36,182 nucleotides of DNA from a virus, in the IMG/VR virus record IMGVR_UViG_3300031841_003365, positions 1 through 36,182 of that record, one strand, 5' to 3'. A model generated the notes under the pieces. The model ran no database searches, was not told where the DNA came from, and worked only from the letters and a program-made list of their open reading frames with translations. Both the position numbers and the translations under genes were made by a program. Positions 1-36,182 of the stretch are shown here, in pieces (position 1 is the stretch's first letter; each line of letters starts with the position of its first letter).

Positions 1-335
1 GTCTTTCTTTTATGCGGCTCACAACGGGGCAGGGGGAGTCCAAGTCACCCTTGGGGTACTTTTTTCTCACCTAGGGGGGGTCACGAAGTTTTACAGCGAT
101 GAGAAAAACGGGTCAAGAATGACTGAATAATGAAATCCAGATGAGGACACAACATCCCAAAAACCTAGTAAACATTAGGGAAACAGATTATCAGGATGAC
201 AAAATGACTTACACTATAAAAAAGTATACATATCACTCAAACCCTCCATAACAGGAAAGTTTGCTCGACTCAAGTCATTTTCTCATTCTGGGGAGTTTTT
301 TGCCCTACACCAAGATTTGGGGCTATATAGTATGT
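1..335. other. Left intergenic region before the packaging genes
   Basis: No convincing gene lies here. Bases 1-13 complete the second copy of the 41-base repeat that begins at the right end, and bases 14-36 look like a decayed further copy. A weak hairpin (40-44 with 50-54) is followed by a T run at 60-65. A possible promoter lies at 299-329. In HK97-like phages the packaging cut site usually sits just upstream of the HNH and terminase genes, so this stretch is the best candidate for cos or pac. No cut site can be read directly. Confidence 0.5.
299..329 (+). promoter_or_regulatory. Probable promoter of the packaging operon, leaderless arrangement
   Basis: TTTG at 299-302 is followed by TATATA at 324-329 (TTGCCC, 18-base spacer). 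The preferred ATG of the HNH gene is at 336, only six bases past the -10 box, which is about where transcription should begin. The block TTTGCCCTACACCA closely matches TTTGCGCAACACCA in front of the portal gene. This agreement raises confidence above that of an isolated box match. Confidence 0.45.
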
Positions 336-752
336 ATGGACATCAAGAGGAAATCGAGACCCAAACCATGGATGGCTAAGAAGGCTGGGCGCAACAGGAG
401 GAAGGTAGCGACTGGCGAACTGGTAAAGCCTTTCACCGGTGTGGGAGACAACAGCTTCTACAAGAGCGACATGTGGAGGGCGACGAGGAAGGCCGTGCTA
501 CATCGAGACGGCGTGTGTCAGTGGTGTCTACATCTGGCTAGGGTCAGCGAAGCCACGGAGGCTGACCACGTAATCCCTGTTCGCAGGTGTGAGCAGGAAG
601 GTGTTAGCCCATACGACCAAACCAACATAGTAGGGTCGTGCAGGTCATGCAATTCGAGGCGTGCTGCGTACGAGGCGAAAGGTATAGCCTTCAACACGTT
701 TGACCAATGGGTTGACTACTTGAGAGAGAAACTTAAAAACCAAAACAAATGA
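336..752 (+). CDS. HNH endonuclease, packaging-associated
   Basis: A 138-residue HNH family nuclease. Zinc-binding pairs CQWC (61-64) and CRSC (102-105) flank ADHVIP with the metal-binding Asp77-His78; Asn97 and the closing N-S-R-R follow. Phages of the HK97 type often carry such a protein beside the terminase, where it helps the terminase cut at the packaging site. It is the first gene of the plus-strand block and overlaps the next gene by ATGA. The frame is open back to a TTG at 261, but the ATG at 336 lies directly behind a promoter-like sequence and removes an unconserved-looking leader, so it is preferred. The family call is firm; the role is inferred from position. Confidence 0.85.
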   Translation: MDIKRKSRPKPWMAKKAGRNRRKVATGELVKPFTGVGDNSFYKSDMWRATRKAVLHRDGVCQWCLHLARVSEATEADHVIPVRRCEQEGVSPYDQTNIVGSCRSCNSRRAAYEAKGIAFNTFDQWVDYLREKLKNQNK

Positions 753-964
753 AAACTATAATCGTACCTACCGATGGGTGGGAAGACTGGGAGTGCGAGG
801 CATTCGAACAGTACGTACAAGATGTTTCAAACGAATACCAAACAAACCTAACTGTAATAATGGCGACAGACAAACACTTTGAGATTGAGATGGAAGGAGA
901 AGAGCCGCTGGTTGAGTGGATTATCCTCAATGCAAACAACGAAGCAAAAGTGTTAAAAGGATGA
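749..964 (+). CDS. Small acidic hypothetical protein
   Basis: A 71-residue acidic protein with several Trp and Glu residues and no motif I recognise. Its ATG overlaps the TGA of the HNH gene, and its own TGA overlaps the ATG of the VRR-NUC gene, so it is embedded in a translationally coupled packaging cluster. That tight coupling is the main support for it being real. No function can be assigned. Confidence 0.7.
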   Translation: MKTIIVPTDGWEDWECEAFEQYVQDVSNEYQTNLTVIMATDKHFEIEMEGEEPLVEWIILNANNEAKVLKG

Positions 965-1362
965 ACTCACCTACATGGTTTGTAGATGGGCAGGTTCCGT
1001 CGCGAAAAAACAAGAGCCCCGAGCACGACATACAGGTCGCCATTGTCGGGCTGCTAGAATCCATAGAACCCAAGCCACTCTACTCGGCTACAGTGGGCGG
1101 GGTTCGTCTGGCGATGCACACAGCAAAAAAGATGAAGGAGGCTGGTTACTCCAAAGGCGTACCAGACATGCTAGTCTTTGAGCCTCGAGGTTTCTACAAC
1201 GGTCTAGCCATAGAGGTTAAGACCGAAAAAGGCCGCGCCTCTGACGAACAGAAGGCGTGGATAAAATCACTTAACGACCGTGGATGGCGTGCTGAAATCT
1301 GCAAAGGCTTCGAGGAGTGTGCGGACGTTATCTGCGAGTACTTTAACTTATACGAAGAATAA
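961..1362 (+). CDS. VRR-NUC domain nuclease
   Basis: A 133-residue protein consisting almost entirely of a VRR-NUC (PD-(D/E)XK superfamily) nuclease domain. Visible signature: G-V-P-D-M at 66-70 with catalytic Asp69, then the E-V-K triad part at 85-87, then Q97 and the downstream L...G-W region. Stand-alone VRR-NUC proteins are common in phages and cut branched or flap DNA; here a role in resolving DNA during replication or packaging is inferred. The start is ATG 961, overlapping the upstream TGA. An in-frame GTG at 916 would lengthen it but intrude into the previous gene. Confidence 0.85.
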   Translation: MNSPTWFVDGQVPSRKNKSPEHDIQVAIVGLLESIEPKPLYSATVGGVRLAMHTAKKMKEAGYSKGVPDMLVFEPRGFYNGLAIEVKTEKGRASDEQKAWIKSLNDRGWRAEICKGFEECADVICEYFNLYEE

Positions 1363-1826
1363 TGGCACATTCATATCTAAAAGAAGCGTTGGTGAACCCT
1401 AAGTTTACTATCGGTCAATGGGCTGCAGAGAATACGGGCGCAGGCCTCGGCATGGGTCTCGGAAGAGAGATACTTGACATCACCTTGGGTGGATTCCGTC
1501 AGGGTCGACAGGTTGAGAACTACAAGGCTCTCATCATGATTGAGCACATCGCCCACCTCGGCACCTCTATCCAAGACGGGCGCACGCGCTCGTCACACGA
1601 AATGCGAATCAACATCCGAATGGGCATCGTCTCGGCAATGGCTGCACTGGCGGACACTATCTACGACCGCATGCACAACTACGAGACCACCATCATATCG
1701 GACACGATGAACACTAACGACAGCCTCAACATCAAGTACTACCCCAACTCAGTTGGCTTCGAGTACGGCTTTGAGGACGAATACGTCGCGACGGTAGACT
1801 TCCGCCTCGACATAACAGAAGAATAA
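1362..1826 (+). CDS. Hypothetical protein between VRR-NUC and terminase
   Basis: A 154-residue protein I do not recognise. It has a Gly-rich stretch near residues 26-34 (GAGLGMGLG), a helical-looking middle, and a C-terminal part rich in Tyr and Asp. It starts at a TAATG overlap with the VRR-NUC gene and ends one base before the small terminase gene, so it belongs to the packaging operon. No signal peptide or membrane segment is visible. Confidence 0.8.
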   Translation: MAHSYLKEALVNPKFTIGQWAAENTGAGLGMGLGREILDITLGGFRQGRQVENYKALIMIEHIAHLGTSIQDGRTRSSHEMRINIRMGIVSAMAALADTIYDRMHNYETTIISDTMNTNDSLNIKYYPNSVGFEYGFEDEYVATVDFRLDITEE

Positions 1827-1827
1827 A

Positions 1828-2313
1828 ATGGCAAACAAGTCCACCCTACTACAGTCCATGCGACAGGCAACATCTGAGGCCAAAGCCGAGGTCGAGAAAG
1901 TGGTCAAAAAAGACCTCTCCAAAAACCTACCGCTCAAGCCAATTGTCTCTCTTGACCAAGAGGGTGAGAAGATGTTTACCATGGTGCTGGACTACCTACA
2001 CGACACCGGGCTGCTTGAAAGTGTTGATGTTGTGACTGTTACTATGTTAGCAAAAAACCTTTCCATGTTTGTTATGCTGTCAAGAGAAATTCAAACCATC
2101 GACGACATCGTACAAGTGTACGAAAACGGCAGCTCAAACGTAAGCGGAAAGATGACAGCCCTGTCTAAAGTTCAGGGCGAAGTCTCCAAGCTGAGTGCTA
2201 AGCTCGGTCTTTCACCGATGGACCGTGCTCGCATGCTGGGCGCAGCGGTGAACGCTGCCAATGCCAACAGCAAGAAGTCAGACGGAGACGAAATCGACGA
2301 CCTTGTCGGTTGA
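1828..2313 (+). CDS. Terminase small subunit, P27-like
   Basis: A 161-residue protein with the character of P27-family small terminase subunits: a basic, helical N-terminus and a C-terminal L-G-L-S-P-M-D-R-A-R-M-L segment, which matches the usual 'LGL(T/S)PxxRxRl' ending. Small terminase recognises phage DNA at the packaging site and hands it to the large subunit encoded next. The acidic tail (DGDEIDDLVG) follows the conserved motif. Its position directly before the large terminase supports the call. Confidence 0.8.
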   Translation: MANKSTLLQSMRQATSEAKAEVEKVVKKDLSKNLPLKPIVSLDQEGEKMFTMVLDYLHDTGLLESVDVVTVTMLAKNLSMFVMLSREIQTIDDIVQVYENGSSNVSGKMTALSKVQGEVSKLSAKLGLSPMDRARMLGAAVNAANANSKKSDGDEIDDLVG

Positions 2314-2332
2314 TTTATCTAGATTGAACCGA

Positions 2333-4066
2333 ATGTGGGACTATGTCGATGGTGTCCTCGACGATTCAATCGTATCAGGAAAATATATTAAGCTCGCTTA
2401 TCAGAGATTTATTGACGATTTAGGCAGAGTTGAGACGGACGAGAGCTTCGAGTGGGTGTTCAGTCCCACCGAGGCTGCTCGTTACGTTCAGTTTATTGAG
2501 GATGTATGTGTCCACACCAGAGGAGAGTGGGCTGGCCGTCCTTTCATACTATCGCCTTGGCAGGTGGCGTTTATTGGGCAGTTGTTCGGCTGGGTACACA
2601 AAGACGACGTAAAACGTCGCCGATTCACTACGGCCCACTTTTTTGTGGCCCGTAAGTCGGGGAAGTCGCAGCTTGCGGCCGCTATCATACTAGCTATGGC
2701 TGTGCTTGACCAAGACGGGGCTGGTCAATTCGTTACCGCAGCGACCAAGAGAGACCAAGCGAAAGAGGTTTTCGACGAGGTTCGGCGTTGCGTAATGAAA
2801 TCAAAGCCACTACAGAAGCGGTTTCATGCCAATAGGCAGGAGATTCACGGGCCTAGAGATGGGGTCATACGACCAATTAGCTCGGACGCCAATACTCTGG
2901 ACGGACTGAGCCTCAACATTGGTTGCGTGGATGAGATGCACGCCATGAAAGACGGTGAACTGTACCGAGTGCTCGCCTCATCCATGGGTTCGCGTAAATC
3001 TCCCCTCATGCTGGCCATTTCGACTGCCGGCTTCGTTATGGACGGCGTAGCAACGGAATTTGTTCGTGGTGGCAAGGCCGTTTTGGACGGAACAGCCCAG
3101 AATGACAACCTTTTGTTCCTCATTTACGAGATTGACGAAGGAGACGACTGGGAAGACCCTGAAAACTGGAAGAAAGCGAATGCCGGGTTGGGTGAATCCA
3201 TATCCATGGAATACCTGAAGAAGCAATACGCCAACGCAAAGCTGTACGGAGGTCGAAATATCACTGAGTTTCAGGTGAAGCACTGCAACCTTTTTGTGGG
3301 CTCGCAAGATATATGGGTTGAAGACGAGGTGTGGATGAGCGAAGAAAACTGCGAACCGGCTATCAAAGGTCACGAAATCGACGAGAAGACGCAGAAACCT
3401 ATAGCCTACCTAGGTCTCGACTTGGCAGCCACGGACGATATAACAGCTCTGGCTATCGCTACTGGCGACCCAAACGAGGGCGTAGGCATTGAGGTTCACT
3501 ACTTTCTGCCAGAAAGGGCAGTGAAGAAGCGCCAAGAAAAGGATGCGAACCACATTTACGCCAGAATCGACGAGTTTGACAACGTACACATCACGGAGGG
3601 AAATGTCACCGACTACAACGTGATTCGACGAATGATTAGCGGAAATTACATCATGGACGGCCGGGTTCAATATGACCCCGACAATCTGATGGAGAAATAT
3701 GACGTGAAGGGTATTGCTTATGACCGCTGGAACAGCCTAAACCTCATCCGAGACTTGGAAGGTGACAATGTTCCGTGCGACCCATTCGGTCAGGGGTATG
3801 CCTCAATGTCGTTCCCATCGAAGGCGTGGGAAAAACTAGCCCTCGAAGGTAAGTTGTGGCACGGTGGCGATGAGGTCCTGCGCTGGATGATGAGCAACGT
3901 CGTTATCAAGCCAGACCCCAGCGGGAACATCAAGGTCGACAAGTCCAAATCGGGCGACAAGATTGATGGCGTTGTGGCTGGAATTATGGCGATAGGCGAA
4001 ATGCTGACATTCGAAGAGGAGGAGACGCACGACTTCGAGTTCTTTATGCAGGTCATGGGTGCGTAG
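2333..4066 (+). CDS. terL: Terminase large subunit
   Basis: ATP-driven DNA packaging motor and nuclease of the Terminase_1 (HK97/P27-associated) type, 577 residues from this start. The ATPase half has a Walker A-like R-K-S-G-K-S at about 107-112 and Walker B IGCVDE at about 196-201. The nuclease half begins at Y-L-G-L-D-L (Asp near 363) and closes near DGVVAGIMAIG. The frame is open to an ATG at 2261, which would overlap the small subunit by 53 bases. ATG 2333 leaves a 19-base gap and begins just before the conserved W-D-Y-V-D-G-V-L segment, so it is preferred, with some doubt. Confidence 0.95.
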   Translation: MWDYVDGVLDDSIVSGKYIKLAYQRFIDDLGRVETDESFEWVFSPTEAARYVQFIEDVCVHTRGEWAGRPFILSPWQVAFIGQLFGWVHKDDVKRRRFTTAHFFVARKSGKSQLAAAIILAMAVLDQDGAGQFVTAATKRDQAKEVFDEVRRCVMKSKPLQKRFHANRQEIHGPRDGVIRPISSDANTLDGLSLNIGCVDEMHAMKDGELYRVLASSMGSRKSPLMLAISTAGFVMDGVATEFVRGGKAVLDGTAQNDNLLFLIYEIDEGDDWEDPENWKKANAGLGESISMEYLKKQYANAKLYGGRNITEFQVKHCNLFVGSQDIWVEDEVWMSEENCEPAIKGHEIDEKTQKPIAYLGLDLAATDDITALAIATGDPNEGVGIEVHYFLPERAVKKRQEKDANHIYARIDEFDNVHITEGNVTDYNVIRRMISGNYIMDGRVQYDPDNLMEKYDVKGIAYDRWNSLNLIRDLEGDNVPCDPFGQGYASMSFPSKAWEKLALEGKLWHGGDEVLRWMMSNVVIKPDPSGNIKVDKSKSGDKIDGVVAGIMAIGEMLTFEEEETHDFEFFMQVMGA

Positions 4067-4068
4067 CA

Positions 4069-4098
4069 TTTGCGCAACACCATTAGTTTAACTATACT
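4069..4098 (+). promoter_or_regulatory. Probable promoter of the portal/head operon, leaderless arrangement
   Basis: TTTG at 4069-4072 and TATACT at 4093-4098 (TTGCGC, 17-base spacer). The portal ATG at 4105 again lies six bases beyond the -10 box, as at the HNH gene. The upstream blocks of the two sites share TTTGCSCWACACCA (S = C or G, W = A or T). This fits a dedicated phage promoter giving transcripts that begin at or near the start codon. Confidence 0.5.
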
Positions 4099-4104
4099 AT
4101 ATAT

Positions 4105-5394
4105 ATGGCACAGAGAAAAAACATACTTCAACGATTGTTTGGGTTTGGGGAGCGCAGGAAGTTCCGAATCCCGACATACGCTACATCAGCGAACGGCTGG
4201 CTGGGCTCTGTGTACGCAGGGACGAACACTCCGCTAGTTCAGGGTTCGGACAGCTTACAGCTAGCGGCAGTATACGCCTGTGTGAGCAAAATATCTGATA
4301 CCATAGCCAGCATGGGCGTCTCTGTTGAGCGCCGGCAAGTTGACGGCTCCTCGGAGGTTGTTAAGGACCATCCATCTTCCTACCTGTTAGGTGTGGAACC
4401 TAATCCTTACATGGGTGCTTACGAGTTCTGGCAAATGGTTGTCAGCGACGCCTTGCTATATGGTCAGGGTCACGCCCTTATCACGCCCGACGGAAACGAG
4501 ATGTACTGGATTCCAGCTACAGAAATCGACTACAAAATCGACAAAGATACTGGACGAAAGTTCTACAGCTATCACGGCGCTCCCGGGCCCGTGCCCGCAG
4601 AGAGCATTTTAGAAATTAAGGCTTTCCGGGGCGACTCGCCGACCAAGGTGCAGTTACAAAACCTAAAGACCGCCAAATCTGTTCAAAATTTCGGCGCGAC
4701 CTTCTTTGAAAATGGAGGGATGTTGGGAGGAATTCTGACGACAAAAGAGCCGCTGAGCTTGGAGCAGATGCAGCAAGCCTCTGACCAATGGAAGCAAGAA
4801 TACATGGGTAGCGGAAACGCCCACAAAGTTGCAATCCTAGGTGGAGGCTTCAATTATCAACCACTATCGGTCCCCTTGGACCAGCTTCAATTCCTTGAGT
4901 CAAAAAAGTACTCGACGGAGGAGATAGCCAGATTTTACTCAGTCCCTCCAGCCATGATTGGTATGGACGGCAATACCGCTTACAGTAACTATGAACAACA
5001 AGTGTTGCAATTTTTCCAAGGCACAATTCTGCCTTGGGTGCGAAGAATCGAACTCGAAGTTGAGCGAAAGCTGCTACGAAACGACAAGTCGCTTTCATGC
5101 CGATTCGACGTCGACTCCCTTCTACGCGCCGACTCCACGTCCAGAGCACAGTATTATCATTCCATGCTGCAAGACGGGGTCTTCAGTATCAATGAGGTCA
5201 GAGCTCGTGAAGGGCTGGGGCCTGTTGATGGTGGTTCTGAGCATCACATTCAACTCAATCAAATTCCGCTATCGAAGATGGCTGACTACTCGTCTAGCGT
5301 CTCGTCACCAAGCAGCAGTGAAAAGCCAAATAGAGTTGGCGGAGCGGATAATGAAGAAAGCGAAGGGATTGACAACAAAAACAAAAACAAATAA
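4105..5394 (+). CDS. Portal protein, HK97 family
   Basis: A 429-residue HK97-type portal, the dodecameric ring at one head vertex through which DNA enters and leaves. Family hallmarks are the N-terminal A-V-Y-A-C-V segment, the L-L-Y-G-Q-G-H-A-L region, and the block EIARFYSVPPAMIGM near residue 280. The C-terminal tail is Ser/Lys/Asn-rich and probably disordered. It follows the large terminase after 38 bases containing a promoter-like sequence. The length is normal for the family. Confidence 0.95.
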   Translation: MAQRKNILQRLFGFGERRKFRIPTYATSANGWLGSVYAGTNTPLVQGSDSLQLAAVYACVSKISDTIASMGVSVERRQVDGSSEVVKDHPSSYLLGVEPNPYMGAYEFWQMVVSDALLYGQGHALITPDGNEMYWIPATEIDYKIDKDTGRKFYSYHGAPGPVPAESILEIKAFRGDSPTKVQLQNLKTAKSVQNFGATFFENGGMLGGILTTKEPLSLEQMQQASDQWKQEYMGSGNAHKVAILGGGFNYQPLSVPLDQLQFLESKKYSTEEIARFYSVPPAMIGMDGNTAYSNYEQQVLQFFQGTILPWVRRIELEVERKLLRNDKSLSCRFDVDSLLRADSTSRAQYYHSMLQDGVFSINEVRAREGLGPVDGGSEHHIQLNQIPLSKMADYSSSVSSPSSSEKPNRVGGADNEESEGIDNKNKNK

Positions 5395-5406
5395 AAACGA
5401 AGAATA

Positions 5407-5787
5407 ATGGCAAAATACGCTTTTGGATTTAGAAATGTCCGAACATCAGATTCAGGTGAGCTGGCCACTGCGTCAAACGCCACAGCAGGCACTGTTCGAG
5501 AGATTTCAAACCCTGTCTACTACGTGCACACCGACACCACGGTTCCGACTGCAGACGACGTAAAGGCTTCCTTATTGGCGGCATTCCCCAACATGACGAG
5601 CGACCAAGCAGACGACTTGAAGACAGCTATGGCTGTAGGAGGGGCTAACGATACTGCTCGAGCAGACGCCGCAACAGGGGCTACAAGCTTCCGGTTGGGA
5701 AAGGCTTGGTACCAATACGGACTTGGCTACCACGCGACGAACTCAGCTACAGCAATCAGTTCTATCACTTGGAAAAACTTAGCGTAA
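5407..5787 (+). CDS. Hypothetical head-region protein
   Basis: A 126-residue protein, rich in Ala, Thr and Ser, with a C-terminal W-K-N-L-A. No family is recognised. It sits between portal and the capsid-associated genes and overlaps the next gene by TAATG, so a structural or decoration role in the head is plausible, by position only. A-rich sequence, not a Shine-Dalgarno, precedes its ATG. Confidence 0.75.
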   Translation: MAKYAFGFRNVRTSDSGELATASNATAGTVREISNPVYYVHTDTTVPTADDVKASLLAAFPNMTSDQADDLKTAMAVGGANDTARADAATGATSFRLGKAWYQYGLGYHATNSATAISSITWKNLA

Positions 5788-6404
5788 TGGCTAAGTACGG
5801 AGGGTACCCCAAGGCTGCTCGTAACCGAGCTAAAGCAGCACTTAAACATAAGGAAGAAAATGGTACGAGCTGCGGGACCAGCGTGGGCTGGACTCGTGCT
5901 CGGCAGTTGTCTAGCGGCGCTAGTCTCGACCTGTCAACAGTGAAAAGGACTTACTCATTCCTTTCAAGGGCTAAGACCTACGACCAAGGAAAGTTTACGG
6001 ACGACAAAGGGAAGGACATCTGCGGCTCAATTATGTACGCGGCTTGGGGTGGAGACAGCATGAAGGGGTGGTGCGAGAGCACGATAAACAAGGCGGAAAA
6101 AGAGAGTCGCGCAGAAGAGAGCGGCGTGGGCCCGACGTTGAAAAAGAAGGCAGAGGACCACAACAAATCGGTTGACGCTTCGTATAAGAAGACCAGTCAA
6201 TCCACTCTTCAAACAGTTTACAACAGAGGCATAGGGGCTTACAAAACCAACCCCGAGTCGGTCAGGCCGAGCGTCAAGTCATCTCAGCAGTGGGCCTTTG
6301 CCAGAGTGAACTCTTACCTGTACGCCTTAAAGAACGAGAAGTTCCGCAGTGGAAAACACGATACCGACCTTTTCCCCAAGGGTCATAAACTATCATCGAA
6401 ATAA
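5787..6404 (+). CDS. Two-domain phage protein, capsid-gene associated
   Basis: A 205-residue basic protein made of two segments that I recognise from other phages only as motif patterns. The first (about 28-95) has C-G-T-S-V-G-W-T-R-A-R-Q-L-S-S-G, then TVKRTYSFLSRAKTY, then AAWGGD and W. The second (about 112-205) has L-K-K-K-A-E-D-H-N, VYNRGIGAYKTNPESVRP, QWAFARVNSYL and a terminal LFPKGHKLSSK. Similar segments occur near or within capsid protease genes of large phages. The function is not established to my knowledge. The ATG at 5787 overlaps the upstream TAA; a longer frame upstream is not needed. Confidence 0.8.
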   Translation: MAKYGGYPKAARNRAKAALKHKEENGTSCGTSVGWTRARQLSSGASLDLSTVKRTYSFLSRAKTYDQGKFTDDKGKDICGSIMYAAWGGDSMKGWCESTINKAEKESRAEESGVGPTLKKKAEDHNKSVDASYKKTSQSTLQTVYNRGIGAYKTNPESVRPSVKSSQQWAFARVNSYLYALKNEKFRSGKHDTDLFPKGHKLSSK

Positions 6405-6421
6405 ATCACAAAACAAAAGAA

Positions 6422-8269
6422 ATGGATAACCAAGAAAAAAGGTTTCTATCTTCGGATTTTGAGGTTCGTAAAAAAGACGGCAAAACTATTGTCGAAGGAT
6501 ACGCAGCTCGATTCGAAGACGAAACGGTGATTGGTGGAAAGTTTGCCGAGCGAGTTGCTCGTGGGGCCTTTGATAAGGCGGACATGACCAACACGGTAGC
6601 TCTCTTCAATCACGACTGGAACCAGCCGCTCGCCCGTGCCGGCAAGGGTCTACACCTGCAGGTCGACGAAGTTGGCCTCAAGTACCGATTCGAACTGGGA
6701 GACCAGTCATACGCCAAGGACTTGGCTGAAAACATTCGAACCGGCAACGTGTCGACTAGTTCGTTTGGATTTACCGTTGGAGACGACTCTTGGGAGCGTC
6801 GAGACAACGGTGTGCACCTCCGAACCATCAACGAAGTAGAGACCTTGTTTGACGTCTCACCCACTACTCAGGGCGCCTACCCCACCACCGAGGTTGGTTT
6901 GCGCTCACTTGAGGCCGCAATGGACCTAGAAGTTGAGGATGAACTCCGAAAGCTCGAAGAAGAGGAGGAGGAAATGAAGATGGAAGAGGACAAGGAGGAA
7001 AAGCCAGAAGAGCGACCCGGCCACTACAAGGACGAAGAGGAGAAGATGGAAGAGGAAGAAGAGAAGTCTGAAGAAGAGGAGGACGACAAGGAAGAAAAAC
7101 TTATGACGGAGGACGCTCCTCGCCCTCCCAAAGAAGATGAAAAAGAGGAGAAAGACGAAGATAAAGAAGATGAGCCCGAGGCTCGTAAAACCAACAATTT
7201 AAATATGAAAGATTCAGGTAATACCGCTCCAGCGGTGATTCAGGGCCTCGGCAACCAAGCAGAGGCTCGTGCTGCCAAGGACTTCAACTTTGGCAAATTT
7301 ATTAAGGAGGCCGCAAAAGGCCAGCTCACAGGCCTCGAGGCAGAAATGTCTCAAGAGGGTGCTAACGAAATGCGCAACGCAGGTATCTCTGTTGCGGGCG
7401 GTGTAAACCTCCCTGAAATGCTCGTTCGTTCATTGGGTACAAGCTCTCCAGCTAACGGCTCGACAGCTTTCGGCGGCGCGATTGGGAAAGATGACCAAGG
7501 GATTGTAGAGAACTACGCTCCAAACGACATCGCTACTCGATTGGGCGTTCGAAATCTCTCTAATCTCAACGGAGACGTTCAGATGCAAGTTCAGAGCACA
7601 TTGACAGCAGCTGCCGCAACGGACGAAGGTGTTGCTCGTACCGAAGCCTTGCCAGCGTTCGCAGCCGTAACTCTGAGCCCAACTCGTTATGCTGCACACG
7701 TAGGTGTGACTCAGCAGATGTTGGCTCAGTCTGGTGATGACATGGAGGCGTTCATCAAGATGGACATTCGCCGCGCATTGGACAAGCAGTTCAACGATGC
7801 CATCATTGACGAGATTGACGACGCGGTATTGGCGGCAAACAGCACCGCTTACACAGCTGGCTCTACATCTCCCCTCGACCTCGAGGAGACTTTGCTCGGT
7901 AACGACGTGTCCTTGGAAGACATCGTAGCACTCTGCGACCCACAGGCGTACCGCAAGGCTCGCACCTTGAGCTTGGACGCTGGTAGCGGATTGGTGTACG
8001 CGGGCTCTCCAAACGACGCTCGCTCTAGCATTCTAGGGTACAACACTGTGATTGCATCTCAGGTTGGTGGCGCAGGAAACGACACGTCTGCAGGTGACTT
8101 GTTCATGTTTGACAAAAACCAGCTCGTGACAGCCGGATGGGGCGGAATGAACCTCATCGTGGACCCATACACTGACGCAGCTAAGGGCGTCGTTCGAATC
8201 ATCGCCAACGAGTACAAGGATGTTAAGTTCTTGCAGAAGGGTGGATTCGCTCGTATGACTGGATTGTAA
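6422..8269 (+). CDS. Prohead protease fused to HK97-type major capsid protein
   Basis: One 615-residue frame carries two head functions. Residues 1-165 form an S78 prohead protease: V-E-G-Y-A-A at 24-29, His64 in F-N-H-D-W, the serine region S-T-S-S-F-G-F (Ser114 most likely catalytic), then L-F-D-V-S-P-T-T and A-Y-P. Residues 168-254 are an almost purely Glu/Asp/Lys linker that may act as scaffold, like the delta domain of HK97. From about 255 to the end is an HK97-fold coat protein. An internal ATG (codon 262, base 7205) lies right at the junction and could make free coat protein. No frameshift or stop separates the parts. Confidence 0.92.
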   Translation: MDNQEKRFLSSDFEVRKKDGKTIVEGYAARFEDETVIGGKFAERVARGAFDKADMTNTVALFNHDWNQPLARAGKGLHLQVDEVGLKYRFELGDQSYAKDLAENIRTGNVSTSSFGFTVGDDSWERRDNGVHLRTINEVETLFDVSPTTQGAYPTTEVGLRSLEAAMDLEVEDELRKLEEEEEEMKMEEDKEEKPEERPGHYKDEEEKMEEEEEKSEEEEDDKEEKLMTEDAPRPPKEDEKEEKDEDKEDEPEARKTNNLNMKDSGNTAPAVIQGLGNQAEARAAKDFNFGKFIKEAAKGQLTGLEAEMSQEGANEMRNAGISVAGGVNLPEMLVRSLGTSSPANGSTAFGGAIGKDDQGIVENYAPNDIATRLGVRNLSNLNGDVQMQVQSTLTAAAATDEGVARTEALPAFAAVTLSPTRYAAHVGVTQQMLAQSGDDMEAFIKMDIRRALDKQFNDAIIDEIDDAVLAANSTAYTAGSTSPLDLEETLLGNDVSLEDIVALCDPQAYRKARTLSLDAGSGLVYAGSPNDARSSILGYNTVIASQVGGAGNDTSAGDLFMFDKNQLVTAGWGGMNLIVDPYTDAAKGVVRIIANEYKDVKFLQKGGFARMTGL

Positions 8270-8285
8270 TTGGCTATATAGAAAA

Positions 8286-8310
8286 GGGGGAGCGATTGTG
8301 CTCCCCTATT
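8286..8310 (+). terminator. Hairpin terminator after the capsid gene
   Basis: GGGGAGC (8287-8293) pairs perfectly with GCTCCCC (8300-8306) around a six-base loop, and is followed by a short T-containing run TATTTTC. The stem is almost the same as that after the tail tube gene. The weak T run suggests partial termination, which would raise capsid mRNA relative to downstream genes. Confidence 0.75.
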
Positions 8311-8318
8311 TTCCCCCA

Positions 8319-8381
8319 AGTGGAGGCGTAGGCGCAGCGCATGGCAGTATCCAGCGGAGGGTTCGAAACCCTACTCCACTT
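8319..8381 (+). ncRNA. tRNA-like element lacking a normal anticodon arm
   Basis: Seven perfect acceptor pairs (8319-8325 with 8374-8380), then a T-arm: GAGGG, loop TTCGAAA (8362-8368), CCCTA, with one mismatch at the base of the stem. Only 31 bases lie between, about ten fewer than in a normal tRNA. They hold one hairpin, CGC-A-TGG / CCA-GCG at 8338-8344 and 8351-8356 with loop CAGTAT, and no seven-base anticodon loop. No CCA follows. It lies between the capsid terminator and the connector gene. A decayed tRNA is possible, but the stem pairing is intact. Confidence 0.6.
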
Positions 8382-8397
8382 CTAATGTCCCAACGCA

Positions 8398-9072
8398 ATG
8401 AAGATTATAAAACAACATAACTACTACGCAGAGGATTTAGTTCCGTTGAGCACAGTGCGAGACCACTTGCGATACGCAACGAACGAAGCAGAAGCACTCA
8501 TCCGTTCATACGTTGGGTCTGCCTGCGACTACATGGAGGCAATCACTAACCGAGTGTTCTGCTCGTCAACCCCGGCAGCATTTCACGAAGACCCCAATCA
8601 GGCTGGTTCGTTGACCGAAATACCCGACCCTATCTTGGCGACGGTAGACGTCTACATGGACGAGTCTGACATTGACAAGGTGCATTACTTGCGCGGCGTC
8701 ACTGGGAGTTGGAACGTTGTGAATGAATCCATCCTCTACCTAAACAACCAAGACCAATGGATTAGCTTGGCGGCGGAAAATATTGGGGTTGACTTCACCA
8801 AGGTGTACAACATGACGGACACGTACCCAATCACAATTGACTGGACGGGGGCTGGAAAGCCTGACGACCTGAACGAGCGTGGCTACAACGTGTTCAAAGT
8901 GCAGTTCGAAGGTGGGGACAACATGCGGGACCTTCCTGCTCAGTATCGTCAAGCCATGTTACTCTTAGTGGGTCACTATGATATGCACCGCGAGGCTGAG
9001 ACCTTGGGTGCCGTTACCAATGAAGTAAAGGAAGGCGTTCACCGTCTCCTCAACTCTGTAAGACAGTACTGA
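8398..9072 (+). CDS. Head-tail connector protein, gp6-like
   Basis: A 224-residue protein resembling the gp6/connector-1 family of HK97-like phages, which forms a ring under the portal. It opens with the typical 'plSxvrdhLry...DeAeaLIrsYv.aA.dymE.iTnR' pattern (residues 17-52) and ends in a helical segment, L-P-A-Q-Y-R-Q-A-M-L-L-L-V-G-H-Y, as expected for the family. The next gene, a stopper protein, begins two bases after it. Length and order agree with the usual capsid-connector-stopper-gp10-tube order. Confidence 0.85.
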   Translation: MKIIKQHNYYAEDLVPLSTVRDHLRYATNEAEALIRSYVGSACDYMEAITNRVFCSSTPAAFHEDPNQAGSLTEIPDPILATVDVYMDESDIDKVHYLRGVTGSWNVVNESILYLNNQDQWISLAAENIGVDFTKVYNMTDTYPITIDWTGAGKPDDLNERGYNVFKVQFEGGDNMRDLPAQYRQAMLLLVGHYDMHREAETLGAVTNEVKEGVHRLLNSVRQY

Positions 9073-9073
9073 T

Positions 9074-9478
9074 ATGGCGGTAAGGAAACGACACTTCCGC
9101 GCCGGGGACCTTACTCACAAGATTACGGTCCAGCAGTGCAACGAGTCTATTGACGCGGGCACAGGCCAGCTCATCAAGGGCTACTCTCCCATGCGAACTA
9201 CTTGGGCGTCCGTCGGCTACGTCGGTTCGCCTTCTGCGGGTTCGTCCGAGGAGGACTTGAACGGACAGCGCACGGGTAAGATGAAGATTGAGTTCATGTT
9301 CAGGTTTTTCCCGAACTTGCGATTCAACGACCGCATCCAATTTAACGGAGGCTGGTTCGAAATCTACTCTATCCAGATTGTAGGCCGCAACCAAGCATAC
9401 GTTGTGCGTGCTGAGTTGAGAGACGACCAATCGAACGAATCGCCTACAGGCGCAACATACATTCAAGGCTTCGGGTAA
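9074..9478 (+). CDS. Head-tail stopper/adaptor
   Basis: A 134-residue protein of the phage head-tail joining type (Phage_H_T_join). It shows the usual start A-G-D-L-T-H-K-I-T-V-Q followed by W-A-S-V-G-Y, a central F-R-F-F-P-N-L-R-F-N-D-R-I, and W-F-E-I-Y-S-I near the end. This small beta-barrel closes the head after packaging and joins the tail. Its TAA overlaps the next ATG (TAATG). Confidence 0.85.
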   Translation: MAVRKRHFRAGDLTHKITVQQCNESIDAGTGQLIKGYSPMRTTWASVGYVGSPSAGSSEEDLNGQRTGKMKIEFMFRFFPNLRFNDRIQFNGGWFEIYSIQIVGRNQAYVVRAELRDDQSNESPTGATYIQGFG

Positions 9479-9948
9479 TGGCTAATACATTCGGCAAACA
9501 GAACAAGATTACCTTTGACGCCAAGCAGCTCGAGCGGCTCACTTGGAACATGAGGAGGTTCCAGCAAAACATGGCTGGAAAGGAGGCCGAAAAGATGTTA
9601 GACAGAGAGCTTCAGAAGGCCGTTAAGCCATGGCAGAACGCCATTAACAACGGCAAGATGTATGACTGGCTTGAGAAAGATAAGGGTCGACTTCAAAATC
9701 CATTCGGCAACACTAAAATAAAAGGGAAGAGGCGGTACGTCTATGGACGCCGCGTTGGTCCCAAAACGAAGGGGAAGACAAATGGGTGGCTCGCCCACTT
9801 CTTTGCCTCACCCGCAAGGCAAATTCGAAAAGTAAAGAAGGTGCCGTTCTATCGGATATTCCGCGCCGAGAATGGCAAGGTAGCTGCCCGTGCTAAAGCT
9901 GGCATCGAAAAAGTCATTAAGCAAATGCGGATGAAATCATTTAGATAA
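9478..9948 (+). CDS. Tail completion protein, HK97 gp10-like
   Basis: A 156-residue, strongly basic protein at the position of HK97 gp10. The segment G-W-L-A-H-F-F-A-S-P-A-R-Q, followed by V-P-F-Y-R-I-F-R-A, resembles the C-terminal half of that family. These proteins help join tail to head. Translation is coupled to the stopper gene through TAATG. The family match is moderate; the position is strong. Confidence 0.75.
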   Translation: MANTFGKQNKITFDAKQLERLTWNMRRFQQNMAGKEAEKMLDRELQKAVKPWQNAINNGKMYDWLEKDKGRLQNPFGNTKIKGKRRYVYGRRVGPKTKGKTNGWLAHFFASPARQIRKVKKVPFYRIFRAENGKVAARAKAGIEKVIKQMRMKSFR

Positions 9949-9968
9949 CATTTTAAAATAACATAATT

Positions 9969-10562
9969 ATGTCTACTGTCTCAAGTAACGCTATGGGCAT
10001 CTACGCCCTTAACGGAAACGTAACAAGCCCTTTGACCGTCAAGGTTGAGGCAAGCTTCGTGACGACCGGCGGAGCACCCGCTGGACTCGCTCAGGGCGAC
10101 TACTATCTGTCTGTCCAGTCTGACGGAACCTTTAACGCTATCGGTAAGGTCGCCTCTGGCGCCACCGACTCTACTGACGCGACTAACGAATTGACTTTAT
10201 TGTCTGCAACTACTAGCTCTACGCTCGACGCTTCATCTACCATCAACGAGGTTGCCGCACGTAACGGCACAGGTGGTTCTACCAACTACATTGCTTCTGG
10301 CGCATTTAGCTGGAACTTCTCTGTGGATGGTTTGTTGGACCTGACTACCGGTTCGGGGTCTGCTATTACTTTAATTGATGCTGCTCGTGACCAGCAGTTT
10401 GTAATGGCCAAGTTCACTACCGACACTAACTCAGGTGCTAACGAAGCTTTCTACGTTGGCCAATGCTTGCTCGAGTCTGTGTCTGCTACTGGCGGAGTTG
10501 ATGACTTGGCAACTTACTCTGCATCCCTCAAGGGCTACGGAGACCTGTACAAAGGAGCCTAA
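9969..10562 (+). CDS. Major tail (tube) protein
   Basis: A 197-residue Ser/Thr/Gly-rich protein with beta-strand character, placed exactly where the tube protein is expected: after gp10-like and before the two tail chaperones. The segment A-S-G-A-F-S-W-N-F-S-V-D-G-L-L followed by D-Q-Q-F-V-M-A-K-F resembles TP901-1-like tube proteins. A strong terminator follows, consistent with very high expression. Its 5' side, ATTTTAAAATAACATAATT, has no Shine-Dalgarno. Confidence 0.85.
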   Translation: MSTVSSNAMGIYALNGNVTSPLTVKVEASFVTTGGAPAGLAQGDYYLSVQSDGTFNAIGKVASGATDSTDATNELTLLSATTSSTLDASSTINEVAARNGTGGSTNYIASGAFSWNFSVDGLLDLTTGSGSAITLIDAARDQQFVMAKFTTDTNSGANEAFYVGQCLLESVSATGGVDDLATYSASLKGYGDLYKGA

Positions 10563-10580
10563 TCCATAGGATAATCTGAG

Positions 10581-10611
10581 AGGGGGAGTCATCGTGCTCC
10601 CCCTTTTTTTT
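10581..10611 (+). terminator. Strong intrinsic terminator after the tube gene
   Basis: GGGGGAG (10582-10588) pairs with CTCCCCC (10597-10603), extended by A10581-T10604, and runs into eight Ts (10604-10611). Because the tail chaperone and tape measure genes follow without an obvious promoter, it probably acts as a partial terminator or 3' stabiliser inside the operon. Confidence 0.85.
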
Positions 10612-10633
10612 CACACACAACAACCACTACATT

Positions 10634-10972
10634 ATGAAAAATACTGCTAACACCTTTCGCGGTGAGTTCGAAGTAACTTACAAGGGAAAAACACACAAGG
10701 CGCTGTTCACTATGAACGCCATCCGAATCTGCCTCAAGGGTGAGGGAATCGTCCTCGAGAACTTTGACAAGTGGATTCAAGCCGACCCGCTCACTGCCGT
10801 ACCGTCTATCGCCTACTACTCCATCCTCAACCACTGCATCCAGAACGACAAGAAGTTCGGTGCGAAGAAGGAACAGTTCATCGCGACCCTCGTAGATAGC
10901 GAGGAGTTTGAGAACGTCGCCGAGGCTATCACTCACGCCATGTCTACCGGCGAAGAGGAGGGAAAGAAGTAA
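10634..10972 (+). CDS. Tail assembly chaperone (gpG-like), frameshift donor
   Basis: A 112-residue acidic protein equivalent to lambda gpG. Such chaperones bind the tape measure protein while the tail tube forms. The C-terminal codons contain GGGAAAG at 10960-10966, in the register needed for -1 slippage (gga, aag codons). The next gene is in the -1 frame and open through the site. The family is too variable for a motif-based call, so the assignment rests on size, position and the slip site. Confidence 0.8.
   Translation: MKNTANTFRGEFEVTYKGKTHKALFTMNAIRICLKGEGIVLENFDKWIQADPLTAVPSIAYYSILNHCIQNDKKFGAKKEQFIATLVDSEEFENVAEAITHAMSTGEEEGKK
10960..10966 (+). promoter_or_regulatory. Programmed -1 frameshift slippery site GGGAAAG
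   Basis: The heptamer reads G-GGA-AAG in the frame of the upstream chaperone, and is the same heptamer lambda uses for its G/GT fusion. Slippage would join residues 1-111 to 105 residues read from 10966, giving a protein of about 216 residues. The -1 frame has no stop from the site to the downstream gene's ATG. Confidence 0.85.
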
Positions 10973-11283
10973 GGGACGAAGAAGAAAACAGGGAACCTAT
11001 CACGATGCAGAAGTTGTACCACGCAGCTCTGCGTCGTGGTATCCTTCCCGAAGCCTTCTGGGGCTACACGATGGCCGAAGCCTCGTCCCTGATGTGCCGA
11101 GACCGTGAACTCGACCGAGCTCACTGGAACCATACATCATCCCTCATGGCTATGTACGCGCAGAGCAAGGCTGCGAAAGGAAAGAAGTACACATCAGCTC
11201 AGTTCCATCCGTACGAACAGGAGAGCGAACCAGTCACTAAGAAGACTCGCGCTAACCTGCTCGATAAATTTAGTAAATTCTAA
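10966..11283 (+). CDS. Frameshift extension (gpT-like part of the GT chaperone)
   Basis: This frame continues from the slip site without a stop and ends with TAATG overlapping the tape measure start. It contains an internal ATG at 11005 (92 residues from there), which a gene finder would choose. In tailed phages this second part is normally made only as a fusion with the upstream chaperone and binds tape measure protein. The segment ILPEAFWGYTMAEASSL resembles the 'P.eFw.lTp.E' pattern of such proteins. Independent translation from 11005 cannot be excluded. Confidence 0.8.
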   Translation, partial: EVRDEEENREPITMQKLYHAALRRGILPEAFWGYTMAEASSLMCRDRELDRAHWNHTSSLMAMYAQSKAAKGKKYTSAQFHPYEQESEPVTKKTRANLLDKFSKF

Positions 11284-13682
11284 TGGCTCAAAATACAGTC
11301 ACAACAAAGCTCCTGCTAGACTCGTCGCAGTTTCAGGCAAGCATGGACAAGGCTGCTAATAAGTCCAAGAACTTTGGCCAGTCCATGTTCCGCCTCGGGC
11401 GCGACCTCTCGGGTGCACTCACGCTGCCGTTGGCCCTTGCTGCCAAGAGTGTCATCGACACGGTACAGAGCTTCGACTTAGCCCAAAGGAAAATTGCGGC
11501 TCTCTCTGGACAAACAGAAATATTCGAGTCACTATCCAAGTCGGCGCGTGAACTCGGTGAATCCACCATCTTCACTGCGACCGAAATTTCGGAGCTCCAG
11601 CTGTCTCTCAAGAAGCTAGGTAAAAGCACAACCGAGATTGAGGCTATCCAGACCTCCATACTCAACTTCTCTCAGGCCCTAGATACAGGACTAGCCGAGT
11701 CGGGTGAGTTCGTCGTGCAGACGCTCAACCGTTTCAGTGGGTCGCTGTCTGAGATTGGAGACGCTGGGCAACAGGCTGCATACGTGACAGACTTGTTCGC
11801 TGCCGCTGCGGCAAACAGTGCTGTCGACGCAGAGAAGCTCCGCAACTCGTTGAACTACGTAGGTTCGGAGGCGGCGGCTGCTGGCTTCCGCTTGGACGAG
11901 ACAACCGCCCTCATCGGCCTCTTGGCTGACCGTGGCTTTGATGCCTCGCGTGGCGGTACTGCACTTCGTCGTATTTTGGCGGAGCTCGCGAAGGATGGCT
12001 TGACCGCTCAGGAGTCCCTCGCCGTATTGCTCGACGAGACACAGGGCTACCGTGCAGAGCTCGAGAAGTTCGGTCTGCGCGGCGGTGGTCCCAAGGCCGC
12101 ATTGGCTGGCCTGAACATTGAGTTCGGACTGCTCCTCGAAACTCTTCAAAATTCTGAGGGCTTCCTGCAGAACGTTGCGGACGTCATGGACGACTCGTTG
12201 TTCGCGTCTCTCAAGAAGGTTCAATCTGCCGCGAAGGAGTTTTCACTGTCTATCGGTGACGACGTCATGGGCGGGCTAAAGAATCTCCTCGCACTAATAA
12301 CCGACCTCATCAAGAAGGCGTCAGACCTTCCTGCGCCCATTAAGAAGCTCGTAGTTGGACTTTTAAGCTTCCTCGCAGTACTTGGTCCCATCGCACTCGG
12401 GATAGGCGCTGTAACGCTCGCTGTTAAGACGCTGGGCCTAGCTATCGCAACCACGCCAATCGGTGCAGCACTGACAGCTATCGCAGCCATCGGCCTCGGA
12501 CTTGCTGCCACGGCATACGACGCTGAGGCTGCTGCCGAGCGCGTGAAGGAGGCGACGGACAACATCGCCAAGTACACTGCGCAAGACAGTGACATCGGGG
12601 TGTCAAGTGCAGCACTCGACAAGGCCAACGTGTCTGACGAGGACCGAAAGGAGGCTGAGAAGTACCTCAAACGCCGGGCTGCAACGCTCGTCAAAATCAA
12701 CAACCTCGAGCAAGCGCTGGCATCATACAGGATTGCGGCCGAGCGACAGGGCTTGAAGGAGACGGAACTCACAATCAAGACCGCCGAGGCACTCGAGAAG
12801 CATCGGGAGATACTCGCTGGCCAGAACAGAGAAATAGACCGCCTCATCGGACGCGCCGAGGACTATCAGGAAATCTGGAACCAACAACCCGTGGACTTCC
12901 CGCAGGAGCCGCCATGGGTGAAGGAGCTGCTTGAGAACCGAGACCCAGACACCAGAGATTTGGGTTACGGCGTTGTAGATGCCGACTTCGAGTTCGAACC
13001 CTTCGACGAGCGCTTCGCTCAGGAGCAGGCTCAGAAGTTCTGGCTAGAAATGCTGGAAGACGCGCTCACGCCGTCCGAGCTGGCTGCTATCGGCAACCGC
13101 TGGGAGAACTACCTCAATGAGGCCTCGGATAAGATTGACAGAATCGACCTGAGCTGGACCGACCTTATCGAGGACGAACCCCTCGACGAGGTACTGGGGT
13201 TCACTGACGAAGAGGTCAAGGAAATCCAAGACCGGTTCTACTTCCTCGACAACGTGGTCAAGGAGTGGGGCGCACGCTTCCTTCAGGTTGTTCAAGACAT
13301 AGGGTCGGCTTTCTCAAACTTCATCATGGACGTTGCGACAGGGACAAAGACCCTCGCAGAGTCCTTTAAAGACAACTTAGTAAGCGCAATCGAAGCGGTT
13401 ATCCGCAAGCTCATCGCGCTCATCATAACATTTGGTATTCTCAAGGTACTCGCTGGAGGCACAGGGGTCCTCGCAAGTCTGGCCAACGGAGTTCTCTCCA
13501 GCACGGGCGGCAACTTGGAGGGCTTCGTATTTAACGGTCTCGGGTTTAATGATTTCGCGGGGCCAAACGGCAATGTGGGTATCAACAACCGAAACCTCAA
13601 CTTGGGCGGTGCTGTATCAGGGAACCAATTGGTATTTGCAACACAACGCGGCATTAACGCAAACTACAGAGTTTATGGCTAG
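11283..13682 (+). CDS. Tail tape measure protein
   Basis: A 799-residue tape measure protein of the TP901 core type, which sets tail length and is ejected ahead of DNA. The core region (about 65-260) has STIFTATEISELQLSLKKLG, QALDTGLAESGEFVVQTLNRF and ALIGLLADRGFDASRGGTAL, typical of this family. Hydrophobic stretches lie near 350-420 and near 710-740. The N-terminal V-T-T-K-L-L-L-D-S-S-Q-F-Q-A-S-M is also typical. At this size the tail would be of the order of 120 nm, using the usual rule of about 0.15 nm per residue. Confidence 0.93.
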   Translation: MAQNTVTTKLLLDSSQFQASMDKAANKSKNFGQSMFRLGRDLSGALTLPLALAAKSVIDTVQSFDLAQRKIAALSGQTEIFESLSKSARELGESTIFTATEISELQLSLKKLGKSTTEIEAIQTSILNFSQALDTGLAESGEFVVQTLNRFSGSLSEIGDAGQQAAYVTDLFAAAAANSAVDAEKLRNSLNYVGSEAAAAGFRLDETTALIGLLADRGFDASRGGTALRRILAELAKDGLTAQESLAVLLDETQGYRAELEKFGLRGGGPKAALAGLNIEFGLLLETLQNSEGFLQNVADVMDDSLFASLKKVQSAAKEFSLSIGDDVMGGLKNLLALITDLIKKASDLPAPIKKLVVGLLSFLAVLGPIALGIGAVTLAVKTLGLAIATTPIGAALTAIAAIGLGLAATAYDAEAAAERVKEATDNIAKYTAQDSDIGVSSAALDKANVSDEDRKEAEKYLKRRAATLVKINNLEQALASYRIAAERQGLKETELTIKTAEALEKHREILAGQNREIDRLIGRAEDYQEIWNQQPVDFPQEPPWVKELLENRDPDTRDLGYGVVDADFEFEPFDERFAQEQAQKFWLEMLEDALTPSELAAIGNRWENYLNEASDKIDRIDLSWTDLIEDEPLDEVLGFTDEEVKEIQDRFYFLDNVVKEWGARFLQVVQDIGSAFSNFIMDVATGTKTLAESFKDNLVSAIEAVIRKLIALIITFGILKVLAGGTGVLASLANGVLSSTGGNLEGFVFNGLGFNDFAGPNGNVGINNRNLNLGGAVSGNQLVFATQRGINANYRVYG

Positions 13683-16500
13683 ACGATTAATTAACACTGA
13701 CTACTTGAACTCGGCGGGCGACACCTTCACCCTCGAGCTCTGGGATATGGAGAGTGTAGCTGCCAACTTGGACCACACGGTCGAGCTGGCTGCTGACGGC
13801 TTTCAAATTGGCTGGGACGCCACCTCGGGGGACTACACCCCCGTGGTTGGCTCCGTGTGTGACTTCACAGTCATCGCCAACGAGACTGTGCGTTCTGCCA
13901 TCATGCCTACCCTGTACGCAAACAACACAGAGTTCAACCTTTGTGTCCTCATCCGCAAAGGAGGGGCGCCATGGTGGGCCGGCATGGTTCATGCTGAGGA
14001 GACCACCGAGGTAATCGAAGACGGGTTCATCACCATGTCACTCAGGGCTTCGGACGGACTCGGAATGCTCAGCGGTTTCAACTTTGTTGACGACAACGGA
14101 GACCACTACAGTGGAGAGGTTAGTGTTATAGAGGTCCTGCACAATATCCTGAAAAAGCTCCCTTACTACTCGTTATATGCGACCACGGGCGCCGTCTTCC
14201 TCAAGGAGTGGGAGCTTATGAAGCCCACAAAGAGTGACGGCTTGTTTCTATACACCGACCTGAGTGGCAACGACCATGGGGTGTTCGACTATCTGCACAT
14301 GAAGCAGCAGATGTTCTACAGCATCCCTCAGCGGGACCAGACGTATGGCTCTAAGTTTAAGAACGTAGCCAAATACAACGAGGCTCAATTCACTTCATGC
14401 CGTGACATCGTAGAGGACATCATGACGTCTATCGGTGCGAGCATCTGCTTCGGCGAAGGGTGCTTCAACGTGTGGGACTACGCTAAGAACCGGGTGCAGA
14501 ACAACGTAGCCTCTGAGACCACCATCCAGTATCTAGTTACCTCTGGGGGGTTGCTAGAGTCCTCTAAAGTGGACCAGTCTAACGGCGTGTTCCTAAAAGG
14601 CGCGTACAGCGAGACAGGCTCCACAGCTTACCTCACCGCTGCTGGCAATAAGTTTAAGCGCGGTGCGGTGCGTCGCGGACAGTTCCCCTACCGTGGGGCC
14701 ACCCAGAAGCATGAGAACGCTGGTTCGGACGTTATATACGCCGAGGCGGAAGGCTTCACATACCCAGAAGGCCAACACATCCTCAAGCTACGCGCAGACA
14801 GCAACAACGCGTTCAACCCAGTCACAACACTGATGACCACCAACTTCCCAGACTGCGATGCGCAGAACGGGAACTTCGCTGGCTTCTACTTTCTCGGTGA
14901 TTTCACTGAGCAGGCGCTGGCCCTTGCCCCGTCTGGTAACGGAGGACAGGTTCGCATCAACATAGCGGGCGACGCCATCTACAATCCAGCAAGTGCAATC
15001 TTTGGTGGCCCTGCCTCCCTAGACTACGGCTACGCGGTCGTGCTTCGGCAACGGGTTGAGATGAGCAACGGCGTCACGACGTATCGTCTCTCGCGCCCCG
15101 TGCGGACACTAAAGTACACTAGCGCCTCGACCTCTGGCACGCCAGTGTATGCCGGGGTTAGTATCTACACCACGTTCGATGGAAGTGGCAGCCCCTTGGT
15201 CACCTACTACCCAAAGTACTGGCAGGGCGAGCACGAGTGGGTGCCAGACACTGATGACAACTACGAAAATGCGTGGCTCGACATCCCAATCGGATACAAC
15301 GACGAGGTCATGGAGACCGGGACCTCTGTGCAGATGTTGCAGACGGACTACCCCAACTTGCAGTTCTACGCTCCACCAGCAACCAAACTGGTGTCGGGTT
15401 CAGACAACCAGCTCCACCTCGACCAAACGCTCATCAACGACAGCTACAGGAACTTCGTGTGGCGTCACGACCGGGTGTACGACACGCCACCGTCCCTATC
15501 AACACTGACGGAGATGTCAGTCAAGGAGGCGCACCTTATCGGGTACGAATCCACGGGTGGGCCTAACTTGCTGTACGACGTTAACGGCAACCTGCTTGAG
15601 CCGGGCACAGAGCAAGGAGTTATATACAGGACGTCAATCAGTTTCTCTGACACCAACGACCTCGGGAGCGAAATCCCGGGCATGCTCCAGTTCAAGCACT
15701 CGGGCATCGTGGTGCAGACGGGCGACGGTTCCAACGCATACGACAGCACAGCGGTGTTCCTACCGGACACACCCAAGGGCTATGAGATTAAGAACCTGCC
15801 CGGCTCGCGTATCGGCGCTGCGTTCGTCACTGGCGGTGGTAGCACGTTTGGTCGCTACAGGGTTAGCAACTACGCCAACTTCAACTCACTCACGTCGAAC
15901 ACGAAAATACAGCAGTCGTATGACGACACAGTGTTGGACAACACCTACGCTCGTGGCGTGTGCAGGGCCTACATGCAGGCCAGAGGGAGAATGCGGGAGC
16001 GAGTGAACGCTACGTTGTTCGGCAACTACGGCGAGACCAACGACATCGTGTTCCCTTACAGTCGACTCATCACAAACAAGCTGAACTCGAACACGGAGAT
16101 ATTCGCAATGGACTCGGTGACTTACACCATGCTCGATGGAGAACAGCGTTTGGAGATGTCCAAGGCGCCGAGCACTGCAGAGGATAACATCTCGGGCACC
16201 ACGGCCGACCAAGATGAGGGGCGACCTACTCGCGGGCCTCTGGGCGGACAGGGTGGCAACGGCACCAACCCCTCGGGGGACTACGACGCTTTCCTATCCG
16301 GGAAGGTGACCTTAGTCGAGGACGTGACCGAGCACTTCGACGCTTCGGGCATGACTGGGCAGGTTTCCATCACCGAGATTCAAGATAAAATAGACAAAGT
16401 TCAAACTACTAATCCAATCACTGATGCCGACCTAGGGGGCGGCGGCGGTGGTACGGGCTTGTTCGGGGACATATTCCCCATATTTATTAAAAGATTCTAA
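13675..16500 (+). CDS. Large tail-tip protein, probably baseplate hub/distal tail
   Basis: A 941-residue protein following the tape measure, the place of distal tail and hub (gpJ-like) proteins in siphoviruses. The first 200 residues look like a beta-rich distal tail domain (LINTDYLNSAGDTFTLELWD, then D-F-T-V-I). The middle is rich in aromatic residues and beta strands. The C-terminus has Gly-rich linkers, including G-G-G-G-G-G-T-G-L, and ends in hydrophobic L-F-G-D-I-F-P-I-F-I. The start at ATG 13675 overlaps the tape measure stop by eight bases; an open frame further upstream lies inside the tape measure gene. The role is inferred mainly from position. Confidence 0.7.
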   Translation: MARRLINTDYLNSAGDTFTLELWDMESVAANLDHTVELAADGFQIGWDATSGDYTPVVGSVCDFTVIANETVRSAIMPTLYANNTEFNLCVLIRKGGAPWWAGMVHAEETTEVIEDGFITMSLRASDGLGMLSGFNFVDDNGDHYSGEVSVIEVLHNILKKLPYYSLYATTGAVFLKEWELMKPTKSDGLFLYTDLSGNDHGVFDYLHMKQQMFYSIPQRDQTYGSKFKNVAKYNEAQFTSCRDIVEDIMTSIGASICFGEGCFNVWDYAKNRVQNNVASETTIQYLVTSGGLLESSKVDQSNGVFLKGAYSETGSTAYLTAAGNKFKRGAVRRGQFPYRGATQKHENAGSDVIYAEAEGFTYPEGQHILKLRADSNNAFNPVTTLMTTNFPDCDAQNGNFAGFYFLGDFTEQALALAPSGNGGQVRINIAGDAIYNPASAIFGGPASLDYGYAVVLRQRVEMSNGVTTYRLSRPVRTLKYTSASTSGTPVYAGVSIYTTFDGSGSPLVTYYPKYWQGEHEWVPDTDDNYENAWLDIPIGYNDEVMETGTSVQMLQTDYPNLQFYAPPATKLVSGSDNQLHLDQTLINDSYRNFVWRHDRVYDTPPSLSTLTEMSVKEAHLIGYESTGGPNLLYDVNGNLLEPGTEQGVIYRTSISFSDTNDLGSEIPGMLQFKHSGIVVQTGDGSNAYDSTAVFLPDTPKGYEIKNLPGSRIGAAFVTGGGSTFGRYRVSNYANFNSLTSNTKIQQSYDDTVLDNTYARGVCRAYMQARGRMRERVNATLFGNYGETNDIVFPYSRLITNKLNSNTEIFAMDSVTYTMLDGEQRLEMSKAPSTAEDNISGTTADQDEGRPTRGPLGGQGGNGTNPSGDYDAFLSGKVTLVEDVTEHFDASGMTGQVSITEIQDKIDKVQTTNPITDADLGGGGGGTGLFGDIFPIFIKRF

Positions 16501-18890
16501 TGGCAACTCAGTACAAACTCATAGTTCGAGAAAACGTAGCTGGCTCCACTAGCACGCCTGTGCTGACAGCGGCAGCGGCTAACACGGTCGTTGCTTCTGT
16601 AGTGGGCACGGACTCTGGTGGTTCGGCTACCGTAGAGGTGCTGGTAAAGAAGGCTACGGGCAGTATTATAGAACTCTCGCTCAAAGCCATCACTACCACC
16701 ACGCCAACGGAGCTCCTCACGGCTCCCGTTGCTCTGGAAGCAAACGACGTGCTCTACGTCCGCACTTCGCGAACGGGCACAAACTTCGTTATATCATACG
16801 TGGAGGACACAGCGGCTGTCGCAGGACAGGCAATTAGTGTGCTTAGCGACGTAGACACCACAGGTGTCGCCGATGGCGAGGCTTTGGTATATAACGGGAC
16901 TAGTGGTAATTGGGAGCCGGGCACCGTTAGCGGTGCGGCTGCCATGAACGACCTCACAGATGTCAACGCTTCAGGACCCTCGGGTGGCGATGTCCTAGAG
17001 TACAGCGGCAGTTCGTGGGTTAGCTCGGGCAAGCTGAGCACCGTTTATGGCCTTCTGAAGGAAGGTACAAGCACAACTTTGACAGATGGCTCAAATACTA
17101 ACTCGCAAATGGAGTTGACCGGGACAACGGCAAAGTTGAAGACGGGCGTCACCGAGGTAAAGTTGACCGAAACTTCTCCCGGCGAAATAGACTTGATTGT
17201 AGCCGCTGGGGCTGCAGGCGCAGAGACTTCGTTTACAGCTGTAGAAGTTAATGGGACAACAACGGCAAATAATGCTTTGGTAGACGTGAAAGACGGGGCC
17301 CGTCTTCGTTTAGAAAGCGCAACAAATAACTTTGCTACCGTTCGCAACACAGCAACGGCAGACACTGTTGTAACACTTCCGTCCTCTAACGGTACATTGG
17401 CTACAACAGGGGACCTTTATACCGACTCAGATGCAGACGCAAGGATTGCTGCAGCAAGTGTGACCGACCTTACAGATGTAACGAATGCGGGAAGCGGTGC
17501 CATTATCACAACTGCCGAGCGTAGCAAGTTGGCCGGCATTTCCGCAGGCGCAGAAGTAAACGCAGTTGATTCAGTCAACACGCAGACCGGAGCAGTAGTA
17601 TTAGACGCGGACGACATCAGCGACGCAGCTACTACAAACAAGTTCACGACCGCAGGCGACATCAGTAAATTAGCAGGCATTGCGGCAGGTGCAGAGGTAA
17701 ACACCGTGGATGATGTAACGGGAGGAACGGGGCTAACAGCCAGTCCGAGCACGGGCAACGTTATTATCAACCTTGACAACACCGCAGTAACCGCAGGTAG
17801 CTACACCAACGCGAATATTACGGTCGACGCACAGGGGCGTATTACAGCGGCATCTAACGGAACAGGAGGCGGCGGAGGTGGCGCAGGCGCTGTGATTGAT
17901 GCGTTACCAGCAGAGCAAGCTTTATGGAAGGGTTCTGCGGCTGTCAATACTGCAAATTTCTATAACCCACCTAGCCAAACGGGAGGATGGATAGCGTGGT
18001 CATCAATGTCCGCCTACGTCAATGTCGATTTGGATGAAGGTTCAAACGTCAACGCAAGCAAGCAATACGTTGTGCCGTCTGACGGGTATTACGAGTTCAA
18101 CGCATTTGTTGCCGGTAAAGACCAAGCCAACAGTACCTCAACCTTTAAGTATTTGACTGCGCTACAAGTCAACGGCACTAACGGTGCGGTTTTGACAAGT
18201 CGTATGACAAATGAACTGCTAGCGAATCAGTACGATGGCACAGGCGGTACGTGTGTAGTTGAGCTGTCAGCGGGTGATGTGGTAAATCCACAGTTTTACC
18301 TGCAACGCGTGTCAGGTTCAGGTCGATTTGAAATAGCGTACGCTGAGAACTATTTGCACTTTGCCATTCGTAAAATCTATGATTCTACAACAGGTAGCGC
18401 AGCAGGTATCGGGGACTTATCGGATGTAGCTGGCACAATGGGTACAGCAGGTCAGGTGCTCAAGGTTAACTCAGGAGGCACTGCATTAGAGTACACCGAC
18501 TTTGTCGCACCGCCGTATGAGGAGGACGAATTGGTCTCAGAACAAAACATCACAATGAACAGCAGCGTTTCTGTTGCCAGCAACAAGATTGTTGACATCA
18601 TGGGAGACGCTCTGGCTGATGCGTCAAATGCTAACACGAAGAAAATGTTGGGGTTCCATAACGGGAACGGGGTGTGTGTACTCCAAGGCATGGTCGATGC
18701 TGGAAACAGTATATCTGGAGCCTCCGCAGGTTCCCCGCTGTGGCTTGGGGCTAGTGGGTCTTTTAGTGCCACGGCGCCAACAACAGCCACGCACTACTCG
18801 AGGGTAGTTGGTTATTTTGTCGGCACCCTTGTTGGTGGCGAAGTTATGTGTTATTTCGACCCGTCAAAAGACTGGGTACAAATCGATTAA
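16500..18890 (+). CDS. Tail fibre / receptor-binding protein
   Basis: A 796-residue fibre-like protein. The N-terminal 100 residues may attach it to the tip. Repeated fibre motifs follow: L-S-D-V-D near 115, L-T-D-V-N near 152, L-T-D-V-T near 324, and two copies of KLAG(I)xAGAEVN ending near 354 and 401, a pattern common in trimeric phage fibres. A glycine run (455-461) is followed by a globular domain with VPSDGYYEFNAFV, reminiscent of C1q/TNF-like jelly rolls. A final domain carries G-F-H-N-G-N-G-V. TAATG couples it to the tail-tip gene. The fibre role is confident, the receptor unknown. Confidence 0.85.
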   Translation: MATQYKLIVRENVAGSTSTPVLTAAAANTVVASVVGTDSGGSATVEVLVKKATGSIIELSLKAITTTTPTELLTAPVALEANDVLYVRTSRTGTNFVISYVEDTAAVAGQAISVLSDVDTTGVADGEALVYNGTSGNWEPGTVSGAAAMNDLTDVNASGPSGGDVLEYSGSSWVSSGKLSTVYGLLKEGTSTTLTDGSNTNSQMELTGTTAKLKTGVTEVKLTETSPGEIDLIVAAGAAGAETSFTAVEVNGTTTANNALVDVKDGARLRLESATNNFATVRNTATADTVVTLPSSNGTLATTGDLYTDSDADARIAAASVTDLTDVTNAGSGAIITTAERSKLAGISAGAEVNAVDSVNTQTGAVVLDADDISDAATTNKFTTAGDISKLAGIAAGAEVNTVDDVTGGTGLTASPSTGNVIINLDNTAVTAGSYTNANITVDAQGRITAASNGTGGGGGGAGAVIDALPAEQALWKGSAAVNTANFYNPPSQTGGWIAWSSMSAYVNVDLDEGSNVNASKQYVVPSDGYYEFNAFVAGKDQANSTSTFKYLTALQVNGTNGAVLTSRMTNELLANQYDGTGGTCVVELSAGDVVNPQFYLQRVSGSGRFEIAYAENYLHFAIRKIYDSTTGSAAGIGDLSDVAGTMGTAGQVLKVNSGGTALEYTDFVAPPYEEDELVSEQNITMNSSVSVASNKIVDIMGDALADASNANTKKMLGFHNGNGVCVLQGMVDAGNSISGASAGSPLWLGASGSFSATAPTTATHYSRVVGYFVGTLVGGEVMCYFDPSKDWVQID

Positions 18891-18892
18891 TC

Positions 18893-19756
18893 ATGGGAGA
18901 AATATCAGGAGTAAGCACTGCGAACATTGACAACGTTGACGGCTTCTATACTACGCAAAGTGGAGGGGGTGGTGGCACTGCTACCACGACCCCAACTATT
19001 TCGTTGTCGGGTGGCGTATTTGGAAACGTATCCGTTGAAGTAACCAACCACAGCGGTTACACCAATCCAAACTACGAATGCATTGTGACCGCCGGGGCAA
19101 CAACTACTGTGGCCGATGCCGATGTGAATCACACCCTCGACAGCGGCGCGGATAGTTTGAGCGCCAATCTGTCGTTTGCAGACACCAATGCGGCTACAGG
19201 AACGAGAACTGTTTCGGTCAAGGCGCAAGAATTTGGTGACTACGTGCAAAGCAGCGCCGCAACGGCGACTTTCGACATTAGTTACGTGCAGGACCACTAC
19301 GTGCGGCTTCAATCCGTAACCAGCACCGGCAGCCCCACCACACTACGAACAGCCATCGACGACATTCGTTTCTGCACTGGTGCGGGAGGCACGGGCACGG
19401 CATACCCAACTACGAACCTCACCAGCAACACGTCGGAAACTGGAATCGTGGTAAGCCAAGGTCACCTCTACAGCAGCAGTTACGATGCGTATAAGGCTTG
19501 TGACAGCAATACGACTGGTACGATGGCATGGCTGCTTGGGGCTTCGGCTGCCAATAACTGGTGGCAAATTCAGTGGGAGACTGGCACGTATGCCACGGCG
19601 CCTGAGATAAAAAGCATCAAAGTCCGGTTTGACGGCAACCAGCAAACGTTATACTTCAAACTCATGGGTAGCAGCACCGGGGCGTTCAGCGGCGAGGAAA
19701 CAGATTACGGGGTGTTTTACATTTCAGCCCGAAACAGCACAATTTACTACGGATGA
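18893..19756 (+). CDS. Adhesin with discoidin-like C-terminal domain
   Basis: A 287-residue protein. Its N-terminus (M-G-E-I-S-G-V-S-T-A-N-I-D-N-V-D-G) is followed by a Gly/Thr linker and an Ig-like beta domain (about 45-145). Residues 150-287 contain Y-D-A-Y-K-A-C-D-S, WLLGASAANNWWQIQWE and I-K-S-I-K-V-R-F-D-G, the pattern of F5/8 type C (discoidin) sugar-binding domains. It probably helps the virion bind surface glycans. The start is ATG 18893, two bases after the fibre stop. The next gene overlaps by ATGA. Confidence 0.75.
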   Translation: MGEISGVSTANIDNVDGFYTTQSGGGGGTATTTPTISLSGGVFGNVSVEVTNHSGYTNPNYECIVTAGATTTVADADVNHTLDSGADSLSANLSFADTNAATGTRTVSVKAQEFGDYVQSSAATATFDISYVQDHYVRLQSVTSTGSPTTLRTAIDDIRFCTGAGGTGTAYPTTNLTSNTSETGIVVSQGHLYSSSYDAYKACDSNTTGTMAWLLGASAANNWWQIQWETGTYATAPEIKSIKVRFDGNQQTLYFKLMGSSTGAFSGEETDYGVFYISARNSTIYYG

Positions 19757-19968
19757 TTCAGCAAGACACACTACCACTAATCAATGAATTTCTGCGGGTG
19801 ATAGGCGAGCAAACGCTACTCATGCACCTCGACAATCAAAGCAACGACGCACAGAAAGACCAAATTGCGGTCTGCACACGTGTACTGCTGGACGAGTGGA
19901 ACGAAAGACCATGGACTACAGCTAGTGAAAACGGCGACAAACTTATAGAAATATTTAGAGATGAGTGA
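19753..19968 (+). CDS. Small hypothetical protein before the lysis genes
   Basis: A 71-residue helical, soluble-looking protein with no recognised family. It overlaps the adhesin gene by ATGA and the following membrane protein gene by eight bases, so it is part of the coupled tail-lysis cluster. No membrane segment is visible. Confidence 0.7.
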   Translation: MIQQDTLPLINEFLRVIGEQTLLMHLDNQSNDAQKDQIAVCTRVLLDEWNERPWTTASENGDKLIEIFRDE

Positions 19969-20176
19969 GGTTACAACAGGAATGATTTTAGAGTTCATCC
20001 TCCTACTTGGGGGAGGAATAGGGGCTTGGGTCAAGATTAACCAACAAGTCATGGTGCTCAAGTCTAGAATCATAAATCTAGAAAAGAAAGAAGAGTCTAT
20101 GGATAAGAAACTCGATTTACTTATGGACGCGGTGCAGGAGCTCAAAATCTTGCTCGCAAAATCTGGCATGACGTGA
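19961..20176 (+). CDS. Membrane-anchored coiled-coil protein, lysis accessory candidate
   Basis: A 71-residue protein with one N-terminal membrane segment (about 8-24, ILEFILLLGGGIGAWV) and a charged coiled coil behind it (31-66, heptad-like L-K-S-R-I-I-N-L-E-K-K-E). This shape resembles XhlA-type hemolysin or other holin partners. It lies directly before the endolysin, whose GTG start overlaps its stop. A lysis role is inferred from topology and neighbours. Confidence 0.7.
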   Translation: MSEVTTGMILEFILLLGGGIGAWVKINQQVMVLKSRIINLEKKEESMDKKLDLLMDAVQELKILLAKSGMT

Positions 20177-20649
20177 GGTTCGTAGACAGGATAGTTATAC
20201 ACTGCTCGGCGACACCACCTACCATGGACATAGGCGTGAACACCATTCGAGGGTGGCACGTAAATGAACGAGGATGGACAGACGTAGGGTATCACTTCGT
20301 GATACTTAGAAACGGAACCGTGCAGGAAGGGAGAGATGTTCACAAGACAGGTAGTCACGCATACGGGTACAACAAGTCCAGTATAGGCGTCTGCTACGTG
20401 GGTGGAGTGAATAGCGACATGGAGCCAGAAGACAACAGGACCGAGGCTCAAAAAGACTCGCTGTACAGACTTGTGAACCGACTAATGCGCATGTATCCAG
20501 ATATAAGGTATGTGTGTGGACACAGGGACTTGCCGGGAGTAACCAAGGCTTGTCCAAGTTTTGATGTAAAAGAATGGTTAGATGGAGAAGACAATAAAGG
20601 AAACGCGAATCGGTGCGTGGCTAAAGGAAAAGGCACCGAACGTATTTGA
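20173..20649 (+). CDS. N-acetylmuramoyl-L-alanine amidase (endolysin), T7 lysozyme-like
   Basis: A 158-residue zinc amidase (Amidase_2) that cuts the bond between MurNAc and L-alanine in peptidoglycan. It aligns by eye with T7 lysozyme along its whole catalytic core. Expected zinc ligands are His10 (IHCSAT), His117 (C-G-H-R-D) and Cys127 (KACPSFD), and catalytic partners are Tyr40 (D-V-G-Y-H-F) and Lys125. The start is GTG 20173, overlapping the upstream TGA. There is no signal peptide, so a holin is needed. The last 22 residues overlap the next gene and look unconserved. Confidence 0.93.
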   Translation: MRFVDRIVIHCSATPPTMDIGVNTIRGWHVNERGWTDVGYHFVILRNGTVQEGRDVHKTGSHAYGYNKSSIGVCYVGGVNSDMEPEDNRTEAQKDSLYRLVNRLMRMYPDIRYVCGHRDLPGVTKACPSFDVKEWLDGEDNKGNANRCVAKGKGTERI

Positions 20650-21013
20650 CGTCTTTAAAGACGCACTGCCAGACGAGGGGGCGCTTGGGCTAATCAAGAA
20701 CCTCCTGTCTGAGGAACAAAAGACTGACCCCGAATACTACAAAAGCATGCTTGAGGCCGAGCGTATAGCTCAAGAAGCCATAACCACCCGCTGGGTGTCG
20801 GACAACCAGTCCGGCAGCAGGCTGACGCGAATGGTGCGACCCATGTCGCTAATCACGCTACTGAGCCTCTACTTGGTCCTAGTGATAGTGGATTCGACCG
20901 AGAGCCTAAACTTCGACGTAAAGGAAGACTACATATCCTTGCTAGAAGTTTTATCACTGACCGCCTTTGGAGCTTACTTCGCCGGAAGAAGCTACGAGAA
21001 AACTAAACTTTAA
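20582..21013 (+). CDS. Holin-like membrane protein
   Basis: A 143-residue protein with a soluble helical N-terminal half and two C-terminal membrane segments (about 93-111, PMSLITLLSLYLVLVIVD; and about 118-138). The motif S-G-S-R-L-T-R-M-V-R-P before the first segment resembles the 3TM holin family first described from gene transfer agents (PF11351). It overlaps the amidase by 68 bases and ends the plus-strand block. A role in endolysin release is likely; the exact family is less sure. Confidence 0.75.
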   Translation: MEKTIKETRIGAWLKEKAPNVFDVFKDALPDEGALGLIKNLLSEEQKTDPEYYKSMLEAERIAQEAITTRWVSDNQSGSRLTRMVRPMSLITLLSLYLVLVIVDSTESLNFDVKEDYISLLEVLSLTAFGAYFAGRSYEKTKL

Positions 21014-21041
21014 CCGTGGTTGGTTTTTGAGGTGAAAAAAG

Positions 21042-21085
21042 AAACCCCCTACTGCACCCTTGTGGCGCGGTAGGGGGTTTTGTCG
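21042..21085. terminator. Two-way terminator between the convergent arms
   Basis: AAACCCCCTAC (21042-21052) pairs over 11 bases with GTAGGGGGTTT (21070-21080). Ts follow on the plus side, and an A run (21035-21040) precedes it, giving a T run for minus-strand transcripts. It stands between the holin stop and the reductase stop, so it can end both arms. Confidence 0.9.
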
Positions 21086-21097
21086 TTTAAAGGGTCC

Positions 21098-21139
21098 CTA
21101 GGTGGTAGAGCCTAGATACCCAGCACTGTCCTAAGTGCT
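21098..21139 (-). other. Two short hairpins at the 3' end of the reductase message
   Basis: CTAGG (21098-21102) pairs with CCTAG (21111-21115), and AGCACT (21122-21127) pairs with AGTGCT (21134-21139), the latter directly after the reductase stop codon. No T run is attached. They may protect the mRNA end or pause polymerase before the two-way terminator. Confidence 0.4.
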
Positions 21140-23032
21140 TCATCGTACAGGGCAAGCACCTGTGTCGCAGTCTTCAACCTCGACGTCCTCAAGTGCTAGC
21201 GCCTCGAGGCTTTCGATTGGAGTGACCTTGGCAGCCATCTGCTTGTAGGTTTTTTCGTCAATCTCCTCCATGGGAGCTTGGGCGAATCCGTGGTCGTTAT
21301 GCAACAAGAACGAAACAGACTTCACGTCGTGATAGTTGTCCTCGAGCCACTGCTTGATGTCGTCGAGCTCGTGCTTGCGGTAGTAGATAGTGACAGACAC
21401 CGAGTTGTCCGACCACTCCTTCTGCAGTCGCTTGATAACTTCTAACTGGTCCACGGCGGTCATGTCTTTGGCGAGCTTGGTGCCTTCAGGAACTTTGCAA
21501 GGGAAGCTAACCACTACAGTGGACTTGTCTTCCGTCCCGTCGAAGTTCAGCACGTACTCCACAGGGTACCCCTGCTTCCGGGCGGTAGCGGCCAAGCTGC
21601 TATCAGACGACATTCGGATTCGTCGAATGTAGTACTGGCTGTACGCTGGGTGAGCCCCTGATGTAACGCCAGCAAGTAGACTAAGCGTTCCAGATGGCTT
21701 GACTGTTGTAAGTTTAATAGATGCTGGGAATCCGTGTAGTTTAGAGTATTCTGTGTCATAGTTTCGAATGTATTCGTACGCACCGTCGAGCCACGACCGC
21801 TGCTTCTCGCTCGCTTGCAAGTAGCCGGTCACGCCGATTCCCATGCGCATGTTTTTGTGGACGATGTCCTCGGTCTCTTTGATGGCGCACTTGATAGCAA
21901 GGCTATGCTTGTTGATGCGGTACAAAAACTTTAGCACCTGCCGCAACTCATAGTCGGACTCAATGTTTGGTAGGTAAACCTCAGCCAAGCAACACGTCTC
22001 GAAGTTCGCTAAAGATTGTTCTGCACACGGGTTGTATCCCTGCACGTCTGGGTCGGGATACTCGGTCTCACCGGTTCGGCCCATGCGTCGAGACGACTCG
22101 AGGTTGATTAGGCCATACGGCTCACCGTTACCCTTATATCCTTCCCAGAACTCTTCAGGAAGCAGAGACGTGTCTTCGCAGATGACTGAGTTGTTGGACA
22201 TGGCTCGCCAGTTTGGCACGTTGCCCAAGTCCCATCGCTTGGCACGCAGGTACTCGATGTCGTCGTAGTCGCCAAGGGCAATCTGTGCAGAGCGTCGGAC
22301 ATTGCCTGCCACAACTACCTTTCCGATAATGTTCATGATGTCCAAACAATCTACGGAACTAAGGCGCTGACCCGCACGATTGTTCAGGATGTTATTAATC
22401 TCACCGATGCCCCACACCAAGTCGTCGGGGCCAGAAGCCGTACCTCCGAATCCTTTAATAGGAGAGCCCTTGGAGCGTATCATGTGCGCAGCATAGGTAA
22501 ACCCTTCCCCGGTCACGAACGAGGCTTCTAAGGTCTTCCTGAGCAGTTCAACCCATCCTTCACGACTATCGGGTACGATGAAGTCGGCGTCGTTTTTGTC
22601 ATGGCGCTCAACGTTGACCCGAGCCTTGACCTTGGGGAGCTGGTATACGTTCTCTCGCTGAATGTTAAACCCTACGCCCGAACCCAGCATAAGCATCTCG
22701 AATGCCCAAGTGAAGGGTCGAATAGGGTCGTCAACCACGACAAACGCGCAGTTCTGAAGCGAGGGCAGGCCAAGCTTGTCAACCGTCTTTGTGCCGAGTT
22801 GCCACAAAAAGCGCCCAGCGACAGTACCCTTTAGGCCAAGCATAATCTTTCGCAATTCCCCTTCCTCGAACTGAGTGAATCCTACGTTCAGCTGGTCGCG
22901 ACATGCGTCGATAACTCGCTCCACGGTGTCGGGCCACTCCTCTGTTTTTCCATTCTCTGTTGGGCGCGAGTACGTTCGCTTGTATACGGGGTACCCAACC
23001 TCTCCCCAAGGTGTTTTAGTTTGTGTTTCCAT
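21140..23032 (-). CDS. nrdJ: Adenosylcobalamin-dependent ribonucleotide reductase, class II monomeric
   Basis: A 630-residue enzyme making deoxynucleotides with a B12 radical, closest in motif layout to the monomeric ribonucleoside-triphosphate reductase of Lactobacillus leichmannii. Visible residues: Cys95 (L-Q-N-C-A-F) and Cys347 as the redox pair, Cys336 and Glu338 in N-P-C-A-E-Q-S-L as thiyl and acid, spacing 336 to 347 equal to 408 to 419 in that enzyme, and a C-terminal C-D-T-G-A-C pair for re-reduction. It is about 110 residues shorter than that enzyme. It is last in the minus-strand DNA-metabolism block and depends on host cobalamin. Confidence 0.92.
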   Translation of the reverse strand: METQTKTPWGEVGYPVYKRTYSRPTENGKTEEWPDTVERVIDACRDQLNVGFTQFEEGELRKIMLGLKGTVAGRFLWQLGTKTVDKLGLPSLQNCAFVVVDDPIRPFTWAFEMLMLGSGVGFNIQRENVYQLPKVKARVNVERHDKNDADFIVPDSREGWVELLRKTLEASFVTGEGFTYAAHMIRSKGSPIKGFGGTASGPDDLVWGIGEINNILNNRAGQRLSSVDCLDIMNIIGKVVVAGNVRRSAQIALGDYDDIEYLRAKRWDLGNVPNWRAMSNNSVICEDTSLLPEEFWEGYKGNGEPYGLINLESSRRMGRTGETEYPDPDVQGYNPCAEQSLANFETCCLAEVYLPNIESDYELRQVLKFLYRINKHSLAIKCAIKETEDIVHKNMRMGIGVTGYLQASEKQRSWLDGAYEYIRNYDTEYSKLHGFPASIKLTTVKPSGTLSLLAGVTSGAHPAYSQYYIRRIRMSSDSSLAATARKQGYPVEYVLNFDGTEDKSTVVVSFPCKVPEGTKLAKDMTAVDQLEVIKRLQKEWSDNSVSVTIYYRKHELDDIKQWLEDNYHDVKSVSFLLHNDHGFAQAPMEEIDEKTYKQMAAKVTPIESLEALALEDVEVEDCDTGACPVR

Positions 23033-23057
23033 TTCGTTTGGTTTCTATTGATTAAGA

Positions 23058-23309
23058 TTACAATATAACATTCATAGATAGAAGAGCGCCCAAGAGGTAA
23101 CCTACCGCAGACGCAAGTGCAATGCGCACACGACCTGACCATGTTTTCTCGTCGGCTACTAGCCCTGCAAATGGGAGCGCTATGAAAGGACCTACGAAAG
23201 CCCAGAACATAACAGCTCCCAACGCCTTGTTGGCCACTGCATTGATGTACATGGTAGAGCCAATCTCAAGCAGCAGTGCGCTCAATAGTACTGCAACATA
23301 CTTGTTCAT
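23058..23309 (-). CDS. Small multi-span membrane protein
   Basis: An 83-residue hydrophobic protein with three predicted membrane segments (about 4-22, 30-49, 61-80), a loop D-E-K-T-W-S-G-R-V-R between the last two, and small-residue motifs such as A-V-G-Y-L-L-G-A-L-L. I do not recognise a family. Its start overlaps the stop of the zinc-ribbon gene. Its place just before the reductase gives no direct clue to function. Confidence 0.75.
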   Translation of the reverse strand: MNKYVAVLLSALLLEIGSTMYINAVANKALGAVMFWAFVGPFIALPFAGLVADEKTWSGRVRIALASAVGYLLGALLSMNVIL

Positions 23310-23506
23310 AAAACCCTTTTTTTACCGGTCCCTGAGTCGGTGAATGACATGCCGGGCACGCCCTTCTTTGGATTTGCGTGTTCGCATCTTCCTCCGCACT
23401 TCTCGCAGGTATCTCCAGTCATTCGCATTTCTCCATCTATGATTTTTATAGTGGTATCTGTCCTTGTCTGTAAGTGGTCGCATTCCTTACACTTAAATTC
23501 TATCAT
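23306..23506 (-). CDS. Small zinc-ribbon protein
   Basis: A 66-residue protein with two knuckles, C-K-E-C (6-9) and C-E-K-C (34-37), plus Cys41, as expected for a zinc ribbon. The remainder is Gly/Lys-rich. Such proteins in phages may bind nucleic acid or regulate transcription. It sits between the phosphoesterase and the membrane protein, overlapping the latter by four bases. The metal site is evident; the role is unknown. Confidence 0.75.
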   Translation of the reverse strand: MIEFKCKECDHLQTRTDTTIKIIDGEMRMTGDTCEKCGGRCEHANPKKGVPGMSFTDSGTGKKRVL

Positions 23507-23507
23507 C

Positions 23508-24650
23508 TTAAAAGTTGTGTGTTATCCGTGCAACTTGGCCGTGCACGGGATGGTGAATAAAGCCCTCCACGGCCTTGGGGGCATGTTGGTATCCGTTTCT
23601 GTGGTGCCACGAGTCGGTACCACTAGGCGACCGCAAGCTCTCTAGCGTGACGCCTTGAAAGTCCTTGCTCATCTTGTGGTGCACGTGGTGCGTGTAGATG
23701 TAGCGGTGCTTCGTGCGTGCCCACTCTTGCGGGGCCTCTGTAGCCATTAGGAGCGGCAGGTCCTGATTCTTTGCGCCGTCACCGTGCGTGGTTCCGATGA
23801 GGTTGTTTCCATACACGTAGTACTTTCTGTGCTTCAAGTCTGCGTCACGAGTAAACCCTTTGTGGTTTTCGAAGTAGTTGCAAATCATGTCGGACAAGAA
23901 GAATCCGTGCGTGTAGTCGTGATTCGAAGGGTTGAATACGAAGTGAACAGGAGCCATCTTGAGCAGGCTGCCGATGAGGTCGATGTACAGCTTCTGCGCT
24001 ATCTTGAAGTTGCGGAACCACATACCGTCGGTATCTTGCGGTGTGCCAGAAGTCGTCTTGCGCTGTGGACTGTCAATATGGAGTATGTCGTTACCTCCCA
24101 CAAAGACAATCTGCTCTATTTCGAATCCGCTTGCCTTTTGCAAGATTCCGCGAATACCTTCCTTAACGCGCTTAACCGCAGTCTGTGAATCATAGTCGCT
24201 ACCGGTCTCGAATGAATCTGCGAGCTTACCGATGTGAACGTCCGCAGGGTCAATGACCAAGCAGTGGCCATCCACGCACTTATCATACTGTATATACTCG
24301 AAGTTCGGACGATAAGATGCAAGAGTAGTAAGCATCTCTTCCCGTACCTCTTCCCAAGTGGTTTCATTTTTATTGGCTTTTACGTTAACACTTATACCGC
24401 TGTCGTCCTTTAGCCAATAAGAGGATATGTCTTTGACATTGATTCCGTGCTTTTTCGCGAAGGCCTCAATGGCAGACTGGTCCGTCTCTTCTGGCAGAGA
24501 ACTGAGCTGATTCGATATTCCCCGTCGAAGGGTTTCTTCTGACTGAGGTAGCTCGTATTCCTTTTTTAGAATCCTAGCTATCTCCGCCTTGGACTTACCC
24601 TCGGCGAACAGCTCGAGGATGCGCTCCATGAAAACTGAATATAAACTCAT
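23508..24650 (-). CDS. Metallophosphoesterase with N-terminal helix-turn-helix-like region
   Basis: A 380-residue protein. Residues 8-50 (K-S-K-A-E-I-A-R-I-L) look like a DNA-binding helix-turn-helix. The calcineurin-like phosphoesterase part has D-V-H (137-139), G-N-D-x-x-H (186-191), S-N-H-D (242-245), T-H-G-D (288-291) and T-H-H-V-H-H (320-325), which are the two-metal ligands in order. Comparable phage proteins are thought to act as DNA nucleases or phosphatases in replication, like SbcD/Mre11. It overlaps the upstream gene by four bases. The enzyme class is firm, the substrate inferred. Confidence 0.85.
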   Translation of the reverse strand: MSLYSVFMERILELFAEGKSKAEIARILKKEYELPQSEETLRRGISNQLSSLPEETDQSAIEAFAKKHGINVKDISSYWLKDDSGISVNVKANKNETTWEEVREEMLTTLASYRPNFEYIQYDKCVDGHCLVIDPADVHIGKLADSFETGSDYDSQTAVKRVKEGIRGILQKASGFEIEQIVFVGGNDILHIDSPQRKTTSGTPQDTDGMWFRNFKIAQKLYIDLIGSLLKMAPVHFVFNPSNHDYTHGFFLSDMICNYFENHKGFTRDADLKHRKYYVYGNNLIGTTHGDGAKNQDLPLLMATEAPQEWARTKHRYIYTHHVHHKMSKDFQGVTLESLRSPSGTDSWHHRNGYQHAPKAVEGFIHHPVHGQVARITHNF

Positions 24651-25186
24651 TTGTTTGATTTAAAGGTGAAATTAGACAGTATGTCCTCACAGCTACACCC
24701 CATATCCTCCATCCTCTTTATCTCCATGTAGGTGGCGAGGGAGGAGTGTTTGGGGGTAGGTTCGAACCATTGACCGTTTCGTCGGTTATCTTTGTATCCT
24801 ACGAACTCAGATGCCTCAAGTAGCATGCAAGTTTGAAACTCCGTAGGGCTTCGCTCCAACAGCGTATTACCTCCCAACCCATAGAACTCCGACGAGAGAC
24901 AATCAAAAAGCTCTATTATGTCCCTATACTCTTCGCTCATGCATACGGGACTGCTAGAATCCATAACGTCTTTTACTGCACGTGAAGCCTTGTCGCTACT
25001 AGAGTAGTCGCACAGCTCCGCGATAAGAGAGAATGGAAGGTAGCACTTGTTTCGAAGGTACCAAGCAGCTAGGTTGTTGTGAGGGTAGTTGGCTTCTGCG
25101 CACTCAGCCTTCAGGTCGCTTGCTAGTTGCCACACTTCACTCAACGACAAAAGCCTCGCGTTGTGGTATCGTTGTTCTAGTTTCAT
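24647..25186 (-). CDS. Hypothetical protein between helicase and phosphoesterase
   Basis: A 179-residue protein, Cys- and Ser-containing, helical in its first half, with no family that I recognise. Start and stop overlap the neighbouring genes by four bases on both sides, so it is made together with helicase and phosphoesterase. The N-terminal L-S-L-S-E-V-W-Q-L-A-S-D-L-K-A-E-C may be a small helical DNA-binding unit, but this is only an impression. It has no primase-like motifs. Confidence 0.8.
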   Translation of the reverse strand: MKLEQRYHNARLLSLSEVWQLASDLKAECAEANYPHNNLAAWYLRNKCYLPFSLIAELCDYSSSDKASRAVKDVMDSSSPVCMSEEYRDIIELFDCLSSEFYGLGGNTLLERSPTEFQTCMLLEASEFVGYKDNRRNGQWFEPTPKHSSLATYMEIKRMEDMGCSCEDILSNFTFKSNK

Positions 25187-26610
25187 TCTGCTCTTAGATA
25201 AAAGTTTTTACTAAACAAGTCGTTGTCGACAACCTTAAACTTAAAGTTGTGCGAACGGCCGCTTGCAGACCTCATAGAGCAGCCGTGCACACGGCACTTG
25301 CCCTTGAGCCCTTTCATGCCTAATGTGGCGTTCCCGTACTCGCCGCTGAAGCGGTTGTAGGCATCTCGCAAAGCTGATTGATGCAGCCACTCCGTACTCT
25401 CGTCCTCCGCCGTCTCGCCATCAGCCTCGAGACCACACCAACCCATGAACGCAAGGAACGAGTCCCCGTCGTACATCAGGTCGGTAAGCGCCTTAGCCAA
25501 GGAGTCAGGGCGAACCATCTTGCCGTGGCTGTTCTGCATCTCTATGATAGCGTCAATCATGTCCAGTATCATCTCCCGCTGCTCAGCCGGTGCCGCTAGC
25601 TTCTCCCCTATAAAAGGGTCGCGGTCCTTCTCTGCCACTGGGTTGTTAAACTGAATGATGTCGATACGACGACTAATGCCTGAATCACCTAAAGCGTGAG
25701 TAAAGCCAATCTCGTTAGAGGCGACGAGTAGGCTAGCGCGAGGATAGAAGTACTCAATCTCTTTGTACAGCCTCCGGCCGCTAATCTCTTCTTTCGAGAT
25801 GATTTGCTTTAGGACATCCTTGTTCCCGATGTTGCCCGAAGCATCACCGCAGATACACAGGATGTTTTTAGCAAGGTCGATGCGGTATCGGCTGTCATCT
25901 TTTGTGAGGTTACGTAGGTCATCTACCCGGCAGGCGTTTCGACTACCGATGGTTGACACTACTGCGTCAATCAATGTCGACTTACCACTAGCACCCACGC
26001 CCATGAGGAGTAGCATGCGCTGAGCCCGCATGGGGTCGCATGCAATAGCGTTAGCGAACGAAGCCATAATATACTTACGCAACTCTTCGTCGGGGACGAT
26101 TTGGTTTATGAACTTGGACCAAACCTTGGACTCCCCTCGCTCTCCCAAGTAGTTAAACGGAAGGCAGTAGGTAAATACGTTCTTATGGCTGTGACCGGGC
26201 TTGAATTCAACTGAGGTCTGATTCATGAATAGCACGCCATCGTCAAAGTTGATTCCCTTTGGGTTCATCTCGATGTCGAGGGCGTAACGGTCGGACGCTA
26301 CGCTCAGAGCTTTCTCCACGTTTCGTATAAAGTCAGCATCAATCGCGCTAGCTACTGGCAGGTTCAGCACCCGAAGAGCACACTCTAAAATGTCGTAAAT
26401 TGAACCTCGCTCGTAGTACTTTCCGTTCCATATATGTACTTCCTGACCAATCAAAATAATTGGTGACTCAACCTGCTTGGAAGCCCAATTGATTACGGCG
26501 CCTACGGCAGCGGGCTGCGTCTTGGAGGGTATGCTCTTCTCAGGGTCGCCGATAAGTGATTCCCACACGTCGGAGTCAACCTTCTGAATCTGTTCGATTA
26601 TCTTTTGCAT
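25183..26610 (-). CDS. SF3 / D5-like replicative helicase
   Basis: A 475-residue P-loop helicase of the phage/plasmid D5-P4 type. The N-terminal part (about 30-170, N-F-D-D-G-V-L near 121-127) is the D5_N-like region, followed by Walker A G-V-G-A-S-G-K-S-T (204-212), Walker B-like I-C-G-D-A-S near 253-258, and S-N-E sensor near 298-300 (L-V-A-S-N-E-I-G). In related proteins this helicase is joined to a primase, but no primase motifs are present here. It probably opens the phage origin and loads host replication proteins. Neighbours SSB and phosphoesterase support a replication role. Confidence 0.9.
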   Translation of the reverse strand: MQKIIEQIQKVDSDVWESLIGDPEKSIPSKTQPAAVGAVINWASKQVESPIILIGQEVHIWNGKYYERGSIYDILECALRVLNLPVASAIDADFIRNVEKALSVASDRYALDIEMNPKGINFDDGVLFMNQTSVEFKPGHSHKNVFTYCLPFNYLGERGESKVWSKFINQIVPDEELRKYIMASFANAIACDPMRAQRMLLLMGVGASGKSTLIDAVVSTIGSRNACRVDDLRNLTKDDSRYRIDLAKNILCICGDASGNIGNKDVLKQIISKEEISGRRLYKEIEYFYPRASLLVASNEIGFTHALGDSGISRRIDIIQFNNPVAEKDRDPFIGEKLAAPAEQREMILDMIDAIIEMQNSHGKMVRPDSLAKALTDLMYDGDSFLAFMGWCGLEADGETAEDESTEWLHQSALRDAYNRFSGEYGNATLGMKGLKGKCRVHGCSMRSASGRSHNFKFKVVDNDLFSKNFYLRAE

Positions 26611-26902
26611 GTTCTAGTTGTAGTGTTAGCTGAGCTATTCTGTCCTCCAACATTTGCACGGCAAGGTCGTGCACTTCGTCGTAGTTCAGTCTAGAGAAGT
26701 GCTCTTCTGTCACTTTCTCGATAGCTTCGTTTAGGTTGAATATTACGGGTGGCGGCTCACCGTAATGTCGTAAGGTTTCCTTTGCTGATTCAATGGCGTT
26801 GTCAAGAAGGGACAGGGCGCAAGCCCCATCCCCACTATCCACGTCAAGTATCATCTGAAACTTGTGCCGCAAGTTCAGCATAACGTCGATTGGTGACAAC
26901 AT
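26576..26902 (-). CDS. Hypothetical helical protein
   Basis: A 108-residue acidic protein with long helices and a likely coiled coil at the C-terminus (L-E-D-R-I-A-Q-L-T-L-Q-L-E). No family is recognised. It overlaps the helicase start by 35 bases and the SSB stop by one base. A role as helicase loader or partner would suit its position but is speculation. Confidence 0.75.
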   Translation of the reverse strand: MLSPIDVMLNLRHKFQMILDVDSGDGACALSLLDNAIESAKETLRHYGEPPPVIFNLNEAIEKVTEEHFSRLNYDEVHDLAVQMLEDRIAQLTLQLEHAKDNRTDSEG

Positions 26903-27228
26903 TAGAACGGCATATCGTTTGACTCTTCCTGCTTAGTCTCTACAACAGAATTGTTCTTGTTGGAGTTCAAACGACCCTCCACAATCTGCCAAGCGTTACC
27001 ATTGCCCACAATTGGCGTCTTAGGGTACTCGCCTCCACTGGCTTTGATTTCGTCCCGTACGTTCTTGGGCAAGCCTTGCGAGACAAAGTAGTCGCTGCCG
27101 TACTGATTGTCGGGGCTGTTTACGAGCTTCAGGTCTACGTAGCGTGCGCCGTTTTTGCCTTGGATGATGTACTGCTCGTCAATCTTATTGAGGTCGATAG
27201 AGATGGAAATACTTTTAGGGATATTCAT
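26902..27228 (-). CDS. ssb: Single-stranded DNA-binding protein
   Basis: A 108-residue protein with a short OB-fold-like body (S-I-S-I-D-L-N-K-I, then Y-V-D-L-K-L-V-N, then YGSDYFVSQGL), a flexible Asn/Lys/Glu region (about 88-102), and the acidic tip N-D-M-P-F. That final Phe-containing tip is typical of SSB proteins and recruits replication partners. It is shorter than bacterial SSB and lacks the standard tetramer signature, so it is a phage-type SSB. It is flanked by helicase and annealing-like genes. Confidence 0.82.
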   Translation of the reverse strand: MNIPKSISISIDLNKIDEQYIIQGKNGARYVDLKLVNSPDNQYGSDYFVSQGLPKNVRDEIKASGGEYPKTPIVGNGNAWQIVEGRLNSNKNNSVVETKQEESNDMPF

Positions 27229-27503
27229 TACTTTAGGTTTTTTGAGATGAGGTCTACAAACCTTGATATTTGGGTTTGAGACGGATTAGGAATGTTTGAG
27301 AAGTGCAGCTGGTTAATCTTGAGATACTCGGCTACTTCCCTTGCGTACTCGGGGGTGAGGTCGGGGTCGATGATAGCGTCTGACATAATGTCGCGCTCGT
27401 AGTCGTTAAGCGTAGAGTTTGCGAGTAGGTACAAAAGGTACGTTTGTTCTTGCCATGTATTAAACTCCGGCTTGCCGTCTAGCAGGTCGTCCCAATCACT
27501 CAT
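27228..27503 (-). CDS. Hypothetical acidic protein
   Basis: A 91-residue acidic protein without recognised motifs. The ATG at 27503 overlaps the preceding stop region; a TTG one codon earlier is a less likely start. The N-terminal M-S-D-W-D-D-L-L-D-G-K-P-E-F and a mid-part helix (E-Y-A-R-E-V-A-E-Y-L-K) suggest a compact helical fold. It lies between the annealing-like protein and SSB. Confidence 0.75.
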   Translation of the reverse strand: MSDWDDLLDGKPEFNTWQEQTYLLYLLANSTLNDYERDIMSDAIIDPDLTPEYAREVAEYLKINQLHFSNIPNPSQTQISRFVDLISKNLK

Positions 27504-28233
27504 CAATCTCGTCTTCGGAAAAGACGTTCAGCATGTAGAAGTCACTGAGCTTGAGGATGCATCGTGCCATGGCGCGTTTTTCGCTCATAGCCACCATGTA
27601 TGCCTGTGCTCCTCCACGGCAATTCTTGGGATTCGCTTCGCCGAATGTTTCGACTACACGTTCCACCGTTTGTGATACAGGAAATTCATGTCCGCCATCC
27701 TTACTGCGGTGCGTACCTGTTTTCTGCGTACGAATCTTGCCGGTAGCCTTAACCACATACTGAGGTATAGACAAATCAGAGAACTCAGGTACAACATCGT
27801 AGCTAATAGTAGCACCGAGGCCGCTTTGGATTTTTTCAATACCTCTCCGCGAGATAATAACGAAACCCTGTGGGGACTTCCAAAAATCGGTTGGTGCCAG
27901 CGAGTAGTGTTCGGCCAACTGTTTGAACCTAGCCTTTTCATCTGCATTCATGTTTTCTGTTAACTTTTTAAAGGGATTAAACTCATTCTTGGTTGTTTGT
28001 CCCAACTTATAGTTGGAAACTGTGTTGGCATCGGGGTTGGACTCAATCCAACCGTCAGCGGGGTGGGTGTTTACATTGCTTTTGTATTTAATTGGTTGTA
28101 CGATTTGATAGGTTCCGAACGGGCCGGGCACTAATCGCTGCCCAAAGGCTGCTGTTAGCGTCATCATAGATAGGGCGATTAAGGTAACGCATAGTATTGC
28201 GAGAGCGCCCAACCTTACTTCTTGGTTGTTCAT
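27496..28233 (-). CDS. Annealing-protein-like domain behind an N-terminal membrane anchor
   Basis: A 245-residue protein, first of the DNA-metabolism block and right behind a strong promoter. Residues 8-31 form a membrane segment or signal anchor (LGALAILCVTLIALSMMTL). Residues 95-245 end in G-E-A-N-P-K-N-C, Y-M-V-A-M-S-E-K-R-A-M-A-R-C-I-L-K-L and F-S-E-D-E, a pattern I associate with phage proteins near single-strand annealing or recombination genes. This is a resemblance, not a certain family. An internal ATG (codon 95, base 27951) would give a soluble form without the anchor. The annealing role is tentative, helped by SSB and helicase downstream. Confidence 0.6.
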   Translation of the reverse strand: MNNQEVRLGALAILCVTLIALSMMTLTAAFGQRLVPGPFGTYQIVQPIKYKSNVNTHPADGWIESNPDANTVSNYKLGQTTKNEFNPFKKLTENMNADEKARFKQLAEHYSLAPTDFWKSPQGFVIISRRGIEKIQSGLGATISYDVVPEFSDLSIPQYVVKATGKIRTQKTGTHRSKDGGHEFPVSQTVERVVETFGEANPKNCRGGAQAYMVAMSEKRAMARCILKLSDFYMLNVFSEDEIDE

Positions 28234-28265
28234 GGTGGTTGTTTTTTTAGTGGTGACGTATTTTA

Positions 28266-28294
28266 ATTATAAGGGTTATTTCTGACAAATGCAA
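28266..28294 (-). promoter_or_regulatory. Sigma70-like promoter of the DNA-metabolism operon
   Basis: Read on the minus strand, TTGCAT (28294-28289), a 17-base spacer and a perfect TATAAT (28271-28266) precede the annealing-like gene, with a leader of about 25 bases rich in A and C. The spacing is ideal. It probably allows this block to be transcribed separately from the upstream early genes. Confidence 0.75.
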
Positions 28295-28302
28295 GCAATT
28301 TC

Positions 28303-28485
28303 TCACATTTCTTCTAGGCTTGGGTCAGGCCATCCAAGGTTCACCTTGCAGTCAAACTCACTGCATTGAGAAATAGCCATAATCTTTTCTAGGCCAGTCA
28401 GCTTCCTTTCCTGTTGGATGGCTTCCCAAGAGAGCACCTTGGCCCATAGTGCTCGCATATATAGCTCCTTATCTTCTTCGCTCAT
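28303..28485 (-). CDS. Small hypothetical protein
   Basis: A 60-residue charged protein of unknown family with two Cys residues (Q-C-S-E-F-D-C). Its start overlaps the upstream stop by four bases. It is the last gene before the promoter at 28266-28294, so it closes the upstream early operon. Confidence 0.7.
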   Translation of the reverse strand: MSEEDKELYMRALWAKVLSWEAIQQERKLTGLEKIMAISQCSEFDCKVNLGWPDPSLEEM

Positions 28486-28745
28486 GTGTAATAGATATTG
28501 ATTAATACGATGTCATTCTTGGCAACATCATAGATGTCGCACACCCCGTTTCGGAAGTGTTGGTCTTCTTCATACTCTACGTTGAAGAAGCACGCGGTAG
28601 GGTCTTTGTCGAGCAACATAGCCTCGATAACTTCTAGGATACTCTTGACCTCTGCGGATTCCACCTTGTTGCTTCTTGATTGCTCCATGGGCCTAACTAC
28701 ATCTTCGTAGCTAACCGTAAGCACCATTAGTCGTTCGTCGTTCAT
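28482..28745 (-). CDS. Small hypothetical protein
   Basis: An 87-residue acidic protein with alternating hydrophobic strands (L-M-V-L-T-V-S-Y, then I-V-L-I-N-I-Y-Y-T at the end). No family is recognised. It overlaps both neighbours by four bases (ATGA type), which supports its reality. Confidence 0.75.
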   Translation of the reverse strand: MNDERLMVLTVSYEDVVRPMEQSRSNKVESAEVKSILEVIEAMLLDKDPTACFFNVEYEEDQHFRNGVCDIYDVAKNDIVLINIYYT

Positions 28746-29170
28746 TTTTCTTTGGTTAAGGATTCTACATAAGCCTCCAATGCACTCTCGTCCATGTAAT
28801 AGTGCGCGGGGAGGTGTCCGCTAGTCTTGAAGTTCATCGTCTGCGTCTCTTCAAGTGTATAGGTCTGTCTATTCTTGGAGTCACGCTTCTTCTCCCAACC
28901 AGCGGGGACTCGAGGGTTGGAGTTGGTAGCAGGCAGACCCTTGTTCTCGGGGCGACCGAATCCGAGGGCTTGGATACGTGAGTCCCACTGCATTTTGCTC
29001 GAGCTCTCGACGAGCGTGGGCTGTTGGTTTCTCCAAAAGACCTTAGTGACCGCCATGCCTTTAGATTCTTTGGCCTTGAGTTCAGCAAGGAGTCGTTGAG
29101 CTTGCGCCCGGTTGTCTGCGTAGTCGTGATACTCCTTTATTTCGGTTTCGTTGTATTCTAGCTCTTTCAT
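28742..29170 (-). CDS. Hypothetical protein with N-terminal coiled coil
   Basis: A 142-residue protein. The first 40 residues are helical and charged (A-Q-A-Q-R-L-L-A-E-L-K-A-K). The middle is basic and Pro/Asn-rich (N-P-R-V-P-A-G-W-E-K-K-R). No family is recognised. ATG 29170, eight bases after the preceding stop, is chosen over an in-frame start at 29227 lying inside the previous gene. Confidence 0.72.
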   Translation of the reverse strand: MKELEYNETEIKEYHDYADNRAQAQRLLAELKAKESKGMAVTKVFWRNQQPTLVESSSKMQWDSRIQALGFGRPENKGLPATNSNPRVPAGWEKKRDSKNRQTYTLEETQTMNFKTSGHLPAHYYMDESALEAYVESLTKEK

Positions 29171-29178
29171 GTTCTTGA

Positions 29179-29460
29179 TTAGTAAAGTTCGATATTTCCT
29201 TGAGGGTCGATTTCTGCGTACGAGCACTCGCTCTTACAGAAGCCGTAGTCAGTAAAGAGGGTGAGCACAAGCGTGCCGTCCTCAGCGTATCGGTAGCCGA
29301 GCACATACTGCCCGGTGTCGATTGCTACGATGTCGCCGTTGGGTCGGCGTGCCATCATCGTTCCTTCAACGTCGATGTACTCGTCGTACGAGCCGGCGTT
29401 GGCCTCGAACAGAATGTCGGCTTCGACAATCTTGAGGGCTTCACGTTGTTCTTGTGTCAT
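29179..29460 (-). CDS. Hypothetical acidic protein
   Basis: A 93-residue acidic protein of beta character (D-G-T-L-V-L-T-L-F-T-D-Y-G) with two Cys. No known family. ATG 29460 (M-T-Q-E-Q-R) follows the previous stop by ten bases; a frame extension to 29517 would overlap that gene and is not favoured. Confidence 0.72.
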   Translation of the reverse strand: MTQEQREALKIVEADILFEANAGSYDEYIDVEGTMMARRPNGDIVAIDTGQYVLGYRYAEDGTLVLTLFTDYGFCKSECSYAEIDPQGNIELY

Positions 29461-29470
29461 ATTCTTGAGT

Positions 29471-29746
29471 TTATAAGTCACAGTCGATTGAGCCGAGGCG
29501 GTCGTAGTCGTCCTCATAAGTAACGTCTACATCTTCCATACGAAGTTCGCACTGGCCATCCATGAGGGTGTGCTCAGGCAGAAGGTGAGTCATGGCCGAC
29601 AACCATCGGCCGAATGTCTCCATTAGTTCTTCGTATAGTCTCTGCTCATCCTCCACTGGCACTTCGTCAATATAAATGTCGAAGCTGAAGTTAACATATC
29701 CTGAAGCGCGTTCGTTGCGCCCCATAAGTTCATTTAGTTTGGGCAT
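29471..29746 (-). CDS. Hypothetical acidic protein
   Basis: A 91-residue acidic protein (Asp/Glu-rich C-terminus, V-D-V-T-Y-E-D-D-Y-D). The N-terminal M-P-K-L-N-E-L begins at ATG 29746, within the last bases of the preceding gene. A longer version from a TTG at 29773 is less likely. Function unknown. Confidence 0.7.
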   Translation of the reverse strand: MPKLNELMGRNERASGYVNFSFDIYIDEVPVEDEQRLYEELMETFGRWLSAMTHLLPEHTLMDGQCELRMEDVDVTYEDDYDRLGSIDCDL

Positions 29747-29924
29747 CGTTGTATTCTTTAAAGATTTGTTCAAAATTTGGAAAGGCAGGAATAGGGAAGT
29801 CCTTCTTGATTTGCCTCATTGCAACCGCACTCTTGTAAAGCGTGATTGCCGTCGGGCAAGGAAACTTCTCGTTCCACTTGGGCATCGTATTCGGCCAATT
29901 GGCCATTAGTTGTGCCTTTGTCAT
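29730..29924 (-). CDS. Small hypothetical protein
   Basis: A 64-residue basic, Pro-containing protein (K-K-D-F-P-I-P-A-F-P-N-F). It shares a four-base overlap with the upstream gene and overlaps the following gene by 17 bases. No family is recognised. Confidence 0.68.
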   Translation of the reverse strand: MTKAQLMANWPNTMPKWNEKFPCPTAITLYKSAVAMRQIKKDFPIPAFPNFEQIFKEYNDAQTK

Positions 29925-30214
29925 TGTTTCTTCATTAGCTCGTTGTTTTGCTTGAGGAGGTCGATGGCTTCGGCGTCGAGTCGTCGAATCTTGCCTCGAA
30001 GATTCTCAATCTCGTCCCACATCAGCTTGTTCTCGAGAATGAGCGTCAGACCGAGACCGGCGATGGTGAATAGATTCTGGTAGCGCTGCTGACCAATCTT
30101 GGAGGGCGACGTGGTCTGCAAGAACTCTCGTATTTCGTGAAACTTCATCTCGAGCTCGTTGCGCGAGGCAAGGAACGCGAGTTCGTTCTTGTCATACTCC
30201 GTCAACTCGCTCAT
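29921..30214 (-). CDS. Hypothetical coiled-coil protein
   Basis: A 97-residue helical protein. Residues 66-97 form a clear coiled coil (D-E-I-E-N-L-R-G-K-I-R-R-L-D-A-E). A hydrophobic patch, F-T-I-A-G-L-G-L-T-L-I-L (49-60), is too short for a confident membrane segment. It overlaps its neighbours in the early operon. Function unknown. Confidence 0.72.
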   Translation of the reverse strand: MSELTEYDKNELAFLASRNELEMKFHEIREFLQTTSPSKIGQQRYQNLFTIAGLGLTLILENKLMWDEIENLRGKIRRLDAEAIDLLKQNNELMKKQ

Positions 30215-30422
30215 GGTAGTCTAGGATTTCGTTAATCATAAAGTCGATGTACTGCTTGGCCTTCTTGAGGTCCTCGATGCCGTTCTTGTCGGCATAGCGG
30301 CAAACGTACTTGATGACGTTGCCCTGAGCGTAGCTGAGGCCGTTCTCCATAATGAAGGTGACCGGCTGAATCTTCATCTTGTTGTAGTGGCTTCCGCCAA
30401 CTTGTGTTTCTGGATTTTTCAT
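30192..30422 (-). CDS. DUF3310 family protein
   Basis: A 76-residue DUF3310 (SaV-like) protein, common in early regions of phages and sometimes called a nucleotide kinase-like protein without proof. Signature residues are G-G-S-H-Y (9-13), I-M-E-N-G-L-S-Y-A-Q-G-N-V-I-K-Y-V-C-R (24-42) and DLKKAKQYIDFMI (50-62). The start is ATG 30422, overlapping the previous stop by four bases; the frame is open to 30452 but that lies in the previous gene. Confidence 0.85.
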   Translation of the reverse strand: MKNPETQVGGSHYNKMKIQPVTFIMENGLSYAQGNVIKYVCRYADKNGIEDLKKAKQYIDFMINEILDYHERVDGV

Positions 30423-30676
30423 TTGAGGTTGTGGTTTTTCATGAACTCCCACGCCTTTGCTTTGGCGTAGGTATCTTGTTGGTATAATGTCCCTATTCTT
30501 TGGGGGCTTGGGAGGTTGAAGTAGGTGCCGACCACGAAGGTCTCGCCCTCTTCGTTGATGGCCTTGTGAGTGAAGACCGATTCACCGCGCTTGATTGCTT
30601 TGGTGATGAGGTTGTGGAGTCCGTAGCTGTGAGGCACGAACCATTCGCCCGGAGGCATCTTGATGTTACTTGGCAT
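30419..30676 (-). CDS. Hypothetical protein
   Basis: An 85-residue basic protein with aromatic residues and P-P-G-E-W-F-V-P-H-S near the start. No family recognised. ATG 30676, just after the upstream stop at 30682, is selected; the frame upstream to 30874 lies wholly in the preceding gene and is Arg/Pro-rich, a shadow. Confidence 0.7.
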   Translation of the reverse strand: MPSNIKMPPGEWFVPHSYGLHNLITKAIKRGESVFTHKAINEEGETFVVGTYFNLPSPQRIGTLYQQDTYAKAKAWEFMKNHNLK

Positions 30677-30681
30677 GATTC

Positions 30682-30996
30682 TTATTTTTTGATTGGTACT
30701 TGGATTTCGATTCGGAGGTAGCCGCGATACCTTTGTGTGCCCTTGGCGAGCATTGTGTTGATAGAGGCAGCGCCGAACGCGTTGCCGAGCATGCTTCCGA
30801 GGTGGAACATGGTCGCGGGGTCGAGGTCGTAGACCTTGTAGTCGAAGTAGAGCGAACCTTTGTGTTCTTGCCACACCGGCTCGGTTGAATCTTCCGAGGG
30901 GATGCAGCAGGCCTGAGTGAGTCGCTCAATTTGTCGAATGGTGTTTACCGCTTGCGCCTCGGTGAGGCGGGCAATAGTTTTTTCTGATTTTTTCAT
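30682..30996 (-). CDS. Hypothetical protein
   Basis: A 104-residue protein with a helical N-terminal region (A-V-N-T-I-R-Q-I-E-R-L), a Cys pair at 30-31, and a beta-like end (Y-R-G-Y-L-R-I-E-I-Q-V-P-I). The overall pattern is that of a small alpha/beta protein of unknown family. It begins 30 bases after the upstream gene. Confidence 0.72.
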   Translation of the reverse strand: MKKSEKTIARLTEAQAVNTIRQIERLTQACCIPSEDSTEPVWQEHKGSLYFDYKVYDLDPATMFHLGSMLGNAFGAASINTMLAKGTQRYRGYLRIEIQVPIKK

Positions 30997-31026
30997 GATG
31001 TCAAAGAACTTTAGAGGTTAATACAA

Positions 31027-31305
31027 TTAGCGTGCCAAAAATTCTTGGTCGAAGACGAGCTCGAGGTGGACGCGCCCGCTGTTGGGGTAGGTGTCAAAGT
31101 AGATATTCTTCATCCCGATTGACTGAGCGAGGAACCCTACAAAGTACGCGAGGTCTTCGTCCTTGTAGTCTTCGATGGTTACGTCCACGTAGTAGTAGAT
31201 GCCGCCGACGCTCTTGGGGTTGGTCGCGAGGACGTTGTTGTTGTCAACGCCTGCGCAGTCAAGGCAGTTGTTGATGAGGTTGTTAATCTTGGTGATGTCG
31301 TTCAT
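31027..31305 (-). CDS. Hypothetical protein
   Basis: A 92-residue acidic protein, probably alpha/beta (Y-Y-Y-V-D-V-T-I-E-D-Y, then V-H-L-E-L-V-F). Its ATG overlaps the TGA of a 36-residue membrane peptide gene. No family recognised. Confidence 0.75.
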   Translation of the reverse strand: MNDITKINNLINNCLDCAGVDNNNVLATNPKSVGGIYYYVDVTIEDYKDEDLAYFVGFLAQSIGMKNIYFDTYPNSGRVHLELVFDQEFLAR

Positions 31306-31412
31306 CGCTTGAGGGTTTTGATGATTGAAATGAGAGTCTCTACTATAATGGCGGCAGAGCCGAACGCCACGATGGCCACGATGGCCTCGATGAGGGGGAG
31401 GAATTGTTCCAT
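31302..31412 (-). CDS. 36-residue membrane peptide
   Basis: M-E-Q-F-L-P-L-I-E followed by a membrane segment, A-I-V-A-I-V-A-F-G-S-A-A-I-I-V, and a short basic tail ending L-K-R. The TGA overlaps the next gene's start (ATGA), and an A-rich leader (CTTCAAAAAAC) precedes the ATG. A tRNA-like element ends 14 bases upstream of the ATG. The size is below most gene-finder cut-offs. Topology and coupling support it; function unknown. Confidence 0.6.
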   Translation of the reverse strand: MEQFLPLIEAIVAIVAFGSAAIIVETLISIIKTLKR

Positions 31413-31426
31413 GTTTTTTGAAGTTG

Positions 31427-31471
31427 TGGAGGGCAGTGCGGAGTCGAACCGCACCGTAGACCGTCTACCCT
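31427..31471 (-). ncRNA. Minimal tRNA-like element, copy 1
   Basis: On the minus strand the 45 bases run from AGGGTAG to CTGCCCT and then CCA. The acceptor ends pair over seven positions (one T-G). TGCGG-TTCGACT-CCGCA forms a perfect T-arm with a standard loop. Only 11 bases (ACGGTCTACGG) take the place of D-arm, anticodon arm and variable loop; GTAGA/TCTAC could form a competing tiny hairpin. It begins eight bases after the stop of the 324-residue protein gene. It is identical to copies 2 and 3, and flanks diverge outside these 45 bases. Confidence 0.75.
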
Positions 31472-31479
31472 TAGGGCGC

Positions 31480-32454
31480 TCAGTCGAGGAGCGTCAGGTA
31501 TTCTTCGCGGAGGTCTGCGAGGTGCTGCTCCGCGTCAGAAATCAAGCTCAAGAGCTTCTGCCGCTTCTTCTCGATTGAGAAGTTCTTGTTGGCCGCGCTG
31601 CGAAACTCTGCTGCCTCCTTCTTGGTGGCGAAGTTGGCGACCTCGTATGCGAAGTCCCAACGGCTCGCAACTTCTTCGCTAATACCCATGCCGAACTCGT
31701 TGTGCGTTGTGAAGTACACGGTGTAACAGTCGGGCGTCAGGTCTTCTTGCGCGAGGGCTCGCTTCATGTCGTCCTTGTCGCTCTGCGTCCATCGCTCGAG
31801 CTTGATGCTGAAGCTCTCTTCGGCGATTTCTTCAAAGGTGCTGAAGCCTTGCTTCGCAATCTCGATGCAGTGCTTGAGCATCGTAGGGAAGAATTGAACC
31901 GCGTCGCGAACCTCGGTCAAGATACCGATGGTTGCGGTGTCGCGGTAGCTGCGACCGGTTGCAGAGTCGAAGACCCAATCGCCATCGCTATCCTTGAACA
32001 CGGCCACGTGGCTCAATCGTTCTCGAACAGTGTCGCCCAATTCGATGCCGAGGGCGGCCTCGAGGCGGTCGAGGTTGATGTAGCGTTCTTCGCTACCTTG
32101 GAACTTCTTGGCGAGGCAGGTGTACAGCTTCGCGCTACCCCATTCCACGAGGACGTCGCGGGCTTCGTTGATAATAGCCTTGAAAGCCTTGTCTTCTTGG
32201 TCGGTGTAGATATCAACCTTTGCACACAACTCCGTTCGAAGCTGCCCGCGTTCTTCGCCTTCTTCGGTGCAGAATATGGCGAGCATATCGGCGACGGCTG
32301 AGGCTGAAATCCAAGTCTCCGAGCCGCTCCAAGTGATGTATCTCTCACCGAAGGCCACAATCTTGGCAATGTCTTGCGCTGTGAAGGTGTAGTCACCCTT
32401 TGTGGTTGAGATGCTGTAGGTTTTGGTGGTGTTGGTGTTGAAGAAGTCGTTCAT
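31480..32454 (-). CDS. Large hypothetical early protein
   Basis: The longest unrecognised early protein, 324 residues, acidic, mostly helical, with a C-terminal coiled coil (about 290-322, K-K-R-Q-K-L-L-S-L-I-S-D-A-E-Q-H). Residues near 170-190 (D-S-D-G-D-W-V-F-D-S-A-T-G-R) look like a short beta hairpin. There is no membrane segment or known catalytic motif. A tRNA-like element follows its stop. A host-takeover role is possible from its early position only. Confidence 0.8.
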   Translation of the reverse strand: MNDFFNTNTTKTYSISTTKGDYTFTAQDIAKIVAFGERYITWSGSETWISASAVADMLAIFCTEEGEERGQLRTELCAKVDIYTDQEDKAFKAIINEARDVLVEWGSAKLYTCLAKKFQGSEERYINLDRLEAALGIELGDTVRERLSHVAVFKDSDGDWVFDSATGRSYRDTATIGILTEVRDAVQFFPTMLKHCIEIAKQGFSTFEEIAEESFSIKLERWTQSDKDDMKRALAQEDLTPDCYTVYFTTHNEFGMGISEEVASRWDFAYEVANFATKKEAAEFRSAANKNFSIEKKRQKLLSLISDAEQHLADLREEYLTLLD

Positions 32455-32497
32455 TTTTGAAAAGTGTTAAGGTTCTACTATAAGGGGCGCAGGTTGA

Positions 32498-32605
32498 TTA
32501 GGCCTGCAGTTCTTCGGTCGTTGGAATGATAGGGAGGCCGAGGGCGGCGCTGTGGTTGTATACGTCGTCCATAACGTCGCATAGGTTGGTGGTGTAGTCT
32601 TGCAT
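32498..32605 (-). CDS. 35-residue peptide
   Basis: A tiny acidic frame (M-Q-D-Y-T-T-N-L-C-D-V-M-D-D-V...) whose ATG overlaps the TAA of the preceding gene as TAATG, the same coupling used by accepted genes in this genome. It ends 43 bases before the next gene. No function can be read. Confidence 0.5.
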   Translation of the reverse strand: MQDYTTNLCDVMDDVYNHSAALGLPIIPTTEELQA

Positions 32606-33030
32606 TACTTTAGAATTTCTGTGATTCGGTCAAACAATTCTTCTTCGGTCAGGCTCATCATTTGAGCGCCGAACAACTCGGCGTAGATGTTCACCATTCG
32701 GTTAGCCGTGCACAGCGCGGCGTGCTCATCGCTGAGGTCATACTCGAACTCGAAACACCCGAGTTCGTTCTCGATTTCTTCGCGAAGCACAGCGGCGACC
32801 TCGTAGATGTTCCCACGGCCGGCGGTCTCGCTGTAGTAGGTGTCGAAGTAGTAAAAGGCCTCGGCGAAACTGTTGTCTGATTCGAGGTATTCTTGGAGCA
32901 ACTCCATGGCCTCAAAGGGGTCTCCTACCTGCTCCAATTCTTGGTAGGGTATGCTCTCGAGCACGTCGTTCGCGTAGTCGTTGGCAACTTCTTCGAGCTG
33001 CTTATTGAGGAGGGAAATAATCTTGTTCAT
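32605..33030 (-). CDS. Very acidic early protein
   Basis: A 141-residue protein with about 32 Asp/Glu against about 7 Lys/Arg, spread along most of its length, and many aromatic residues (A-F-Y-Y-F-D-T-Y-Y). Such charge is typical of DNA-mimic inhibitors made early by phages (as with ArdA or Ocr), but no known motif of those families is visible, so this is only a suggestion. It lies three bases from the preceding peptidase-like gene. Confidence 0.75.
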   Translation of the reverse strand: MNKIISLLNKQLEEVANDYANDVLESIPYQELEQVGDPFEAMELLQEYLESDNSFAEAFYYFDTYYSETAGRGNIYEVAAVLREEIENELGCFEFEYDLSDEHAALCTANRMVNIYAELFGAQMMSLTEEELFDRITEILK

Positions 33031-33033
33031 GGA

Positions 33034-33558
33034 TTAGAATTTTACGGTGTAGGTGATTACTTGATTTTGGTACGTTGCGTTCTCTCTGTTGTTGTTGTAA
33101 AGCACGCCGTTGATTAGCGCGAGGGCGTGGTCACGGGTGATGATTAGGAAGCGACCGCGCGGGTTATTCTTAATGAAGGTGGACACCTTAATATTCTTGG
33201 CGAACTTGTCTGCCTGTGCTTCGCTGAGGTTCTCCGCGAGGGTGGGGCGACCTTCTTGGCCGGCCTTCTTCACATAGTAGTCGTAGCTGAAGGGCTTCAG
33301 GTATCGAGTGATTTCGCATTTAGGCCGTAGCTTCTTGTATGCCCTGAATCCTTCGCCCTGATAGTAGCATGTGCCGGCTACGTGCTCGAGACCGTCCTGC
33401 TTGACTACCTTGTAGGCCAATCGATTCTTGACCGTCCACGCGGTGGCCTGCTCGTAGCTCATGCCGATGATGTTCGAGAGAGCAATCACGCCACACGAGC
33501 CGTGTAAATTCTTGGCCGGCTCACCGGTTTTCTTGATTATGCAAATGTTCCTGTTCAT
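33034..33558 (-). CDS. Possible papain/C39-like cysteine peptidase fold protein
   Basis: A 174-residue protein with the layout of small C39/papain-like enzymes. Cys22 sits at the start of a helix in GSCGVIALSNIIGMSYEQA. Much later, His144 lies on a strand, T-R-D-H-A-L-A-L-I-N-G-V-L-Y-N, where Asn155-157 could take the Asp/Asn role. Intervening parts are basic. There is no signal peptide. The pattern is suggestive but the family is not certain. It is flanked downstream by an acidic protein and upstream by tRNA-like copy 2. An early host- or defence-directed role is speculative. Confidence 0.6.
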   Translation of the reverse strand: MNRNICIIKKTGEPAKNLHGSCGVIALSNIIGMSYEQATAWTVKNRLAYKVVKQDGLEHVAGTCYYQGEGFRAYKKLRPKCEITRYLKPFSYDYYVKKAGQEGRPTLAENLSEAQADKFAKNIKVSTFIKNNPRGRFLIITRDHALALINGVLYNNNRENATYQNQVITYTVKF

Positions 33559-33580
33559 GGGGTGGGTGTTTTGTTATTCT

Positions 33581-33625
33581 TGGAGGGCAGTGCGGAGTCG
33601 AACCGCACCGTAGACCGTCTACCCT
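33581..33625 (-). ncRNA. Minimal tRNA-like element, copy 2
   Basis: Identical over all 45 bases to the copies at 31427 and 34043. On the minus strand it begins seven bases after the stop codon of the 127-residue protein and its CCA lies 22 bases ahead of the peptidase-like gene's start. The 5' flank (CCCCCT) and 3' flank (AGAATA) differ from those of the other copies, so the shared block ends exactly with the acceptor stem and CCA. Confidence 0.75.
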
Positions 33626-33632
33626 AGGGGGC

Positions 33633-34016
33633 TCACTTAAGCCGGATTTCTTCTTTCGTGTCGAGGTTGAAGAAAGCAATTTCATCGAAGGTCTCTGCTA
33701 CGATTCTTGCACTCTCTTCGCTGTTCATCACTGCAACCGCATCGAGGTACAAGGTACCGCCGTCGAGCCAAAAGCCAACTTTCATTTTTGGGTGTGAGAG
33801 CCGAATCTTCTTGATTGCCTCGGTGATTTCTTCGAGCTGCTCGAGTCGAGCGTTGTAGAACTTGAACTCACGAATGCCGCCCACGGCGTACCCGGTTGTA
33901 ACGGTGTCCCCGGTCTTGGGGTCTATAGTGGCTCCGCCATTCTTGGCGGTCAGGCTGAGGCCTTTAAGGGCGATTTCTTTTGAGGTCACGTAGTTGGTTG
34001 CTTTTGCGTTTTTCAT
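33633..34016 (-). CDS. Hypothetical protein
   Basis: A 127-residue protein, probably alpha/beta, with a basic first third, a helix L-E-Q-L-E-E-I-T-E-A-I-K-K-I and strands V-G-F-W-L-D-G-G-T-L-Y-L-D-A-V-A-V. No family recognised. It is bounded on both sides by tRNA-like elements, so its message could be cut out as a single unit if these are processed. Confidence 0.75.
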   Translation of the reverse strand: MKNAKATNYVTSKEIALKGLSLTAKNGGATIDPKTGDTVTTGYAVGGIREFKFYNARLEQLEEITEAIKKIRLSHPKMKVGFWLDGGTLYLDAVAVMNSEESARIVAETFDEIAFFNLDTKEEIRLK

Positions 34017-34042
34017 GGCGCTAAAATTTGAGTTTTAAATTA

Positions 34043-34087
34043 TGGAGGGCAGTGCGGAGTCGAACCGCACCGTAGACCGTCTACCCT
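34043..34087 (-). ncRNA. Minimal tRNA-like element, copy 3
   Basis: Third identical 45-base copy. It begins six bases after the stop of the 85-residue gene, and its CCA end lies 26 bases before the start of the 127-residue gene. The first two bases beyond the 5' side (TA) are shared with copy 1 only; after that the flanks differ. Confidence 0.75.
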
Positions 34088-34093
34088 TAGCCG

Positions 34094-34351
34094 TTAGGCG
34101 TGTTGCTCAATTGCCCGGCGGCATGCGAATATGGCGTTTGCTTCATCGTCGAGCTTCATCATGTAGTCGAAGGTGGCGCGAATGGAGTCACCCAAGTCGA
34201 CCGCCTCGAGTGAAAACTCGTCCGCCTCGAGCAAGTTGCGGTGTTTGATTCTGAGCCGCTCCCATTCATTACGGGCGGCGCGGTAGTTGCGTTCAACGTC
34301 GCCTTGTCGCGACTTCAATTCTGCAACGATTTCTAGTTTGTATGCGTTCAT
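34094..34351 (-). CDS. Hypothetical helical protein
   Basis: An 85-residue helical, charged protein (R-Q-G-D-V-E-R-N-Y-R-A-A-R-N-E-W-E-R-L-R) with the look of a coiled coil followed by a helical tail. No family is recognised. The start overlaps the stop of the 51-residue gene by ATGA. A tRNA-like element follows. Confidence 0.72.
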   Translation of the reverse strand: MNAYKLEIVAELKSRQGDVERNYRAARNEWERLRIKHRNLLEADEFSLEAVDLGDSIRATFDYMMKLDDEANAIFACRRAIEQHA

Positions 34352-34503
34352 CGGATTTCGTATTTTGAGCCGTTGGCGTTCGTGCCGTACCGGCTCCGGT
34401 TAGTGTAGTCGATTGAGTCATTGAAGCCGTGAGTCGGACGGCTGTAGGTGAGTTCATCGCGCATTGCAGCGCGCTCAGCGTCGGTGAAAAGTGTTCGTGG
34501 CAT
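34348..34503 (-). CDS. 51-residue hypothetical protein
   Basis: A small frame (M-P-R-T-L-F-T-D-A-E-R-A-A-M-R-D-E-L...) rich in charged and polar residues, ending S-K-Y-E-I-R. It is coupled on both sides: TAATG with the upstream peptide and ATGA with the downstream gene. The double coupling argues that it is translated. Function unknown. Confidence 0.68.
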   Translation of the reverse strand: MPRTLFTDAERAAMRDELTYSRPTHGFNDSIDYTNRSRYGTNANGSKYEIR

Positions 34504-34589
34504 TACTTGTTAGTTACGAGGGTGAGAATGTAGCAAATTGCAAAGAAAGCAGCGGCACCGGCCGCGAAAAGTGGCATTGTATCAACCAT
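34503..34589 (-). CDS. 28-residue membrane peptide, first early gene
   Basis: M-V-D-T-M-P-L-F followed by a membrane segment (A-A-G-A-A-A-F-F-A-I-C-Y-I-L-T-L-V) and T-N-K. Its TAA overlaps the next ATG. It is the first coding frame of the minus-strand block, read right after the structured region at 34614-34892. Small membrane peptides of this type are often toxic or inhibit superinfection, but nothing here proves that. Confidence 0.55.
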   Translation of the reverse strand: MVDTMPLFAAGAAAFFAICYILTLVTNK

Positions 34590-34613
34590 GTGTGAAAGTG
34601 TTTAGAGTGTTTG

Positions 34614-34892
34614 ACGGTGCCCCGGTCGCGAGCCGGGTGAGATACGCAAGCTATCTAGCACCGTGATAAGTCCGGCGGGCGTCCCTCCGTACTGTTTCCG
34701 TCATTGCTCCGCATAAGTGGCTCGCTACGTACGCTAATTGAATAGCCTTCGCGCTGCATTTTGCTACGGTGACGGGTTCAGGAGTTAGTCCCTACGCATT
34801 GAGCAAACGCAACCGGCAGCGAATCCAACGTACAACGATTGAACGCCCCTCGTTGGGTGCCGGTATTGTTATTTCAATACTGTTTTGTTTTA
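34614..34892 (+). ncRNA. Candidate structured RNA with GNRA-capped three-way junction
   Basis: A seven-pair stem, ACGGTGC (34614-34620) with GCACCGT (34658-34664), encloses two hairpins: CCCGG/CCGGG with a C-GCGA-G cap and AGATA/TATCT with a C-GCAA-G cap. Both caps are GNRA only when read on the plus strand. Further on, CCGTCA (34698-34703) can pair with TGACGG (34770-34775). ACCGGCA (34812-34818) and CCAACG (34825-34830) pair with TGCCGGT (34858-34864) and CGTTGG (34851-34856). A weak hairpin, GTATTG/CAATAC, then runs into TGTTTTGTTTT. Read on the minus strand, it would instead be a leader of the early operon. No known family is recognised. Confidence 0.55.
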
Positions 34893-35130
34893 CTGTTAGC
34901 CTACTACAACTAACAAACATATGAGGGGGTTAACCCAACCGCCATGGACGGCAGCTTTTGTTTATCCGGTGCTGCTCCCGGCCGCTTGCCTATTTGGCTC
35001 GTCGGTGTCTCTCTCGAACTGCTGAGGCCGTTACCCCGTGTGCCGTTGTTGTTTGACACCACAAACATACACAAGAATTCTGAAATTCCAACCCTCACCC
35101 CAAAAAAAAGTTCGTCGCCCATGCGCCCCC

Positions 35131-35162
35131 TATATATATAAGGTATAAAGGGCTGCCCAAAA
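35131..35162 (-). promoter_or_regulatory. Possible early promoter toward the minus-strand operon
   Basis: On the minus strand a T run ending in TTTTTTGGGC is followed, after 14 to 18 bases depending on register, by an alternating TATATATATA block (35140-35131). It matches a TTTG-plus-TATA layout like that at 299 and 4069, but lacks the shared downstream block. If used, the leader would cross the structured region at 34614-34892. Confidence 0.3.
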
Positions 35163-35166
35163 AACG

Positions 35167-35247
35167 TAACTCGCTGATAATGTGATAGTTACGGCTACGA
35201 AAAAAAATTTCATGCGCCTTCGTAACTCGCTGAGCCTCAGGCAGTTA
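35167..35247. repeat. 25-bp dyad repeats A and B with A-tracts
   Basis: Copy A (35167-35191) and copy B (35223-35247), 56 bases apart, both begin TAACTCGCTGA and end AGTTA followed by CGG. In copy B the inner arms are perfectly self-complementary (CTGAG and CTCAG around C), whereas in copy A the inner right arm carries two mismatches. Outer arms pair perfectly in both. An A8 tract follows each. Confidence 0.75.
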
Positions 35248-35894
35248 CGGACGAAAAAAAATTGAAGATTTTCCGAAAAAAAATCACCGAGGGGGCAAAA
35301 TCGGCCCCGTGGAACATAGAAATTCACCTATTCGCGGCAAAACGCCGGAAAGCCGCGCCACCAAAGGGATGCAGCGCATTTGGGCGAACACCCTAAAAAA
35401 AATTTGCCCGTGAAACATCAGTAAATACAGGGGTTTCAGAGAAATCGCAAAAAAAACCTTGCATTTGTGGGTCGGTTTTACTACATCGACCGCCAAAAAC
35501 GCTAAATCACACATTTACAGCACTTTAGCAAAATCAGGTTTTCAGGTCGTGTACCTAAAAACTAGCACTTTGCAGCAATAGCAAGGGTTTCAGAGGCCGG
35601 TGTGTCAAATGGACACGATATGAAATAGGGGCTATTTGGCGCCCTATCAAAGACCGTGCCAAAACACGTTTCTGAGGGTGTTTTGGTGGCTAGGTGGTGC
35701 GGAATGGGGGTGCAATTGGGGTCAAATGCGCGTCCGGAAATTGTGTTTCAATTAGTATTAATACATGTACCCAATAGCAACAAAAAGATTGTGTTGGCAT
35801 AGCTCACAAATACAAATACCAACAAGGCAACAAAAGGGGGTGCATGGGGTGTGGTATGCGGCACACGGTACCGGGTCAGGTACGGTACTTTGTA

Positions 35895-35920
35895 ATGCAT
35901 AGTACCTAATTACTATGCAT
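35895..35920. repeat. 10-bp perfect inverted repeat
   Basis: ATGCATAGTA (35895-35904) and TACTATGCAT (35911-35920) form perfect arms around CCTAAT. A further GCATAG follows at once. No T run is attached, so it is more likely a protein site or cruciform than a terminator. Confidence 0.7.
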
Positions 35921-35933
35921 GCATAGCATTGTG

Positions 35934-36086
35934 TAACTGCCTGATAATCAGCAAGTTATAACTGCTTGATAATCAACTAGTTAGCGCTCCTGCAGCGCCC
36001 ATATTAAGGGGGTTAGTGTACGGTTTACACACTACTACAAAACGGTTCAATTGATAGGGGCTAACTGACTGATAATCAATAAGTTA
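35934..36086. repeat. 25-bp dyad repeats C, D and E
   Basis: Copies C (35934-35958) and D (35959-35983) are directly abutted; E lies at 36062-36086. All fit TAACT, two free bases, YTGATAATCAR, two free bases, AGTTA. In D the inner pair changes from C-G to T-A on both sides, preserving symmetry; in E one inner pair is broken. All three keep the GATAAT centre. Confidence 0.8.
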
Positions 36087-36113
36087 AGGGTAGGGGGTTG
36101 GAAAACACTTGAG

Positions 36114-36182
36114 GCGGCGAGCTGGGACCGACGGCCGGGGGGTCTTTCTTTTATGCGGCGAGCTGGGACCGACGGCCGGGGG
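36114..36182. repeat. 41-base tandem repeat at the contig junction
   Basis: Unit one is 36114-36154 (GCGGCGAGCTGGGACC, then GACGGCC, six Gs, then TCTTTCTTTTAT). Unit two begins at 36155 and runs to the last base with five Gs; base 1 supplies the sixth G, and bases 2-13 supply TCTTTCTTTTAT. The join is therefore exact, and the window is a closed molecule or one concatemer unit. A third, partly matching GCGGC start follows at base 14. Confidence 0.9.

Follow-up and report, generated by a model that had tools for sequence, protein, structure and literature searches.

The cutting of polycistronic messages at tRNA structures is an established principle in organelles, in which tRNAs (mitochondria) or tRNA-like sequences (some organelles) lie between open reading frames (ORFs) and serve as cleavage sites for RNase P and tRNase Z (PMC9181182). 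Bacterial RNase P also cuts laboratory constructs, such as the model substrates AT1 and pMini, that consist of an acceptor stem stacked on a T-stem with its T-loop; cleavage occurs at the canonical site, for which the enzyme relies on the T-loop and on how far this lies from the 5' end, with sensitivity at G19 and A58 (PMC11143913). The C4 antisense RNA of P1 and P7 is a phage RNA that is likewise seen by RNase P through tRNA-like features and that is a single antisense regulator at one locus (reference cited in PMC11143913). The element described here, a mini-tRNA of 41 nt, differs from each of these. Compared with the full-size tRNAs and tRNA-like sequences of organelles, it lacks the D-stem and the anticodon arm, occurs in double-stranded DNA phages of bacteria and archaea, and is predicted to be cut; compared with the laboratory constructs, it is natural, is present in multiple copies, carries a D-loop-like linker with GG, and often has a stack of 11 rather than 12 bp; and compared with C4, which is of another architecture, it is a repeated intergenic element. 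Thus, the punctuation principle is known from organelles, whereas the recurrence of a natural 41-nt mini-tRNA in the gene gaps of tailed viruses of bacteria and archaea appears to be new. No prior description of it was found in the open-licence literature, to which the search extended, so that an earlier notice in subscription papers or supplements is possible, and the sites of the element carried no GenBank annotation in the records examined.

The window, by which we mean the whole stretch of DNA analyzed, is an IMG/VR virus contig with a record of 36,182 bases, in which the structural genes (terminase, portal and capsid) are on the plus strand and an early block (ribonucleotide reductase, exonuclease and primase) is on the minus strand. 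An exact repeat search bore out the starting observation of a sequence-only reading of this DNA, namely three identical 45-nt blocks: the minus strand has exactly three occurrences of the 45-mer AGGGTAGACGGTCTACGGTGCGGTTCGACTCCGCACTGCCCTCCA, at 31427-31471 (copy 1), 33581-33625 (copy 2) and 34043-34087 (copy 3), and no further copy was present elsewhere in the window with up to 3 mismatches allowed. For its 24-nt 3' half, the number expected by chance was 0 (100 shuffles). Copy 1 lies between a 324-aa ORF, the stop codon of which is 8 nt away, and an ORF starting at 31412, copy 2 between the ORFs at 33633-34016 and 33034-33558, and copy 3 between those at 34094-34351 and 33633-34016. The distance from the stop codon of these minus-strand ORFs to the first paired A of the element was 8, 7 and 6 nt, respectively, as the earlier reading had it, and the next start codon was 17-29 nt downstream. 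All three copies were, hence, intergenic, on the gene strand and shortly past a stop codon. The earlier statement that identity runs from the 5' base of the acceptor to CCA, which the window copies encode, was accurate in that identity ended at or next to the 45-mer, and less so at the 5' side, where a few bases before the acceptor were common to two of the copies.

The folding energy of the 45-mer was unremarkable (z = -0.9), and the case for it therefore rests on repetition, homologues and covariation. The 11-nt linker stands where both the D-arm and the anticodon arm would be, so that the blocks are not canonical tRNA genes; ARAGORN detected no tRNA or tmRNA gene in the window or its relatives, and a search of Rfam, including the tRNA (RF00005) and tmRNA families, gave no gathering-level match in the window and, for 10 loci carrying elements, no match of relevance up to E=1. 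The exact 45-mer was matched in IMG/VR only by the window's own record, no relatives were found for the 324-aa protein encoded upstream of copy 1, and a host search in genome contigs returned nothing. The exonuclease of the window was nearest to those of cyanophage S-CBS2 and Flavobacterium phages.

The idea that the element is peculiar to this phage was not supported. A weak blastn match (E about 1) led to Mycobacterium phage Konstantine, in which mini-tRNAs were located in the gaps gp45|46, 46|47, 48|49, 50|51, 52|53, 53|54 and 57|58, 6-52 nt past the stop codon, each followed by a perfect stem-loop and then by the next gene. With the Konstantine elements as queries, matches were obtained at 875 places in 258 phage records, mainly of Streptomyces and Mycobacterium phages, with weaker matches in Gordonia phages and haloarchaeal viruses, some of the weakest being ordinary tRNA genes; plasmids gave weak matches only, to a Gordonia plasmid. 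In Joe, Send513, VOLN27B and Rabbitrun, the gaps between annotated genes had the same layout, and the element was never annotated. A descriptor in which the stem and body lengths were bounded and pairing was required found 8 copies in Streptomyces phage Joe, 12 in mycobacteriophage Send513, 7 in Konstantine, 2 in Halorubrum virus VOLN27B and 3 in the window, compared with none in the reversed sequence of each of these loci and none in phiC31, a Flavobacterium phage and a cyanophage. Mycobacteriophage Phreeze was also found to carry 7 copies of the 41-nt architecture. Furthermore, the covariance model R2, which was seeded from actinophage and halovirus copies only and included no sequence from the clade of the window, identified exactly the three window copies in the whole record at full length (model positions 1-41, E=3e-5; 31430-31470 for copy 1). 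It gave no match in phiC31, although this phage has a genuine tRNA-Thr, indicating that R2 does not merely detect tRNAs. It is, therefore, well supported by sequence comparison that the three blocks belong to a shared RNA class. For haloviruses, repeats in gene gaps have been described in HF2, where they carry promoters, and the part of that report concerned with them describes no tRNA fold and treats the tRNA-like attP gene of HF2 as a separate feature (PMC8707807). VOLN27B, which is of the same genus, has the motif TAAAGACT upstream of its mini-tRNA. A reading of the mini-tRNAs themselves as integration sites (attP) was rejected because a single genome has several of them, placed at gene junctions.

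The placement of the descriptor matches in annotated stretches was highly regular, with 32 of 32 copies on the gene strand and 31 of them intergenic. The element began a median of 9 nt past the upstream stop codon, and the start codon followed mostly 30-50 nt on. A stem-loop began within 12 nt behind the element in 21 of 29 cases, compared with 35% of random positions. This strand and stop-codon placement fits a signal acting in cis between two ORFs and does not resemble that of arrayed tRNAs or clustered decoys. It therefore bears on the proposal that the excised minihelix acts in trans, as a decoy or effector of the CCA-adding enzyme, TruB, tRNase Z or tRNA-targeting defence nucleases. A full T-loop with a likely elbow, the CCA encoded in the window phage and the several copies per genome would all suit such a role; however, the copies stand singly at junctions, on the gene strand and at a fixed distance past stop codons, and are not clustered in an RNA array, anticodon nucleases have no target in an RNA without an anticodon arm, and the junctions that are occupied differ between relatives (one related contig, L012, compared with another, L013, and the window). 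We accordingly regard trans-acting mimicry as improbable.

To describe the structure, 24 copies were aligned without gaps over 41 nt, comprising a 5-bp acceptor, an 11-nt body, a 6-bp T-stem, a 7-nt loop and a discriminator. Compensatory changes were present in 10 of the 11 pairs, and the covariation score was 0.864, whereas shuffling gave 0.191 and sliding the partners no more than 0.14. The 100% pairing is partly due to selection, the actinophage copies having been selected by descriptors that require pairing. For the window copies, comparison with L013 and the actinophages gave a best pairing of a 5-6 bp acceptor and a 6-bp T-stem, the helix being closed by an A-U pair; the earlier proposal of an acceptor/T-arm fold stands, with these lengths rather than 7 and 5 bp. 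The linker had been regarded as a mere 11-base replacement of the other arms, and this is not supported, because GG at body positions 4-5, which was not demanded by the search, was invariant in all 24 homologues, as was TTC.A of the T-loop; the window copies have both the linker GG and the TTCRA T-loop. In tRNA, G18 and G19 of the D-loop contact positions 55 and 56 of the T-loop. By analogy, this suggests that the linker, N3-GG-N6, may be a stripped, stemless D-loop docking on the T-loop, and we infer a tRNA elbow formed without a D-stem or an anticodon arm. The tRNA-like domain of tmRNA also combines an acceptor, a T-arm and a D-loop with no D-stem, from which the phage element differs by lacking the long connector helix, the tag frame and the pseudoknots; the tmRNA search of ARAGORN did not detect it. 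The stack from the T-loop to the 5' end is 12 bp in tRNA and 11 bp in most copies of the element, the window copies reaching 12 only through the A-U closing pair; an RNase P cut may, therefore, be shifted or weaker.

These features also bear on the strongest rival explanation, according to which the copies are U-less terminators or attenuators, the T-arm hairpin (and, in actinophages, the stem-loop) halting or slowing the polymerase, with the tRNA likeness being secondary. The elements are indeed GC-rich hairpins past stop codons, with two successive hairpins in actinophages, and U-less terminators have been described for actinophage phiC31, according to a title cited in PMC8355165. A terminator, however, needs neither an invariant TTCRA T-loop nor a linker GG nor a distal 5-bp acceptor that covaries, and the window copies have no U tract and were absent from a terminator scan, so that they are not intrinsic terminators. 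A link to the phiC31 "terminators" was considered and dropped, since the inverted repeats in the early gaps of that genome are of other kinds and mini-tRNAs are absent from them. Hence, we consider termination unlikely as the primary role. The acceptor stem and the discriminator-like base also argue against a functional RNA that is not cleaved, such as a translation-initiation, mRNA-stability or ribosome-recycling element recognized via the elbow: T-loop/D-loop modules bind several RNPs, and the placement between a stop codon and the next start codon would be suitable, but such roles have no need of the parts of the acceptor that are kept. This possibility is the most remote of those considered.

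Closer relatives were identified by a search with the capsid protein, which gave eight related contigs, two of which (L012 and L013) extend into the early genes; a primase alignment against IMG/VR returned only contigs that were already known, and a pattern match in L019 was set aside because it looks like chance. The search of related phages for the element between genes, which the sequence-only reading had called for, was productive. L013 has a diverged copy, AGGGTAGACGGTCCCCGCTGCAGTTCGACTCTGCAGTACCCTCCA, at 12568-12608 on its minus strand, at the same junction as copy 1 of the window and 8 nt past the orthologous stop codon, which R2 recognized with the filters off (E=0.0018) and missed under the default filters. 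In its T-stem, one G-C pair of the window copy is replaced by A-U and another by C-G, and in its acceptor, U-G is replaced by U-A; these coupled changes indicate that the pairing has been kept rather than decaying. L013 has a second, larger tRNA-like element directly behind this copy, and a tandem of the same two kinds is present in L012 at another junction, which is empty in the window and L013, indicating that elements are gained and lost junction by junction.

Elsewhere in the window, a terminator-like stem-loop with a weak T tract (8285-8312, plus strand) downstream of the capsid gene is directly followed by a larger tRNA-like element (8319-8380, plus strand; fold z -2.2) in the gap before the head-tail adaptor gene. 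This element has a 7-bp acceptor (AGTGGAG/CTCCACT), a T-arm with a TTCGAAA loop and two small additional hairpins, and its orthologues in L006, L007, L010 and L025 showed one compensatory acceptor change (A-U to G-C). When the same gap was examined in 72 contigs obtained by portal-protein alignment, many had a tRNA-like element, mostly 3' of the capsid stem-loop, and the elements were of six sequence-unrelated types having only the acceptor stem and the T-arm in common: the window type (the window, L004, L006, L007, L008, L010, L011 and L025), a second (L009, L026, L028 and L030), a third (L027, L029 and L032) and three found in one contig each (L036, with an atypical T-loop; L037; and L064, the 10-11-nt body of which resembles the window copies). 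L027 and L028 have different elements within near-identical flanks. That six unrelated elements occupy one slot with one shape indicates that the shape is kept and not the sequence. In other members, the capsid-gap stem-loop has a T tract and is not accompanied by an element, and many phages of the same wider family have no element at these gaps, so that the element is dispensable. A descriptor scan of the portal-derived contigs gave 21 matches, compared with 6 in the reversed sequence, the true ones being concentrated at these gaps. Relaxing the T-loop was no better than the control (24 matches compared with 20), and the TTCRANN form alone was therefore used. A near-cloverleaf with an encoded CCA in a more distant contig (L098), set against the minimal elements, indicates a range of sizes from nearly a tRNA down to the minimum.

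These results also concern the suggestion that the blocks are functionless tRNA relics, small and mobile or gene-converted, which recombination has spread and which gaps can accommodate. Three identical copies, the varying presence among relatives and the exchange of whole capsid-gap elements between near-identical flanks (L027 vs L028) would be expected of such relics. On the other hand, relics should show decayed pairing and random orientation, whereas compensatory changes and a conserved geometry were found across bacterial and archaeal viruses with a strict strand bias, and the pairing is already largely conserved beyond neutral expectation. We consider functionless relics very improbable. 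Both alternatives raised in the sequence-only reading, decoys and selfish relics, are thus weakened, though not removed, by the placement of one element per junction and by the finding that unrelated elements in a single slot are alike in shape.

Taken together, the orthologue in L013, the presence of the architecture at gene junctions of distant phages and the strict bias in strand and position strengthen the idea that minimal substrates of host tRNA enzymes serve as punctuation, and we favor, with reasonable confidence, the interpretation that the three blocks represent an undescribed class of intergenic phage mini-tRNAs acting as punctuation marks for RNase P and tRNase Z. The tRNase Z and CCA-adding enzymes act on minihelices similar to the minimal substrates of RNase P, and it is these properties, with the organellar precedent, that lead us to read the element as a punctuation mark; the phages probably split their messages via the host tRNA-maturation machinery. 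The mini-tRNA would fold in the early polycistronic message just past each stop codon, with the linker GG taking the part that G18/G19 play in tRNA, contacting T-loop positions 55/56 to form an elbow on the acceptor/T-stem stack. Cleavage at the 5' end of the element would be due to host RNase P, and its 3' end would be made by tRNase Z or by a 3' exonuclease route, so that the mRNAs before and after it come free with defined ends. In actinophages and haloviruses, the stem-loop that is usually found a few nucleotides behind the element may serve as a protective 5' hairpin of the downstream mRNA, and in the capsid gap, the stem-loop 5' of the element may protect the 3' end of the capsid message. 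Some bacteria have a tRNase Z that an encoded CCA can block, and the CCA of this phage, with the 11-bp stack of most copies, makes the fit to standard substrates imperfect. A broader proposal is that the natural minimal tRNA is an independent, widespread RNA class, that RNase P and tRNase Z are general splitters of mRNA in tailed bacterial and archaeal viruses, that the downstream stem-loop guards 5' ends and that unrelated mimics are swapped as cassettes in fixed slots; for this, we judge the chances to be evenly balanced. Should cleavage be confirmed, the cutting of early messages at built-in miniature tRNAs by host tRNA enzymes would be a basic step of gene expression that has been overlooked in many phages, including long-sequenced laboratory mycobacteriophages and Streptomyces phages. 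In bacteria and archaea, such elements would be natural minimal substrates of RNase P and tRNase Z; biotechnology would gain a compact part for splitting messages, and annotation pipelines an RNA family ready for immediate addition.

The leader of the early operon contains one more structure, tentatively a tRNA-like three-way junction, at 34613-34664 on the minus strand (z -2.0). In the one sequence available, it consists of a 7-bp closing stem (ACGGTGC/GCACCGT) and two hairpin arms, with a T-loop that is not canonical.

In the leader 5' of the first early genes, the window carries a three-way-junction fold on the minus strand (34613-34664), which consists of a closing stem of 7 bp and two arms, one of 5 bp capped by a loop of 7 nt and the other rich in GC. 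Its T-loop is non-canonical, and the fold may represent a further tRNA-like element. The leader ahead of the early genes in L098, a contig from a distant relative, contains hairpins in tandem at about 555-620, which include a TTCGATT loop and have an imperfect acceptor; these could be a counterpart in that leader.

A single mini-tRNA, the intergenic element of acceptor stem, linker, and T-arm, was located on the minus strand of Mycobacterium phage George (Fromanvirus) at 50808-50849 (4809-4850 of locus L113), close to the right end of the genome and with a TTGACA-like box immediately downstream. A larger tRNA-like element is present in the leader ahead of gp45 of Mycobacterium phage Konstantine, at the end of the gap 6654-8208 of locus L107. 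It has a TATCGATT loop, its body contains a hairpin, and it is followed by a stem-loop of the same kind as that behind the mini-tRNAs; its T-loop is shifted, as is similarly the case in L036, a relative with a tRNA-like element between the capsid and head-tail adaptor genes. Between gp13 and gp14 of phiC31 (31410-31550; 7411-7551 of locus L112), there is an unannotated full-size tRNA-like sequence, GGCTCCGGTAGCTCAGCGGAAGAGC...GGTTCGAATCCGGCCCGGAGCA, the anticodon region of which is odd.

Near the end of the window, five interrupted palindromes of 25 nt, of the type TAACTGCCTGATAATCAGCAAGTTA, were found at 35167-36086, within a stretch of ~1.5 kb with few genes, and this array is possibly an origin or a regulator-binding array. 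At the extreme end of the record, a GC-rich 28-nt repeat, GCGGCGAGCTGGGACCGACGGCCGGGGG, occurs at 36114-36141 and 36155-36182.
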